Part shown: piece by piece, positions 1 through 64,000 of the stretch | Numbering within the stretch: position 1 is the stretch's first letter | Layout of the letters: each line of letters starts with the position of its first letter | From: Pseudomonas cavernae | Lineage (GTDB): Bacteria; Pseudomonadota; Gammaproteobacteria; Pseudomonadales; Pseudomonadaceae | Length of the DNA stretch: 64,000 nucleotides | Direction: 5' to 3' | Assembly (NCBI RefSeq): GCF_003595175.1 | Contig: NZ_CP032419.1 | Coordinates: forward strand, 1,240,001 to 1,304,000 | Position numbers and translations under genes: made by a program | Notes under the pieces: generated by a model | The model's database searches: none | Seen by the model: the letters and a program-made list of their open reading frames with translations, nothing else | Told to the model about the DNA's origin: nothing

Positions 1-113
1 TGGCCGGAGGCCAGATCGCGGAACATCTGGCGCATGGCCTCGAGCACGTCGACCTGGGCGAGCAGACGCTGGGCATCGGCGTGGTGGATCACATAGGGCG
101 TGGCGCTGGACAT
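1..113 (-). CDS. dauB: Ornithine cyclodeaminase/mu-crystallin family protein, N-terminal part (DauB-like)
   Basis: Only the first 37 codons are inside the window; the gene runs off the left edge on the minus strand. The ATG at 113 is preceded by a GGAG about ten bases upstream. The visible peptide has the N-terminal pattern of Pseudomonas ornithine cyclodeaminase-like reductases (ALLAQVDVLEAMRQMFRDLA-type helix). In P. aeruginosa the gene beside rhlB is dauB, the NAD(P)H-dependent anabolic L-arginine dehydrogenase of D-arginine utilisation, so the assignment rests on this short match plus remembered synteny. The Rossmann fold and catalytic residues are outside the window, so a plain ornithine cyclodeaminase remains possible. 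Confidence 0.55.
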   Translation of the reverse strand, partial: MSSATPYVIHHADAQRLLAQVDVLEAMRQMFRDLASG

Positions 114-236
114 GGACGGGCTCCGGGCGTGAGTAAACTTGTTTGTCCGTGTTGGACTTTAAAGTCTATTCCGGCAGCCCAGCGGAGCCCGCGATGCAAG
201 GGTATGACGCCTGCATGACCGGCGCGTCCTGCTGGG

Positions 237-1277
237 TTAGCGCCGTAGCGCCGGCAGGAAGCTCAGCAGGCTGGCCGGCAAACGCGCGCGCAGCCCGGCG
301 GTGAGGGCGTCGCGGCGTTTCTGGTAGGCGATGCCGAGGCCGATCACCGCCAAGCCGATCAGGGTGAGGAGGATCGGGAACAGCAGCGAGTCCTCGAACA
401 CCTCATAGGCCAGGTGACCGAGGTAGCCGGCCACGCCGATGGCGCCGAAGACCATGAACAGCGGCCGGCGCAGCAGTACGGCGACGCTCATCAGACCGAG
501 GTTGATCAGGCAGTAAAGCGCCTTGCCTAGCTCGCTGCCGCTGTCCATCAGGCTCAGCCCGCCCCAGAACGCCAGCAGGCCGGCGAAATAGCCCCAGAAG
601 GCGAAGTCCTGGCGGCTGCGGCCGTCCACCAGCAGGCTGACCAGCAGCAAGGCCAGGCCGAACCACAGCGAGATCCAGCGCCGTTGGTCCCAGTCGAAGA
701 TGCCGCCGTAGACCAGTTCGGTGAGGTCCATGGACATGAACCACAGGGCCACCGCGATCGGCATGACGATGAAGGGGAAGGGCAGCAGGCGCAGCATCAG
801 CAGGCCGACCAGCAGGGTGGCGGCCTCCATCGCCAGCCAGCCGCCGCGCACATACACGTAGTAGTCGTGGAAGTCGCGCTGGCCGTCGTCCAGCGGCCAC
901 AGGCCGGTCAGGCGTTCGACGGCGAACACCGCGAGCGGCGTCAGGCTCACCGCCACGGCGCCGAGCAGTCCGCCGGGAATGCGCTGGCCGCGCTGCCACA
1001 GGCTCAGACCGGTAAGGGTGAACAGGCCCATGTAGGCCAGCGCCACCAGCAGCAGGGCCAGTTCGCCGATGCTCATCCAGGCCTCGGTGAGCAGCCAGCC
1101 CATGGCGCCCATGATCAGCAGGGCGCCGAAGTAGTAGGCGATGTGCGCGAGCTGGAAGCTGGCGCGGGTTTCCGGTTGCTGGCGGAGGAACTGCAGCAGT
1201 GCCTGATCCTGGCCGGGCTGCAGCACCCCGGCGCTGACGGCGCGGGCGAGGTCTTGGCTGTCGAATTTGAAAGTCAT
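237..1277 (-). CDS. Multi-pass inner-membrane protein of unknown function (DUF2157/DUF4401-like)
   Basis: The start is the ATG at 1277 because AAAGGAG lies seven bases upstream; a longer reading from 1319 lacks such a site. The product is about 346 residues. A soluble N-terminus of about 40 residues (DLARAVSAGVLQPGQ) is followed by roughly ten hydrophobic segments with short polar loops and a basic C-terminal tail (RARLPASLLSFLPALRR). The layout, a short helical head on a polytopic membrane body, resembles DUF2157/DUF4401 proteins, but no catalytic motif is visible and no function can be assigned. It stands alone between the dauB-like gene and a 650-base repeat-filled gap. Confidence 0.75.
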   Translation of the reverse strand: MTFKFDSQDLARAVSAGVLQPGQDQALLQFLRQQPETRASFQLAHIAYYFGALLIMGAMGWLLTEAWMSIGELALLLVALAYMGLFTLTGLSLWQRGQRIPGGLLGAVAVSLTPLAVFAVERLTGLWPLDDGQRDFHDYYVYVRGGWLAMEAATLLVGLLMLRLLPFPFIVMPIAVALWFMSMDLTELVYGGIFDWDQRRWISLWFGLALLLVSLLVDGRSRQDFAFWGYFAGLLAFWGGLSLMDSGSELGKALYCLINLGLMSVAVLLRRPLFMVFGAIGVAGYLGHLAYEVFEDSLLFPILLTLIGLAVIGLGIAYQKRRDALTAGLRARLPASLLSFLPALRR

Positions 1278-1329
1278 GGCTGGGCTCCTTTCCCGGGTTG
1301 ACGTTGCCGGCGGCGGCATTTGGCACAGT

Positions 1330-1493
1330 CTAGTGGCCTGTACGGTTGTTGGTTAACTCAAGTTCGGATGACTGAGGTTCTGAGACCAGGCGCTGCGACG
1401 AGTCATAGCAGGGCTATGGCGAGGAGCAGCAACGCCGTATCAGGGCCTCAGACGCCGAAATTGACTAATTGAACTAACCACACAGGCCACTAG
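1330..1493. repeat. MITE-like element A with central palindrome
   Basis: The ends are a perfect 12-base inverted repeat, CTAGTGGCCTGT, extended imperfectly inward. CATAGC-AGG-GCTATG lies at 1404-1418, exactly at the midpoint, preceded by AG and followed by GCGAG after a possible T-G closing pair. CTAG at both ends could be a 4-base target duplication. There is no coding capacity. It shares its central architecture with the elements at 1599, 3531 and 4949. Confidence 0.65.
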
Positions 1494-1525
1494 CTGCGTC
1501 GCCCGGATGCAATCCGGGAAAGCAC

Positions 1526-1602
1526 GTAGGATGGGTTGAGCGCAGCGATACCCATCGACCAGCAGCGATGGGTATCGGCGCTACGCGCCTCAGCCCATCC
1601 TA
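1526..1602. repeat. REPIN-like pair of inverted hairpins
   Basis: A left hairpin begins with the foot GTAG and has stem GATGGGT/ACCCATC around a loop containing GCGCAGCG. After a short spacer a right hairpin, again with stem GATGGGT/CCCATC, ends in CCTA. The layout, GTAG foot plus hairpin and its inverted partner, is that of REP doublets mobilised by RAYT-type transposases. The right foot touches the left end of the next element. Confidence 0.7.
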
Positions 1603-1870
1603 GGGTCTGTTGACGTTTCGTCACGGCCGCGACGGAGCCTGTTTTTGCGCGGGGCTAGGCGCGAGACGCGAAGTTTGGTCGTTCCAAATGAGCGTCGAGC
1701 AACGACGCGCCGCGCAAAAACAGGCCCGTCCCTGCGGGTTGCGCGGCAAATGGCGCCATGCGTCGTTGCGGGACTTGGCAAGGGAACGACCATTCCCTGC
1801 GTCCCGCGCCTAGCCTGGCGCCATTTGCCGCGGCAACGCGGTTCGCGACGAAGCGTCAACAGACCCTAGG
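1599..1870. mobile_element. Composite MITE-like element B: two inverted palindromic units
   Basis: The outer 24 bases are inverted repeats with one mismatch (the end begins CCTAGGGTCTGTTGACG). Inside are two arms. Unit 1 spans 1637-1725 with 16-base perfect arms. Unit 2 spans 1743-1831 with 16-base perfect arms. Each encloses 57 bases, and the two units are inverted relative to one another. Unit 1 has the central palindrome TTTGG-TCGTT-CCAAA at its midpoint, framed by AG and TGAG. Unit 2 has AGGGAA/TTCCCT near its midpoint. CTAG at 1600-1603 and 1866-1869 may be a target duplication. Small reading frames here are not convincing genes. Confidence 0.7.
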
Positions 1871-1882
1871 CAAAGGCCCAAC

Positions 1883-1912
1883 AAAAAAGGCGAAGCTCGC
1901 GCTTCGCCTTTT
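1883..1912 (-). terminator. Rho-independent terminator of rhlB
   Basis: A ten-base stem AAGGCGAAGC/GCTTCGCCTT (1887-1896 and 1901-1910) with loop TCGC is followed, read on the minus strand, by a run of T. It lies just after the rhlB stop codon. Confidence 0.85.
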
Positions 1913-1931
1913 CGATGCATCCCGCGGGCAC

Positions 1932-3398
1932 TCAGTGCTTGCGCGGTACCGACTTGAGCAGCTCGACCGGCGGGTATTCGCAGTTGATCTTGCGCCCGAG
2001 CAGGGCCTCGATCGGCGGCAGGGCGAAGGCGTCGTCCTCGCCGGCGAAGCTGATCGAGGTGCCGCTGGCGCCGGCGCGGCCGGTGCGGCCGATGCGGTGC
2101 ACGTAGTCGTCCGGCACTTCCGGCAGGGTGAAATTGATCACGTGGCTGATGCCTTCGATGTGGATGCCGCGGCCGGCCACGTCGGTGGCCACCAGCACGC
2201 GGATATGCCCGGCGCGGAAGCCTTCGAGGGTCTTGATGCGCTTGTGCTGCGGCACGTCGCCGGACATCTGCGCGGCGCTGACACCGTCCCTGACCAGGCG
2301 TTCCTCGATGCGCCGCACCTCATCCTTGCGGTTGGCGAAGACCATTACGCGGGTCCAGTCGTTCTGGGTGATCAGGTTGTACAGCAGCTTGTACTTGTCG
2401 CTGCCGGCCACGGCGTAGACGTGCTGCTCGACGGTATCGCTGGCGACGTTTTCCGACTCGATCTCGACGATCGCCGGGTCGGTGGTCCACTGCTTGGCCA
2501 GGTTCATCACGTCCTCGGTGAAGGTCGCGGAGAACAGCAGGGTCTGGCGTTCGCCCTTCGGTGGGGTCTGGCGGATGATCTGCCGGACCTGCGGGATGAA
2601 ACCCATGTCGAGCATGCGGTCGGCTTCGTCGAGGACCATCACCTCGACCATGTCCAGGTGCACTTCGCCGCGCTGGTTGAAGTCCAGCAGGCGGCCGGGG
2701 GTGGCGACGAGGATGTCGCAGTGGCGGGCTTCCAGCTGGCGCAGCTGTTTGTCGAAGTCCATGCCGCCGACGAAGCTCATGACGTTGAGGCCGGTGTACT
2801 TGGTCAGCGCCGCGGCGTCCTTGGCGATCTGCACCACCAGCTCGCGGGTCGGGGCGATCACAAGCGCGCGCGGTTCGCCCATGTAGCGTTCCTTCGGCGG
2901 CGGCGTCTGCAGCAGCTGGGTGATGATCGAGATGAGGAAGGCCGCGGTCTTGCCGGTGCCGGTCTGCGCGCGGCCGATGGCGTCCCGGCCCTTGAGGGTG
3001 AAGCCGAGCACGCCGGCCTGGATCGGTGTGCAGTAGGGGAAGCCGAGGTCGTGCAGGGCGTGCATCAGCTCGGGCGCCAGGGCGAAGTCATGGAAGCGGG
3101 TCTTGCCTTCCTGCGGTTCGACTGCGAAGTCTTCCAGCTTCCAAGTGCTGACCGACGGCTTGTGCAGTCGCTCGTGGTGCGGCTTGTCGGCCTTGGGCGG
3201 CTCGCTGCTGGGCTGTGTCTCGGCCGTGGCGGCGGTTTCGCGCGGTTTCGACTCGCGGGCCGGCTTGTCGGCTTTCGGCTTGCGGGCGCGGGTTTCACCC
3301 GCTTTGTCGGGGGTGGGAGCGGAAGAGCCGGTAACCGGGGCGGACGCCGGCTGTTCGCCTTCGCCCTTGCCAAACATTTTCTTGAGTGCTTTGAGCAC
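1932..3398 (-). CDS. rhlB: ATP-dependent DEAD-box RNA helicase RhlB
   Basis: This is a 488-residue DEAD-box helicase acting in mRNA turnover. A Lys/Arg/Pro/Ala-rich N-terminus of about 90 residues ([16 protein letters not shown]) precedes the core. Visible motifs in order are the Q motif region ([11 protein letters not shown]), AQTGTGKT near 148, [24 protein letters not shown] near 254, [13 protein letters not shown] and HRIGRTGR. The start is GTG at 3398 with GAAGAGA upstream. The distinctive N-terminal [12 protein letters not shown] matches Pseudomonas RhlB, which is longer than the E. coli protein. A terminator follows directly. The gene sits between two clusters of inverted-repeat elements. 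Confidence 0.9.
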
Positions 3399-3530
3399 GG
3401 GAATCTCTTCAATTGGTTAAGGAATGAACGGCCGCCAGTGTAAAGCAAGAAGCCGGTGTGGCGAAGTGCCGCGGCGTGTTGCCTGCCCCGCGGCCAGGGC
3501 AGGCCTTGGAGAGCGGTCGGAATCGGCTCA

Positions 3531-3670
3531 GAGGCTGTTCACGATCTCGCGAGCAAAGGTCAGGCAAGGCAAAAATGGCTGAGGACGCGGAGTTTACGAA
3601 TTGTAAATGAGCAGTCCGAAGCCATTTTTAACGCTGCATCACCGACGCGCAGCAGATCGTGAGCAGCCTC
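3531..3670. repeat. MITE-like element C with central palindrome
   Basis: The ends GAGGCTGTTCACGATCT and its inverted copy match 16 of 17. TTTAC-GAATT-GTAAA at 3593-3607 lies exactly at the midpoint and is preceded by AG and followed by TGAG. Flanking arms GGCAAAAATGGCT and GCCATTTTTAACGC are partly self-complementary. The right end touches the stop codon (TAA at 3671-3673 on the minus strand) of the dipeptidase gene. Confidence 0.7.
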
Positions 3671-4834
3671 TTAGGCGTCCGGCAGGTTGGCCAGCAGCAG
3701 GCGCTGCACGTTGCCGCCCATGATCGCGGCGATCTGCTCGGCGCTGAAGCCGGCCTGCTGCAGGCCCTCGGTCAGCTGGGCCAGGCCGGTGGCATCGAAG
3801 GGCGCATGAATGGTGCCGTTGAAGTCTGAGCCCAGGGCCACATGCTCGACGCCGACCTTATCGGCGGTATAGCGGATCGCCTTGACGATGGCGGCGACCG
3901 AGGTGGCGCACACCGCGGTGTCCCAGTAGCCGATGCCGATCACCCCGCCGGTGGCGGCGATGCGTTGCAGATGCTGGTCGCTGAGGTTGCGCGGCCCGGG
4001 GCAGGTGCCCTCGACGCCGGTGTGGGACACCAATACGGGGCGGCTGGCGATCGCCAACACGTCGTCGATCAGCGCCCGCGAGGCATGGGCGAGGTCGATC
4101 AGCATGCGTTTCTGTTCCAGGCGCGCCACCACGCGGCGGCCGAAGGGCGTCAGCCCGCCTTTGTCCAGGCCATGGGCGGAGCCGCCGACTTCGTTGTCGA
4201 AGAAGTGGGTCAGGCCGGTGATGCGGAAACCGGCCCCATACAGGCGGTCGACATTGTGCAGGTGGCCTTCCAGCGGGTGCAGGCCCTCGGTGGCGAGCAC
4301 GCCGGCCAGGCGCCGCGGGTCCCGTTGCCAGGCGCTGATGAAGTCGGCCAGTTCGCGTCGGTTGGTCACCAGCACCAGGCGACCGTCGCTGGCGGCCGCG
4401 GCCTGGTGCAGCTTCTCGCTCTGGTACAGCGCGCGTTCGAGCAGGCTGGTCCAGGTCGCGCGCGGCCAGCGCTGGGCCATGATCAGCAGGGTGATGTTGT
4501 CGCTGTCGCTGGCGTTGCGGTCGTAGTTCAGGCCGCGCGGGGTCTTGGTGACGGTGGAGAACACCTGCAGGCCGACCCGCCCTTCGAGCATGCGCGGCAG
4601 GTCGGAGTGGCCGTAGTCCACGCGCTTGAGCAGGTCGCGCTCCCAGAGCAGGGCGTCGTCATGCAGGTCGGCGATAAACAGGCGCTTGTGCAGCTGCTCG
4701 GCGGCCGGGCTGGCCGGGTAGGGCGGCGGCGACTCGACGCTGTTCATCCGCCGGTCGAGCATGGGCGGCAGGCTGAAGAACACGCTCAGGCCGACGATGG
4801 CCAGGAGCACGAGGGCAATCAGGAGTTTGCGCAT
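3671..4834 (-). CDS. Membrane-anchored dipeptidase, peptidase family M19
   Basis: The start is the ATG at 4834 with AGGGA nine bases upstream, giving 387 residues; an upstream in-frame extension has no ribosome site. Residues 5-22 are a hydrophobic anchor or uncleaved signal, so the catalytic domain probably faces the periplasm. M19 zinc-site features are visible: LHDD, ATEGLHP (Glu), DLAHAS (His), VSHTG (His) and GSDFNG (Asp). The family hydrolyses dipeptides, including some D-residues, using two zinc ions. The C-terminus is complete and its stop codon abuts element C. It is a single gene with no operon partner. Confidence 0.88.
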   Translation of the reverse strand: MRKLLIALVLLAIVGLSVFFSLPPMLDRRMNSVESPPPYPASPAAEQLHKRLFIADLHDDALLWERDLLKRVDYGHSDLPRMLEGRVGLQVFSTVTKTPRGLNYDRNASDSDNITLLIMAQRWPRATWTSLLERALYQSEKLHQAAAASDGRLVLVTNRRELADFISAWQRDPRRLAGVLATEGLHPLEGHLHNVDRLYGAGFRITGLTHFFDNEVGGSAHGLDKGGLTPFGRRVVARLEQKRMLIDLAHASRALIDDVLAIASRPVLVSHTGVEGTCPGPRNLSDQHLQRIAATGGVIGIGYWDTAVCATSVAAIVKAIRYTADKVGVEHVALGSDFNGTIHAPFDATGLAQLTEGLQQAGFSAEQIAAIMGGNVQRLLLANLPDA

Positions 4835-4948
4835 GGAGTCGTCCCTGTTGTTATGCGCCGACTGTAGCAAGGACGAAAAGAAAAATGCGATGGATAGCGA
4901 GCGAGCCGCAGCCTGTAGAGTGGGCTGTTTAGGCATTGTCCCGTGATT

Positions 4949-5089
4949 AAACCTGCGATTGGCAGCGAGCGAGCCGGGTCGAGGCAAGGAGCCTGGAGCG
5001 CAGGCGCCGCAGTGAACTGCAGTTCATGAGGACGGCGAGCACCACGCGACGCAGCACCGGCCTGGCGCAGCCGTTGCCAGCGCAGGTTT
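4949..5089. repeat. MITE-like element D with central palindrome
   Basis: The ends AAACCTGCGATTGGCAGCG and the inverted right end AAACCTGCG-CTGGCAACG align with one gap and one mismatch. The perfect palindrome TGAACTGCAGTTCA (5013-5026) lies at the midpoint and is framed by AG and TGAG. The right end runs into the stop codon of the GGDEF gene. The ends are weaker than those of elements A-C. Confidence 0.5.
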
Positions 5090-6027
5090 TAGCCGCAGAG
5101 GCAGTTGCGGCCCTGCTGCTTGGCCTGATAGAGGGCGCTGTCGGCGCGGGCGATCAGGCTTTGCAGGCTGTCCTGCGCGCGCATCTGGGCCAGGCCGATG
5201 GACACGGTGACGCCAGGCAGGACCCCGACCGGCGAATAGAAGTTGGGGACCAGCTCCAGACTCTGGCGCAGCCGCTCGCCGATGCTGCGGCCTTCGTCGC
5301 TGGCGATTTCCGGCAGCAGAGTGACGAACTCCTCGCCGCCATAGCGCACCAGACTGTCCTTCGGCCGCAGTTGCGAGCGCAGCGTGTGGGCGACCAGGCA
5401 CAGGGCGTAGTCACCGGCCAGGTGGCCGTGCTGGTCGTTGTAGGGTTTGAAGTGGTCGACATCGATCATCAGCATGCTCAGCGGCTGGCCATTGAAGGCG
5501 CAGCGAGTGCTTTCCCGCTCGAACACGTGCTCCAGCCAGCGGCGGTTGAAGGAACCGGTGAGGGTGTCGAGATTGGCATGCTGCTCGCTGTCGATAATCA
5601 GGCGGTTGCCCTGGCGCACCCGTTTGCAGAGCAGCTCGAGCAGGTTCTGCATCAGCTGTGGCGATTGGCTGAATAGCTTGAGCAGCGATTCCCGATGCAG
5701 ACGCAGCGCGGTGGATGGCTGGGTCGCCACCACATAGGCGGATGGGTGATCGTTGTCGATGAAGCTGATTTCGCCGGCGCACTCGCCGGGCGTGAGGGTG
5801 CTGACTGGCTGGTTGTCCAGCGAGCCGAGATAGACCTTGAACTCGCCCGACAGCAGCAGGTACAGATGCTGGTTGCGGTTGAAGGGGGAAAGCAGGATTT
5901 CGCCACTGTCCAGCGTGCAGGCCTGAAACTCCTTGAGCAGCTGCCCGAGGATGCGGCTGGCGACTTTATGGAACAGGTGCAGATGGCGAAGTTGCTGGAG
6001 ATCTTCCTGCCAAGGGGTGGTTTTCAT
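5089..6027 (-). CDS. Cyclic-nucleotide-binding-domain diguanylate cyclase (GGDEF)
   Basis: From MKTTPWQEDL at 6027 the protein has 312 residues. Residues about 15-130 form a Crp-like cyclic-nucleotide-binding fold (LSPFNRNQHLYLLLSGEFKVY, then the TPGECAGEISF turn). Residues about 150-312 form a GGDEF domain with the active signature GGEEF near 230 and an RPKD inhibitory site five residues before it. It should make cyclic di-GMP, with activity gated by a ligand or by protein contacts through the sensor and feedback inhibition at the RxxD site. No Shine-Dalgarno is clear; ATG at 6114 (MSSKVKAL) is an alternative start. No EAL domain or DNA-binding helix is present, so it is not a Crp regulator. 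The stop codon overlaps element D. Confidence 0.88.
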   Translation of the reverse strand: MKTTPWQEDLQQLRHLHLFHKVASRILGQLLKEFQACTLDSGEILLSPFNRNQHLYLLLSGEFKVYLGSLDNQPVSTLTPGECAGEISFIDNDHPSAYVVATQPSTALRLHRESLLKLFSQSPQLMQNLLELLCKRVRQGNRLIIDSEQHANLDTLTGSFNRRWLEHVFERESTRCAFNGQPLSMLMIDVDHFKPYNDQHGHLAGDYALCLVAHTLRSQLRPKDSLVRYGGEEFVTLLPEIASDEGRSIGERLRQSLELVPNFYSPVGVLPGVTVSIGLAQMRAQDSLQSLIARADSALYQAKQQGRNCLCG

Positions 6028-6248
6028 GGCGAGAAAGAACTCGTGGGCTGAAGCTTGTGAGCCGCGGGCATCGCGAACGCTCCCTGTCGTTAATGCCTTT
6101 ACCTTAGACGACATTATTGCGCCACTACTTTGGCGGCAGTCCTCTGGCAGGGTTGAGCCGACCAGCGGTCGTGGCGGAGGAGCCGGCCGCCGGCTGCTCG
6201 ACCACAAGGGTACGGCTTGCGGCGAGCAGCCGTCGGCGTGGCTAAACT

Positions 6249-8156
6249 TCAGTCGCCCACGACCAGTTCCGACTTGATGGCGAAGCCGGCGAGCGTCTGC
6301 TGGATGCTGGCGCGCAGGGCGTCGGTCAGCTGCGGTACATGGATTTTCGCCACTTGGCCATGACGCTCATCGGTCACCACTTCGACGCGGATCGCCGCAT
6401 CGAGCGGCTGCAGGCGTGCCTCGAAGGTGCGGCGAATGGCATCGAAGCGCAGCGCCGGCTTGAAGGTCTTGCCCACCGCGGTGAGCGGGATGGCGTCGAT
6501 GATCCACACGTCCTTGGGCACCGCCGGCGGCTCGCTGACGTGCGCGGCGGCATGGGCGATCAGTTCCGCCTCGCTGACCTGCGCGCCCGGCTTGAGCTGC
6601 ACATAGACCACCGGCAGTTCGCCGGCCTTCTCGTCGGGCTTGCCGACCGCCGCGGCCATGGCCACCGCCGGATGCCGGTGCAGGGCTTCCTCGATCATCT
6701 GCGGGTCGATGTTGTGGCCGCCACGGATGATCAGGTCCTTGCTGCGCCCGGTCAGCCAGATGTAGCCATCGGCGTCCATGCGCCCGAGGTCGCCGGTGTT
6801 GAACCAGTCGCCGTCGACCCAGATGCCCTGGTTCTTGCTGGTTTGCAGGTAGCCCTGGAACACCGTGATGCCGCGCAGGCAGACGTTGCCGATCTCGTTC
6901 GGCGCGGCATCGCGCCGGTAGCGGCCATCGTCGTCGAGCACGGCGATCTTCACCTCGCAGTAGGGCATGCGCAGGCCGATCGAGCCGGGGCGGCGTTCGC
7001 CGGCTGGCGGGTTGCCGCAGCTGCCGCAGGTGCCTTCGGTGAGGCCATAGCCTTCGATGATCTTCACCCCGGTCTTGGCTTCGAACTGGCGGATCAGTTC
7101 CACCGGCATCGGCGCCGCACCGCACAGGGCATAGCGCAGGCTGGAGAGGTCGTGGCCCTCGCTGGGCACCTGCAGCAGGCCGGCATAGATGGTCGGCACG
7201 CCGCTGAAGAAGCTGACTCGGTAGCGCTCGATGAGCTTCCAGAAGTTCTGGATCAGGCCGGTGTTGCGGTAGCCCTGCGGGGTGGCCAACAGCACCTCGG
7301 CGCCGACGAAGAAGGGCGCCAGGCCGGTGACCATCACGCCGTTGACGTGGAACAGCGGTAGGCCGCAGAGGGTGGTGTCGCGTTCACTGAAGTTGATCGC
7401 GTAGGCGAGGATCATCGCCATCGCCACCTCGTTGCGGTGGCTGTGCGGCGCCAGCTTCGGCGTGCCGGTGGTGCCGCCGGTGTGGAAGTAGCTGGCGATG
7501 TCGTCGGCGAGGATCTCGCGGCCACTTTCCAGGTGATCGGCCGGGCATTCGGCGATCAGCTCGTCGAAGTCCAGCACCCCTTCCGGCAGCGGCCCGCGCT
7601 GGGCCTTGAGCGCGCTGCGCTGCGGTTCGGGCAGGTAGTTGGCCAGGTCCACGGTGATCACCGCGTTCAGCTCCGGCAGCTGGCCGCGCAGGCTGGCGAC
7701 CTTGTCCCACAGGTCGGTACCGGGGAAGGGCGCCAGGGTCACCAGCACCTTGGAGTCGGAGGCGTGGATCAGTTCGGCGATGTGCTCGGCATCCAGCAGC
7801 GGGTTGATCGCGTTGACTATCCCCGCCGCCTCGCCGCCCCAGAGGGTGAAGTGGGTGTGCGGCAGGTTCGGCAGCAGGAAGGACACCGCCTGGCCCGGAC
7901 GCACGCCGAGGCGGTGGAAGGCATTGGCGGTCTGGGTGATCTTGGCGAACAGCTCGGCATAGCTCAGGCGGTAGGGGACTTCTTCGGCGTTACCCTGGAG
8001 CAGGAAGGTCAGCGCCGTGGCGTCCGCGCGGCGCTGCGCGCTGCGGCGCAGCAGCTCGTAGGTGCTGGCCGGCATGTCGCGATCCTGCAGGGGAGTGCGC
8101 TCGATCGATTCGGTGTCGCGCAGTGAGGCGATGGCGGGGATGGCAGTCTGGTTCAT
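6249..8156 (-). CDS. Acyl-CoA synthetase (AMP-forming)
   Basis: This is a 635-residue ANL-superfamily enzyme that activates a carboxylic acid as acyl-AMP and then acyl-CoA. Visible core motifs in order are HTGGTTGTPK, EGYGLTEG, WFNTGDLG, LTGRSKDLIIRGGHNIDP and the C-terminal lysine in AVGKTFKP. The start MNQTAIPAIASL (8156) is preferred by resemblance to the P. aeruginosa PA3860 product; an alternative ATG at 8189 overlaps the upstream esterase gene's stop codon. The length fits medium- or long-chain acyl substrates but the substrate cannot be read. It lies directly downstream of the carboxylesterase gene on the same strand, so the two may handle fatty acids released by ester hydrolysis. Confidence 0.88.
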   Translation of the reverse strand: MNQTAIPAIASLRDTESIERTPLQDRDMPASTYELLRRSAQRRADATALTFLLQGNAEEVPYRLSYAELFAKITQTANAFHRLGVRPGQAVSFLLPNLPHTHFTLWGGEAAGIVNAINPLLDAEHIAELIHASDSKVLVTLAPFPGTDLWDKVASLRGQLPELNAVITVDLANYLPEPQRSALKAQRGPLPEGVLDFDELIAECPADHLESGREILADDIASYFHTGGTTGTPKLAPHSHRNEVAMAMILAYAINFSERDTTLCGLPLFHVNGVMVTGLAPFFVGAEVLLATPQGYRNTGLIQNFWKLIERYRVSFFSGVPTIYAGLLQVPSEGHDLSSLRYALCGAAPMPVELIRQFEAKTGVKIIEGYGLTEGTCGSCGNPPAGERRPGSIGLRMPYCEVKIAVLDDDGRYRRDAAPNEIGNVCLRGITVFQGYLQTSKNQGIWVDGDWFNTGDLGRMDADGYIWLTGRSKDLIIRGGHNIDPQMIEEALHRHPAVAMAAAVGKPDEKAGELPVVYVQLKPGAQVSEAELIAHAAAHVSEPPAVPKDVWIIDAIPLTAVGKTFKPALRFDAIRRTFEARLQPLDAAIRVEVVTDERHGQVAKIHVPQLTDALRASIQQTLAGFAIKSELVVGD

Positions 8157-8185
8157 GGTCGGGCAACGGCCTTCTGTGAAATGGC

Positions 8186-9261
<1,076 letters not shown>

Positions 9262-10290
9262 ATGAAGATGGTGAAATCCACCCTGGCTGTACTGACCGCT
9301 GCAGCGGTGCTCGGCGTCAGCAGCTTCGCCCAGGCGGGCGCCACCCTGGACTCGGTGAAAAAGAAAGGCTACGTGCAATGCGGTATCAGTGACGGCTTGC
9401 CGGGCTTTTCCTACGCCGACGCCAAGGGCAACTACCTGGGTATCGATGTGGATGTCTGCCGGGCCGTTGCAGCCGCAGTCTTCGGCGATGCGAGCAAGGT
9501 CAAATACAGCCCGCTGACCGCCAAGGAGCGCTTCACCGCGCTGCAGTCTGGCGAAGTCGACGTTCTCTCGCGCAACAGTACCTGGACCAGCTCGCGTGAT
9601 GCGGCCATGGGCCTGAACTTCACCGGCGTGACCTACTACGACGGTCAGGGCTTCCTGGTGAACAAGAAGCTCGGCGTTTCCAGCGCCAAGGAACTGGACG
9701 GCGCCACCGTGTGCATCCAGGCCGGCACCACCACCGAGCTGAACCTCTCCGACTACTTCCGCTCCAACGGCCTGAAGTACACCCCGATCACCTACGACAC
9801 CTCCGACGAGAGCGCCAAGTCGCTGGAGGCCGGCCGTTGCGACGTGCTGACCTCCGACCAGTCGCAGCTCTATGCCCAGCGCATCAAGCTGGCCAAGCCG
9901 GACGAGTACGTGGTGCTGCCGGAAGTGATCTCCAAGGAACCGCTGGGCCCGGCTGTACGCCAGGGTGACGAGGAGTGGTTCGACGTCGTGCGCTGGACCC
10001 TGTTCGCCATGGTCAATGCCGAGGAACTGGGCCTTGACTCGAAGAACGTGGAACAGACCGCGAAAACCACCAAGAACCCGGATATCGCCCGTCTGCTCGG
10101 CAGCGAAGGCGAGTTCGGCAAGGATCTGAAACTGCCGAAGGACTGGGCCGTGCAGATCGTCAAGCAGGTGGGTAACTACAGCGAAGTCTTCGATCGCAAC
10201 GTCGGTGCCGGTAGCGATCTGAAGATTCAGCGTGGTCTGAATGCCCTGTGGAACAAGGGTGGTCTGCAGTACGCACCGCCGGTGCGTTGA
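9262..10290 (+). CDS. aapJ: General L-amino acid ABC transporter, periplasmic binding protein AapJ
   Basis: The product has 342 residues, starting at 9262 with TGGAGG at 9251. A classical signal peptide (MKMVKSTLAVLTAAAVLGVSSFAQA) is followed by a family-3 solute-binding domain, with GISDGLPGFSYADAKGNYLG near the start and GRCDVLTSDQSQLYAQR in the second lobe. AapJ proteins bind a broad range of L-amino acids and are longer than single-substrate binding proteins such as HisJ, as here. It is the first gene of aapJQMP. The 95-base gap to aapQ contains two hairpins, which suits higher expression of the binding protein than of the permeases. Confidence 0.93.
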   Translation: MKMVKSTLAVLTAAAVLGVSSFAQAGATLDSVKKKGYVQCGISDGLPGFSYADAKGNYLGIDVDVCRAVAAAVFGDASKVKYSPLTAKERFTALQSGEVDVLSRNSTWTSSRDAAMGLNFTGVTYYDGQGFLVNKKLGVSSAKELDGATVCIQAGTTTELNLSDYFRSNGLKYTPITYDTSDESAKSLEAGRCDVLTSDQSQLYAQRIKLAKPDEYVVLPEVISKEPLGPAVRQGDEEWFDVVRWTLFAMVNAEELGLDSKNVEQTAKTTKNPDIARLLGSEGEFGKDLKLPKDWAVQIVKQVGNYSEVFDRNVGAGSDLKIQRGLNALWNKGGLQYAPPVR

Positions 10291-10302
10291 CCATCTGCCT
10301 CG

Positions 10303-10368
10303 GCGCCGCGTCCTGCGGCGTCGAGGCGTTCCTGACTCGCTGAACCGCATCTGCCGTCAAGGATGCGG
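10303..10368 (+). promoter_or_regulatory. Two intercistronic hairpins between aapJ and aapQ
   Basis: CGCCGC/GCGGCG (10304-10309 and 10315-10320) and CCGCATC/GATGCGG (10345-10351 and 10362-10368) can form consecutive stems with no T-run. They are probably mRNA-stability or attenuating structures that favour aapJ transcript over the downstream genes. Confidence 0.5.
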
Positions 10369-10385
10369 CTTCCAAGAGGGCTGCT

Positions 10386-11570
10386 ATGCAAAGCACTGCT
10401 GATATTCCGCGTCCTCGGCGTTCGGTCTGGACCGACCCGAAGGTGCGTGCATGGGTCTTCCAGATCATCGCCGTCGTCATTGTGGTGGCGTTCGGCTGGT
10501 TCCTGTTCCACAACACCCAGGTCAACCTGGAGAAGCGCGGCATCGTGTCCGGCTTCGATTTCCTCGGCCAGAGCGCCGGCTTCGGTATCTCCCAGCACCT
10601 GATCGACTACAGCGAAAGCGATACCTACGCTCGGGTGTTCGTCATCGGCCTGCTCAACACCCTGCTGGTGTCGGTGATCGGCATCATCCTGGCGACCATC
10701 ATCGGCTTCATCCTCGGCGTGGCGCGGTTGTCGCCGAACTGGCTGATCCGCAAGCTGGCCACGGTGTACATCGAAACCTTCCGCAACATCCCGCCGCTGC
10801 TGCAGATATTCTTCTGGTACTTCGCGGTGATGCTGCCGATGCCGGGGCCGCGCAACAGCCTGAGCCTGGCCGACGCCTTCTTCATCAATAACCGTGGTCT
10901 GTACATGCCGTCGCCGACCCAGGCGGAAGGCTTGTGGCCGTTCCTGATCGCGCTGCTCATCGCCATCGTCGCCGTGGTGGTGATCTACCGCTGGGCCAAG
11001 GCACGCTTCGAAGCCACTGGCGAGCGCTTCCCGGTGTTGTGGACGTCGCTGGCGCTGCTGATCGGCTTGCCGGCCTTGAGCATCCTGGCGCTCGGCACCC
11101 CGTTCCACTGGGAAGTACCACAGCTGACTGGTTTCAACTTCCGCGGCGGTTGGGTGGTGATTCCCGAGTTGGTGGCGCTGATGCTGGCGCTGTCGATCTA
11201 CACCGCGGCCTTCATCGGAGAGACCGTGCGCGCCGGCATCCTGGCGGTCAGCCACGGGCAGACCGAGGCGGCCCGTTCCCTCGGCCTGAGGCCCGGCTCG
11301 ATCCTGCGCCTGGTGATAGTGCCGCAGGCGCTGCGGGTGATAGTCCCGCCGCTCACCAGCCAATACCTGAACCTGGCGAAGAACTCGTCGCTGGCCGCCG
11401 GTATCGGCTATCCGGACATGGTCTCGTTGTTCGCCGGCACGGTACTCAACCAGACCGGCCAGGCCATCGAGGTGATGGCGATCACCATGAGCGTGTACCT
11501 GGCCATCAGCATCAGCATTTCCATGCTGATGAACTGGTACAACAAGCGCATCGCGCTGGTCGAGCGCTAA
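10386..11570 (+). CDS. aapQ: General L-amino acid ABC transporter permease AapQ
   Basis: This 394-residue inner-membrane protein belongs to the HisM/GlnP permease family. It has an N-terminal membrane segment, a permease core from about residue 85 (LLNTLLVSVIGIILATIIGF) and the cytoplasmic coupling motif EAARSLG near residue 295 that contacts the ATPase. As in other Aap systems it is longer than ordinary polar-amino-acid permeases because of an insertion between membrane segments. The start ATG at 10386 has AGAGGG upstream. It is nine bases from aapM and pairs with it to form the channel. Confidence 0.92.
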   Translation: MQSTADIPRPRRSVWTDPKVRAWVFQIIAVVIVVAFGWFLFHNTQVNLEKRGIVSGFDFLGQSAGFGISQHLIDYSESDTYARVFVIGLLNTLLVSVIGIILATIIGFILGVARLSPNWLIRKLATVYIETFRNIPPLLQIFFWYFAVMLPMPGPRNSLSLADAFFINNRGLYMPSPTQAEGLWPFLIALLIAIVAVVVIYRWAKARFEATGERFPVLWTSLALLIGLPALSILALGTPFHWEVPQLTGFNFRGGWVVIPELVALMLALSIYTAAFIGETVRAGILAVSHGQTEAARSLGLRPGSILRLVIVPQALRVIVPPLTSQYLNLAKNSSLAAGIGYPDMVSLFAGTVLNQTGQAIEVMAITMSVYLAISISISMLMNWYNKRIALVER

Positions 11571-11579
11571 GGAGCAGGC

Positions 11580-12674
11580 ATGACGACGCATACCTTCAAA
11601 CCCGACCAGCCGCCACCGCGTACTGTGGTCGGGCCGCTGGCCTGGCTGCGCGACAACCTGTTCGCCAGCCCGCTGCACGTGCTGCTGACTCTGCTGGCGC
11701 TGTACCTGCTGTGGCTGATCGTGCCACCGATCATCAACTGGGCCTTCCTGCAGGCCGACTGGACCGGCACCACCCGTGCCGACTGCACCGGCGAGGGCGC
11801 CTGCTGGGTGTTCATCAAGGAGCGCTTCGGCCAGTTCATGTACGGCTTCTATCCGAGCGAGCTGCGCTGGCGCGTCGACCTCACCGTGTGGTTGGCGATC
11901 ATCGGCACCGCGCCGCTGTTCCTGCCGATGATGCGGCACAAGGCCTGGTACGGCATCGGCTTCCTGTTTTTCTACCCGCTGCTGGCCTACTGGCTGCTGC
12001 ATGGCGGGCCGGGCCTGGAAGAGGTGCCGACCAGCCGCTGGGGCGGCCTGATGCTGACCCTGGTGATCGCCTATGTCGGCATCACCGGCGCCTTGCCACT
12101 GGGCATCCTGCTGGCCCTCGGGCGGCGTTCGGACATGCCGGCGATCAAGGTCATCTGCGTCACCACCATCGAGTTCTGGCGCGGCGTGCCGCTGATCACC
12201 GTGCTGTTCATGTCGTCGGTGATGCTGCCGCTGTTCCTCCCCGAGGGGCTCGGCCTGGACAAACTGCTGCGGGCGCTGGTCATGGTGGTCCTGTTCGAGG
12301 CCGCCTATGTCGCCGAAGTGGTGCGCGGCGGCCTGCAAGCGATTCCCAAGGGCCAATACGAAGCGGCCAGCGCGCTGGGCCTCGGCTATTGGCGCAGCAC
12401 CGGCCTGGTGATCCTGCCGCAGGCGCTGAAGATGGTCATTCCGGGCATCGTCAACACCTTCATCGCCCTGTTCAAGGACACCAGCCTGGTGATCATCATC
12501 GGCCTGTTCGACCTGCTCAACAGCATCAAGCAGGCGACCACCGACCCGAAATGGCTGGGCATGTCCACCGAGGGTTACGTGTTCGCCGCGCTGGTCTACT
12601 GGGTTTTCTGTTTCAGCATGTCCCGCTACTCCATGCACCTGGAGCGCAAGCTGGACACCGGCCACAAGCGTTAG
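11580..12674 (+). CDS. aapM: General L-amino acid ABC transporter permease AapM
   Basis: The second permease has 364 residues. GGAG lies directly upstream of the ATG at 11580. The N-terminal cytosolic tail is proline-rich (DQPPPRTVVGPL). Several membrane segments follow, with the coupling motif EAASALG near residue 262 and the C-terminal segment YVFAALVYWVFCFSMSRYS. It is encoded between aapQ and aapP in one transcript and should form the heterodimeric channel with AapQ. The large insertion relative to GlnP is typical of AapM. Confidence 0.92.
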   Translation: MTTHTFKPDQPPPRTVVGPLAWLRDNLFASPLHVLLTLLALYLLWLIVPPIINWAFLQADWTGTTRADCTGEGACWVFIKERFGQFMYGFYPSELRWRVDLTVWLAIIGTAPLFLPMMRHKAWYGIGFLFFYPLLAYWLLHGGPGLEEVPTSRWGGLMLTLVIAYVGITGALPLGILLALGRRSDMPAIKVICVTTIEFWRGVPLITVLFMSSVMLPLFLPEGLGLDKLLRALVMVVLFEAAYVAEVVRGGLQAIPKGQYEAASALGLGYWRSTGLVILPQALKMVIPGIVNTFIALFKDTSLVIIIGLFDLLNSIKQATTDPKWLGMSTEGYVFAALVYWVFCFSMSRYSMHLERKLDTGHKR

Positions 12675-12683
12675 GAGTTATTC

Positions 12684-13445
12684 ATGAGCGAAGCAAGCAA
12701 ACCAACCAGCGCCGAGCCGATCATCCAGATGCAAGGCGTGAACAAGTGGTACGGCCAGTTCCACGTGCTGAAAGACATCGACCTGAACGTCAAGCAGGGC
12801 GAGCGCATCGTGCTCTGCGGGCCATCCGGCTCCGGCAAGTCGACCACCATCCGCTGCATCAACCGCCTGGAGGAACACCAGCAGGGGCGCATCGTGGTGG
12901 ATGGCACCGAGCTGACCAGCGACCTCAAACAGATCGAGGCGATCCGCCGCGAGGTCGGCATGGTGTTCCAGCATTTCAACCTGTTTCCGCACCTGACCGT
13001 GTTGCAGAACTTGACCCTGGCGCCGATGTGGGTGCGGCAGATGCCCAAGCGCAAGGCCGAGGAAATCGCCATGCACTACCTCGAGCGGGTACGTATTCCC
13101 GAGCAAGCGCTGAAGTACCCCGGCCAGCTCTCCGGCGGCCAGCAGCAGCGGGTGGCGATCGCCCGCGCGTTGTGCATGAAGCCGAAGATCATGCTGTTCG
13201 ACGAGCCGACCTCGGCGCTCGACCCGGAGATGGTCAAGGAGGTGCTGGACACCATGATCGGCCTGGCGCAGAGCGGCATGACCATGCTCTGCGTGACCCA
13301 CGAGATGGGCTTCGCCCGCACCGTGGCGGACCGGGTGATCTTCATGGACAAGGGCGAGATCGTCGAGCAGAACGAGCCCCATGCGTTCTTCGACAACCCG
13401 CAGAATGAGCGGACCAAGCTGTTCCTCGGGCAGATCCTGCATTGA
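12684..13445 (+). CDS. aapP: General L-amino acid ABC transporter ATPase AapP
   Basis: This 253-residue nucleotide-binding subunit shows all ABC motifs: Walker [10 protein letters not shown], the Q-loop ([10 protein letters not shown]), the signature LSGGQQQR, Walker [13 protein letters not shown] and the switch histidine in VTHEM. An AGGAG precedes the ATG at 12684. It powers the AapQM channel with AapJ as substrate receptor. It is the last gene of the operon; no terminator-type T-run follows, but a REPIN does. Confidence 0.94.
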
Positions 13446-13465
13446 GGTCGGGTTGGACCTAGGAT

Positions 13466-13577
13466 GTAGGTTGGGTTGAGGAGCGCAGCGACGATACCCA
13501 ACGGACGGAGTTGACCGCGGCTTTGGCGCCTGGGTCGCCGCCGTCCGTTGGGTATCGCTGCGCTCAACCCAACCTAC
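13466..13577. repeat. REPIN-like repeat between aapP and pcs
   Basis: The left hairpin has foot GTAG and stem GTTGGGT/ACCCAAC; the right hairpin has stem GTTGGGT/ACCCAAC and ends in CTAC. Compared with the copy at 1526, an A-T/T-A stem pair is exchanged on both sides, so pairing is kept. The right half overlaps a spurious N-terminal extension of pcs (IAALNPTYD). Confidence 0.7.
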
Positions 13578-13598
13578 GATCTACGGACAGGAGCCCAC

Positions 13599-14327
13599 GT
13601 GAGCGCCACACTGACCCCCTTCAGCAAGGCCAAGGCCTGGAGCGTCCATGCGGTCACCGCCAGCGGGGTGATCCTGGCGCTGCTGGCGTTGTTGGCGCTG
13701 TTCGACGGCCAGCCGAAGAGCTGCCTGCTGTGGCTCGGTGCCGCCTTGCTGGTGGATGGCCTGGACGGCACCCTGGCGCGCAAGTTCGAGGTCAAGGAGG
13801 TGTTGCCGCACTTCGATGGCTCGACCCTCGACCTGGTCATCGACTACCTGACCTACGTGTTCATCCCGGCGATCTTCGTCTACCGCTTCATCCCGCTGCC
13901 GGCCTACAGCGCCTTGCCGGCGGTGGCGGTGATCCTGCTGTCGTCGCTGTTCTGCTTCTGCAACGTCAACATGAAGAGCAAGGACAACTACTTCGTCGGC
14001 TTCCCGGCGGCGTGGAATGTCGTGGTGGCCTACTTCTACCTGCTGGATTTCGCGCCCTGGCTGAGCCTGCTGACCATCGCGCTGCTGGCGGCGCTGACCC
14101 TGACGCGGCTGAAGTTCCTCCATCCGTTCCGGGTCCGCCAGTTCATGCCGCTCAACATCACCGTGACCTTCGTCTGGATGCTCAGCTGCGCCGCGCTGAT
14201 CGTCCAGTACCCGGCCAACCCGCCGCTGCTGCTCGGGCTCTGGCTGCTGGCCACGGCCTACTTCGTCGCCATCTGCCTGTGGCGCAGCGCGCGGGAGTGG
14301 TTTGGCGAGAGCGGTAGGATGGGTTGA
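13599..14327 (+). CDS. pcs: Phosphatidylcholine synthase
   Basis: The start is GTG at 13599 with ACAGGAG upstream; an ATG at 13548 would translate repeat sequence and is rejected. The 242-residue membrane protein carries the CDP-alcohol phosphotransferase signature, DGLDGTLAR followed by DGSTLDLVIDY, with the aspartates that bind metal and CDP-diacylglycerol. Pcs condenses CDP-diacylglycerol with choline to give phosphatidylcholine. Six to eight hydrophobic segments are visible. P. aeruginosa has pcs (PA3857) beside its PA3858 binding-protein gene, matching this order. The stop codon lies inside the downstream REP hairpin, so the last residues (GRMG) are repeat-encoded. Confidence 0.9.
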   Translation: MSATLTPFSKAKAWSVHAVTASGVILALLALLALFDGQPKSCLLWLGAALLVDGLDGTLARKFEVKEVLPHFDGSTLDLVIDYLTYVFIPAIFVYRFIPLPAYSALPAVAVILLSSLFCFCNVNMKSKDNYFVGFPAAWNVVVAYFYLLDFAPWLSLLTIALLAALTLTRLKFLHPFRVRQFMPLNITVTFVWMLSCAALIVQYPANPPLLLGLWLLATAYFVAICLWRSAREWFGESGRMG

Positions 14328-14385
14328 GCGCAGCGATACCCATCGATTCGCCCGCGCGGGTATCGCTGCGCTCAACCCACCCTAC
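14314..14385. repeat. REPIN-like repeat overlapping the pcs stop codon
   Basis: GTAG foot with stem GATGGGT/ACCCATC, spacer, then a right hairpin GGGTATCGC...CAACCCACC ending CTAC. The TGA stop of pcs (14325-14327) lies in the first arm. Confidence 0.7.
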
Positions 14386-14434
14386 GACCTTGTCAGGCTA
14401 AACTCGCCGACGACTTTCTTGCAGGATGCTGCCG

Positions 14435-15133
14435 ATGATCACCCTGTTCCAATTCCCCCGCGCTTTCGATGTGCCCAACCCCAGCCCTTTCTGCCTGAAG
14501 GTGGAGACCTTCCTGCGCCTGACCGGCCTGGAATACCAGGTCAAAGCCGTGGCCAACCCCGGCAAGGGGCCGAAGGGCAAGCTGCCGTTCATCAAGCTGG
14601 ACGCGGAGGTCATTGCCGACTCGGCGATCATCCTGCGCAGCCTCAGCGAGCGCCTGGGCCTGACTCTCGACAGCCACCTAGACGCCGCCGGACGCGGCCG
14701 CAGCCTGGCGATCACGCGCCTGTGCGACGAGCACCTGGCACCGCTGATGGTGTATTTCCGCTGGCTCGATGACGAGGGCTGGGCGCAGGTCAAGCCGGCG
14801 TTCTTCGGCCGGCTGCCGGCGCCGCTGCGCCTGCTGGTGCCGCGTCTGGTGCAGGGCAAGATCCGCAAATCGCTGCAGGCCCAGGGGCTGGGGCGGCACA
14901 ATCGCGACGAGCTGCTGACCTTCGCCCGCGAGGATTTGCAGGCGCTCAGCGACCTGCTCGGCGCTGCGCCGTACTTCGGCGGGGTGCAGCCGTGCAGTGC
15001 CGATGCGGCGGCCTATGGCGTGCTGGCCAACCTGATCCTCTGCACGGTGCAGACCCCGCTCGGTCGCCTGGCGCGGGAGTTCCCGAGCCTGGTGGCCTAC
15101 TGCGAGCGCCTGCGCGACAAGTTCTGGGCATGA
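14435..15133 (+). CDS. Glutathione S-transferase-like protein (Faxc/metaxin-type)
   Basis: The second of two ATGs, at 14435, is preferred because AGGA lies eight bases before it. The product has 232 residues. The N-terminal thioredoxin-like domain begins [30 protein letters not shown] in pattern, with the PSPFCLK active-site loop and GKLPFIKLD with the cis-proline; E and SA-type contacts occur in VIADSAIIL. The C-terminal half is helical and ends with [11 protein letters not shown]. This is the Faxc/metaxin branch of glutathione transferases. Substrate unknown. Its stop codon overlaps the next start by four bases, indicating coupled translation. Confidence 0.82.
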
Positions 15134-15450
15134 CGGCGGCGAGCAAGACCTGGTTCGTCTACCTAGTGCGCACCGCCAACGGCGCGCTGTACTGCGGCAT
15201 CAGCGATGACCCTGAGCGCCGCTTCGCTCAGCACCAGAGCGGCAAGGGCGCGCGTTTCTTCCATTCCAGCCCGGCGCAGGCCCTGGTGTATGTCGAGGCC
15301 TGCGGCGCCAAGGGCGAAGCGCTGCGCCGCGAGCGGGCGATCAAACGCTTGCCGAAGAGCGCCAAGGAGCGTCTGGTGCTGGCCGCTGCGGGTATTCATA
15401 TGCCTGATGGCGCTGTATGTGCGGCCAGCCAAGAGGCTACGCCGGCCTGA
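15130..15450 (+). CDS. GIY-YIG nuclease-superfamily protein (YhbQ-like)
   Basis: The product has 106 residues. It starts at the ATG at 15130, overlapping the glutathione-transferase stop codon as ATGA. The GIY-YIG pattern appears as [15 protein letters not shown], followed by the conserved [14 protein letters not shown] and [20 protein letters not shown] elements. This small stand-alone form resembles E. coli YhbQ, for which only general structure-specific DNA nuclease activity is suspected. The C-terminal tail after LVLAAAG is not conserved. Being translationally coupled to a transferase may simply reflect compact packing. Confidence 0.85.
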
Positions 15451-15497
15451 GCTATGGGGCTAAGCTGCTGATCTAGTCCACCGTCCGCGAGCCCGCC

Positions 15498-16433
15498 ATG
15501 CACGAGTTGATCCTGCACCATTACCCGACTTCGCCGTTCGCCGAGAAGGCCCGCCTGCTGCTGGGCTTCAAGCAACTGTCCTGGCGTTCGGTGACGATTC
15601 CGCCGGTGATGCCCAAGTCCGACCTGGTGGCGCTGACCGGCGGCTACCGCAAGACCCCGGTGCTGCAGATCGGCGCCGATATCTACTGCGACAGCGCGCT
15701 GATCGCCCGCCGTCTGGAAGCCGAGAAGGCGATGCCGGCGCTGTTCCCCGAAGGTCAGGCGTTCAGCGTCGCCAGCTTTGCCCAGTGGGTCGACTCGGTG
15801 GTGTTCCAGCATGCGGTGAGTCTGGTGTTCCAGCCGGAATCCATCGGCGTGCGCTTCGGCAAGCTGCCACCGGAAGTGGTCAAGGCCTTCGTCGCCGACC
15901 GCGCCGCGCTGTTCAGCGGCGGTACGACCAGCAAGCTGCCGGCCGAGGTCGCCCAGCACAACTGGCCATGCCTGATGGCGCGGCTGGAACAACAACTGGC
16001 CCATGAGGAGGGCGACTTCCTGTTCGGCGAGCCGTCGCTGGCGGATTTCTCCCTCGCCCACTGCCTGTGGTTCCTCAAGGCCACGCCGGTGACCGCGCCG
16101 CTGGTGGACGCCTACCCGGCGGTAGCGGCTTGGCTGGGGCGGGTGCTTGGCTTCGGCCACGGCTCGGCGAGCGAACTGGCCGCCGCCGAGGCCATCGCCA
16201 TCGCCCGCGCGGCGACACCGGCAGCCCTGCCGGAGGAAGCCTTCGCCGAGCCGAACGGCTTCCAGGCCGGCCAGCGGGTGGCGATCGCGGCGACCGACTA
16301 CGGCGTCGATCCGGTGGAGGGTGAGTTGCTGTTTGCCGGTCGCGAAGAGCTGATCCTGCGCCGCGAGGACCCGCGCGCCGGCGTGCTGCATGTGCACTTC
16401 CCCCGTCTGGGTTTCAGCATGCGGGCGCTGTGA
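15498..16433 (+). CDS. Glutathione S-transferase family protein with extra C-terminal domain
   Basis: The product has 311 residues starting at 15498. Residues 1-80 form the thioredoxin-like domain (HHYPTSPFAEKARLLLGF, then YRKTPVLQIGADIYCDSALIARRLE). Residues about 90-225 are the all-helical domain ending near VAAWLGRVLGFGHG. The final 80 residues (from about PEEAFAEPNGFQAGQRVAIAATDYG) form a further beta-rich domain absent from ordinary 200-residue transferases. No enzyme activity can be named. Its last 20 bases overlap the convergent DUF4344 gene. Confidence 0.82.
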   Translation: MHELILHHYPTSPFAEKARLLLGFKQLSWRSVTIPPVMPKSDLVALTGGYRKTPVLQIGADIYCDSALIARRLEAEKAMPALFPEGQAFSVASFAQWVDSVVFQHAVSLVFQPESIGVRFGKLPPEVVKAFVADRAALFSGGTTSKLPAEVAQHNWPCLMARLEQQLAHEEGDFLFGEPSLADFSLAHCLWFLKATPVTAPLVDAYPAVAAWLGRVLGFGHGSASELAAAEAIAIARAATPAALPEEAFAEPNGFQAGQRVAIAATDYGVDPVEGELLFAGREELILRREDPRAGVLHVHFPRLGFSMRAL

Positions 16434-17355
16434 GGCCGCCTTCGTCCGGCGGTGCGCTGCACTGCACGGCGGTCGCCGGCTGTTGCAGGCGTGGCAGGGT
16501 TTCGCCCAGCTCGCGAAAGTGGCGCAGGCGCTCATAGCAGAAGGTCAGCTCGCGGGCTTCGAGGCTGTACCAGGCGTCCGGCATGCCGCAGCCGGTCATC
16601 CGCAGGATCAGCGCGCGCGGCGGCGCGAAGAGCTCGCCGATCCGGCGGGCGAGGATTTCCAGGGTATCGTTGGCGCGCAGTTGGGCGATCAGCAACTCGG
16701 CATCGGGAAAACCGCCGGGCGGCGTTTCGTAGATCACCTGGATCTGTGGCCGCCCTTGGATGGCGGCGCGGCGGTGCTGGTCGCGGATCCACGCCACGGC
16801 CTTGCGCACCTGCTCGAACTCCTGATCGCAATACAGTGCCCGCCCCATCGGCAGCCCGGTGACGGCCGGCACCCAGGCCAGGCGATCCGGATTGCTGCCA
16901 TACACCAGGCAGGCGATGTTGTAGTAGCGCTGCTCATCCAGGGGGTGAGAGTCCCAGGCGGGCACCTGTTCGGCCACCGGTTTCGGCCGCTGCCACTCCA
17001 GGCGCCAGAAGTCGATGATGTCCAGCAGCCGGGCATCGAGTTCGTTGGCCGGTAGCCCGGCATACAGCAGGTACAGACTCATGAAGCCGATCTGATCGGC
17101 GGCGTCTTCCTCGCGGCCGAGCACCGGCAAGTCCAGTTCGGCGATCAGCATGTGCCCCATTTCGTGCATCACGCTGAATTCGCTGTTGGTGACGATGAAA
17201 CGGCTAACGCCGGGTGGCAGGCTGCTGGGCGGCGGCGGTTCGGCCGCCAGTGGGGTGCTGAGCAGCAGGAGCAGCAACAGCGGGTACAAGAAAACCGGCC
17301 GGGTGCATCCGGAAGCGGGCGTTTCAGGCGACGCGAGGCCAGCCGGCCGGGACAT
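16414..17355 (-). CDS. DUF4344 putative zinc metallopeptidase, exported
   Basis: The product has 313 residues. The ATG at 17355 has AGGAGG six bases upstream. Residues about 19-38 are a very hydrophobic leucine-rich export signal (VFLYPLLLLLLLSTPLAA), so the mature domain is periplasmic or secreted. The HEMGH zinc motif occurs about 65 residues in, followed by EEDAADQIGF, which could supply the third ligand. This fits the DUF4344 (putative metallopeptidase) family; the substrate is unknown. Cysteines near the C-terminus (TGCGMPD, FCYERL) may form disulphides. It converges with the transferase gene, overlapping it by 20 bases. Confidence 0.82.
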   Translation of the reverse strand: MSRPAGLASPETPASGCTRPVFLYPLLLLLLLSTPLAAEPPPPSSLPPGVSRFIVTNSEFSVMHEMGHMLIAELDLPVLGREEDAADQIGFMSLYLLYAGLPANELDARLLDIIDFWRLEWQRPKPVAEQVPAWDSHPLDEQRYYNIACLVYGSNPDRLAWVPAVTGLPMGRALYCDQEFEQVRKAVAWIRDQHRRAAIQGRPQIQVIYETPPGGFPDAELLIAQLRANDTLEILARRIGELFAPPRALILRMTGCGMPDAWYSLEARELTFCYERLRHFRELGETLPRLQQPATAVQCSAPPDEGGLTAPAC

Positions 17356-17467
17356 GCTCGGCCTCCTGTGTGTTGCTTGGACAGGTATGCCTCAGATGAC
17401 TTTAGCAGCCTGCCCGGGGCAGCCGGGGTGATCCGTCGGAATCCACATCAGGGAGAAGAAGGCCTAA

Positions 17468-17638
17468 GAGCCTGTTCAATGTCTCGTGAAACCAGCGCCT
17501 ATCATTGCCCATCGGTGGAAAATGCTTCGCAGTTTTCCACCCTACGCCAACGTTCAGACTTTGTAGGGTGGATAACGCTTTGCTTATCCACCATTACGCC
17601 GACACGGAGCGGTCAGCGGAGAGATCTTGAACAGGCTC
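17468..17638. mobile_element. MITE-like element with TAA target duplication carrying two nested hairpins
   Basis: The ends GAGCCTGTTCAATGTCTCG and inverted GAGCCTGTTCAAGATCTC match closely. TAA flanks it on both sides (17465-17467, 17639-17641). Inside are a hairpin ending in CTAC (17514-17545, stem GGTGGAAAA/TTTTCCACC) and a hairpin starting with GTAG (17563-17592, stem GGTGGATAA/TTATCCACC), placed almost symmetrically about the centre. No coding capacity. Confidence 0.65.
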
Positions 17639-17647
17639 TAACGGCTC

Positions 17648-17758
17648 GTAGGATGGGTTGAGCGCAGCGATACCCATCGTCCCGGCGCATCCGGCTGAAA
17701 GCCCCTTGGTGATGGATCTACCGCTTGTCGGGTATCGCTGCGCTCAACGCCAACCTAC
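17648..17758. repeat. REPIN-like repeat upstream of the ndpA stop
   Basis: GTAG foot with stem GATGGGT/ACCCATC, then about 50 bases, then a right hairpin GGGTATCGC...CAACGCCAAC ending CTAC. It directly follows the element at 17468. Together they fill most of the 432-base gap 17356-17787, in which no gene is supported. Confidence 0.65.
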
Positions 17759-17787
17759 GGCCTGGCTCAGGACGGAGCCACTGCTGG

Positions 17788-18795
17788 TCAATCCTTGCGG
17801 CGCTTGAGCTGGTCCTTCAGCTGGGTCGGCACCTGGCGGATGATCAGCATGTCGCGGGCCTCGTCGTACTCGATCTTCGAACCCAGCAGGTGCGATTCGA
17901 AGCTGATCGACAGGCCCTCGGCGCGGCCGGTGAAGCGGCGGAACTGGTTGAGGGTGCGCTTGTCCGGCGGGATTTCCGGCGACAGGCCGTAGTCCTTGTT
18001 GCGGATGTGCTCGTAGAAGGCCCGTGGCCGTTCTTCGTCGATCACCCCGGACAATTCCTCCAGGGTCATCGGTTCGCCGATCTTGGCCTGACTGCTGGCG
18101 TAGTCCACCAGCGCATCGGTTTTCGCCCGAGCCTGCTCTTCCGGCAGGTCCTCGCTCTCGACGAAGTCGCTGAAGGCCTTGAGCAGGGTGCGCGTCTCGC
18201 TCGGCGCATCCACGCCTTCCTGGCAGCCGATGAAGTCGCGGAAGTATTCCGAGACCTTCTTGCCGTTCTTGCCCTTGATGAAGGAGATGTACTGCTTGGA
18301 CTGCTGGTTGTTCTGCCACTCGGAAATATTGATCCGCGCCGCCAGGTGCAGCTGGCCGAGGTCCAGGTGTTTGGCCGGGGTGACGTCCAGCGCGTCGGTG
18401 ACCGCCACGCCTTCGCTGTGGTGCAGCAGGGCGATCGCCAGGTAGTCGGTCATGCCCTGCTGGTAATGGGCCAGCAGCACATGGCCGCCGGTGGACAGGT
18501 TGGACTCGTCCATCAGCTTCTGCAGGTGCTCGACCGCCTGGCGGCTGAAGGCGGTGAAGTCCTGACCGCCGTCGAGGTAGTGCTTCAGCCAGCCGCTGAA
18601 TGGGTAGGCGCCAGATTCGCCATGGAACAGGCCCCAGGCCTTGCCCTGCTTGGCGTTGTAGCTGTCGTTGAGGTCGGCCAGCAGGTTCTCGATGGCCTGC
18701 GAAGCGCCCAGCGCGGAGTCGCGGGCGTGCAGCACCGAGGGCGTGCCGTCGGGCTTCTTGTCGATCAGGTGGACGATGCAATGGCGGATCGGCAT
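17788..18795 (-). CDS. ndpA: Nucleoid-associated protein NdpA/YejK
   Basis: The product has 335 residues, close to the E. coli YejK length. Family features are the start [14 protein letters not shown], the central [14 protein letters not shown] block ([23 protein letters not shown]) and the [19 protein letters not shown] segment. NdpA is a cytoplasmic protein found associated with the nucleoid; its molecular role is not settled. It lies 36 bases downstream of the TAXI-protein gene on the same strand, and the first methionine is the only sensible start. Confidence 0.92.
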
Positions 18796-18831
18796 GGCGT
18801 TCTCGTGTCGAGGCTGGGCGAGGCGCGCAGT

Positions 18832-20175
18832 TTACCCGACCTCTCCTTGCCGAGTCGCCCGGCGCTGCTGCAACGCCTGCAGGCGCCCGATCACATAGCG
18901 CAGGTGCACGTGCAGCTCGTACAGCTCGTTGGAATAGGACAGCGGCACCTCGACCTTGGCCAGCTGGTCCTCCAGTTGCTCAAGGTGTTCGATCTCGGCG
19001 TCGAGCCGCTCCGGCAGGGTGCCGGCGTCCAGCTGGCGGTCGATGTCGCGCAGGTACTTGTACCAGCGGTAGATACGCGCGCGGATGCGCCAGCGGTACA
19101 GTGGGCCGATCAGCTTGAACAGCGGGAACATCAGCACCAGCAGCGGGATCAGCAGGATGATGTAGCGGTCGGCCAGCGAGGCGATGCGAAACGGCAGATA
19201 GCGTTGCAGCAGCGGCAGGCCGCTCTGGTAGTAGTGCTCGGCATCGCGCGACAGCGCGAAGGTGATCGGTTTGGCGGTGGGGAAGACGCCGGGCTTGTCG
19301 AGCAGGCTGCCGCTCTTCATCACCTCGCGCGTGGCTTCGAGGAACAGCGGCACCAGGGCCGGGTTGAAGTCATCGTTGATCACCAGGGTGGCGACCGGGG
19401 CGAGGGTGATGATGTCCCGTGGCGGGGCGTTCTGCGCCAGGTTGAGCAGGCCTTCGCTGACATTGACGCGGGTCAGGAACGGTAGGCGTGCCTCGTAGGC
19501 GGCGGCGCGGCGGAAGGTCGCCAGACTCAGGCCGGGATTGGCGGCGAGCTGCTGGACCAGCGCGTTCTCGGCCGGGGCGATGACAAACAGCGCGTCCAGC
19601 TCGCCGTTGCTTAGCGCGGTGGCCGCCGCGCTGCCGCCGACGCTCTGCCAGTTCGGCGGATACTGGGCTTCGGCGATGGCGTTGGCGTCGAGGACCGCCG
19701 CGGTCGCCGCCCGTGTGCCGCTACCCGGAGCGCCCAGCGCCAGGCGCAGGGGCAGCAGGTCGGCAATGCGGTCGAGTGGCAGTTCGCTGCGGTAGAACAG
19801 CCACAACGGCTCCTTGTACACCGCCCCGAGGCTTTGCAACTTGCGCCGCTCGCCAGTCGCCAACTGCTGCTCCAGACCGCTTTGGACCAGGGCGATCTGC
19901 ACCTCGGCATCCTTGGCCAGCAGGCGCTGCAGGTTGTCCCGCGAGCCGGCGCTGGGCACCAGGGTCAGCTCGAAGCCCTGCTTGGCCAACTCCGTTTTCA
20001 GTTTTTCGGCGAAGGCGATGTAGCCACCGCCCTGCGGTCCGGTGGCCATGCTCGCCTGCATGGCCGGCGGCGGCGCGACGAAATAGAACAGCGCGCCGAT
20101 CAACAGCGCAAAAACCGGAAGCAGCCAGAGGTTGGCCAGGAGGATGATTTTCAGGTCGCGGAGAATACGGCGCAT
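18832..20175 (-). CDS. TAXI-family solute-binding protein fused to a membrane anchor
   Basis: The product has 447 residues, with AAGGAAG before the ATG at 20175. Residues about 10-33 are an N-terminal membrane segment. Residues 40-310 form a periplasmic TAXI/NMT1-like binding domain (MATGPQGGGYIAFAEKLKTEL, GAPGSGTRAATAAVLDA). A second membrane segment (YIILLIPLLVLMFPLFKLIG) near residue 340 leads to a basic, coiled-coil-prone cytoplasmic tail of about 90 residues. TAXI proteins normally deliver solutes to TRAP permeases, but no permease gene is nearby and the C-terminal transmembrane and cytosolic part suggests a sensor or signalling role. It is followed by ndpA. Confidence 0.8.
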   Translation of the reverse strand: MRRILRDLKIILLANLWLLPVFALLIGALFYFVAPPPAMQASMATGPQGGGYIAFAEKLKTELAKQGFELTLVPSAGSRDNLQRLLAKDAEVQIALVQSGLEQQLATGERRKLQSLGAVYKEPLWLFYRSELPLDRIADLLPLRLALGAPGSGTRAATAAVLDANAIAEAQYPPNWQSVGGSAAATALSNGELDALFVIAPAENALVQQLAANPGLSLATFRRAAAYEARLPFLTRVNVSEGLLNLAQNAPPRDIITLAPVATLVINDDFNPALVPLFLEATREVMKSGSLLDKPGVFPTAKPITFALSRDAEHYYQSGLPLLQRYLPFRIASLADRYIILLIPLLVLMFPLFKLIGPLYRWRIRARIYRWYKYLRDIDRQLDAGTLPERLDAEIEHLEQLEDQLAKVEVPLSYSNELYELHVHLRYVIGRLQALQQRRATRQGEVG

Positions 20176-20256
20176 GGGGCTTCCTTGTCAGCGGATTCGC
20201 CCTCAAGGATAGAACCCAGGACCGGCTGAGGCACCCCCGTCCACTCCGAGACTAAT

Positions 20257-20307
20257 GCAGGGTGCGCCGTGTGCACCGTTTACCGGAGGGACGCACGGCG
20301 CCCCTAC
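20257..20307. repeat. REP-like double hairpin at the 3' end of the exporter gene
   Basis: Read on the minus strand: GTAG, stem GGGGCGCC.../..., a short spacer, and a second hairpin GGTGC/GCACC ending CTGC. It is a GC-rich variant of the family. The TAG stop of the exporter gene (20304-20306) is part of its GTAG foot. Confidence 0.5.
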
Positions 20308-21569
20308 GGGCGTTCTGCCACCACTCTGGCCTTCGGCGCGCGCCCCCAGTCGAGCAGCGCCAGCACGCCGAGCAGCCCGAGCGCATACAGCGCATCGCCG
20401 CCCAGCGCTATCAGCACCCCGGCGCAGAGCAGCGTGCTCAGGCCCGCCAGCCAGCGCCAGACGCCGCGCAGCAGGACACAGCCGGCGGCCATGCTGAGCA
20501 GGTAGATGACCACGAAGTTGCCATTGGCGTAGCGGATCAGGTGGTCCACCGAGAGATCCAGCAGCGCGGCGCCGGCGGCGCACAGGGCGCAGCTCAGCGC
20601 CACCAGCAGCAGGGCGCGGGCCGGCACGCCGTGGCGGTTGCGCTGCGCCAGCGGCGCCGGCAGTTTGCCCTCGTCGGCGAGGCTCCAGATCAGCCGGGCG
20701 AAACCCTGGATGTACACGTTCATCGAGGCGAAGCAGGCCAGGTAGCCGACCGTCGCCACCAGCCAGCGGGCCTGGTCGCCGAGCAGTAGGTCGAAGATCC
20801 GCGGCAGCGCGGTGGCGTCGGTGTTCACATCGCCGTAGCTGGCGAAGCTCAGCACCGCCACCGAACAGGCCCAGTACACCAGGCCGGCGAGCAGTACGCC
20901 GAGCAGCAGGGCGAGGGGGAAATCGCGCTGCGGGCGCTTGAACTCTTCGCCCAGGTGAGTGAAGGCCTCGATACCGACGAAGCACCAGAACATCACCCCC
21001 AGCGCCGCCGGCAGCAGGTGCCAGGAACCCTCGATCGGCGGCAGCAGCGGTTGGCTGGCCAGTGGCAGGTCGCCAACCCACCAGACCAGCGCGACGCTGG
21101 CGACGATCGCCACGGCGATCAGCCCCTGCACCAGGCCCGAGGCGCGCGCCGGGCGCTGGCCGAGCAGCAGGATGGCGCCGAGGGTGGCGAACTGGATGAT
21201 CAGCGCCTCGCCCCGGCCGATCTCGAATACCGCCTGCCAGAAGCCGGTGGCGATGTTCAGCGCGGCGGGCAGACCGACCGGCAGCACGGCGAGGAACAGG
21301 AAGGCGGTCAGTCGTTCGGCGCGGGCGCCGAAGGCCCGGCCGATCAGGTGTGGCGCGCCGCCAGCGTGGGGGTAATGGCGACCGAGCTGGGCGAAGGTGA
21401 AGGCCACCGGCAGCACCAGGCCGATGAGGATCAGCCAGGCCCACAGCGACGCCTCGCCGGCGGCGGTGGCGGCCAACGCCGGCACCACGAAGATGCCGGT
21501 GCCGAGCAGTGAGGTGCTCAGCAGGCCGATCCCCTGCAGCAGGCCAAGCTCCTGGTTTAGACGGCTCAT
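20304..21569 (-). CDS. yjeH: APC-superfamily amino-acid exporter (YjeH-like)
   Basis: The product has 421 residues from MSRLNQELGLLQGIGLLSTSLLG at 21569; longer frames reaching 22091 run into the divergent regulator and are rejected. About twelve membrane segments are visible. GTGIFVVPALAAT in segment 1 is the APC substrate-site glycine motif, and GVMFWCFVGIEAFTHLGEEF marks segment 6. The opening block matches E. coli YjeH, which exports L-methionine and branched-chain amino acids. A divergent Lrp-type regulator starts 130 bases away, suggesting amino-acid-responsive control. The stop codon lies in a REP-like hairpin. Confidence 0.82.
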   Translation of the reverse strand: MSRLNQELGLLQGIGLLSTSLLGTGIFVVPALAATAAGEASLWAWLILIGLVLPVAFTFAQLGRHYPHAGGAPHLIGRAFGARAERLTAFLFLAVLPVGLPAALNIATGFWQAVFEIGRGEALIIQFATLGAILLLGQRPARASGLVQGLIAVAIVASVALVWWVGDLPLASQPLLPPIEGSWHLLPAALGVMFWCFVGIEAFTHLGEEFKRPQRDFPLALLLGVLLAGLVYWACSVAVLSFASYGDVNTDATALPRIFDLLLGDQARWLVATVGYLACFASMNVYIQGFARLIWSLADEGKLPAPLAQRNRHGVPARALLLVALSCALCAAGAALLDLSVDHLIRYANGNFVVIYLLSMAAGCVLLRGVWRWLAGLSTLLCAGVLIALGGDALYALGLLGVLALLDWGRAPKARVVAERP

Positions 21570-21570
21570 G

Positions 21571-21587
21571 TTGTATGCTCGATGCAA
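21571..21587. promoter_or_regulatory. Candidate Lrp-type operator palindrome
   Basis: TTGTAT-N5-ATGCAA is an imperfect 17-base dyad (five of six pairs). It lies immediately before the exporter ATG, in the divergent region it shares with the Lrp-type gene. The position fits repression of the exporter; binding is inferred only. Confidence 0.35.
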
Positions 21588-21698
21588 TTTTCCGATTCCG
21601 CCATGGTAGGCGGCGCGCCCTTGTCTGGCAGCCGTCAAACCGTCGCCTTTGCCCGGCGAACTGGCGGAATTCACCTTATCCCTGTTTTTGAGAAGCCC

Positions 21699-22118
21699 GT
21701 GGACAAGTTCGACCGCCAGATCCTCGCCCTGCTGCGCGCCGATGCGCGTACTCCCGTCAGCCAGCTCGCCCGTGAAGTCAACCTGTCGCGTTCGGCCGTC
21801 AGCGAACGCGTTCGTCGCCTGGAAGCGGAGGGCGTGATCAAGGGCTACCACGCGCTGATCGCCGAGCCGGAAAACGGCGCGGTCAAGGCCTTCCTCGAGC
21901 TGTTCTACCAGGACAACCGCTGCCAGCAGTACGTCGAGCGCATGCGCGCCTTCGCCGAAGTCCGCCGCTGTTGCGGGATCAGCGGCGAGACCGACATGCT
22001 GGTCTACGTCGAGGCGCCGTCGATGGCGCGGCTCAGCGAGATCCGCGACGAGATCGAGCGCTACCCCGGCATGCAGCGGGTCAAGACCCATGTGGTGGTG
22101 CAGGAGTGGGCGATGTGA
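21699..22118 (+). CDS. Lrp/AsnC-family transcriptional regulator
   Basis: The product has 139 residues. The start is GTG at 21699 (VDKFDRQILALLRADARTP), preceded by AGAAG; the upstream frame lacks family similarity. An N-terminal helix-turn-helix (VSQLAREVNLSRSAVSERVRRLEAEGVI) is followed by a RAM ligand-binding domain ending VKTHVVVQEWAM. It is somewhat short but complete. Divergent orientation from the YjeH-like exporter suggests it controls that gene. Its stop codon overlaps the sbcD start (TGATG), so regulator and nuclease are translationally coupled. Confidence 0.88.
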   Translation: MDKFDRQILALLRADARTPVSQLAREVNLSRSAVSERVRRLEAEGVIKGYHALIAEPENGAVKAFLELFYQDNRCQQYVERMRAFAEVRRCCGISGETDMLVYVEAPSMARLSEIRDEIERYPGMQRVKTHVVVQEWAM

Positions 22119-23338
22119 TGCGCCTGCTGCATACCTCCGACTGGCACCTCGGCCAGCACTTCATGGGCAAGACCCGCCAGGCCGAGCACCAGGCCTTCCT
22201 CGCCTGGCTGCTCGCCCAGGTCCGTGAGCAGCAAGTGGATGCCGTGCTGGTCGCCGGCGATATCTTCGATACCGGTGCGCCGCCCAGTTATGCCCGCGAG
22301 CTGTACAACCATTTCGTCGTTGAACTGCACGCCATCGGCGCCGAACTGGTGGTGCTGGGCGGCAACCATGACTCGGTGGCCATGCTCGGTGAGAGCAAGA
22401 CCCTGCTGGCGCAGCTCAACACCCGGGTGATCCCCGGCGTCTGCGCCGAGCTGGTCGAGCAGCTGCTGGTCCTGCATCGCCGTGACGGTACGCCGGGCGC
22501 GGTGCTCTGCGGCATTCCCTTCATCCGCCCGCGTGACGTACTGCAGAGCCAGGCCGGGCAGAGCGCGCAGGACAAGCAGCAGTCCCTGCAGCAGGCGATC
22601 CAGCAGCACTACCAGCGCCTCTATCAACTGGCCGAGGCCAAGCGCGACGAGCTCGGCGGCCAGTTGCCGATCATCGCCACGGGCCATCTGACCACCGTCG
22701 GCGCCAGCGCCAGCGAGTCGGTGCGCGAGATCTATGTCGGCGCGCTGGAAGCCTTCCCCACCAATGCCTTCCCGCCGGCGGCCTATATCGCCCTTGGCCA
22801 TATCCACCGGCCGCAGAAGGTCGGCGGCCTGGAGCACATCCGCTACTGCGGTTCGCCGATTCCGCTGAGTTTCGACGAAGCCAGGCAGGGCAAGGAGGTG
22901 CTGCTGGTCGAGCTGGACGGTACCGGCCTGCGCGCGGTGACGGCGCTGCCGGTGCCGCGCTTCCAGCCCTTGTTGTCCGTGCGCGGCTCGTTGGTCGAAC
23001 TGGCGGCGCAGATCGCCGAGGCGGCCCAGCAGGGCAGTGCCGAGCTGCCGGTCTGGCTGGAAGTGCTGGTCAGCAGCGACGACTACCTCAGCGATCTGCA
23101 GGCGCGGCTGGCCAAGCTGAGCGAGGGCCTGCCGCTGGAAGTGCTGCGCATCCGCCGGGAGCGCGGTGCGGCCCAGGCCAGCCTGAGCGGCCAGGCCAAG
23201 GAGACGCTCGACGAGCTGAGCCCGGACGAGGTGTTTGTCCAGCGGCTGAGCAGCGAGGAGTTGGACCCAGAGTTGCAGAGCGATCTGCGCGGTCTCTATC
23301 GCCAGGTGGTCAGCGCCCTGCGGGAGGATCAGGCATGA
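22118..23338 (+). CDS. sbcD: DNA repair exonuclease SbcD
   Basis: This 406-residue Mre11-type phosphodiesterase is the nuclease of the SbcCD complex, which cleaves DNA hairpins and blocked ends. Metal-binding motifs are visible: [32 protein letters not shown] and ALGHIHRPQ. The C-terminal capping region is full length. Its ATG at 22118 overlaps the regulator's stop codon by one base, and its own stop codon overlaps sbcC by four (ATGA). The three genes should be one translational unit. Given the hairpin-forming repeats in this genome, SbcCD substrates are plentiful nearby, though that link is only suggestive. Confidence 0.94.
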
Positions 23339-26300
23339 AGATCCTCAGCCTGCGTCTGAAGAACCTCAACTCGCTGAAGGGTGAGTGGAAGGTCGACTTC
23401 GGCGCCGAGCCCTTCGCCGGCAACGGCCTGTTCGCCATCACCGGGCCCACCGGCGCCGGCAAGACCACCCTGCTGGACGCCATCTGCCTGGCGCTCTATC
23501 ACCGCACGCCGCGCATGAGCACGCTGTCGGCGAGCAGCAACGAGCTGATGACCCGGCACACCGCCGACTGCCTGGCCGAGGTCGAATTCGAGGTCAAGGG
23601 CGTGGCCTATCGCGCCTTCTGGAGCCAGCGCCGCGCCCGCGACAAGGCCGACGGCGCGCTGCAGGCGGCCAAGGTCGAGCTGGCCCGCGCCGATGGCGAG
23701 ATCCTCACCGACAAGATCGGCGACAAGCTCAAGCAGACCGAAGCGCTGACCGGCCTGGATTTCGAACGCTTCACCAAGTCCATGCTCCTCGCCCAGGGCG
23801 GCTTCGCCGCCTTCCTCGAGGCCAACGCCAACCAGCGCGCCGAACTGCTGGAGGAACTCACCGGCACCGAGATCTACGGGCAGATTTCCCAACGGGTGTT
23901 CGAGCAGACCCGCGAGGTGAAGGTCGCCCTCGACCAACTGCGCGCCAAGGCCGAAGGCGTCGAACTGCTTGGCGACGAACAGCGCGGCCTGCTGGACGCC
24001 GAGGTGTTGCAGCTGAGCAGCGAAGAACAGACCTTGCTGGCCCGACAGACCGGCCTGCAGGCGCAGCGCCAATGGCGGGAAGCACTGGCCCGGGTCGAGC
24101 AGCAACGCGATGCTGCGCAGCAACAGGTGCTGCAGGCGCAGCAGGCGCTGAGCGAGGCGCAGCCGCAGTTGGCGCAACTGGCGGCCAGCGAGCCGGCCGC
24201 GCGCCTACAGGCCAGCCATGCCGACTGGCAGGGCGCGCAGCAGAGCGTATGGCAGACCGAACAGGCACAGGCGCAGACCCTGGCGGAACAGCAGCAGGTC
24301 GCCGAGCAACTGGGCGCCAGCCACTGGCAGGCCAGTCAATTGAGTTGGCAGATCGCTGAAGACCAACGTGCGCAGCGCGAGCAATTGGCGCAGCAGTACC
24401 AGCAACTGCTCGCCGAACAGGCGGCCCATCCGCAGCGCAGCCAGCTCGGCGAACAGCTGGGCGTCTGGCAGGGCCAATTCAGTGCCCGCGAGCAATTGCA
24501 GGCGGAAATCGTCGCACTGAGCAGCCAACAACAGCACCTTGAACAGACCTTGCGCACACTGGCCGAGCAACTGCAGGGGCAAAGGGCAGCGCTGGCTGCC
24601 GGGCAGGAACGGCTGCGCGAGGCGCAAGGGAGCGAAACCGGGCTGGCCGGACAGATCGAGCAACTGCTCGGCGGCCAGGCCGAAAGCGCGCTGCGTGCCG
24701 AATGGCAGCTGCTGCATCAGCAGGCCAGCCAGTTGCAGCAGCTGCAGCAGATCGGCGCGGCGCGTCAGCAATTGGCGGCCGAGGCCACGCAATTGCAGGC
24801 TCGCCTGGCCGAACTGCAAGCCCAACTGGCCGATAAACAAGCGCAGCGCGAACGCCTGGTCGAGCAATTTCGCGAGCTGAAGCAGCAGATCGCCGACAAG
24901 GAAAAACTGCTCGAGCAGGAACAGCGCATCCAGGCCCTGGAGGCTTACCGGGCGCAGTTGCAAGCCGGTGAAGCCTGCCCGTTGTGCGGTTCCCATGAGC
25001 ATCCGGCGATCGCCGCTTACCAGGCGCTGGACGTTTCCGACACGCAAAAAGCCCTGAGCGCCAAGCGCGCCGAACAGGACGCCGTGCGCGAGCGTGGCGA
25101 GAAGCTGCGCGACGAGCTCACCGCCCTGACCGCTCAGCAAGATCAGCTGCAGCAGCAGTCGGCCCGCAACCAAGGCGAGCAGCAACAACAGGGCGAACGC
25201 TGGCAGCAGCTATGCCGCCAGTTGGATGTGCAGTTGAGCGATCTGTCGGCGCTGGCCGTTCGCCAACAGCAGCACGTCGCACAGGTGGGCGCGCTGGACG
25301 TCCGCCTGAACGAGCTGGAGCGCCTGAAAGGCGCCCTCGATGCCGCCCGCATCGAGCGCCAGGGGCTCGAACAGGCGCGCAGCCAGCTCGAACAGCAATG
25401 CGCGCTCATGCAGCAGGAACAGACCAGCCGCCAGGCTCAGCAGGGCGAGAACCAGCAGCGCCTGGAGCAGCTGCAGGTCCGCCAGCAGGAGCAGGAACAA
25501 CGGTTGCACGGTTCGCTGACCGTGCTGGGCTATCGCGTGCCGGACGACGGCGGTAGTTGGCTGGCCGAGCGGCAAGCCGAATGGCAGGCCTGGCAGCACG
25601 CCGAGCAACGTCAGCAACAGCTGGAGCGCCAGCTGTTGAGCCTCGACGCCACGCTGGCCAGCGCCGAACGCGATGCCGCGCACTGGCAGCAGCGCTGGTT
25701 GGCGCTGGGCCTTACCGAGCCGGCCGCGCTGCCCGCCAGTGCCGACCCCGGCGCGGCCCTGCAGCAGGCCGAAGCCAGCCTCAGCGCCGCGCACAATCGC
25801 GCCCAGGCGCTATTGGGCCGCCAGCAGTCGCTGGGCGAACAGCTCAGCCGGCAGCAGGCGCAGTTGCAGGCCAAGGCCGCGGCCTGGAACCAGGCACTGG
25901 CGAGCAGCCCGTTCGCCGACGAGGCGGAGTTCCGCGCGGCGCTGCTCAGCGAAGAACAGCGCAGTCATTTGCTGGCCTTGCGTAATCGCCTGGACAAAGC
26001 CCTGACCGAGGCCCAGGCCCTGCAGGCCGCCGCCGAGCAGAGTCTGGCGCAGTTGCTGGCCACGCCTCTCAGCGAGTCGAGCCGCGAGCAACTGGAGGAG
26101 CAGTGGCAGGCGCTCGGCGCCGAATTGCGCAGAGTCGGCCAGCGCCAGGGCGAGATCCGCGCCCAGTTGCGTGACGACGACGCGCGCCGGCAGGGCCAGC
26201 AGGCGCTGTTCGCCGCCATCGCCGCGCAACAGGGCGAGTACGATCTATGGCAGCGCCTCAACGGCCTGATCGGCTCGGCCGACGGTGCTAAGTACCGCAA

Positions 26301-26763
26301 GTTCGCCCAGGGCCTGACCCTCGATCACCTGATCTACCTGGCCAACCAGCAACTGCAGCGTCTGCACGGCCGTTACCAGCTGGCGCGCAAGGGCAGCGGC
26401 GAACTGGAGCTGGAAGTGGTGGATACTTGGCAGGCCGACGTCGCCCGCGACTGCCGCACTCTGTCCGGCGGTGAGAGCTTCCTGGTCAGCCTGGCGCTGG
26501 CACTGGCGCTGTCCGATCTGGTCAGCCACAAGACCAGCATCGACTCGCTATTCCTCGACGAAGGCTTCGGCACCCTGGACGGCGAAACCCTGGAAGTCGC
26601 CCTCGACGCCCTCGACGCGCTGAACGCCACGGGCAAGATGATCGGCGTGATCAGCCACGTCGAAGCCTTGAAGGAGCGCATCCCGGTGCAGCTCAAGGTG
26701 CACAAGGGCGTCGGCATGGGCTACAGCCGCCTGGATGGGTGCTTTGCCGTGGCCGGCGCGTAG
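23335..26763 (+). CDS. sbcC: DNA repair ATPase SbcC
   Basis: This 1142-residue Rad50-type SMC-like ATPase partners SbcD. The N-terminal Walker A is GPTGAGKTT near residue 39. Two very long Gln/Ala/Leu-rich coiled-coil arms flank the zinc hook, where CPLCG appears near residue 548. The ABC signature LSGGESF is near 1043 and Walker [13 protein letters not shown] near 1070. The length matches other Pseudomonas SbcC proteins. The high glutamine content of the arms gives long open antisense frames that are not genes. Confidence 0.94.
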
Positions 26764-26801
26764 ATTGATCGTGAACCCGCTCGAAACAGAGGAGGCCAAG
26801 C

Positions 26802-27344
26802 ATGCTGATCCGCGCACAAGACTCGACCCTGCTGCTCATCGACATTCAGGAACGCCTGTTCCCGGCGATTGAGGATGGCCCGGCCTTGGCCGAACACGCC
26901 GGCTGGCTGCTGCAGGTGGCGCAGCGGCTCGACGTGCCGGTGCTGGCCACCGAGCAGTACAGCAAGGGCTTGGGGCCGACCATTGCCGCGTTGCGCGAGC
27001 AGCTGGACGAGCCGGCCCTGATCGAGAAGATCCACTTTTCCGCGGCGCGTGAGAGCGAGCTGTTCCAGCGTCCCGGCGGCGATCGTCAGCAGTTCGTGGT
27101 CTGCGGCACCGAGGCGCATGTCTGCGTGCTGCAGACGGTGCTTGACCTGCTTGAACGTGGCCGCGAGGTATTCGTGGTGGCCGAGGCGGTCGGTTCGCGC
27201 CGCACCGAGGACAAGGCCCTGGCCCTGGAACGCATGCGCGCGGCGGGGGCGAGCATCGTCTCGCGCGAGATGGTCGCCTTCGAATGGCTGGAGCGCGCCG
27301 GCACCGAGTTGTTTCGCGAGATCAGCCGCGAATTTATCCGCTGA
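26802..27344 (+). CDS. Isochorismatase-family cysteine hydrolase
   Basis: The product has 180 residues; GAGGAGG lies just upstream of the ATG at 26802. The cysteine-hydrolase triad is present: Asp in LLLIDIQERL, Lys in IEKIHFSA and Cys in GTEAHVCVLQT, with the cis-peptide region CGTEAH before it. The family includes nicotinamidases and YcaC-like hydrolases; substrate cannot be deduced. It follows sbcC by 38 bases and could be cotranscribed, but no functional tie is evident. It converges with rlmF. Confidence 0.85.
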   Translation: MLIRAQDSTLLLIDIQERLFPAIEDGPALAEHAGWLLQVAQRLDVPVLATEQYSKGLGPTIAALREQLDEPALIEKIHFSAARESELFQRPGGDRQQFVVCGTEAHVCVLQTVLDLLERGREVFVVAEAVGSRRTEDKALALERMRAAGASIVSREMVAFEWLERAGTELFREISREFIR

Positions 27345-27352
27345 GCGAAAAC

Positions 27353-28336
27353 TCAGTTCCAGCGCTGCTTGCGCCAGGCGCGGCGCTGGTTCTTGTCGAG
27401 GAAGGTCCAGGCAATGAAACGGCTCTGTTTCTGCCCTTGGGCCATTTCGACCACGCGGATATCGCTGGCGCCCAGGGCCTGCAGGGCTTCGCGCATGGCC
27501 GGCAGGTTGCTGGCCTTGGACACCAGGGTGCTGAACCAGAACACCTGCTCGGCGAAGGCGACGCTTTCCGCGGCCATGCGTGCGATGAACGCGGCTTCCC
27601 CGCCCGTGCAATGCAGTTCGGCGCCCTGGCCGCCGAAGTTCAGCTGCGGCAGCTTGCGGCTCGGGTCGAGTTTGCCGAGGTTCTTCCACTTGCGCTGGCT
27701 GCCGCGCGAGGCTTCGTCCAAGGAGGCGTGGAACGGCGGGTTGCAGAGGGTGACGTCGAAGCGCTCATCGCTGCCGATCAGGCCCTGGAAGATGTGTTCG
27801 GGCTCGGTCTGGCGGCGCAGTTCGATGGCTCCGAGCGCCGGGTTGGCTAGCAGGATGGCGGCCGCCGAGGCCAGCGCGAGCGGGTCGATGTCCGCGCCGA
27901 CGAAGCGCCAGCCATAGTCGTGCTGGCCGATCAGCGGATAGATGCAGTTGGCGCCGACGCCGATATCCAGCGCATGGATGCCCGGCCCGCGCGGGATCAC
28001 GCCGTCATGGCTGGTGCCGAGCAGGTCGGCGAGGTAGTGCAGGTAATCGGCGCGCCCGGGAATCGGCGGGCACAGGTAGCCGGCGGGGATGTCCCAGTGG
28101 CGGATGCCATAGAACTGCTCGAGCAGCGCGCGGTTGAACACCTTGACCGCCTCCGGGTTGGCGAAGTCGATGCTCTGCTTGCCGTACGGATTGAGGATCA
28201 CGAACGCCGCCAGCTCCGGGCTGCCCTTGATCAGCTTGGGGAAGTCGTAGCGGCCCTGGTGGCGGTTGCGCGGATGCAGGACGGCCTTCTTCTCGGTCGC
28301 GCGCGGCGGAACTGGGCGGGGTGGTTGGTTACGCAT
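27353..28336 (-). CDS. rlmF: 23S rRNA (adenine(1618)-N(6))-methyltransferase RlmF
   Basis: This SAM-dependent methyltransferase modifies A1618 of 23S rRNA. From [12 protein letters not shown] (28336) it has 327 residues; an upstream ATG at 28375 is an alternative and neither has a clear ribosome site. Key features are the conserved [13 protein letters not shown] entry, the SAM-binding block [25 protein letters not shown], and the catalytic NPPF (CNPPFHAS) typical of N6-adenine methylases. The C-terminal RRAWRKQRW is also family-typical. The basic N-terminal tail varies between species. Confidence 0.92.
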
Positions 28337-28398
28337 GGCGACCGGATCCGGATTGGCTTCGAGGCAGGCGGGCATTATTCATAACACGCCGACTTTGG

Positions 28399-28959
28399 CT
28401 AGCTCAGGTGGAGCATCTTGCCGAGATAATCGAAAAACAGGCAGTACAGGGCGATGGGCAGCGGCAAGCCGAGCAGGGTGCCGGCCAGGTACTGGCGAAA
28501 GCGCACGCCGGACAGCGCCAGCGCGTAATTCAGCGCTGGCACGGTCTGGAACAGCACGCGCAGCAGGGCGATGCAGGCGATCGGCCGCGCGTCGAGATGG
28601 CCGATGATGCGTTTGGCCAGGCGGTTGTCCAACTCGCGCAGGGCCGCGCCGCCGAGCAGGCGGATGAGGAAGAAGGTGCAGCAGCAGGCGAAGGTCGCCG
28701 CGCCATAGGTAGCCAGCCCGCCCCAGACGCGGCCGAGGGCGAGTACGGCGGCGGCGAGGAACAGCCAGCCGGGAATCTGGATCAGGTTGCCGAGGGCGAA
28801 CAACAGACTGAACAGCAGCAGGCCGCTGAACTTGTGCTGCAGGATCAGCTCGCGCAGGAAGTCCAGGCTCAGGTCTGCGCGCAGACCGCTGAACTGGAAC
28901 ACGGCCAGCAGCACGGCGAGAAAGACCACCACCAAGAGGAAGCGCATGTACTTGTTCAT
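28399..28959 (-). CDS. TVP38/TMEM64-family (VTT domain) membrane protein
   Basis: The product has 186 residues. An N-terminal signal-anchor (YMRFLLVVVFLAVLLAVF) is followed by a VTT/DedA-like core: FALGNLIQIPGWLFLAAAVLALG, a small-residue segment with FACCCTFFLIRLLGG, and RVLFQTVPALNYALALSGVRFRQY with the conserved arginine and proline. VTT proteins act in lipid scrambling or membrane homeostasis in some organisms; the role here is unknown. It stands upstream of rlmF on the same strand, 62 bases apart. Confidence 0.82.
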   Translation of the reverse strand: MNKYMRFLLVVVFLAVLLAVFQFSGLRADLSLDFLRELILQHKFSGLLLFSLLFALGNLIQIPGWLFLAAAVLALGRVWGGLATYGAATFACCCTFFLIRLLGGAALRELDNRLAKRIIGHLDARPIACIALLRVLFQTVPALNYALALSGVRFRQYLAGTLLGLPLPIALYCLFFDYLGKMLHLS

Positions 28960-28989
28960 CGGGTCCGCCTTTGCGCTAGTTGTCCGCGG

Positions 28990-29083
28990 AGAGCCTGTTC
29001 ACGCTCCTTTGAGCGGCACCTCGCGGCTTACTCCGCGCGTGGTTTTGTGCGTTTGCCCCCTCGCCCACAAGTGGGAGAAGGGC
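28990..29083. repeat. Repeat remnants downstream of the VTT gene's start
   Basis: GAGCCTGTTCACGCTC at about 28991 matches one end of the elements at 3531 and 17468, but no partner end was found. Further on, CCCTCGCCCAC/GTGGGAGAAGGG at 29055-29083 is a separate imperfect palindrome. This looks like a degraded element. Confidence 0.4.
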
Positions 29084-29106
29084 GATTTCGGGAGTGTGCA
29101 GGCCGC

Positions 29107-29436
29107 CTAGAGCGACAAGATCCAGGGCGCCCTTAGCACACTGACGACCCTCACCAGCAGAGTAAAGGGTACGCCGAGACGGACGAAATCGCCGAAGCAA
29201 TACTGCCCGGGGCCGAGCACCAGGGTGTTGACTGGCGAGGAGATCGGCGCCATGAAGGCCGACGAGGCGGCCAGGGCGACAATCATCGTGAAGGGGGGCG
29301 AGGCGTGCAGCTGCTGGGCGGTGGTGACCGTTACTGGGCCATCAGCGCGGCGGTGGCGGTATTGGAGATGAACAGGCCGCTCAGCGCGGTGACGGCGAAC
29401 AGGCCGGCGAGGATCGCGTAGGGGCGGCGGGGAGTC
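29107..29436 (-). pseudogene. Remnant of an SLC13-family (anion/sodium symporter) permease, frameshifted
   Basis: Two consecutive minus-strand segments read as the C-terminal part of an SLC13-type transporter. The first gives PYAILAGLFAVTALSGLFISN, then TATAALMA. The second, in a neighbouring frame, gives VTTAQQLHASP, then MIVALAASSAFMAPISSP, VNTLVLGPGQ and FGDFVRLGVPFTLLV. The frames meet near 29337, where one missing base would restore AP-VTVTTAQ continuity. All N-terminal membrane segments are absent; the fragment ends against the neighbouring winged-helix gene. It is clearly non-functional. Confidence 0.8.
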
Positions 29437-29438
29437 TG

Positions 29439-29735
29439 TCAGGGATAGCCAAGCACAGTTTTGATCTGCGGGAGATGGGCGGCGATCCACTGCTTGTCGA
29501 TGGCGCCCCAATCGCGGATCAGGTAGTGGCCGGCGTTGTTGCGCTCACCGGCCTGTTGCTCGAACCGGCAATCGATATCCAGATCGGCCAGCGCCGCGAG
29601 GGTGTCCTGCGCGGTGCGCCTCGGCATGCCGGTGGCATCCATCAGCGCCGGCACGCTGGGCGCGGTGCCGCTGTCGATCAGCCAGGCGACGTACAGGCGG
29701 CGGTAGAAGCTGGTTTTGGTTTTGCTGACGTCCAT
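29439..29735 (-). CDS. Small winged helix-turn-helix protein
   Basis: The product has 98 residues from MDVSKTKTSFYRRLYVAWLI. AGGAG lies seven bases before the ATG at 29735. The helix-turn-helix is visible as SVPALMDATGMPRRTAQDTLAALADLDI, and the rest forms the wing and a C-terminal helix (KQWIAAHLPQIKTVLGY). It resembles the HTH_43-type winged-helix family common in Pseudomonas. No ligand domain is present and the targets are unknown. It sits between the SLC13 remnant and valS. Confidence 0.75.
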   Translation of the reverse strand: MDVSKTKTSFYRRLYVAWLIDSGTAPSVPALMDATGMPRRTAQDTLAALADLDIDCRFEQQAGERNNAGHYLIRDWGAIDKQWIAAHLPQIKTVLGYP

Positions 29736-29759
29736 GGGCAACTCCTGAGCGTTGAGCGA

Positions 29760-29829
29760 TAGGTTGGGCTGAGCTTGCGAAGCCCAACGCTCCGGCTGTT
29801 GGGCTTCACTGCGTTCAGCGCCAACCTAC
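29760..29829. repeat. REPIN-like repeat between valS and the winged-helix gene
   Basis: The left foot is ATAG with stem GTTGGGCT/AGCCCAAC; the right hairpin GTTGGGCTTC...CAGCGCCAAC ends CTAC. The stem differs from the other copies but stays paired. Confidence 0.6.
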
Positions 29830-29838
29830 GGATAAAGC

Positions 29839-29860
29839 GAGGCCCGCAATCGCGGGCCTC
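29839..29860 (-). terminator. Hairpin terminator after valS
   Basis: Nine-base stem GAGGCCCGC/GCGGGCCTC with a four-base loop just past the valS stop codon. The T-run is weak (GCTTTAT on the minus strand). Confidence 0.6.
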
Positions 29861-29869
29861 GGGTTCAAC

Positions 29870-32701
29870 TTACAGACTGGCGATCTTCTCGCGCTGCTCG
29901 ATCAGCTTGGCCAGCGCCTGTTCGGCTTCGGCCAGCTTGGCGCGCTCCTTGTCGAGCACCTCGGCCGGCGCCTTGGCGACGAAGCCTTGGTTGGCCAGTT
30001 TGCCGCCGACGCGCTGGACCTCGCCGTCGAGGCGCTGGATTTCCTTGTCCAGGCGCGCCAGTTCGGCGCCCTTGTCGATCAGCCCGGCCATCGGCACCAG
30101 CACCTGCATCTCGCCGACCAGCGCGGTGGCGGACATCGGTGCTTCCTCGCCCTGGTCGAGCACGCGCACCGATTCGAGCTTGGCCAGCTTCATCAGCAGC
30201 GGCTCGTTGTCGGCCAGGCGGCGATGGTCCTCGGGCGAGGCGTTGTTGAGGATGATGTCGATGCGCTTGGCCATGGAGATCTTCATCTCGCCACGGATCT
30301 GCCGCACGCCGAGCATCAGCGCCTTGACCCACTCGATGTCGCCTTCGGCGGCGTCGTCGATGCGCGCCTCGTTGGCCACCGGCCAGGGTTGCAGCATCAG
30401 GGTCGGGCCTTGCTTGCCGGCCTGGGCCTTGATGCGCTGCCAGATTTCTTCGGTGATGAACGGCATGAACGGGTGGGCCAGACGCAGCGCCACTTCCAGC
30501 ACGCGGATCAGGGTGCGGCGGGTGCCGCGCTGACGCTCGATCGGGGCGTTCTCGTCCCACAGCACCGGCTTGACCAGCTCCAGGTACCAGGCGCAGTACT
30601 CGTCCCAGACGAATTCATACAGCGCCTGCGCGGCCAGGTCGAAACGGAACTGCTCGAGCTGGCGGGTGACTTCGGCTTCGCTGCGCTGCAGCTGCGAGAT
30701 GATCCAGCGGTCCACCGAGGACAGCTCGACCGGTTCGTCGTTGACGCCGGTGTCCTGGCCATCGGTGTTCTCGATGACGAAGTTGGCGGCGTTCCACAGC
30801 TTGTTGCAGAAGTTGCGGTAACCCTCGACGCGGCCCATGTCGAACTTGATGTCGCGGCCGGTGGAGGCCAGCGAGCAGAAGGTGAAGCGCAGGGCGTCGG
30901 TGCCATAGCTGGCAATGCCTTCGGGGAACTCCGCCTTGGTCTGCTTGGCGATCTTCTCCGCCAGCTTGGGCTGCATCATGCCGCTGGTGCGTTTTTCCAG
31001 CAGGGTGTCGAGGCTGATGCCGTCGACGATGTCCAGCGGGTCGAGGACGTTGCCCTTGGACTTGGACATCTTCTGGCCCTGGCCGTCGCGCACCAGACCG
31101 TGGACGTAGACGGTCTTGAACGGGATCTGCTGGGTCAGGTGCAGGGACAGCATGATCATCCGGGCGACCCAGAAGAAGATGATATCGAAGCCCGTCACCA
31201 AGACATCCGTGGGGTGGAAGGTCTTGAGAAAATCGGTCTGCTGCGGCCAGCCGAGGGTGGAGAAGGTCCACAGGCCGGAGCTGAACCAGGTGTCCAGCAC
31301 GTCATCGTCCTGGCGCAGTTTGCTGTCGCCGAGGTTGTGCTTGGCACGCACTTCCGCCTCGTCGCGGCCGACATAGACGTTGCCGGCTTCGTCGTACCAG
31401 GCCGGGATGCGGTGGCCCCACCACAGCTGACGGCTGATGCACCAGTCCTGGATGTCGCGCATCCAGCTGAAGTACATGTTCTCGTACTGCTTGGGCACGA
31501 ACTGGATACGGCCGTCTTCCACGGCGGCGATGGCCTGCTCGGCCAGCGGCTTGGTGGAGACGTACCACTGGTCGGTCAGCCACGGCTCGATGACGGTGCC
31601 GGAGCGGTCGCCGCGCGGCACTTTCAGCGCGTGATCGTCGATCTTCTCCAGCAGGCCGGCGGCCTCGAAGGCGGCGACGATCTTCTTGCGCGCCTCGAAG
31701 CGGTCGAGGTAGGCGTATTCGCCCGGCAGGCTGGCGTCGACCTCGTCGTTGACGCTGCCGTCGAGGTTGAACACCTGGGCGACCGGCAGCACCGCGGCGT
31801 TCTTGTCGAAGATGTTGAGCAGCGGCAGGTTGTGGCGCTTGCCGACTTCGTAGTCGTTGAAGTCGTGGGCCGGGGTGATCTTCACGCAGCCGGTGCCGAA
31901 CTCGGGATCGCAATACTCGTCGGCGATGATCGGGATGCGCCGGCCCACCAGCGGTAGCTCGACGAAGGTGCCGATCAGCGCCTTATAGCGCTCGTCGGTT
32001 GGGTGCACGGCGACGGCGGCGTCGCCGAGCATGGTTTCCGGGCGGGTGGTGGCGACGACCAGATGGTCCTTGCCGTCGGCGGTCTTGTGGCCGTCGGCCA
32101 GCGGATAGCGCAGATTCCACAGGTGGCCCTTCTCGTCGTGGTTTTCCACTTCGAGGTCGGAGATCGCCGTGTGCAGCTTGGTGTCCCAGTTGACCAGGCG
32201 CTTGCCGCGGTAGATCAGGCCGTCCTCGTGCAGGCGCACGAAGGCTTCCTTGACCGCATCGGAGAGGCCGTCGTCCATGGTGAAGCGCTCGCGCGACCAG
32301 TCCACCGAGGAGCCGAGGCGGCGGATCTGCCGGGTGATGTTGCCGCCCGACTCTTCCTTCCATTCCCAGACCTTGTCCAGGAACTTGTCGCGGCCGAGGT
32401 CATGGCGCGACAGGTTCTGCGCGCCCAGTTGGCGCTCCACCACCATCTGGGTGGCGATCCCGGCATGGTCGGTGCCTGGCTGCCACAGGGTGTTGCGGCC
32501 CTGCATGCGGCGGAAGCGGATCAGCGCATCCATGATCGCGTTGTTGAAGCCGTGGCCCATGTGCAGGCTGCCGGTGACGTTCGGCGGCGGCAGGGCGATG
32601 GTGTAGGGCTCGCCCGCACCTTGCGGGGCGAAATAGTTGTTGGACTCCCAGGTCTGGTACCAGGAAGTTTCGATGGCGTGCGGCTGGTAGGTCTTGTCCA
32701 T
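29870..32701 (-). CDS. valS: Valine--tRNA ligase
   Basis: This 943-residue class I synthetase charges tRNA-Val and edits misactivated threonine. Visible elements are the HIGH-like [15 protein letters not shown] near residue 45, the editing (CP1) domain containing [28 protein letters not shown], and KMSKSKGN near residue 545. The C-terminal coiled-coil arm ([19 protein letters not shown]) binds the tRNA. The length is normal. It is the last gene of the pepA-holC-hypothetical-valS series, the order known in P. aeruginosa. Confidence 0.97.
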
Positions 32702-32824
32702 GTGCGGCGGGACCGAAGGCTAATAAACGGAAAGCCGGCGAGTATAACAAAGCTGCGCCGGGCAACGGGCATGGGCAGGCGGATGGCGCTTCGATCCTCC
32801 GCCTGACGGGCTGGGGCAGGCGGA

Positions 32825-33199
32825 TTACGGCTTGCGCTGGCTCAGCAGGCGACCGAGTCGGGCTTCGAGACGGCGTTTCAGCTCGGCTTCGATCTGCGGC
32901 ACGAAATCGTCGATCACGTCCTGCAGGAGCAGCTGCGCCGCGGCGTGCAGCTCGTCGTCGAGGCACTTGAGTTCGCTGCTGGAGGCACTGTTGCTCGGCT
33001 GTGCGCGGGCTGGCGCAGGCGGCGCTGCGGGCGGCGTGAGCGGCGGGGCGATGACTTCGGACAGCACGGGAATGCCATCGGCGTCGACCGTCTCGGTCAG
33101 CAGTGGCGGGTCCAGGGTGCCGTCGTCGAGGAGCTCGCGGATCGACTCGAGGTCGTCCAGCAGATGCTCGGCTTTGGGCGGATGTTTTGGCGTGTCCAT
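32825..33199 (-). CDS. Conserved hypothetical protein between holC and valS
   Basis: The product has 124 residues. The N-terminal half is acidic (HLLDDLESIRELLDDGTLDPPLL). A Pro/Ala-rich linker spans about 55-70 (PPLTPPAAPPAPARA). The C-terminal helix has alternating charges (DDFVPQIEAELKRRLEARL). No known catalytic motif is seen. The same position is occupied by PA3833 in P. aeruginosa. Its place between polymerase III chi and ValS may hint at a role tied to chi, which pairs with ValS in some annotations, but that is conjecture. Confidence 0.8.
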   Translation of the reverse strand: MDTPKHPPKAEHLLDDLESIRELLDDGTLDPPLLTETVDADGIPVLSEVIAPPLTPPAAPPAPARAQPSNSASSSELKCLDDELHAAAQLLLQDVIDDFVPQIEAELKRRLEARLGRLLSQRKP

Positions 33200-33207
33200 G
33201 GCGGGAA

Positions 33208-33627
33208 TTACAGTTCTACACGCGTGGGATCATAGCCGCGTTGGCGGTACAGACGGAAATTCTCCCGGCAGGCGGTCAGCAAATCCGGTTCCTGATTGAC
33301 GATCTCGATCACCCGGCTGAAGCACTCGAGAAAGGGCGAAATGTTCGCCTGCAGGTTGATCAGCAGGCCCTGCCGGTTGGCGGGCTCGTCGTCGAGGCCG
33401 AGCACCACCGGGGCCTGTGGACCGTCGCCGTGCAGGTTGTGCGGCACGAAGGTTTCCGCCTTGAAACGCCAGAGAAGCTCGTCCAACGCCTGGCTCTGGG
33501 CTTCGTCCTGGCAGCGTACGAACACCGGCAGGCCGTGGCGCCAGCCCTTCAGGGCCAGCTGACAGGCCGCCCGCAGGCGGTCCGTCGGGGTGGCCGAGGA
33601 GAGAACGTAGAATTCGACGCGGGTCAT
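33208..33627 (-). CDS. holC: DNA polymerase III subunit chi
   Basis: The product has 139 residues. Chi bridges the clamp loader, through psi, to single-stranded DNA-binding protein. The family pattern is seen in MTRVEFYVLSS, RAACQLALKGWRHGLPVFVRC, LDELLWRF, FVPHNL and the RVIEIV block. The length is typical. It lies between pepA and the small hypothetical gene, eight bases from the latter, all on the minus strand. Confidence 0.93.
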   Translation of the reverse strand: MTRVEFYVLSSATPTDRLRAACQLALKGWRHGLPVFVRCQDEAQSQALDELLWRFKAETFVPHNLHGDGPQAPVVLGLDDEPANRQGLLINLQANISPFLECFSRVIEIVNQEPDLLTACRENFRLYRQRGYDPTRVEL

Positions 33628-33669
33628 GATCTTTCCGATGTTCCTGATGCAACGAGATGGCCTGGCGGC

Positions 33670-35222
<1,553 letters not shown>

Positions 35223-35319
35223 GCCGAGCATTTTTCCGGTGGTCCGCCTTGGGCGGGCCGGCAGCAAGCGGCTAGTTTGAGCGTAGCCGCCTGAGCCTGA
35301 CAACCCTGGAGCGTCTGGT

Positions 35320-36441
35320 TTGATTGTCTTCCGTTATCTGTCTCGTGAATTATTGATGACCCTCAGTGCGGTCAGCGCCGTGCTGCTGGTGATCATCATG
35401 AGCGGGCGTTTCATCAAGTACCTGGCCCAGGCGGCCCAGGGTGCGCTCGATCCGGGTGTGCTGTTCCTGATCATGGGCTTTCGCATTCCCGGCTTCCTGC
35501 AGCTGATCCTGCCGCTGGGGTTGTTTCTCGGCATCCTGCTGGCTTACGGCCGCCTCTATCTGGACAGCGAGATGACCGTGCTGTCGGCCACCGGCATGAG
35601 TCAGCAACGACTGCTGGGCTACACCCTGGTGCCGGCGACGCTGGTCGCGTTGCTGGTGGCCTGGCTGAGCATGGGCCTGGCGCCGCAGGGCGTGGCTCAG
35701 GTGGCGCGGATTCTTAATGAACAGGACGCGCTGACTGAATTCGACACCCTGGTGCCGGGGCGTTTCCAAGCGATGAAAAACGGCTCGCGGGTCACCTACG
35801 TGCAGGACATGTCCAAGGATCGCGGCGAGCTGGGCGGCATCTTCATTTCCGACAAGAGCCTGTCCCGTGACGGCAGCAAGGAGCGCGGCATCACCCTGCT
35901 GCTCGCCGAAAAGGGCCGCCAGCAAGTGCAGGCGGACGGCAGCCGCTACCTGATCCTGGAGAACGGCTATCGCTACGACGGCAATCCGGGCAAGGCCGAT
36001 TACCGGGCGATCCAGTACGACACCTATGGCGTGTTGCTGCAGCGTCCCGAGGTCAGCAGCGATATCAGCGAGCGCGAGGCGATCCCTACCCGCGAGCTGT
36101 TCGGCAGCGAGGATCCCAGGCATGAAGCCGAGTTGCAGTGGCGGCTATCGATCCCCTTGTTGGTGTTTATCGTGACGTTGCTGGCGGTGCCTCTTTCACG
36201 GGTCAATCCACGGCAGGGGCGTTTCCTCAAGCTGCTGCCGGCGATTCTTCTGTACATGGCTTACCTGGCCTTGTTGATTGCCGCGCGGGGTGCCCTGGAT
36301 AAGGGCAAGATCCCGCTGTCTCTGGGGCTCTGGTGGGTGCATGGGGTTTTCTTCGTGATCGGCCTGGTTTTGTTGTACTGGGAGCCGCTGCGCCTGAAGT
36401 GGGCCGGCCGCCGTGCGGCGCGTGGGGTGATCCATGGTTAA
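35320..36441 (+). CDS. lptF: LPS export ABC transporter permease LptF
   Basis: The product has 373 residues. The start is TTG at 35320, giving MIVFRYLSRELLMTLSAVSAVL, with GGAG eight bases upstream; no ATG fits as well. The family layout is three membrane segments, a periplasmic beta-jellyroll domain (about 135-265), then three more segments with RVNPRQGRF before the last two. With LptG and the LptB ATPase it extracts lipopolysaccharide from the inner membrane. It overlaps lptG by eight bases. Confidence 0.95.
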   Translation: MIVFRYLSRELLMTLSAVSAVLLVIIMSGRFIKYLAQAAQGALDPGVLFLIMGFRIPGFLQLILPLGLFLGILLAYGRLYLDSEMTVLSATGMSQQRLLGYTLVPATLVALLVAWLSMGLAPQGVAQVARILNEQDALTEFDTLVPGRFQAMKNGSRVTYVQDMSKDRGELGGIFISDKSLSRDGSKERGITLLLAEKGRQQVQADGSRYLILENGYRYDGNPGKADYRAIQYDTYGVLLQRPEVSSDISEREAIPTRELFGSEDPRHEAELQWRLSIPLLVFIVTLLAVPLSRVNPRQGRFLKLLPAILLYMAYLALLIAARGALDKGKIPLSLGLWWVHGVFFVIGLVLLYWEPLRLKWAGRRAARGVIHG

Positions 36442-37495
36442 GTTGGATCGTTACATCGGCACCAGCGTATTCATTTCCATTTTGGGTGTGCTGGGGGTGA
36501 TCGTCGGCTTGGCGCTGCTGTTCGCGTTCATCGACGAGCTGGGTGATATCGAGGGTGGCTATGGCCTGTTCGATGCCGCCTGGTATGTGCTGCTGACCAC
36601 GCCGCGGCGGGTCTACGACATGCTGCCGATGGCGGCGTTGATCGGTTGTCTGATCGGGCTCGGCAATCTGGCCAGCAACAGCGAACTGACCATCATGCGC
36701 GCGGCCGGCGTGTCTGTCGGGCGAATCGTCTGGGCGGTGATGAAGCCCATGCTGGTGCTGATGCTGGTCGGCATTCTGATTGGTGAGTATCTGGCGCCTT
36801 GGAGCGAGAATCTGGCCCAGGCCAGCCGCTCCATGGCTCAGGGTGGTGGCGAGGCGCAGAGCGCCAAGCGCGGTCTGTGGCATCGGCAGGGCAATGAGTT
36901 TGTGCATATCAATGCCGTGCAGCCGGGTGGCTTGCTATACGGGGTGACGCGCTATCAGTTCGATGAGCAGCGGCATTTGCTGTCGGCCAGCTTCGCCAGG
37001 CGCGCGCTGTACCAGGGTGATCACTGGCAGTTGAGCGAAGTGGCAACCACGCATTTCCGTGAGCGCAGCACCGAAGTGATCAATGCCCCTGAAGAGCGCT
37101 GGGATGTCCAATTGACTCCGCAGCTGCTCGGTACCGTGGTGCTGGAGCCCGAGGCGCTCTCGGTTACCGGCTTGTGGCGCTATATCCAGTATCTGGCCGA
37201 GCAGGGCTTGAATAATGGCCGCTATTGGCTGGCCTTCTGGAGCAAGCTGCTGCAGCCATTGGTGACGGCGGCGCTGGTGCTGATGGCGATTTCCTTCATC
37301 TTCGGTCCGTTGCGTTCGGTCACCCTAGGGCAGCGGGTCTTCACCGGGGTGTTGGTGGGGTTCGTGTTCCGCATCGCCCAGGATTTGCTCGGGCCTTCCA
37401 GTCTGGTGTTCGGCTTCCCGCCGCTGCTGGCGGTGCTGATCCCTAGCGCTATCTGTGCGCTGGCCGGGGTGTGGATGTTGCGCCGTGCGGGTTGA
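36434..37495 (+). CDS. lptG: LPS export ABC transporter permease LptG
   Basis: The product has 353 residues starting MVKLDRYIGTSVFISILGVLG. Six membrane segments surround the periplasmic beta-jellyroll domain. The cytoplasmic loop after segment 2 (TPRRVYDMLPMAALIGCLIGLG) is the LptB-coupling region, and the C-terminus VFGFPPLLAVLIPSAICALAGVWMLRRAG is family-typical. It overlaps the 3' end of lptF, so the two permeases are translationally coupled. A terminator follows. Confidence 0.95.
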   Translation: MVKLDRYIGTSVFISILGVLGVIVGLALLFAFIDELGDIEGGYGLFDAAWYVLLTTPRRVYDMLPMAALIGCLIGLGNLASNSELTIMRAAGVSVGRIVWAVMKPMLVLMLVGILIGEYLAPWSENLAQASRSMAQGGGEAQSAKRGLWHRQGNEFVHINAVQPGGLLYGVTRYQFDEQRHLLSASFARRALYQGDHWQLSEVATTHFRERSTEVINAPEERWDVQLTPQLLGTVVLEPEALSVTGLWRYIQYLAEQGLNNGRYWLAFWSKLLQPLVTAALVLMAISFIFGPLRSVTLGQRVFTGVLVGFVFRIAQDLLGPSSLVFGFPPLLAVLIPSAICALAGVWMLRRAG

Positions 37496-37510
37496 TGCAA
37501 GGTGAAATAA

Positions 37511-37537
37511 AAAAAGCCGGCGCAATGCCGGCTTTTT
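37511..37537. terminator. Bidirectional terminator between lptG and the RDD gene
   Basis: Stem AAAAAGCCGGC/GCCGGCTTTTT with loop GCAAT, giving T-runs in both directions for the convergent transcripts. Confidence 0.9.
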
Positions 37538-38031
37538 CATTTCTTATGCGTGTCTTTGGGCAGCTGAACGATCAGCGAGTCCGAGTAGATGTCGTGCCAG
37601 CTGCGCTTTTGTTTGTCCCAGAGAACCCAGAACAAGCCAAGGCCAAGGCAGAGCAACGAGGGAATGGCAATCATGAAGCGCAGCAGCGCTTGCTTCAGGT
37701 CAATCGCCGTGCCGTCGGCATTCTGTACGCGGAGTCCCCAAACCTGCATGCCGAGGGTCTGGCCGCTGTGGGTCCAGAACTTGGCGAAGAAGGCGAACAG
37801 GCAGAGGAGCAGGAGGGAGCTCAGCAGTGGGTCGCCGTCCAGGGCGCCGGAGTCGCTCAGTTGGCGCAGATGGACCTCGCCCACAATGCTCATTTGCACC
37901 AGCTTGTAGATCAGCGTGACCACCATCAGCAGGGCGATGCACAGCAGGAAGTCGTAAAACATAGCTGCCAGACGGCGCGGCAAGCCGGCATGGGGAAAGT
38001 CGCCTTGCGGGCGAAGCAGGTGCTTGGGCAT
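37537..38031 (-). CDS. RDD-family membrane protein
   Basis: The product has 164 residues. The N-terminal RDD segment reads GLPRRLAAMFYDFLLCIALLMVV with the conserved R and D. A second hydrophobic pair follows, with GQTLGMQVWGLRVQNADGT, typical of the family, and then RFMIAIPSLLCLGLGLFWVLW. The C-terminus WHDIYSDSLIVQLPK is also family-like. RDD proteins are small membrane proteins of largely unknown function; some take part in ion exchange. The same neighbour (PA3826) lies after lptG in P. aeruginosa. Confidence 0.88.
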   Translation of the reverse strand: MPKHLLRPQGDFPHAGLPRRLAAMFYDFLLCIALLMVVTLIYKLVQMSIVGEVHLRQLSDSGALDGDPLLSSLLLLCLFAFFAKFWTHSGQTLGMQVWGLRVQNADGTAIDLKQALLRFMIAIPSLLCLGLGLFWVLWDKQKRSWHDIYSDSLIVQLPKDTHKK

Positions 38032-38069
38032 AAAGAGGGGGTAAACCTGGCTGGCAAAATTGAGGACGC

Positions 38070-38100
38070 AAAAAAGCCCCTGATGTCGCCATCAGGGGCT
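38070..38100 (-). terminator. Terminator of the cold-shock gene
   Basis: Eleven-base stem AGCCCCTGATG/CATCAGGGGCT with loop TCGC, followed on the minus strand by TTTTTT. Confidence 0.88.
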
Positions 38101-38120
38101 CTTTAATTTCGGCAGAGCGC

Positions 38121-38333
38121 TTAGCCCAGGACTTGAACCTGGTCAGCCTGCATGCCTTTTTGACCTTGCACAGCAACGAAGCTGACTTTCTGGCCTTCTT
38201 TCAGGCTCTTGAAGCCGTTGCCTTCGATCGCGCGGAAGTGCACGAACAGATCCGGACCGCTTTCGGGAGTGATAAAACCAAAACCTTTCTCGTCGTTAAA
38301 CCACTTGACGGTACCGTTCTGACGATTCGACAT
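38121..38333 (-). CDS. CspA-family cold-shock protein
   Basis: The product has 70 residues, a single OB-fold. The RNA-binding motifs KGFGFIT (RNP1) and LFVHF (RNP2) are intact. It is an RNA/ssDNA chaperone. AAGGAA lies upstream of the ATG at 38333. The 320-base gap before it could encode a long leader as in other csp genes. Pseudomonas carry several paralogues, so I give no specific symbol. Confidence 0.93.
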
Positions 38334-38655
38334 ATCTTATTTCCTTGGAACTAGAGTTGATGACAGTCTTTTCAATATAGAAGAGAACTGGACTGGCTGC
38401 AGAGAGTAAGAGACGTCGAGCGGGATGTAGCAAATCTATCGATCTGCTGCACCAGGTCACGATTCAAAGCGACCCATGCAAACACAGCGCAGAAACTCTA
38501 CGCCAGTTTCGAGAGAGAATTCAACCCTTCGAAAAGCAGGAATTTGAGGAGGTGCTGAATGGTTGTTTGGCAGAGTCTGTTAGGGTGCTCGCCCATTGGC
38601 GAGGCGGGCTTTGCTGGTTCTAGCGGGCGCCCTCATTGCGATAGCGCTTAAAGTT
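38334..38655 (-). other. Upstream region of the cold-shock gene
   Basis: No gene is seen in these 322 bases. Read on the minus strand, TTGAAT (38519-38524) and TAGAGT (38495-38500), spaced 18, are a possible promoter that would give a leader of about 155 bases; this is weak. The AGGAA before the cold-shock start is clear. Near 38585-38610 is an imperfect GC-rich dyad, GCCCATTGGCGAGGCGGGC. Confidence 0.4.
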
Positions 38656-38740
38656 TGGTGCCCCGGGGGAGACTCGAACTCCCACTCCTTTCGAAAACGG
38701 ATTTTGAATCCGCCGCGTCTACCGATTCCGCCACCGGGGC
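38656..38740 (-). tRNA. tRNA-Leu (anticodon CAA)
   Basis: The 85-base gene folds as a class II tRNA with acceptor GCCCCGG/CCGGGGC. The anticodon arm GGATT-CAA-AATCC decodes UUG. A long variable arm and a TTCGAGT T-loop are visible, and the 3' CCA is encoded. It is transcribed away from queA. Confidence 0.95.
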
Positions 38741-38753
38741 ACAGACGGCGCGC

Positions 38754-38782
38754 AGTATAGGGACAGCCCTGCCCTCGGTCAA
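38754..38782 (-). promoter_or_regulatory. Sigma-70 promoter of tRNA-Leu
   Basis: On the minus strand TTGACC (38777-38782) is 17 bases before TATACT (38754-38759), 14 bases upstream of the tRNA. The GCGCGCCG discriminator between -10 and the start is typical of stringently controlled stable-RNA promoters. Confidence 0.8.
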
Positions 38783-38849
38783 TCGGGCTGCGTGGTCAAA
38801 TTTGGCTATTTCCGCTAAACTTCGCGGCCCTGCGAAATGACCCTTCATC

Positions 38850-41029
<2,180 letters not shown>

Positions 41030-41069
41030 ATAACTAAAACTTTCCAAGACCTTTCAACAGGAGTCCTTT

Positions 41070-41405
41070 ATGAGCTTTTTGATCCCCGCTGCCTACGCGG
41101 ATGCTGCTCCGGCCGCTGCCGGCCCCGTTGGTGCTGGTTTTGAGTGGGTTTTCCTGGTCGGTTTCCTTGTGATCTTTTACCTGATGATCTGGCGTCCGCA
41201 GGCCAAGCGTGCCAAGGAGCACAAGAACCTGCTTGGTGGTCTGCAAAAGGGTGATGAAGTGGTCACTTCCGGCGGTATTGCGGGCAAGATCAACAAGGTC
41301 ACCGATGATTTCGTGGTGATCGAAGTGTCCGATACCGTCGAGCTGAAGATCCAGAAAGGCGCGATCGCCGCGACCCTGCCGAAAGGCACGCTAAAAGCCA
41401 TCTAA
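41070..41405 (+). CDS. yajC: Sec translocase accessory subunit YajC
   Basis: The product has 111 residues; AGGAG precedes the ATG at 41070. A single membrane segment (FEWVFLVGFLVIFYLMIWRPQAKR) follows a short Ala/Pro-rich N-terminus. The cytoplasmic domain has the conserved LLGGLQKGDEVVTSGGIAGKI. YajC associates with SecDF. It lies 40 bases after tgt and just ahead of secD. Confidence 0.95.
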   Translation: MSFLIPAAYADAAPAAAGPVGAGFEWVFLVGFLVIFYLMIWRPQAKRAKEHKNLLGGLQKGDEVVTSGGIAGKINKVTDDFVVIEVSDTVELKIQKGAIAATLPKGTLKAI

Positions 41406-41427
41406 CCCACACATTATTAATAATCGA

Positions 41428-41448
41428 CGGGGCGCTATAAGCGCCCCG
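41428..41448 (+). promoter_or_regulatory. Hairpin between yajC and secD
   Basis: Nine-base perfect stem CGGGGCGCT/AGCGCCCCG with a three-base loop and no T-run. Probably an RNA processing or attenuating structure rather than a full terminator. Confidence 0.5.
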
Positions 41449-41468
41449 TGTCATAAGCGGGCGGCGTC

Positions 41469-43337
41469 ATGCTGAATAAATACCCTCTGTGGAAATATCT
41501 GTTGATCCTGGCAGTGCTGGTGATTGGCTTTATCTATTCCGCACCCAACCTGTTTCCGGATGATCCGGCCATTCAGATCAGTGGCGCCAGTACCGCGCTG
41601 AAGATCGAGCAGTCTGACCTCGAGCGCGTTAGCGAAGCGCTGGCCGATGCCAAAATCGTCGTCAAGGCGAGCAGCCTGAAAGCCGGTGGCAAAGATGGTC
41701 TGTTGCGTCTGGCCAAGCAGGAAGACCAGCTGCCAGCCAAGGACATCGTGCGCAAGACGCTGGGGGATGATTACGTCGTGGCGTTGAACCTGGCGCCGAC
41801 CACGCCGCAGTGGTTGCGCAGCCTCGGGGCGTCGCCGATGAAGCTCGGTCTGGACCTGTCCGGTGGTGTGCATTTCCTCCTGGAAGTGGACATGGAGAAG
41901 GCGCTCGATGCGCGTCGCAAGGTCTATGAGGGTGAGGTCAAGAGCCTGCTGCGCAAGGAGCGTGTACGTTATCGCAGTCTGCCGCAGGCTGGCGGTGCGA
42001 TTCAGCTGGGCTTTGCCGATGAGGACTCGCTGACCAAGGCGCAGAGTCTGATTCGTAAGGACTTCAACGATTTCCAGGTGACCGCCGCTGAGCGCAATGG
42101 CTTGCAGGTGCTGCGCTTGGAGATGACCCCGGCCAAGTTGGCCGAGATTCGTGAATATTCGATCAAGCAGAACCTGACTACCGTGCGTAATCGGGTCAAC
42201 GAACTGGGGGTGGCTGAGCCGCTGGTGCAGCGCCAAGGCGCCAACCGCATCGTGGTCGAGTTGCCTGGAGTGCAGGACACCGCCGAAGCCAAGCGGATTC
42301 TCGGTAAGACCGCCAACCTGGAGTTCCGCCTGGCTGCCGGCCCGGATGCGACCAAGGCCACGACCGAGTCCTTCGAGTTCCGCGAGCCGGGGCGTCCGCC
42401 CGTGCCGTTGGAGCGCGGCCTGATCATCACCGGCGACCAGGTGACCGATGCGCAGGCGAGCTTCGACGAGAATGGCCGTCCGCAAGTCAATATCCGTCTG
42501 GATGGCCATGGCGGCGAGCTGATGAACCGCGCCACGCGCAATAACGTCGGGCGCAGCATGGCGGTGATCTTCATCGAGCAGAAGCCGCAGACCCGCTATG
42601 TCAAGCAAGTGGTCGACGGCGTCGAGAAAGAAGTCGCCGTGCCGACCTTCAAGGAAGAGAAGAAGATCATCAGTCTGGCGACCATCCAGTCGGCGCTCGG
42701 CAGTCAATTCCGCATCACCGGCCTGGACGGCCAGGGCGAGTCTTCCGAGCTGGCGCTGCTGTTGCGCGCCGGTGGTCTGGCGGCGCCGATGTACTTCGCC
42801 GAAGAACGCACCATCGGCCCGAGTCTGGGGGCGGACAACATCACCAAGGGTATCGATGCTTCGCTCTGGGGCATGCTCTTCGTGTCGCTGTTCATCCTGG
42901 CGATCTACCGCTTCTTCGGGGTGCTTGCGACTGCCGCTTTGGCGCTGAACATGGTGCTGCTGCTGGCGCTGATGTCCTTGCTGGGGGCGACCCTGACCCT
43001 GCCGGGTATCGCCGGTATCGTGCTGACCATGGGCATGGCGGTGGATGCCAACGTGCTGATCTTCTCGCGGATTCGCGAGGAGATCGATAATGGCATGCCG
43101 GTACAGCGGGCCATTCATGAGGGTTTCAATCGTGCCTTCACGGCGATTCTGGATGCCAACCTGACCACTCTGCTGGTCGGCGGCATCCTCTTCGCGATGG
43201 GCACCGGGCCGGTCAAGGGCTTTGCCGTGACCATGTCGCTCGGCATCTTTACCTCGATGTTCACCGCCATCATGGTGACCCGCGGCATGGTCAACCTGAT
43301 TTTCGGTGGCCGTGACTTCAAGAAGTTGTGGATTTAA
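41469..43337 (+). CDS. secD: Protein translocase subunit SecD
   Basis: The product has 622 residues. The N-terminal membrane segment (LWKYLLILAVLVIGFIYSAPNLF) is followed by a large periplasmic P1 domain containing GLDLSGGVHFLLEVD. Five further membrane segments end with GIVLTMGMAVDANVLIFSRIREE, the RND-family signature with the proton-path Asp. SecDF uses the proton gradient to pull proteins through SecYEG. It is 12 bases ahead of secF. Confidence 0.96.
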   Translation: MLNKYPLWKYLLILAVLVIGFIYSAPNLFPDDPAIQISGASTALKIEQSDLERVSEALADAKIVVKASSLKAGGKDGLLRLAKQEDQLPAKDIVRKTLGDDYVVALNLAPTTPQWLRSLGASPMKLGLDLSGGVHFLLEVDMEKALDARRKVYEGEVKSLLRKERVRYRSLPQAGGAIQLGFADEDSLTKAQSLIRKDFNDFQVTAAERNGLQVLRLEMTPAKLAEIREYSIKQNLTTVRNRVNELGVAEPLVQRQGANRIVVELPGVQDTAEAKRILGKTANLEFRLAAGPDATKATTESFEFREPGRPPVPLERGLIITGDQVTDAQASFDENGRPQVNIRLDGHGGELMNRATRNNVGRSMAVIFIEQKPQTRYVKQVVDGVEKEVAVPTFKEEKKIISLATIQSALGSQFRITGLDGQGESSELALLLRAGGLAAPMYFAEERTIGPSLGADNITKGIDASLWGMLFVSLFILAIYRFFGVLATAALALNMVLLLALMSLLGATLTLPGIAGIVLTMGMAVDANVLIFSRIREEIDNGMPVQRAIHEGFNRAFTAILDANLTTLLVGGILFAMGTGPVKGFAVTMSLGIFTSMFTAIMVTRGMVNLIFGGRDFKKLWI

Positions 43338-43349
43338 GGGGAAGCGGCG

Positions 43350-44261
43350 ATGAAACGTACGATCAACTTTATGGGCGTGCGCAATGTTGCGTTCGCCGTC
43401 ACGCTGTTTCTGACCCTGCTGGCGGTGTTCAGCTTGGCCACCAAGGGCTTGAACTTCGGCCTGGACTTCACCGGCGGTACCCTGATCGAGCTGACCTATG
43501 AGCGCCCGGCCGATCTCGGCGAGGTGCGTGAGCAGCTGGCCAAGGCCGGCTACTCCGAGGCGGTGGTGCAGAGCTTCGGTGCCACTACCGACTTGTTAGT
43601 GCGCATGCCGGGGGATGATCCGCAGCTCGGCAATCAGGTTTCCGAGGCCTTGCGTCAGGCGGCGTCGGGCAATCCGGCGCAGGTCAAGCGGGTCGAGTTC
43701 GTCGGTCCGCAGGTGGGTGAGGAGCTGCGCGACCAGGGCGGTCTGGGAATGCTCCTGGCGCTGGGCGGGATACTGCTGTACCTGGCGTTCCGTTTCCAGT
43801 GGAAGTTCGCCGTGGGCGCCATCGTTTCGCTGATCCATGACGTGGTGGTGGCGGTGGGGATCATTTCCTACTTCCAAATCACCTTCGATCTCACGGTGTT
43901 GGCCGCGGTGCTGGCGATCATCGGCTACTCGCTTAACGACACCATCGTGGTGTTTGACCGCGTGCGCGAGAACTTCCGCGTGCTGCGCAAGGCCAGTCTG
44001 ATCGAGAACATCAACATCTCCACCACGCAGACCCTGCTGCGGACCATGGCGACCTCGATCTCCACGCTGCTGGCCATCGTCGCCTTGCTGTTCTTTGGCG
44101 GTGACAACCTGTTCGGCTTCTCCATCACCCTGTTTATCGGGGTGCTGGCGGGTACCTACTCATCGATTTACATCGCTAACGTGGTGCTGGTCTGGCTGAA
44201 TCTGACCACTGAAGATCTGATCCCGCCGGCCGTGAGCGAAGAGGTCGACGAGCGTCCCTGA
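43350..44261 (+). CDS. secF: Protein translocase subunit SecF
   Basis: The product has 303 residues starting with MKRTINFMGVRN; GGGGAAGCGGCG lies upstream. The RND half-transporter layout is clear: FGLDFTGGTLIELTYE in the periplasmic domain, then YSLNDTIVVFDRVRENF and the ISTTQTLLRTMATSISTLLAI segment. It partners SecD in the same transcript. Confidence 0.96.
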   Translation: MKRTINFMGVRNVAFAVTLFLTLLAVFSLATKGLNFGLDFTGGTLIELTYERPADLGEVREQLAKAGYSEAVVQSFGATTDLLVRMPGDDPQLGNQVSEALRQAASGNPAQVKRVEFVGPQVGEELRDQGGLGMLLALGGILLYLAFRFQWKFAVGAIVSLIHDVVVAVGIISYFQITFDLTVLAAVLAIIGYSLNDTIVVFDRVRENFRVLRKASLIENINISTTQTLLRTMATSISTLLAIVALLFFGGDNLFGFSITLFIGVLAGTYSSIYIANVVLVWLNLTTEDLIPPAVSEEVDERP

Positions 44262-44301
44262 GCCACTTTTCAATATTGTGATCTTGCTCTTGCAGTGGTT
44301 T

Positions 44302-44339
44302 GCTGGCGGTGGCGGTGGAACTTCACCTCCGCCAGCTAC
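44302..44339. repeat. Hairpin with CTAC foot between secF and the glycine-zipper gene
   Basis: Outer stem GCTGGCGG/CCGCCAGC and inner GGTG/CACC form one extended hairpin immediately followed by TAC (CTAC with the last stem base). It may be a secF-end terminator without T-run or a single REP-like unit. Confidence 0.45.
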
Positions 44340-44395
44340 TCCAAGGCTAGGAGTAAGGTATTTCATGCCGGATGACTGAACGCCAGGAGGTGCAA

Positions 44396-44950
44396 GTGAA
44401 CAAGTCCATGCTCGTTGGTGCGGTGCTAGGCGCGGTGGGTGTTACCGCGGGCGGTGCTGTAGCCACTTACAGTCTGGTCGGTGGTGGCGGCCCCGAGTAC
44501 GCCGAAGTGCTTGCTGTGCAGCCGGTCAAAGAGACCATCAAGACCCCTCGCGAAGTCTGCAAAGACGTGGCGGTCACGCATCAGCGGCCGGTAAAGGATC
44601 AGCATCAGATTGCCGGTACCGTGCTGGGTGCGGTAGCAGGTGGCCTGCTGGGCAACCAAGTTGGTGGCGGTACCGGCAAGAAGATTGCGACCGTGGCCGG
44701 TGCTGTTGGCGGTGGTTATGCCGGCAACAAGGTGCAGGAAGGCATGCAGCAGCGCGACACCTACACCACCACGGAAACCCGCTGCCATACCGTGACCGAC
44801 ACCAGTGATAAGGTCGTTGGTTACGATGTGAAATACCAGCTGGATGGCAAGGCTGGTCAGGTGCGCATGGATCATGATCCGGGCCGCCAGATTCCTGTCG
44901 AGAAAGGCAAGCTGGTGTTGGTGCAGCAGTCCGCGCAAATCTCGCAGTAA
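44396..44950 (+). CDS. Glycine-zipper 2TM-domain outer-membrane-associated protein (SlyB-like position)
   Basis: The start is GTG at 44396 with a strong AGGAGG five bases before it; an ATG at 44372 lacks one. The product has 184 residues. An N-terminal hydrophobic segment (NKSMLVGAVLGAVGVTAGGAVATY) could be a signal-anchor. A glycine zipper lies near the middle (AGTVLGAVAGGLLGNQVGGG and GAVGGGYAGNKV), followed by a beta-rich C-terminal domain (DKVVGYDVKYQLDGKAGQVRM). Glycine-zipper proteins associate with the envelope; SlyB is the best-known member. No lipobox is present, so it is not a typical SlyB lipoprotein. Confidence 0.82.
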   Translation: MNKSMLVGAVLGAVGVTAGGAVATYSLVGGGGPEYAEVLAVQPVKETIKTPREVCKDVAVTHQRPVKDQHQIAGTVLGAVAGGLLGNQVGGGTGKKIATVAGAVGGGYAGNKVQEGMQQRDTYTTTETRCHTVTDTSDKVVGYDVKYQLDGKAGQVRMDHDPGRQIPVEKGKLVLVQQSAQISQ

Positions 44951-44959
44951 TACACTGCC

Positions 44960-44991
44960 AATAAAAAACGCCCTTCGGGGCGTTTTTTATT
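44960..44991. terminator. Bidirectional terminator
   Basis: Stem AATAAAAAACGCCC/GGGCGTTTTTTATT with loop TTCG lies between the convergent glycine-zipper gene and suhB, with T-runs on both strands. Confidence 0.92.
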
Positions 44992-45012
44992 GGTTGGATC
45001 CGCAGGGCGGGA

Positions 45013-45828
45013 TTAGCGCTTCATCGATGGCGCCAGGTGCGGCTGAATAGCAGTGAGAACGGCTTTGAAGCATTTGGTGTTGCCGGCAACGATATGGCCC
45101 TTTTCGAGGAATTCGTGGCCACCGGAGAAGTCGCTGATCAGGCCGCCTGCTTCCTGGATCAGCAGGGCGCCGGCCGCCATGTCCCACTCGGAGAGGCCGA
45201 ATTCCCAGAAGGCATCGAAGCGGCCGGCGGCCACATAGGCGAGATCCAGGCTGGCGGCGCCGGCGCGGCGGATGCCGGCGGTTTGGCCGACCAGGCTGCG
45301 GAACATGCCTAGGTAATTGTCGAGATTGTCGATCTGGGTGTCGCGGAAGGGGAAACCGGTGCCGATCAAGGCGCCATCCAGGCTTTTGCGAGAGCTGACG
45401 CGCAGGCGGCGACCGTTGAGGGCGGCGCCACGGCCACGACTGGCGGTGAATTCTTCCTGGCGCACCGGATCGAGTACCACAGCGTGCTCGAGGCGGCCGC
45501 GGTATTTACAGGCAATGCTGACGGCAAAATGCGGTACGCCGCGAACGAAGTTGGTGGTGCCGTCCAGCGGGTCGATGATCCACAGATAGTCGGCGCCTTC
45601 GCCGCTGCCTTCGATCAGGCCGCCTTCTTCGCCGAGGAAGCCGTGATTCGGGTAGGCCTTGCGCAGGGCTTGAATGATCGTCTGTTCGGCGGCGCGGTCG
45701 ACCTCGGTGACGTAGTCCTTGGCATCTTTCTCGTTGACCGAGATGGTGTCCAAGCGCTCGATGGAGCGGAAAATCAGTTCTGCGGCGCTGCGGGCTGCGC
45801 GCAGCGCGATATTCAGCATTGGCTGCAT
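45013..45828 (-). CDS. suhB: Inositol-1-monophosphatase/Nus factor SuhB
   Basis: The product has 271 residues from MQPMLNIALRAARSAAELI; AGGTGA lies about ten bases before the ATG at 45828. Metal-binding motifs are GEEGG, IDPLDGTTNF and the C-terminal WDMAAGALLIQEAGG. The enzyme dephosphorylates inositol monophosphates; in gammaproteobacteria SuhB also joins the rRNA antitermination complex, and in P. aeruginosa it influences virulence gene expression. It is divergent from trmJ. Confidence 0.94.
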   Translation of the reverse strand: MQPMLNIALRAARSAAELIFRSIERLDTISVNEKDAKDYVTEVDRAAEQTIIQALRKAYPNHGFLGEEGGLIEGSGEGADYLWIIDPLDGTTNFVRGVPHFAVSIACKYRGRLEHAVVLDPVRQEEFTASRGRGAALNGRRLRVSSRKSLDGALIGTGFPFRDTQIDNLDNYLGMFRSLVGQTAGIRRAGAASLDLAYVAAGRFDAFWEFGLSEWDMAAGALLIQEAGGLISDFSGGHEFLEKGHIVAGNTKCFKAVLTAIQPHLAPSMKR

Positions 45829-45975
45829 GGAGGGTCTCACCTGGGTCGTTAAAGAAAGCCGAACATTCTAACAGAAAAGCCTAGTGTAAGAAGCGCTGCC
45901 TGTGCCCCGCGTGGCGTTCGCTCAAGGGCTTCTGTAAGCTCTATGCCCCTTTGGTTGTCTGGTTGGGTGCTCGCG

Positions 45976-46749
45976 GTGCTGCAAAATATTCGCGTGGTTC
46001 TGGTTAACACCAGTCATCCCGGCAACATCGGTGCTGCCGCGCGGGCCATGAAAAACATGGGGTTGTCGCATCTGGTGCTGGTTGACCCGGTGGCCTTCCC
46101 CAGTGCCGAGGCGGTTGTTCGGGCCTCGGGCGCTGACGATATTCTGGCGGCTGCTCAGGTGGTCTCGACCCTTGAGGAGGCGCTGGTGGGTTGCAGTCTG
46201 GTGCTGGGTACCAGTGCGCGCGACCGGCATATCCCTTGGCCGCTGCTCGATCCGCGTGAGTGCGCAGTAAACACGGTGGAGCGGGCGGGGCAAGGAGTTC
46301 AGGTGGCCTTGGTGTTTGGTCGCGAATACGCCGGGTTGACCAATGACGAACTGCAGCGCTGCCACTTTCATGTGCACATTCCCTCGGATCCGCAGTTCAG
46401 CTCGCTCAATCTGGCGGCTGCTGTGCAGGTTTTGACCTATGAGGTGCGCATGGCCTGGTTGGCGGCACAGGGGCAGCCGACCAAGATGGCGAAGCAGGAG
46501 AATAGACCCGAGGTCGACGCGCAGTTGGTCACCGCAGATGAGTTGGAGTTGTTCTACGGCCATCTTGAGAGCACCTTGATAGAAATCGGTTTTCTCGACC
46601 CGGAGAGGCCGCGGCACCTAATGTCCCGTTTGCGGCGGCTTTATGCGCGCAGTGCCATCAGCCGGCTGGAGATGAATATCCTGCGCGGCATTTTGACCGA
46701 GACGCAGGCGACAGCTCGCGGGTTACCCCATAAGCGGAGGAGTGAGTGA
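45976..46749 (+). CDS. trmJ: tRNA (cytidine/uridine-2'-O-)-methyltransferase TrmJ
   Basis: The start is taken as GTG at 45976 ([17 protein letters not shown]), matching the family start; an upstream ATG at 45943 would add eleven residues. The product has about 257 residues. It is a SPOUT methyltransferase with the knot motifs [25 protein letters not shown] and [13 protein letters not shown] followed by [11 protein letters not shown]. It methylates position 32 of tRNAs. Its stop codon overlaps the cysE start (TGATG). Confidence 0.93.
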
Positions 46750-47525
46750 TGTTTGAGCGTGTGCGGGAAGATATTCAGAGCGTCTTCCACCGTGATCCGG
46801 CTGCGCGCAATCCGTTCGAGGTGCTGACCTGCTACCCGGGGTTGCATGCGGTCTGGCTGCATCGGCTGGCTCACGGGTTGTGGGGCTTCGGCTGGAAATG
46901 GTTGGCGCGCCTGGTGTCCAGCTTCGGGCGCTGGTTTACCGGTATCGAGATTCACCCGGGAGCGAAGATCGGGCGGCGCTTCTTTATCGACCATGGCATG
47001 GGCATCGTCATCGGTGAAACGGCCGAGATCGGGGATGACGTGACCCTCTATCAGGGCGTGACCCTGGGTGGTACCAGTTGGAACAAGGGCAAGCGTCATC
47101 CGACGCTCGCGGACGGCGTGGTGGTCGGGGCGGGGGCCAAAGTACTGGGTCCTTTTACCGTCGGGGCTGGGGCCAAGATCGGCTCCAACGCTGTGGTGAC
47201 CAAAGAGGTGCCGGCGGGTGCCACGGTGGTAGGGATTCCAGGGCGCATCATCGTCAAAGCGGATGACGTGCTGGAGACCAAGCGCCAGGCCATTGCCGAG
47301 AAGTTTGGTTTTGACGCGTATGGCGTTAGTCAGGATATGCCGGACCCGGTGGCGCGGGCGATTGGTCAGCTGCTCGATCATCTGCAGGCGGTGGATGATC
47401 GCCTGGAGGGGATGTGTTCGGCACTCAAGGCGCTGGGTAGCGACTATTGCGCTAAAGAGCTGCCCGCTTTGCGCGATGAGGACTTTGCTGACGTCAAGGA
47501 TGCGGGCGACAAGCCGGCGGCTTGA
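46749..47525 (+). CDS. cysE: Serine O-acetyltransferase CysE
   Basis: The product has 258 residues, starting [21 protein letters not shown]. The left-handed beta-helix domain carries the family motifs [37 protein letters not shown] and [11 protein letters not shown]. It makes O-acetylserine for cysteine synthesis. The C-terminus is longer than in E. coli and similar to other Pseudomonas forms. Being directly upstream of iscR, it supplies cysteine, the sulphur donor used by IscS. Confidence 0.94.
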
Positions 47526-47598
47526 TGCGCTTGGGTGCGCGCTCTGCTATGATGCGCGCCCTTTTCCAGGGCTAATTCCGAGTAGGGTGATGGGTCTA

Positions 47599-47631
47599 AT
47601 AGTTGACTCAAATACTCGGAAATAGCATACT
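47599..47631 (+). promoter_or_regulatory. iscR promoter with overlapping type 1 IscR site
   Basis: TTGACT (47603-47608) and CATACT (47626-47631) are 17 bases apart. A type 1 IscR site, beginning ATAGTTGACT at 47599 and ending near 47623, overlaps the -35 and the spacer. The left half is a perfect consensus match, the right half weaker. This fits feedback repression of isc by [2Fe-2S]-IscR. Confidence 0.75.
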
Positions 47632-47663
47632 CGCGCCAAACCAGTGATCCTGCGGTAAAAGCC

Positions 47664-48155
47664 ATGCGATTGACCACCAAAGGCCGGTATGCCGTCACCG
47701 CCATGCTTGATTTGGCGCTGCACGCGCAGCATGGTCCGGTGTCCCTGGCTGATATTTCCGAGCGCCAAGGCATTTCCCTGTCCTACTTGGAACAATTATT
47801 CGCCAAGCTGCGTCGCGGCAATCTGGTTTCCAGTGTGCGCGGTCCGGGTGGCGGCTATCAGTTGTCACGGGACATGAGCGGCATTCAGGTGGCGGAGGTC
47901 ATCGATGCAGTCAATGAGTCCGTGGATGCCACGCGCTGCCAGGGCATGGGTGACTGCCACGCCGGGGATACCTGTCTGACCCACCATCTGTGGTGTGATC
48001 TCAGCCAGCAGATCCATGAGTTTCTTAGCGGTATCAGCTTGGCCGACCTCGTGACTCGCCGTGAGGTGCAGGAAGTCGCCCAGCGTCAGGATCAGCGTCG
48101 TTGCAATAGCCGCGCGATGCATCTGGATAAGATTGAAGCGTCCGCCGTCGACTGA
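47664..48155 (+). CDS. iscR: Fe-S cluster-responsive regulator IscR
   Basis: This 163-residue Rrf2-family regulator has an N-terminal winged helix ([20 protein letters not shown]). The cluster ligands Cys92, Cys98, Cys104 and His107 are all present ([17 protein letters not shown]), at the E. coli positions. Holo-IscR represses the isc operon. It heads iscRSUA-hscBA-fdx-iscX. Confidence 0.96.
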
Positions 48156-48185
48156 GTGGGGCGTCTGCCTGATAGGAGAAAGCCA

Positions 48186-49400
48186 ATGAAATTGCCGATT
48201 TACCTCGATTATTCCGCGACGACGCCGGTCGATCCGCGCGTTGCGCAGAAAATGAGCGAGTGCCTGCTGGTTGATGGCAACTTCGGTAACCCGGCTTCGC
48301 GTTCCCATGTGTTCGGCTGGAAGGCCGAAGAGGCGGTGGAGAATGCCCGTCGCCAGGTGGCCGAGCTGGTCAATGCCGATCCGCGTGAAATCGTCTGGAC
48401 CTCGGGCGCGACCGAGTCTGACAACCTGGCCCTGAAGGGCGTGGCACACTTCTATTCGGGTAAAGGTAAGCATCTGATCACCTCGAAGATCGAGCACAAA
48501 GCCGTGCTCGATACCGCGCGCCAGCTTGAGCGCGAAGGCTTCGAGGTCACCTATCTGGAGCCGGGCACAGATGGCCTGATCACTGTGGCCATGGTCGAGG
48601 CGGCCCTGCGCGAGGACACCATCCTGGTGTCGGTCATGCACGTCAATAACGAGATCGGCACCATCAACGATATCGCCGCCATCGGCGAGCTGACGCGCGC
48701 CCGCGGCGTGTTGTTCCATGTCGACGCGGCCCAGTCCACCGGCAAGGTGGATATCGATCTGAGCAAGCTCAAGGTTGACCTGATGTCCTTCTCAGCGCAC
48801 AAGACCTACGGTCCGAAAGGTATCGGTGCGCTGTATGTCGGTCGCAAACCGCGCGTACGACTGGAAGCTCAGGCCCACGGTGGCGGCCATGAGCGCGGCA
48901 TGCGCTCCGGCACCTTGGCAACCCATCAAATCGTCGGCATGGGTGAAGCGTTCCGCATCGCCAAAGAAGAAATGGTCCAGGAGCGTGAGCGTATCCGTGG
49001 CCTGAGCCAGCGTTTCTTCAGGCAGGTCGAAGACCTCGAGGAGCTGTATGTGAACGGCAGCATCACTGCCCGCGTTCCGCACAATCTCAACCTCAGCTTC
49101 AACTATGTCGAAGGCGAGTCGCTGATCATGGCGCTCAAGGATCTCGCGGTGTCGTCCGGTTCGGCGTGCACTTCGGCTTCGCTGGAGCCCTCCTATGTGC
49201 TGCGTGCCTTGGGGCGTAACGACGAGTTGGCGCACAGCTCGATTCGTTTCACCTTCGGCCGTTTCACCACGGAAGAAGAAGTCGATTACGCCGCGCACAA
49301 GGTTCGCGACGCAGTCACCAAGCTGCGCGAGTTGTCGCCGCTGTGGGATATGTTCAAAGAGGGTGTCGACATTTCCAAAGTCGAATGGCAGGCGCACTAA
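48186..49400 (+). CDS. iscS: Cysteine desulfurase IscS
   Basis: This 404-residue PLP enzyme removes sulphur from cysteine for Fe-S clusters and tRNA thiolation. It starts at 48186 after GATAGGAG. The PLP lysine is Lys206 (SFSAHKTYG) and the persulphide cysteine is Cys328 ([13 protein letters not shown]), both at the same numbers as E. coli. The C-terminal IscU-binding region is complete. Confidence 0.97.
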
Positions 49401-49446
49401 GTAGTCGCCATTGAAGAGCGACCCCTGATGAGAGAGGAATACCACC

Positions 49447-49833
49447 ATGTCATACAGTGAAAAGGTCATCGACCATTACGAAAATCCGCGCAACGTCGGC
49501 AAGCTCGACGCCGAGGACCCGGATGTGGGCACCGGCATGGTCGGGGCGCCGGCCTGCGGTGACGTGATGCGTCTGCAGATCAAGGTCAACGAGCAAGGCG
49601 TGATTGAAGACGCCAAGTTCAAAACCTATGGCTGTGGCTCCGCCATCGCTTCCAGCTCCTTGGCGACCGAGTGGATGAAGGGCAAGACCCTGGATCAGGC
49701 GGAAACCATCAAGAACACCCAGTTGGCCGAAGAGCTGGCGTTGCCGCCGGTGAAGATTCACTGCTCAGTGCTCGCCGAGGACGCCATCAAGGCGGCCGTG
49801 CGCGACTACAAGCAGAAAAAAGGTTTGCTCTAA
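49447..49833 (+). CDS. iscU: Fe-S cluster scaffold IscU
   Basis: The product has 128 residues. The cluster ligands Cys37 (GAPACGD), Cys63 (YGCGSA) and Cys106 (HCSVLAED) are present with Asp39. The LPPVK motif recognised by HscA is intact (LALPPVKIHC). It receives sulphur from IscS and transfers clusters with HscBA help. Confidence 0.97.
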   Translation: MSYSEKVIDHYENPRNVGKLDAEDPDVGTGMVGAPACGDVMRLQIKVNEQGVIEDAKFKTYGCGSAIASSSLATEWMKGKTLDQAETIKNTQLAEELALPPVKIHCSVLAEDAIKAAVRDYKQKKGLL

Positions 49834-49857
49834 GCGGTTGACGAGTAAGGAGTTCCG

Positions 49858-50181
49858 ATGGCTATCAGCATGACCGAAGCCGCAGCCCAACATGTGCGTC
49901 GCTCCCTTGAGGGGCGGGGCAAGGGCGAGGGTATCCGTCTGGGGGTTCGCACCACCGGCTGCTCCGGGCTGGCCTACGTACTCGAATTCGTCGATGAGCT
50001 GGCTGGTGAGGATCAGGTGTTCGAGAGCCATGGCGTGAAGGTGATCATCGATCCGAAGAGCCTGGCTTATCTCGACGGCACCGAGCTGGACTTCGTCAAA
50101 GAGGGTTTGAACGAAGGCTTCAAGTTCAATAACCCCAACGTGCGTGGTGAGTGCGGCTGCGGCGAAAGCTTCAACGTCTGA
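49858..50181 (+). CDS. iscA: Fe-S cluster assembly protein IscA
   Basis: This 107-residue A-type carrier has the three conserved cysteines, one in TTGCSGLAY and two in the C-terminal GECGCGESF. It delivers clusters or iron downstream of IscU. The length is standard and the spacing to iscU is 24 bases. Confidence 0.96.
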
Positions 50182-50189
50182 GGCGGGTT

Positions 50190-50711
50190 GTGGGTATTCC
50201 CTGTCATTTTGCCCTGTTCGATCTGCAGCCAAGCTTTCGCTTGGATCTGGAGCAGCTGGCCGCGCGCTACCGCGAGCTGGCGCGCAGCGTCCATCCGGAT
50301 CGCTTTGCCGATGCCGGCGAGCGTGAGCAGCGCCTGGCGCTGGAACGTTCCGCCAGTCTCAACGAGGCCTATCAGACGCTGAAAAGCGCGCCGTTGCGTG
50401 CACGCTACTTGCTGACTCTGCGCGGGCCGGAGCTGCCGCTGGAGGCGACCGTGCAGGATCCCGAGTTCCTGCTGCAGCAGATGCATTGGCGCGAAGAACT
50501 CGAAGAGCTGCAGGACAGTGCCGACCTAGCGGGTGTGGCGATCTTCAAACGCCGTTTGAAACTGGCTCAGGATGAGCTGAACGATAGCTTTGCCGCTTGC
50601 TGGGATGACCCGCGGCGCCGCGAAGAGGCCGAGCGCCTGATGCGGCGTATGCAATTTCTCGACAAGCTCTCCTACGAAGTGCGCCAGCTGGAAGAGCGCC
50701 TCGACGATTAA
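50190..50711 (+). CDS. hscB: Fe-S co-chaperone HscB
   Basis: The start is GTG at 50190 ([16 protein letters not shown]) with GAGG upstream; a frame starting at 50151 overlaps iscA and is not used. The product has 173 residues. The J-domain carries HPD (SVHPDRF). The C-terminal three-helix domain ([17 protein letters not shown]) binds IscU. It stimulates HscA ATPase. Confidence 0.94.
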
Positions 50712-50755
50712 CCCCTTGCGTTGCTTGCGCGGCGCGCCTGACATCCAGACTTCCT

Positions 50756-52618
50756 ATGGCCTTACTGCAGATTGCCGAGCCCGGACAAAGCCCTCAGCCA
50801 CACCAGCGTCGTCTGGCCGTCGGGATCGATCTGGGCACCACCAACTCGCTGGTCGCTGCCGTGCGCAGTGGTTTGGCTGCGCCTTTGCCTGACCATGACG
50901 GGCAGGTGATCCTGCCGTCGGCAGTGCGCTATCACGCCGATCATGTCGAGGTCGGCCAGTCAGCCAGGGTGGCTGCTGCCAGCGACCCGCTGAATACCGT
51001 GCTGTCGGTCAAGCGCCTAATGGGGCGTGGCTTGGAAGACGTCAAGCAGTTGGGTGAGCAACTGCCCTATCGTTTCGTCGATGGCGAGTCGCATATGCCG
51101 TTCATCGAGACGGTGCAGGGCGCGAAAAGCCCGGTGGAAGTTTCCGCCGATATCCTCAAGGTCTTGCGTCAGCGTGCCGAGGCGAGCCTGGGTGGCGAGT
51201 TGGTCGGGGCGGTGATCACGGTGCCGGCCTATTTCGACGAGGCGCAGCGCCAGGCGACCAAAGATGCCGCGCGCTTGGCCGGTCTCAATGTGTTGCGGCT
51301 GCTCAATGAGCCGACCGCGGCGGCCGTAGCTTATGGTTTGGATCAGCAAGCCGAAGGGGTCGTGGCGATCTACGACCTGGGCGGCGGAACCTTCGACATA
51401 TCGATCCTGCGTCTGACCCGTGGGGTCTTCGAGGTGCTGGCAACGGGGGGTGACAGCGCGCTAGGTGGCGACGACTTCGATCATGCCATCGCCGGCTGGA
51501 TCGTCGAGCAGGCCGGCTTGTCTGCTGACCTTGCGCCGGGCGTCCAACGCAGCCTGTTGCAAAGCGCTTGTGCGGCGAAAGAAGCACTGACCGATGCGGC
51601 GCAAGTCGAGGTGGTGTATGGCGACTGGCGTGGCCAGTTGTCCCGTGCGCACTTCGACGCACTAATCGAGCCGCTGCTGGCGCGCAGCCTCAAGGCGTGC
51701 CGGCGCGCAGTGCGCGACGTCGGTATCGAAATCGATGAGGTCGAGGCCGTGGTGATGGTCGGCGGTTCGACCCGTGTGCCGCGGGTGCGCGAGGCGGTGG
51801 GCGCGCTGTTTGGTCGCCAGCCGTTGACCGATATCGATCCGGATCAAGTGGTTGCCATCGGTGCAGCGATCCAGGCCGATACCCTGGCCGGCAACAAGCA
51901 GGATGGCGAAGAGTTGCTGCTGCTGGATGTGATTCCGCTGTCGCTGGGCTTGGAAACCATGGGTGGCCTGATGGAGAGGGTGATTCCGCGCAACACCACG
52001 ATTCCGGTGGCGCGGGCCCAGGATTTCACCACCTATAAAGACGGCCAGACGGCCATGATGATCCATGTGTTGCAGGGTGAGCGCGAGCTGATCAGTGCCT
52101 GTCGTTCGCTGGCACGCTTCGAATTGCGCGGGATTCCGCCGATGGTGGCGGGTGCGGCGAAGATTCGCGTGACCTTCCAGGTCGATGCCGATGGTCTACT
52201 CAATGTCGCTGCGCGCGAGTTGGGTTCAGGTGTCGAGGCCAGCATCCAGGTCAAGCCGTCCTATGGGCTTACCGATGGCGAGATTGCCCGCATGTTGCAG
52301 GACTCCTTCCAGAACGCCGGCGAAGACAAGGCGGCGCGGGCTCTGCGCGAGCAGCAGGTGGATGCCGAACGTCTGCTGGAGGCCGTGCAGTCGGCGCTGG
52401 ACACCGATGGTCAGGATCTGCTCAGTGCGGACGAGCGCGTGGCGATTGATATGCAGATGCAGGCGTTGCGCGAGCTGCTGGGCAGCACCGATGCGGTGGC
52501 CATCGAACAGCAAACCAAGCGCCTTTCCCAGATTACCGATGCCTTTGCCGCGCGGCGGATGGATGCCACCGTCAAGGCGGCCTTGTCCGGCCGTCGGCTC
52601 AACGAACTTGAGGATTAA
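50756..52618 (+). CDS. hscA: Fe-S protein chaperone HscA
   Basis: This 620-residue Hsp70 is specialised for IscU. The nucleotide-binding domain shows [27 protein letters not shown] and [14 protein letters not shown]. The substrate-binding domain follows. It lacks the long acidic tail of DnaK, which distinguishes it. HscB and IscU are encoded in the same operon. Confidence 0.96.
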
Positions 52619-52625
52619 CGAGAAG

Positions 52626-52964
52626 ATGCCGCAGATCATTATTCTGCCTCACGCCGAACACTGTCCTGAGGGGGCGGTGATTGACGCGCAGCCAGGCGAA
52701 ACCGTGTTGAATGCCGCGCTGCGCTGCGGCATCGACATCGAGCATGCCTGCGAAAAGTCCTGTGCCTGCACCACTTGCCATGTGATCGTGCGCGAGGGTT
52801 TCAACTCCATGGAGCCTTCCGATGAGCTGGAGGACGACATGCTGGACAAGGCCTGGGGGCTCGAGCCCAATTCGCGCCTGTCCTGCCAGGCTGTGGTGGT
52901 GGATGAAGATCTGGTGGTCGAGATCCCCAAATACACCATCAATCAGGTGTCCGAAGGACACTGA
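52626..52964 (+). CDS. fdx: ISC-system [2Fe-2S] ferredoxin
   Basis: The product has 112 residues. The start at 52626 is seven bases after hscA. The [2Fe-2S] ligands are in ACEKSCACTTCHV (Cys-x5-Cys-x2-Cys) with a fourth in RLSCQAVV. It donates electrons for cluster assembly on IscU. The acidic patch GLEPNS and DELEDDMLD are family-typical. Confidence 0.95.
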   Translation: MPQIIILPHAEHCPEGAVIDAQPGETVLNAALRCGIDIEHACEKSCACTTCHVIVREGFNSMEPSDELEDDMLDKAWGLEPNSRLSCQAVVVDEDLVVEIPKYTINQVSEGH

Positions 52965-52987
52965 GACGGGATCGCAGGAGCGCAAAC

Positions 52988-53188
52988 ATGAGTCTGAAAT
53001 GGACCGATGTGCTGGATGTTGCCATCGAGCTGGCCGAGCGCAAGCCGGAGGTCGATCCGCGTTATGTCAATTTCGTCGATCTGCATCGCTGGGTGCTGGA
53101 GTTGCCGGACTTCAGCGATGACCCGCAGCGCGGCGGTGAAAAGGTGCTCGAAGCGATTCAGGCGGCCTGGATCGAAGAGTCCGACTAA
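52988..53188 (+). CDS. iscX: Fe-S cluster assembly protein IscX
   Basis: The product has 66 residues, an acidic protein beginning MSLKWTDVLDVAIELAERKPEVDP with the conserved FVDLHRWVLELPDF and the C-terminal ILEAIQAAWIEE-like ending (here VLEAIQAAWIEESD). It binds IscS and iron and tunes cluster assembly. It is the last gene of the isc operon. Confidence 0.94.
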   Translation: MSLKWTDVLDVAIELAERKPEVDPRYVNFVDLHRWVLELPDFSDDPQRGGEKVLEAIQAAWIEESD

Positions 53189-53229
53189 GCGGATAGCGCC
53201 TGCGGGCGCAGCCCTACGCATTTAACCGG

Positions 53230-53258
53230 AACCCGCGTATAATTTGCGGGTTTAATTT
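53230..53258 (+). terminator. Terminator after iscX, overlapping a -10-like sequence
   Basis: Stem AACCCGC/GCGGGTT (53230-53236, 53246-53252) followed by TAATTTTT. The loop contains TATAAT (53238-53243), a perfect -10 that could serve ndk, but no good -35 lies 16-18 bases upstream. Confidence 0.65.
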
Positions 53259-53289
53259 TTCGCTTTAACCCTTGTTTCTGGAGCTTTCC

Positions 53290-53721
53290 ATGGCTGTTCA
53301 ACGCACTTTCTCCATCATCAAGCCTGACGCCGTTGCTAAAAACGTAGTTGGCGAGATCGTCACTCGTTTCGAAAAAGCCGGCCTGCGCGTCGTGGCTTCG
53401 AAAATGGTTCAGCTGTCCGAGCGTGAAGCCGGCGGTTTCTACGCCGAGCACAGCGAGCGTGGCTTCTTCAAAGATCTGGTTGCTTTCATGGTTTCCGGTC
53501 CGGTCATCGTTCAGGTTCTGGAAGGTGAAGACGCTATCGCCAAAAACCGCGAACTGATGGGTGCTACCAACCCGAAAGAAGCGGCTGCTGGCACCATTCG
53601 CGCCGATTTCGCCGTTTCCATCGACGAAAATGCTGTACACGGCTCCGATTCCGAAGCCTCCGCTGCGCGTGAAATCGCTTACTTCTTCGCTGCTACCGAG
53701 GTTTGCGCGCGCATTCGCTGA
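53290..53721 (+). CDS. ndk: Nucleoside diphosphate kinase
   Basis: The product has 143 residues from [18 protein letters not shown]. It balances NTP and dNTP pools. The catalytic histidine is His117 in NAVHGSDS. The [15 protein letters not shown] block is family-typical. Its codon use is richer in T-ending codons than in its neighbours, consistent with high expression. It lies 23 bases before rlmN. Confidence 0.97.
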
Positions 53722-53744
53722 GGCGAGCTCGCGAGGATGAAGCC

Positions 53745-54893
53745 ATGACTGACGCTGCCGGCAAAATCAATCTGTTGGGTCTAACCCAGCCTGAGATGGA
53801 AAAATTCTTCGAGTCGATCGGCGAGAAGCGTTTCCGTGCCGGTCAGGTGATGAAGTGGATTCACCATTTTGGCGTCGATGATTTCGACGCCATGACCAAT
53901 GTCGGCAAGGCCTTGCGCGAAAAGCTCAAGGCCTGTGCCGAGATTCGCGGTCCGGAAGTGGTCAGCCAGGACATCTCCAGCGATGGCACCCGCAAGTGGG
54001 TGGTGCGCGTGGCGTCCGGTAGCTGCGTCGAGACCGTGTACATTCCCCAGGGCAAGCGCGGCACCTTGTGCGTTTCGTCCCAGGCGGGCTGCGCGCTGGA
54101 TTGCAGCTTCTGCTCTACCGGCAAGCAAGGCTTCAACAGCAACCTCACCGCCGCCGAAGTGATCGGCCAGGTGTGGATTGCCAACAAATCCTTCGGTTCC
54201 GTGCCGGCGACCGTCGATCGCGCCATCACCAACGTGGTGATGATGGGCATGGGCGAGCCGCTGCTGAATTTCGACAACGTAGTCGCCGCCATGCATCTGA
54301 TGATGGATGACCTCGGCTATGGCATCTCCAAGCGCCGGGTGACCCTGTCCACCTCCGGCGTGGCGCCGATGATCGACGAACTGGCCAAGGTCATCGACGT
54401 CTCCTTGGCGCTGTCGCTACACGCGCCTAATGATGAGCTGCGCAACCAGTTGGTGCCGATCAACAAGAAATACCCCTTGGCCATGCTGCTGGAAACCTGT
54501 CAGCGCTATATGTCGAGCCTCGGTGAGAAGCGCGTACTGACCGTTGAGTACACACTGCTTAAAGATGTGAACGATCGGCCTGAGCACGCTGAGCAGATGA
54601 TCGCATTACTGAAAGACGTGCCTTGCAAGATCAACCTGATTCCTTTTAATCCTTTCCCGCATTCGGGATACGAGCGGCCGAGCAACAATGCTATCCGCCG
54701 ATTCCAGGATCAATTGCACCATGCCGGTTTCAACGTCACCGTGCGCACCACGCGCGGTGAAGACATCGATGCGGCGTGCGGTCAGTTGGTCGGACAGGTA
54801 ATGGATCGCACGCGCCGAAGTGAGCGTTACATTGCCGTGCGCCAGCTGAGTAACGATGCTGACGCTCCGCAAACCGCCGCGAGCCGAACCTGA
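53745..54893 (+). CDS. rlmN: Dual-specificity RNA methyltransferase RlmN
   Basis: This radical SAM enzyme has 382 residues from [13 protein letters not shown]. The cluster motif CxxxCxxC is at Cys116, Cys120 and Cys123 (CALDCSFC). It methylates C2 of A2503 in 23S rRNA and A37 in some tRNAs. A catalytic cysteine occurs near the C-terminus (DAACGQL). [12 protein letters not shown] and [13 protein letters not shown] are conserved SAM-binding blocks. Confidence 0.95.
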
Positions 54894-54906
54894 AGAGAGG
54901 ATGTTC

Positions 54907-55668
54907 ATGACCCTGCGCGCCGCGCTTTGTGTGTTATTCGCCGGTTTGTTGGCCGGCTGTGTAAGTTCCGGCAGCGTCGATCCGATGAAGACCGGCGAGG
55001 GACGCGATGGGGCGCGGGATGCCTATATCCAGCTGGGTCTCGGCTATCTCCAGCAGGGGGCACCCGGCAAGGCCAAGCTGCCATTGAAGAAGGCCCTTGA
55101 ACTCGATCCATCGAGCAGCGATGCCCATGCTGCCTTGGCGCTGGTGTTTCAAACAGAGATGGAACCGGAACTGGCTGACGAGCACTTCCGCGAGGCGCTG
55201 TCCCAGAACAGCAAGGATCCGCGTATCCTGAACAACTATGGCAGCTTCCTCTATGAGCAGGGCCGCTATCAGGATGCGATGGAGCGTTATCTGCAGGCGG
55301 CCCAAGACAACCTCTATCCCGAGCGTTCACGGGTGTTCGAAAACCTCGGAATGACGTCGCTGAAGCTGAATCAGTCGCAACAGGCGGAGAGCTACTTCGA
55401 GCGTTCTGTGCGCCTGAACAAGCGCCAACCGCGGGCGCTGCTGGAGCTGGCCGAGTTGAGTTACCAGCGCAAAGAGTATGTGCCGGCGCGCAACTTCTAT
55501 GACAGCTTCAGCCAGTTGAGCGAGCAGAATGCCCGCAGCCTGCTGCTCGGCACGCGTCTGGCCAGCATCTTCGAAGATCGCGACAAGGCCGCCAGTCTGG
55601 GGCTGCAACTCAAACGTCTTTATCCCGGTACGCCGGAATATCAGCAATACCTGTCGGAGCAACGATGA
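54907..55668 (+). CDS. pilF: Type IV pilus biogenesis lipoprotein PilF (PilW)
   Basis: The product has 253 residues. The ATG at 54907 is preferred over 54901 because the AGAGG is correctly spaced from it. The signal peptide has the lipobox LLAGC. Several TPR repeats follow (AYIQLGLGYLQQGAPGKAKLPLKKALELDP and NNYGSFLYEQGRYQDAMERYLQAA are two). It is the pilotin needed for assembly of the PilQ secretin. It overlaps rodZ by four bases. Confidence 0.92.
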   Translation: MTLRAALCVLFAGLLAGCVSSGSVDPMKTGEGRDGARDAYIQLGLGYLQQGAPGKAKLPLKKALELDPSSSDAHAALALVFQTEMEPELADEHFREALSQNSKDPRILNNYGSFLYEQGRYQDAMERYLQAAQDNLYPERSRVFENLGMTSLKLNQSQQAESYFERSVRLNKRQPRALLELAELSYQRKEYVPARNFYDSFSQLSEQNARSLLLGTRLASIFEDRDKAASLGLQLKRLYPGTPEYQQYLSEQR

Positions 55669-56699
55669 AAGCGGCGCACCCCGAAGCTGTAGCGACGTCT
55701 CGCGTCAACCCGGGCGAGACTCTGCGTAAGGCCCGCGAACACAAGAACTGGAGCGTGGCCGAAGTGGCCGCCCAGCTCAATCTGACGGCCCAGCGCCTGA
55801 TCCAACTGGAAGCGGGCGAGTTCGACAAGTTGCCCGGGCATACGTTCGCGCGCGGCTACCTGCGCGCCTATGCCAAGCTGCTGGGAATGGACCAGGCCCT
55901 GGTGGTGCAGGAGTTCGACCAGTTCACCGGTACCGACGCCAGTGGCAGCAGCGTGCATGGCCTGGGTCGCATCGAGCAACCGGTGCGCTTGTCGCAGAGC
56001 GTGTTGCGCTTCGTCAGCTTCGGCTTGTTGCTCGCCCTGGCCGGCATCGGTTTCCTCTGGTGGCAGGATCAGGCGGCTGACCGCGGTGGCGAACAGGCTG
56101 GCCTAAGTCTTGAACATGTGGAGGTTGAAAGTGCCGACGGCACCACGCAAATCCATCCACTGGACGAGCCGGAGGATCAAGCGGTAGTCGAGGCGCAGGT
56201 CGAAAGCCAGGCGCCGTTGGCCGAGGTGCAGCCGGAATTGGCCGCACAGCCGGAAGCCGAGGTCACCGGCACCTCTGCTGCACCGGTCGCGCCGGCTGTT
56301 ACGCCCGTCAATCCGCCGGCAACTCAAGCGCCTGCGCCGATCAGCCCAGCGCCCGTGCAGGACACCGCCGCACAAACACCGACACCGACACAGGCTCCGA
56401 CTCCGGTCGCGGTCGCCACGGCTGCTGCGCCGAGCGTGCCAGTCAGCGCCGCCGCTGGCGAGGGCCAGGTACGCCTGGGCTTCACCGCCAATTGCTGGAT
56501 TCAAATTACTGACGCCAATGGCAAGGTGCTGGCCAGCGGGCTGAAACGCCCGGGCGACAGCGTCGAGCTGAGCGGCAGGGTCCCTCTGGAACTGCGTCTC
56601 GGCTACGCCCGTGGCGCGCAAGTCAGCTACAACGGTCAGGCAGTGGATGTGGCACCTTTCATCAGTGGCGAGACTGCACGCCTGAAACTGGGGCAATAA
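55665..56699 (+). CDS. rodZ: Cytoskeletal protein RodZ
   Basis: The product has 344 residues. The N-terminal helix-turn-helix (GETLRKAREHKNWSVAEVAAQLNLT) contacts MreB. A single membrane segment is near 115-133 (FGLLLALAGIGFLWW). A Pro/Ala/Thr-rich periplasmic linker (about 170-265) leads to a C-terminal DUF4115 beta-domain (VRLGFTANCWIQITDANGKVL). It maintains rod shape. Overlap with pilF and the short gap to ispG indicate one transcript. Confidence 0.93.
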   Translation: MKAAHPEAVATSRVNPGETLRKAREHKNWSVAEVAAQLNLTAQRLIQLEAGEFDKLPGHTFARGYLRAYAKLLGMDQALVVQEFDQFTGTDASGSSVHGLGRIEQPVRLSQSVLRFVSFGLLLALAGIGFLWWQDQAADRGGEQAGLSLEHVEVESADGTTQIHPLDEPEDQAVVEAQVESQAPLAEVQPELAAQPEAEVTGTSAAPVAPAVTPVNPPATQAPAPISPAPVQDTAAQTPTPTQAPTPVAVATAAAPSVPVSAAAGEGQVRLGFTANCWIQITDANGKVLASGLKRPGDSVELSGRVPLELRLGYARGAQVSYNGQAVDVAPFISGETARLKLGQ

Positions 56700-56702
56700 G
56701 CC

Positions 56703-57815
56703 ATGCACGGTGAATCTCCGATCAAACGTCGCCAATCGCGCAAGATTTGGGTCGGCTCGGTGCCGGTCGGCGGCGATGCGCCCATTGCGGTGCAGAGCAT
56801 GACCAACACCGATACCTGCGATGTCGCCGCCACCGTGGCGCAGATCCGCCGTCTGGAAGAGGCGGGTGCCGATATCGTCCGCGTTTCGGTTCCGGATATG
56901 GACGCCGCCGAGGCGTTCGGCAAGATCAAGCAGCAGGTCCAGGTGCCGCTGGTCGCCGACATCCATTTCGACTACCAGATCGCCCTGCGCGTGGCCGAGT
57001 TGGGCGTCGATTGCCTGCGCATCAACCCGGGCAACATCGGCCGCGAGGACCGGGTCAGGGCGGTAGTCGAAGCCGCGCGTGACAAGGGCATCCCGATCCG
57101 CATCGGCGTCAATGCCGGTTCGTTGGAAAAAGACCTGCAGAAAAAATACGGTGAGCCGACCCCGGCCGCGCTGGTCGAGTCGGCGCTGCGCCATGTCGAA
57201 CACCTCGATCGTCTGAACTTCCCGGATTTCAAGGTCAGCGTGAAGGCCTCCGACGTGTTCATGGCGGTCGAGGCCTATCGCCTGCTGGCCAAGCAGATCG
57301 AGCAGCCGCTGCATCTGGGCATCACCGAGGCCGGCGGCCTGCGCTCGGGCACGGTGAAGTCGGCGGTCGGTCTGGGCATGCTGCTCGCCGATGGCATCGG
57401 CGACACCATCCGCATTTCCCTGGCGGCTGACCCGGTGGAGGAGGTCAAGGTCGGTTACGACATCCTCAAGTCCCTGCATCTGCGCTCGCGTGGCATCAAC
57501 TTCATCGCCTGCCCGAGCTGCTCGCGGCAGAACTTCGATGTGGTCAAGACCATGAACGAGTTGGAAGGCCGTCTCGAGGATCTCCTGGTGCCGCTGGATG
57601 TGGCGGTGATCGGTTGCGTGGTCAATGGTCCCGGCGAAGCCAAGGAGGCGCATATCGGCCTGACCGGCGGTACGCCGAACAACCTGATCTATATCGACGG
57701 CAAGCCCGCGCAGAAACTGACCAATGACAACCTGGTGGACGAGCTCGAGAAGCTGATCCGCCGCAAAGCGGCCGAGAAGGCCGAGGCCGACGCGGCACTG
57801 ATTGCCCGTGGCTGA
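56703..57815 (+). CDS. ispG: 4-hydroxy-3-methylbut-2-en-1-yl diphosphate synthase IspG
   Basis: The product has 370 residues. It is the [4Fe-4S] enzyme of the MEP isoprenoid pathway. Motifs include [34 protein letters not shown], and the cluster cysteines in [10 protein letters not shown] plus [10 protein letters not shown]. It depends on the ISC system encoded 5 kb upstream for its cluster. Confidence 0.96.
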
Positions 57816-57834
57816 TGACTGCTAAGGATTTTCT

Positions 57835-59124
<1,290 letters not shown>

Positions 59125-59148
59125 GCATTTAGCGAAAGGAGTATTGGG

Positions 59149-59790
59149 GTGTCGCGTACAGAAGAAGAACAGTTGGCACTGGTCCAGGACTGGTGGCAGC
59201 GCAATGGCAAGCCCCTGCTGACTGGCGGCGCCTTGGCGCTGGTGGTGGTGTTCGGCTGGCAGGCCTGGCAGAAGTACCAGACCAACCAGGCGCAAGGGGC
59301 GTCGATGCTCTACCAACAGCTGCTGGAAACCACTTTCAGCCCGAGCGGCCAGCCGGATGCGGCCAAGGTCAGCGAGCTGGCCGGTAAGCTGAAGAGCGAG
59401 TATGCCGGTAGTCACTATGCCCAATATGGCAGCCTGTTCGTCGCCAAGGTGGCGGTCGATGCCGGCAAGCTTGACGATGCCGCTGCCGAGTTGCAGGCCG
59501 TCGTGAGCAAGCCATCGGATGACACCCTGGGTGAGCTGGCGCGTCAGCGTCTGGCCCGGGTGCTGTCGGCGCAAGGCAAGACCGAGGAAGGCCTCAAACT
59601 GCTCGAAGGCGAAGGCGACAAGGCCTATCTCGCCAGCCGCGAAGAACTCCGTGGCGACCTGCTGGCCAAGCTCGGGCGTACCGATGAAGCCCACGCCGCT
59701 TACGAGAAGGCCAAGGCGTCGCTGTCTGATGATGCCGCCGTGGGCAGCTTGCAAATGAAACTCGACGACCTGGCGAAAGGGGATGCGTGA
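59149..59790 (+). CDS. YfgM-like membrane-anchored TPR protein
   Basis: The product has 213 residues. The start is GTG at 59149 with AAAGGAG seven bases upstream. A short cytoplasmic N-terminus (EEEQLALVQDWWQRNGKPLL) leads to a membrane segment near 23-42 and a periplasmic TPR_21 domain. In E. coli YfgM binds SecYEG and periplasmic chaperones. It lies between hisS and bamB, the conserved YfgM position, and its 3' end overlaps an upstream bamB ATG. Confidence 0.9.
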   Translation: MSRTEEEQLALVQDWWQRNGKPLLTGGALALVVVFGWQAWQKYQTNQAQGASMLYQQLLETTFSPSGQPDAAKVSELAGKLKSEYAGSHYAQYGSLFVAKVAVDAGKLDDAAAELQAVVSKPSDDTLGELARQRLARVLSAQGKTEEGLKLLEGEGDKAYLASREELRGDLLAKLGRTDEAHAAYEKAKASLSDDAAVGSLQMKLDDLAKGDA

Positions 59791-59794
59791 CGTG

Positions 59795-60934
59795 ATGCGC
59801 TGGAAATATGCCGCACTGCTGGCCTTCGCCGTTCTCGCGGCGGGCTGCAGCAGCAATAGCAAGAAGGAACTGCCGCCCGCCGAACTGCCGGACTTCACCG
59901 AAGAAGTGCAGCTGAAGACCGAGTGGAGCCGCTCGATTGGCGACGGCCAGGGCGACAGCTACAACATGCTGGTTCCGGCCGTGGATGGCGACAGCATCTT
60001 CGCCGCCGACGTCAATGGCGAAGTCAAGGCGATGAACCGTCTGACCGGTGACGTACTGTGGGAGCAGGACCTCGACCTGCCGGTGTCCGGTGCGATCGGC
60101 GCCGGCTACGGCCTGGTGCTGGTGGGCACCCTGCGCGGTGAGGTGATCGCCCTGGATGCCAGTTCCGGCGAAGAAAAATGGCGCGCCCGGGTGACCAGCG
60201 AAGTGCTGGCGCCGCCGGCGAACAATGGCGATGTGGTGGTGGTGCAAACCCAGGACGACCGGATTATCGCCCTCGATGCCGCCACCGGCAGCCAGCGCTG
60301 GGTGTTCGACAACACCCCGGCAGTGTTGACCCTGCGTGGCACCAGTGCACCGCTGGTCACCAGCCGTCTGGCGATCGCCGGGCTGTCCACCGGCAAGGTC
60401 ATCGCCCTCGACATCCAGCGCGGCCTACCTGTCTGGGAGCAGCGCGTGGCCGTACCGCAAGGGCGCTCCGAGCTGGATCGCATCGTCGACATCGACGGTG
60501 CCCTGCGGCTTTCCGGCAATACCGTGTATGTCACCACCTATCAGGGCCGGGTCGCCGGACTGGATCTGGATAGCGGGCGAATTCTCTGGCAGCACGAGGC
60601 TTCCAGCTACGTTGGTCTGGCCGAGGGTCTGGGCAGCGTCTATGTGAGCGAAGCCAGTGGCACCGTCGACAGCATCGATGAGCGTTCGACTTCCGTGCTG
60701 TGGAGCAACGATAAGCTGGCGCGGCGGCAACTGTCGGCGCCGGAAGTATTCTCCAGCTACGTGGCCTTCGGCGATCTGGAAGGCTATCTGCATTTGGTCA
60801 GCCAGACCGACGGCCGCTTTGTCGGCCGCGAGCGCATCGACAGCGACGGCCTGCGGGCGCGCCCGCTGGTGGTGGGTGACTGGCTGTATGCTTACGGCAA
60901 TGGCGGCAAGCTGGTCGCGCTGACCATCCGCTAA
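59795..60934 (+). CDS. bamB: Outer membrane assembly lipoprotein BamB
   Basis: The product has 379 residues from [18 protein letters not shown]; the earlier ATG at 59783 is too close to GGGG. The lipobox LAAGC gives an N-terminal lipidated cysteine. An eight-bladed PQQ-type beta-propeller follows, with repeats such as [22 protein letters not shown] and [20 protein letters not shown]. BamB assists BamA in outer-membrane protein insertion. A terminator separates it from der. Confidence 0.95.
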
Positions 60935-60950
60935 GCTGGGTTCTAGTGTC

Positions 60951-60990
60951 CGGCCGCTGCCGTTTCACGGCAGCGGCCGTTGTGTTTTCT
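60951..60990 (+). terminator. Terminator between bamB and der
   Basis: Thirteen-base perfect stem CGGCCGCTGCCGT/ACGGCAGCGGCCG with loop TTC, followed by TTGTGTTTTCT. Confidence 0.88.
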
Positions 60991-61011
60991 GTAATTGACT
61001 GGAGGGGCCTA

Positions 61012-62481
61012 ATGGTTCCCGTAATCGCCCTGGTGGGCCGGCCGAACGTCGGCAAATCCACCTTGTTCAACCGCCTGACCAGGAGCCGCGACGCCATCGT
61101 CGGCGACCTTTCCGGTCTGACCCGTGATCGTCAGTACGGTGAGGCGCGCTGGCAGGGGCGTACCTACATCGTGATCGACACCGGCGGCATTTCCGGCGAC
61201 GAGGAGGGCATCGACGCGAAGATGGCCGAGCAGTCGCTGCAGGCCATCGAGGAAGCCGACATCGTGCTGTTCATGGTCGACGCCCGCGCCGGCCTGTCGG
61301 CAGCCGACCAGATGATTGGCGAGCACCTGCGCAAGCGCAACAAGCGCAGCCTGCTGGTGGCGAACAAGATCGACAACCTCGATCCGGATGTGGCGCGTGC
61401 CGAATTCAGCCCGATGGGCCTCGGCGATGCCCTGCCGATCGCCGGTGCGCATGGTCGCGGCATCACCCAGTTGCTGGAAGCGGCACTCGGCGGCTTCCCC
61501 AAGGATGACGAGGAACAGGAAGAAGCGCACGCCGAAGAGGTGGCCGAAGGCGAGGAAGCCAAGCGCATTCCCGGGCCGAGCGAGAAGGATGGCATCAAGA
61601 TCGCCATCATCGGTCGGCCCAACGTCGGCAAATCGACCCTGGTCAACCGCATGCTCGGCGAGGAGCGGGTGATCGTTTATGACCATCCCGGTACCACCCG
61701 CGACAGCATCTACATCCCCTTCGAGCGCGAGGGCGAGAAATACACCCTGATCGATACCGCCGGTGTGCGCCGGCGCGGCAAGATCAACGAGGCGGTTGAG
61801 AAGTTCTCGGTAGTCAAGACGCTGCAGGCGATCCAGGACGCCAACGTGGTGATCTTCGTCATGGATGCCCGTGAAGGGGTGGTCGACCACGACCTCAACC
61901 TGCTCGGTTTCGCCCTGGAAACCGGCCGCTCGCTGGTCATCGCCCTGAACAAGTGGGACGGCATGGAACCGGGTGAGCGCGATTACGTGAAGACCGAGCT
62001 GGAGCGCCGGCTGTTCTTCGTCGACTTCGCCGATATCCACTTCATTTCCGCGCTGCACGGCACCGGCGTCGGCCATCTGTACAAGTCGGTGCAGGCTGCG
62101 TTCAAGTCGGCGATCACCCGCTGGCCGACCAGCCGCCTGACCCAGATCCTCGAGGACGCGGTGCAGGAGCACCAGCCGCCGCTGGTCAATGGCCGGCGCA
62201 TCAAGCTGCGCTACGCCCACCTCGGCGGTGCCAACCCGCCGCTGATCGTGATCCACGGCAATCAGGTCGAGGCGGTGCCCAAGTCCTACTCGCGCTACCT
62301 GGAGAACACCTACCGGCGCGTGCTCAAGCTGGTCGGCACGCCGATCCGCATCGAGTACAAGGGCGGCGATAACCCCTACGAGGGCAAGAAGAACACCCTC
62401 ACCGACCGCCAGGTGAACAAGAAGCGCCGGCTGATGAGCCACCACAAGAAGGCCGAGAAGAAGCGCCGCGACAAACGCTGA
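61012..62481 (+). CDS. der: Ribosome-associated GTPase Der (EngA)
   Basis: This tandem GTPase has 489 residues, starting [19 protein letters not shown] at 61012 with GGAGGGG upstream. Two G domains are clear, each with GRPNVGKST; the first has DTGG and NKID, the second [10 protein letters not shown] and NKWD. A basic C-terminal KH-like domain and tail ([20 protein letters not shown]) bind the ribosome. It is needed for 50S subunit maturation. Confidence 0.97.
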
Positions 62482-62501
62482 GCCGCACGCGGCGACACCT
62501 G

Positions 62502-62536
62502 AAAAGGCGCAGAGGCTTAAGCTTCTGCGCCTTTTT
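62502..62536 (+). terminator. Terminator after der
   Basis: AAAAGGCGCAGA/TCTGCGCCTTTT with an inner palindrome GCTTAAGC and a T-run; A-rich on the other side. Confidence 0.9.
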
Positions 62537-62644
62537 CATATCCGTTGTGGTGCCGGCGGATGAGCCGATCGGCTATCCTCCGGCTTCGTGCCAGCCGCTG
62601 CCATGCGGCTCCGTCGTGGCGCGCGTCAGTGCAGGAAGGCCACC

Positions 62645-63793
62645 ATGATTCGCAGCAAACTCCCCAACGTCGGCACCACCATCTTCACCCGCATGTCCCA
62701 GCTCGCCGCCGAAACCGGCGCGCTGAACTTGTCCCAGGGCTTCCCCGACTTCGACAGCCCGGCGGCGCTGCGCGAGGCGGTGAGCCGGCATATCGCCGCC
62801 GGCCACAACCAATATGCGCCGATGAGCGGCTTGCCCGGCTTGCGCCAGCAGGTGGCGGCCAAGGTGCAGGCCTTGTATGGCCGTGCTGCCGATGCCGACA
62901 GCGAGGTGACCATAGTGCCGGGCGCCACCGAGGCGATCTTCTGTGCGGTGCAGGCACTGATCCATGCCGGCGACGAGGCCATCGTCCTCGATCCCTGCTA
63001 TGACAGCTACGAACCCTCGGTGGAGTTGGCCGGCGGCCGCTGCGTGCATGTGCCGCTGGCCCTGCCGGACTTCAGCATCGACTGGCAGCGCCTGGCCGAT
63101 GCCATCACCCCGCGCACCCGGCTGATCTTCATCAACTCGCCGCACAACCCCAGCGGCGCGCTGCTCAGTCGTGCCGATCTGGATCGCCTGGCGGCGCTGA
63201 TCCGCGACCGCGATATCCACCTGATCAGCGACGAGGTTTACGAGCATCTGGTGTTCGATGGCGTGCAGCACGCCAGCGTGTTGGCTCACGAGGAACTGTA
63301 CCGGCGCGCCTTCGTGGTCAGCTCGTTCGGCAAGACCTACCACGTCACCGGTTGGAAGACCGGCTATGTGGTGGCGCCGCCGGCGCTGACCGCCGAGCTG
63401 CGCAAGATCCACCAGTACGTGACCTTCTGTGGAGTGACGCCGCTGCAATACGCGCTGGCCGACTTCATGGCCGAGCACCCCGAGCACATCCGCGAGCTGC
63501 CGGGCTTCTACCAGAGCAAGCGCGACCTGTTTTGCGACCTGCTGCGAGGCTCGCGTTTTCGCTTCACCCGCGCCGCCGGCACCTATTTCCAGCTGGCCGA
63601 TTACTCGGCGATCCGCGCCGACCTCAACGACGTCGAGATGGCCGAATGGCTGACCCGCGAGCATGGCGTGGCGGCGATTCCGGTGTCAGTCTTCTATCAG
63701 AGCGCGCCGCAGGACCTGCGCCTGGTGCGCTTCTGTTTCGCTAAGCGCGAGGAGACGCTGCGTCAGGCGGCGGAGAAACTCTGCGCGATATAG
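62645..63793 (+). CDS. PLP-dependent aminotransferase (methionine/glutamine transaminase-like)
   Basis: The product has 382 residues from MIRSKLPNVGTTIFTRMSQL. It is a class I/II aminotransferase: LSQGFPDF, YAPMSGLPGLRQ, INSPHNPSGA, ISDEVYEHL, the PLP lysine in SFGKTYHVTGWKTGY, and the C-terminal RFCFAKR with the carboxylate-binding Arg. It resembles E. coli YbdL and kynurenine/glutamine transaminase K, which act on methionine and its keto acid. The next gene begins as an omega-amidase-like nitrilase, consistent with methionine salvage. Confidence 0.88.
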   Translation: MIRSKLPNVGTTIFTRMSQLAAETGALNLSQGFPDFDSPAALREAVSRHIAAGHNQYAPMSGLPGLRQQVAAKVQALYGRAADADSEVTIVPGATEAIFCAVQALIHAGDEAIVLDPCYDSYEPSVELAGGRCVHVPLALPDFSIDWQRLADAITPRTRLIFINSPHNPSGALLSRADLDRLAALIRDRDIHLISDEVYEHLVFDGVQHASVLAHEELYRRAFVVSSFGKTYHVTGWKTGYVVAPPALTAELRKIHQYVTFCGVTPLQYALADFMAEHPEHIRELPGFYQSKRDLFCDLLRGSRFRFTRAAGTYFQLADYSAIRADLNDVEMAEWLTREHGVAAIPVSVFYQSAPQDLRLVRFCFAKREETLRQAAEKLCAI

Positions 63794-63797
63794 CGCT

Positions 63798-63866
63798 ATA
63801 GGGTGGAAAACCGCGAAGCGTTTTCCACCAGAAGTCGGTGGATGTGAAAAGCGACATCCACCCTAC
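63798..63866. repeat. REPIN-like repeat with two differing hairpins
   Basis: The left foot is ATAG with hairpin GGTGGAAAA/TTTTCCACC around CCGCGAAGCG. The right hairpin is GGTGGATGT/ACATCCACC around GAAAAGCG and ends CTAC. Each stem is perfectly paired although the two stems differ in their inner bases. Confidence 0.7.
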
Positions 63867-63885
63867 GACTTGCAATGGAGTCGAG

Positions 63886-64000
63886 ATGAGCGACAAATCT
63901 GACCTCGAACTGGCCTTGGTGCAGACCACCCTGACCTGGCACGATCCGGCGGCCAACCACGCGCACTTCCATGTGCTGCTCGAGCAGGCGCGCGGCGCCG
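63886..64000 (+). CDS. Nitrilase-superfamily amidohydrolase, N-terminal part (omega-amidase-like)
   Basis: Only 38 codons are visible before the window ends. TGGAG lies eight bases before the ATG at 63886. The peptide begins MSDKSDLELALVQTTLTWHD with AANHAHFHVLLEQA, the pattern of YafV/omega-amidase-type nitrilases. The catalytic Glu-Lys-Cys residues are outside the window. Following the aminotransferase, it probably hydrolyses alpha-ketoglutaramate. Confidence 0.7.
   Translation, partial: MSDKSDLELALVQTTLTWHDPAANHAHFHVLLEQARGA

Follow-up and report, generated by a model that had tools for sequence, protein, structure and literature searches.

Four hairpin repeats in Pseudomonas cavernae are members of one widespread bacterial repeat family

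ERIC repeats, which have a conserved centre, were reportedly described in 1991. Integron attC sites and IS200/IS605 elements have strand-specific folds in which mismatches are kept, and Tn7, with its two target pathways, has an orientation that is fixed both next to a stop codon and with respect to the replication fork. Published accounts describe ERIC (IRU, RU-1) as a long imperfect hairpin with terminal repeats and TA at its ends (PMC2229807), and MITEPsy1 and the P. fluorescens repeat families R0, R2, and R178 as short, non-coding, and bearing terminal or internal inverted repeats (PMC3189936; PMC2718517).

The window analysed here is a stretch of 64,000 nucleotides of Pseudomonas cavernae (NZ_CP032419.1, positions 1,240,001 to 1,304,000), in which four hairpin repeats are members of one widespread bacterial repeat family. 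The family shares with ERIC a long imperfect hairpin and terminal repeats, and it is likewise short and non-coding with inverted repeats when compared, by description only, with the IS-derived MITEs of Pseudomonas (MITEPsy1; R0, R2, R178). Its likeness to Tn7, attC sites, and IS200/IS605 lies only in how these work, i.e., in fixed orientation and in strand-specific folds with mismatches, whereas an element of this family is small and non-coding with 3-bp duplications. R1 denotes a covariance model built from copies of element C. The features in the window are as follows.

1330..1493, plus strand: element A, terminal repeats carrying CTAG on either side; matched by R1 at 1368-1455 (22.6 bits, E 4e-5); tip palindrome 1404-1418
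1600..1869, no strand assigned: element B, in which one terminal-repeat pair encloses two related hairpin units that point in opposite directions, from its fold
1635..1727, plus strand: element B unit 1; tip palindrome 1674-1688; R1 45.5 bits, E 5e-13
1741..1833, minus strand: element B unit 2, on the strand opposite to unit 1; R1 21.7 bits, E 8.5e-5
3531..3670, plus strand: element C; R1 match 3545-3656 (120 bits, C itself being part of the R1 training set); tip palindrome 3593-3607
3671..3673, minus strand: stop codon (TTA on the plus strand) of a leftward ORF, abutting the right end of element C
4950..5088, plus strand: element D (4949-5089 in the earlier note); R1 match 4965-5074 (41.1 bits, E 2e-11); tip palindrome 5013-5026
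5089..5091, minus strand: stop codon (TTA on the plus strand) of ORF 5089-6207, which reads leftward; the codon adjoins the right end of element D

The earlier note had grouped the elements in one superfamily, and the R1 model, trained on copies of C, independently detects the untrained members A, B unit 1, and D with the E values given above. R1 has 62 matches in 1.264 Mb of the elements' own genome, and of 369 genomes sampled from the class, 158 contain the family. Element A recurs at 12 genome places that cover at least 163 of its 164 bases with 85-100% identity, element B at no fewer than 6 further genome places at 98-100%, and stretches similar to B occur in 4 plasmid records. Rfam families at gathering score over the window amounted to one tRNA only, with none over the four elements, and a known RNA family was accordingly set aside as an identity for them.

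It had also been claimed that pairing rather than sequence is maintained at the centre of each element, and this was borne out in 37 copies, each from a different further genome and all outside the R1 training set. Of the cells in these copies 97.6% pair, two-sided change is seen in 27 of 32 pairs, and covariation is 0.565, against 0.168 in shuffled alignments and at most 0.091 in slid ones. A constant G-T pair at the tip is found in 36 of the 37 and a GA/GA loop in 35. One strand, the plus strand of R1, keeps the fold: apart from that constant pair, G-T outnumbers A-C on it by 50 to 2. RNA and DNA folding parameters alike favour this strand, so an RNA role and a DNA role of the fold are not told apart by them.

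When re-measured, the palindromes lie at the unit centres as previously described: unit and palindrome midpoints are 1411.5 and 1411 for element A (1330-1493), 1681 for both in B unit 1 (1637-1725), 3600.5 and 3600 for C, and 5019 and 5019.5 for D taken as 4949-5089. Such central placement is partly trivial for any long hairpin, whereas the fixed frame around the palindrome, AG before and TGAG after, is not. The frame is present in the four units, and for element A its form is AG-T[palindrome]G-CGAG, including the T-G closing pair that had been pointed out. When AG or AA, arms of five bases pairing at four or more positions, and TGA or CGA were required, the frame was recovered in 58 of the 62 own-genome R1 matches (TGAG 57, AG 57), 36 of 37 class-wide matches (TGAG 36, AG 35), and 26 of 27 distant matches (TGAG 24, AG 24), while the strict frame (AG, five pairs, TGAG) occurred in 0/62 and 0/27 shuffled sequences. 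Among the 37 copies from 37 further genomes, TGAG is kept in all 37 and AG in 35. The palindrome itself is mostly constant inside the own genome (TTTAC/GTAAA in 51 of 58) and varies between families and lineages, with 9 stems in the class set and 8 in the distant set; a further 89 matches from named organisms were fetched by the TTTAC..GTAAA pattern and are uninformative on this variation. Covariation and the frame in other copies were what the earlier note had staked its proposal on, and both were recovered.

Terminal repeats, 3-bp duplications, and empty sites in relatives make the elements MITE-like, and the inverted ends that had been noticed are indeed present, including in the computed folds of elements A and B. 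Identical 3-bp flanks, corresponding to TNA target duplications, were found in 26 of 38 cases (shuffled mean 7.7, maximum 17), with three of the misses being nested B units. Element D is flanked by TTA at both 4947-4949 and 5089-5091, as read from the sequence, and element C by the non-identical TCA (3528-3530) and TTA (3671-3673). Relative G013 is without C and D, and relative G001 is without all four elements; the exact pre-insertion letters were not recovered, the intergenic regions of the relatives being too diverged. Ends and duplications differ by family, with GARCCTGTT.. ends going with 3-bp TNA, GGTTCTGTACGAAAAGT with TA, and element A having CTAG on either side in each of 8 fetched copies; 19 of the 62 matches were given no end type. 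These differences speak against a single mobiliser for all four elements, so that of the one mobilising or binding activity previously suggested the mobilising part is not supported, and the core may be bound by an activity common to them.

The copies obey two orientation rules. Among 199 usable copies, the 3' end of the element abuts the stop codon of an oppositely read gene in 93 cases, versus 15 in the other orientation. This stop-codon rule holds whether the ends are of the main type (33:6) or unclassified (52:7), is absent for one end type (3 vs 2), and is weak in the class sample (10 vs 6). Copies also follow the direction of replication in G000 (101 of 141) and G377 (52 of 59). In G012 (20 of 33) this rule does not reach significance, and G421 (4 of 8) shows no trace of it. 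Away from stop codons, copies follow the fork, 23 vs 8, and not the flanking genes.

To the following account we give an even chance: a superfamily of short terminal-repeat hairpin elements is moved in trans, the fold of one strand is kept and predicted to act when single-stranded, and elements persist where this hairpin is shielded. Movement was likely due to transposases of more than one kind. The folded strand, which is R1's plus strand, has the tip AG-[stem]-TGAG while the letters in its stems change, and it is predicted to be active either in RNA or in DNA that lies exposed. For its own spread the element would depend on this strand, and the exposed fold would cost the host; because of both, copies would survive chiefly where a passing polymerase uses the plus strand as its template. 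Beside stop codons this polymerase would be the one transcribing the neighbouring gene, and elsewhere the one copying the leading-strand template, and it would enter from the 3' end of the element. The tandem G-A loop and the adjoining constant G-T pair are probably read by a binding protein or nuclease, and some function of the folded strand itself is likely. Against the shielding account we count that stop-abutting copies do not favour either fork direction (12 and 13) and that copies away from stops are unbiased with respect to co-directional genes (10 and 9); neither result is what a plain cost of exposure would predict. We also count against it that a partner transposase with matching ends was not found in the stretches searched, i.e., neither in the approximately 2.1 Mb scanned for an autonomous partner nor among the genome's 3 DDE_Tnp_1 genes, that the replication rule lacks significance in G012 and is absent in G421, and that the stop-codon rule is weak or absent in the cases noted above. 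No transcript of an element was seen. The partner scan did return a few long end pairs, most of them lying in stretches that contain more than one short element.

An RNA regulator acting in cis, in which the plus-strand hairpin destabilises the transcript carrying it, an effect reported for Yersinia ERIC, and sense copies at gene ends are lost, seems to us unlikely, although orientation is said to be crucial for the RNase E effect of ERIC (PMC2229807). The stop-codon rule fits such a regulator and the G-T pairs and tandem G-A would suit RNA, yet copies away from stops follow the fork rather than the flanking genes. Oriented insertion, by machinery that reads the core and takes a fixed direction relative to the gene at stops and to the fork elsewhere, somewhat like the two pathways of Tn7, is likewise doubtful: the two classes of copies do obey different rules, and the stop-codon rule, being found with both main and unclassified ends, therefore goes with the core, but one end type is without bias, the 3-bp duplications differ from those of Tn7, and no such machinery was identified. 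It is highly improbable that the fold is functionless, with paired changes arising as hairpin arms correct one another by template switching and the frame simply inherited, since such correction, while able to yield two-sided changes without selection, would erase mismatches and has no strand sense, and the GA/GA loop (35/37), the tip G-T (36/37), and the 50 to 2 excess of G-T over A-C speak against both.

ERIC is probably a distant relative of the R1 family, and the nearest named one. Its centre, GGAG-stem-TGA, shares GA/GA and the G-T pair with that family, on the same strand, and shows a paired change between E. coli (CTTAC/GTAAG) and G377 (TGCAC/GTGCA) copies. In the four E. coli stretches scored, ERIC is the best match of R1, on the same strand, but its scores are weak (11.7-15.3 bits), and its stems and ends differ from those of the R1 family. 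Standard copies of the family are 139-145 bp long with a TNA or TA target depending on their ends, and ERIC is near 127 bp with TA. With E. coli ERIC as the query, blastn gave no match in G000 and matches in 1 of 339 class genomes; a structure-based search detects such repeats where a sequence search fails.

Somewhat short of even confidence, we suggest that ERIC and these Pseudomonas elements may belong, as branches, to a single superfamily of mobile structured nucleic acids that spans the class, in which the strand-specific fold AG-[stem]-TGAG would be the working part and would fix orientation relative to stop codons and forks, and in which ends would be exchanged between transposase systems. 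With paired changes, one folding strand, and orientation biases in a superfamily spread this widely (158 of 369 genomes), the purpose of the core becomes testable in terms of strand, loop, and protein. Our literature search found no Pseudomonas ERIC-like superfamily, and the printed ends of MITEPsy1, searched as an exact pattern, occurred in 0 of 249 Pseudomonas-genus genomes and in none of the plasmids or collected loci. MITEPsy1 homologues could be members that were described piecemeal, and so could R178, which is 101 bp long and has 9-28 copies per strain. L356 forms a bridge between the centres of ERIC and of the R1 family.

Re-measuring bore out the sequence and midpoints of the units that the earlier note had described, each with a different palindrome at its centre. 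When folded, elements A, C and D each form one long hairpin, and element B forms two hairpins within a common stem. A covariance model (R1) was built from an alignment (A1) of the cores of 27 loci in 25 genomes, drawn from 30 loci fetched by blastn with C; A1 includes C itself and a second P. cavernae copy, and the three loci left out were two that lacked the centre pattern and one that carried an insertion. R1 matches in the window were as follows, all E-values being rough.

R1 matches of the elements in the window
C: 120 bits, E 1.3e-38 (C itself is among the sequences behind R1)
B unit 1: 45.5 bits, E 5.3e-13
D: 41.1 bits, E 1.8e-11
A: 22.6 bits, E 4.2e-5
B unit 2, opposite strand: 21.7 bits, E 8.5e-5

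A further weak match (16 bits, E 0.0075) lies at 15109-15203 of the window.

In the P. cavernae genome all 150 scored candidates (first-look candidates numbered 1343) match R1, 12 near-complete copies of A are present, and because R1 finds 62 matches at E <= 0.01 in 1.264 Mb, we extrapolate to about 240 copies per genome. C itself retrieved blastn matches in 28 of 57 related genomes, and these extend to other families of the order. At E <= 0.001, R1 matched 158 of 369 genomes and 126 of 272 genera of the Gammaproteobacteria, and 118 of 398 genomes in a phylum sample, 66 of them counted as listed outside the class. A pattern scan of named genomes returned at least 120 stretches, the 80 listed being mostly from Pseudomonas and also from Stutzerimonas, Azotobacter and Chitinimonas, and C-like stretches were found in 13 plasmid records and one phage record. 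Both the pattern and R1 also hit contigs from gut MAGs that carry the labels Alistipes and Tidjanibacter (L225, L227), where contamination seems the likely source. Some long R1 matches in P. cavernae (L148:18581-18747, L166:13627-13795, L124:4474-4641 and similar) carry additional small hairpins beside the tip stem, with tips such as CCCTTCGGG and GCCGCAAGCGGC, in some copies on the 5' side too.

The fold was assessed in a second alignment (A3) of 37 R1 matches, one from each of 37 genomes and none in A1; a 38th locus, L108, had no match at that threshold. Pairing holds in 97.6% of cells, with two-sided changes in 27 of 32 pairs, and covariation is 0.565 against 0.168 in shuffled and at most 0.091 in slid alignments, although the fitting of A3 to the structure works in its favour, the shuffles take no account of relatedness, and some of the genomes belong to the same genus. 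The tip stem occurs in nine versions, every one paired, within a frame whose AG is kept in 35/37 copies and TGAG in 37/37; GA/GA is kept in 35/37 and a G-T pair at the tip base in 36/37. The remaining cells hold 50 G-T against 2 A-C, which would be swapped on the opposite strand, so it is the plus strand, on which R1 matches, that keeps the fold. This strand is also the more stable with RNA parameters (36/37 copies class-wide, 55/62 in P. cavernae, 19/27 distant cores) and with DNA parameters (37/37, 51/62 and 18/27). Selection on the fold acts in the plus strand.

The ends are MITE-like and of several types. The commonest type in P. cavernae, GARCCTGTT.., has 3-bp flanks, mostly TNA, that match each other in 26 of 38 copies, against a mean of 7.7 and a maximum of 17 after shuffling; nested B units account for three of the exceptions. 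D is flanked by TTA on either side. GGTTCTGTACGAAAAGT ends lie at TA in 3 of 4 copies, and all 8 fetched copies of element A have CTAG at each end. In the related genome G013, 18 bases of the aligned blocks separate the genes that flank C, compared with 204 in the window; in the relative G001 the figures are 38 and 209. The spacing of genes likewise leaves no room for D in either genome, nor for A and B in G001. Divergence at the junctions is too great for the pre-insertion target letters to be read in these alignments. From the ends and duplications, the elements would move in trans. Duplications of 3 bp suggest IS5-like DDE transposases. We were unable to find a partner transposase with matching ends in about 2.1 Mb scanned and the three DDE_Tnp_1 genes of P. 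cavernae. The elements carrying those genes (L289, L290, L291) have inverted ends, CCAGGCTGTGTGAAAA, resembling those at L018, and judging by these ends could be candidate partners of that end type.

Copies are biased in orientation with respect to genes and, in two of four genomes, to replication. Counting stop codons that close an ORF of 300 bases or more and lie no further than about 20 bases from either end of a copy, we found a stop at the right end only versus the left end only in 28 versus 4 of the 62 P. cavernae copies, 41 versus 4 in named organisms (76/89 copies usable), 10 versus 6 in the class sample (35/37 usable) and 14 versus 1 in distant genomes (26/30 loci, without three tandem neighbours and one short match). 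Summed, this gives 93 versus 15, with both ends in 20 and neither in 71. By end type, right to left, the counts are 33:6 for the main type, 52:7 for unclassified ends and 3:2 for the CAGGCTGTTGAA type. C and D both conform, their right ends abutting the stop codon of an oppositely read gene.

As for replication, the plus strand in P. cavernae is mostly lagging-sense, with 12+/47- on the positive-skew arm and 54+/28- on the other (arms set by skew; 9 of 150 copies near switch points left out). G377, which belongs to another family and has 62 R1 matches, shows 4+/20- and 32+/3- on its two arms, or 4/17 and 27/3 once tandem copies are merged; three matches below 250 kb were left out, and one of six skew samples was near zero. 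The fork rule is not significant in G012 (20 of 33 copies) and absent in G421 (4 of 8). G377 also holds a tandem array of three copies spaced about 121 bases (C1:845509-845864), with more close neighbours elsewhere.

With rough gene calls, stop-abutting P. cavernae copies follow the gene 25 to 2 and show no fork preference (12 and 13); those that abut no stop go with the fork 23 to 8 and show no preference for flanking genes (10 and 9). Oriented insertion also fits such different rules in two classes of copies and stays as a rival. Common to both rules, the plus strand is the template of the passing polymerase, so that the transcript of the abutting gene does not contain it and it is not left exposed on the lagging template. 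We therefore propose a shielded-hairpin model, in which copies persist where the plus strand is so placed, a reading whose chances we regard as even.

In an open-access library that lacks most subscription papers, we found no description of a superfamily of this kind or of these orientation rules. Published accounts describe terminal repeats and TA for ERIC and an orientation-dependent RNase E effect in Yersinia (PMC2229807), an ERIC range of Enterobacteriaceae and Vibrionaceae (PMC10969869), a stem-loop survey recovering ERIC as a folding family (PMC2267715), transposition of MITEPsy1, with 71% homologues in P. stutzeri and similar sequences elsewhere (PMC3189936), and P. fluorescens repeats that prefer tail-to-tail gene pairs (PMC2718517). 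Given these accounts, members of the family may already have been seen piecemeal.

The ERIC centre, GGAG-CTTAC-ATAA-GTAAG-TGA, has a GA/GA loop and a G-T pair in common with the R1 family. The ERIC core is present in 5375 of 5426 E. coli genomes. ERIC is the best R1 match in each of four E. coli stretches, which represent three places; the strand agrees, but the scores are low (11.7-15.3 bits). One place abuts a stop (ybhI) at the right end, as the stop rule has it, and the other two have no abutting stop codon. Only G377 of 339 class genomes matched ERIC by blastn; in both copies there, paired changes have turned the centre into TGCAC..GTGCA, and R1 gives them 19.7 and 14.1 bits (E 4e-5 and 0.003 for 6 kb searched). 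Locus L356, an R1 match (E 5e-5 genome-wide) with tip TTTAC..GTAAA, aligns with ERIC by blastn at 75% identity along 110 bases (E 1e-14, relative to a small search set). Distant kinship of ERIC and the R1 family is probable, not proven. One E. coli ERIC (L039:159-282) matches Rfam RF02818 (V_AS5, an antisense RNA of Vibrio) at E 4e-7 without reaching the gathering score of that family, and RF02818 may be a transcribed ERIC copy.
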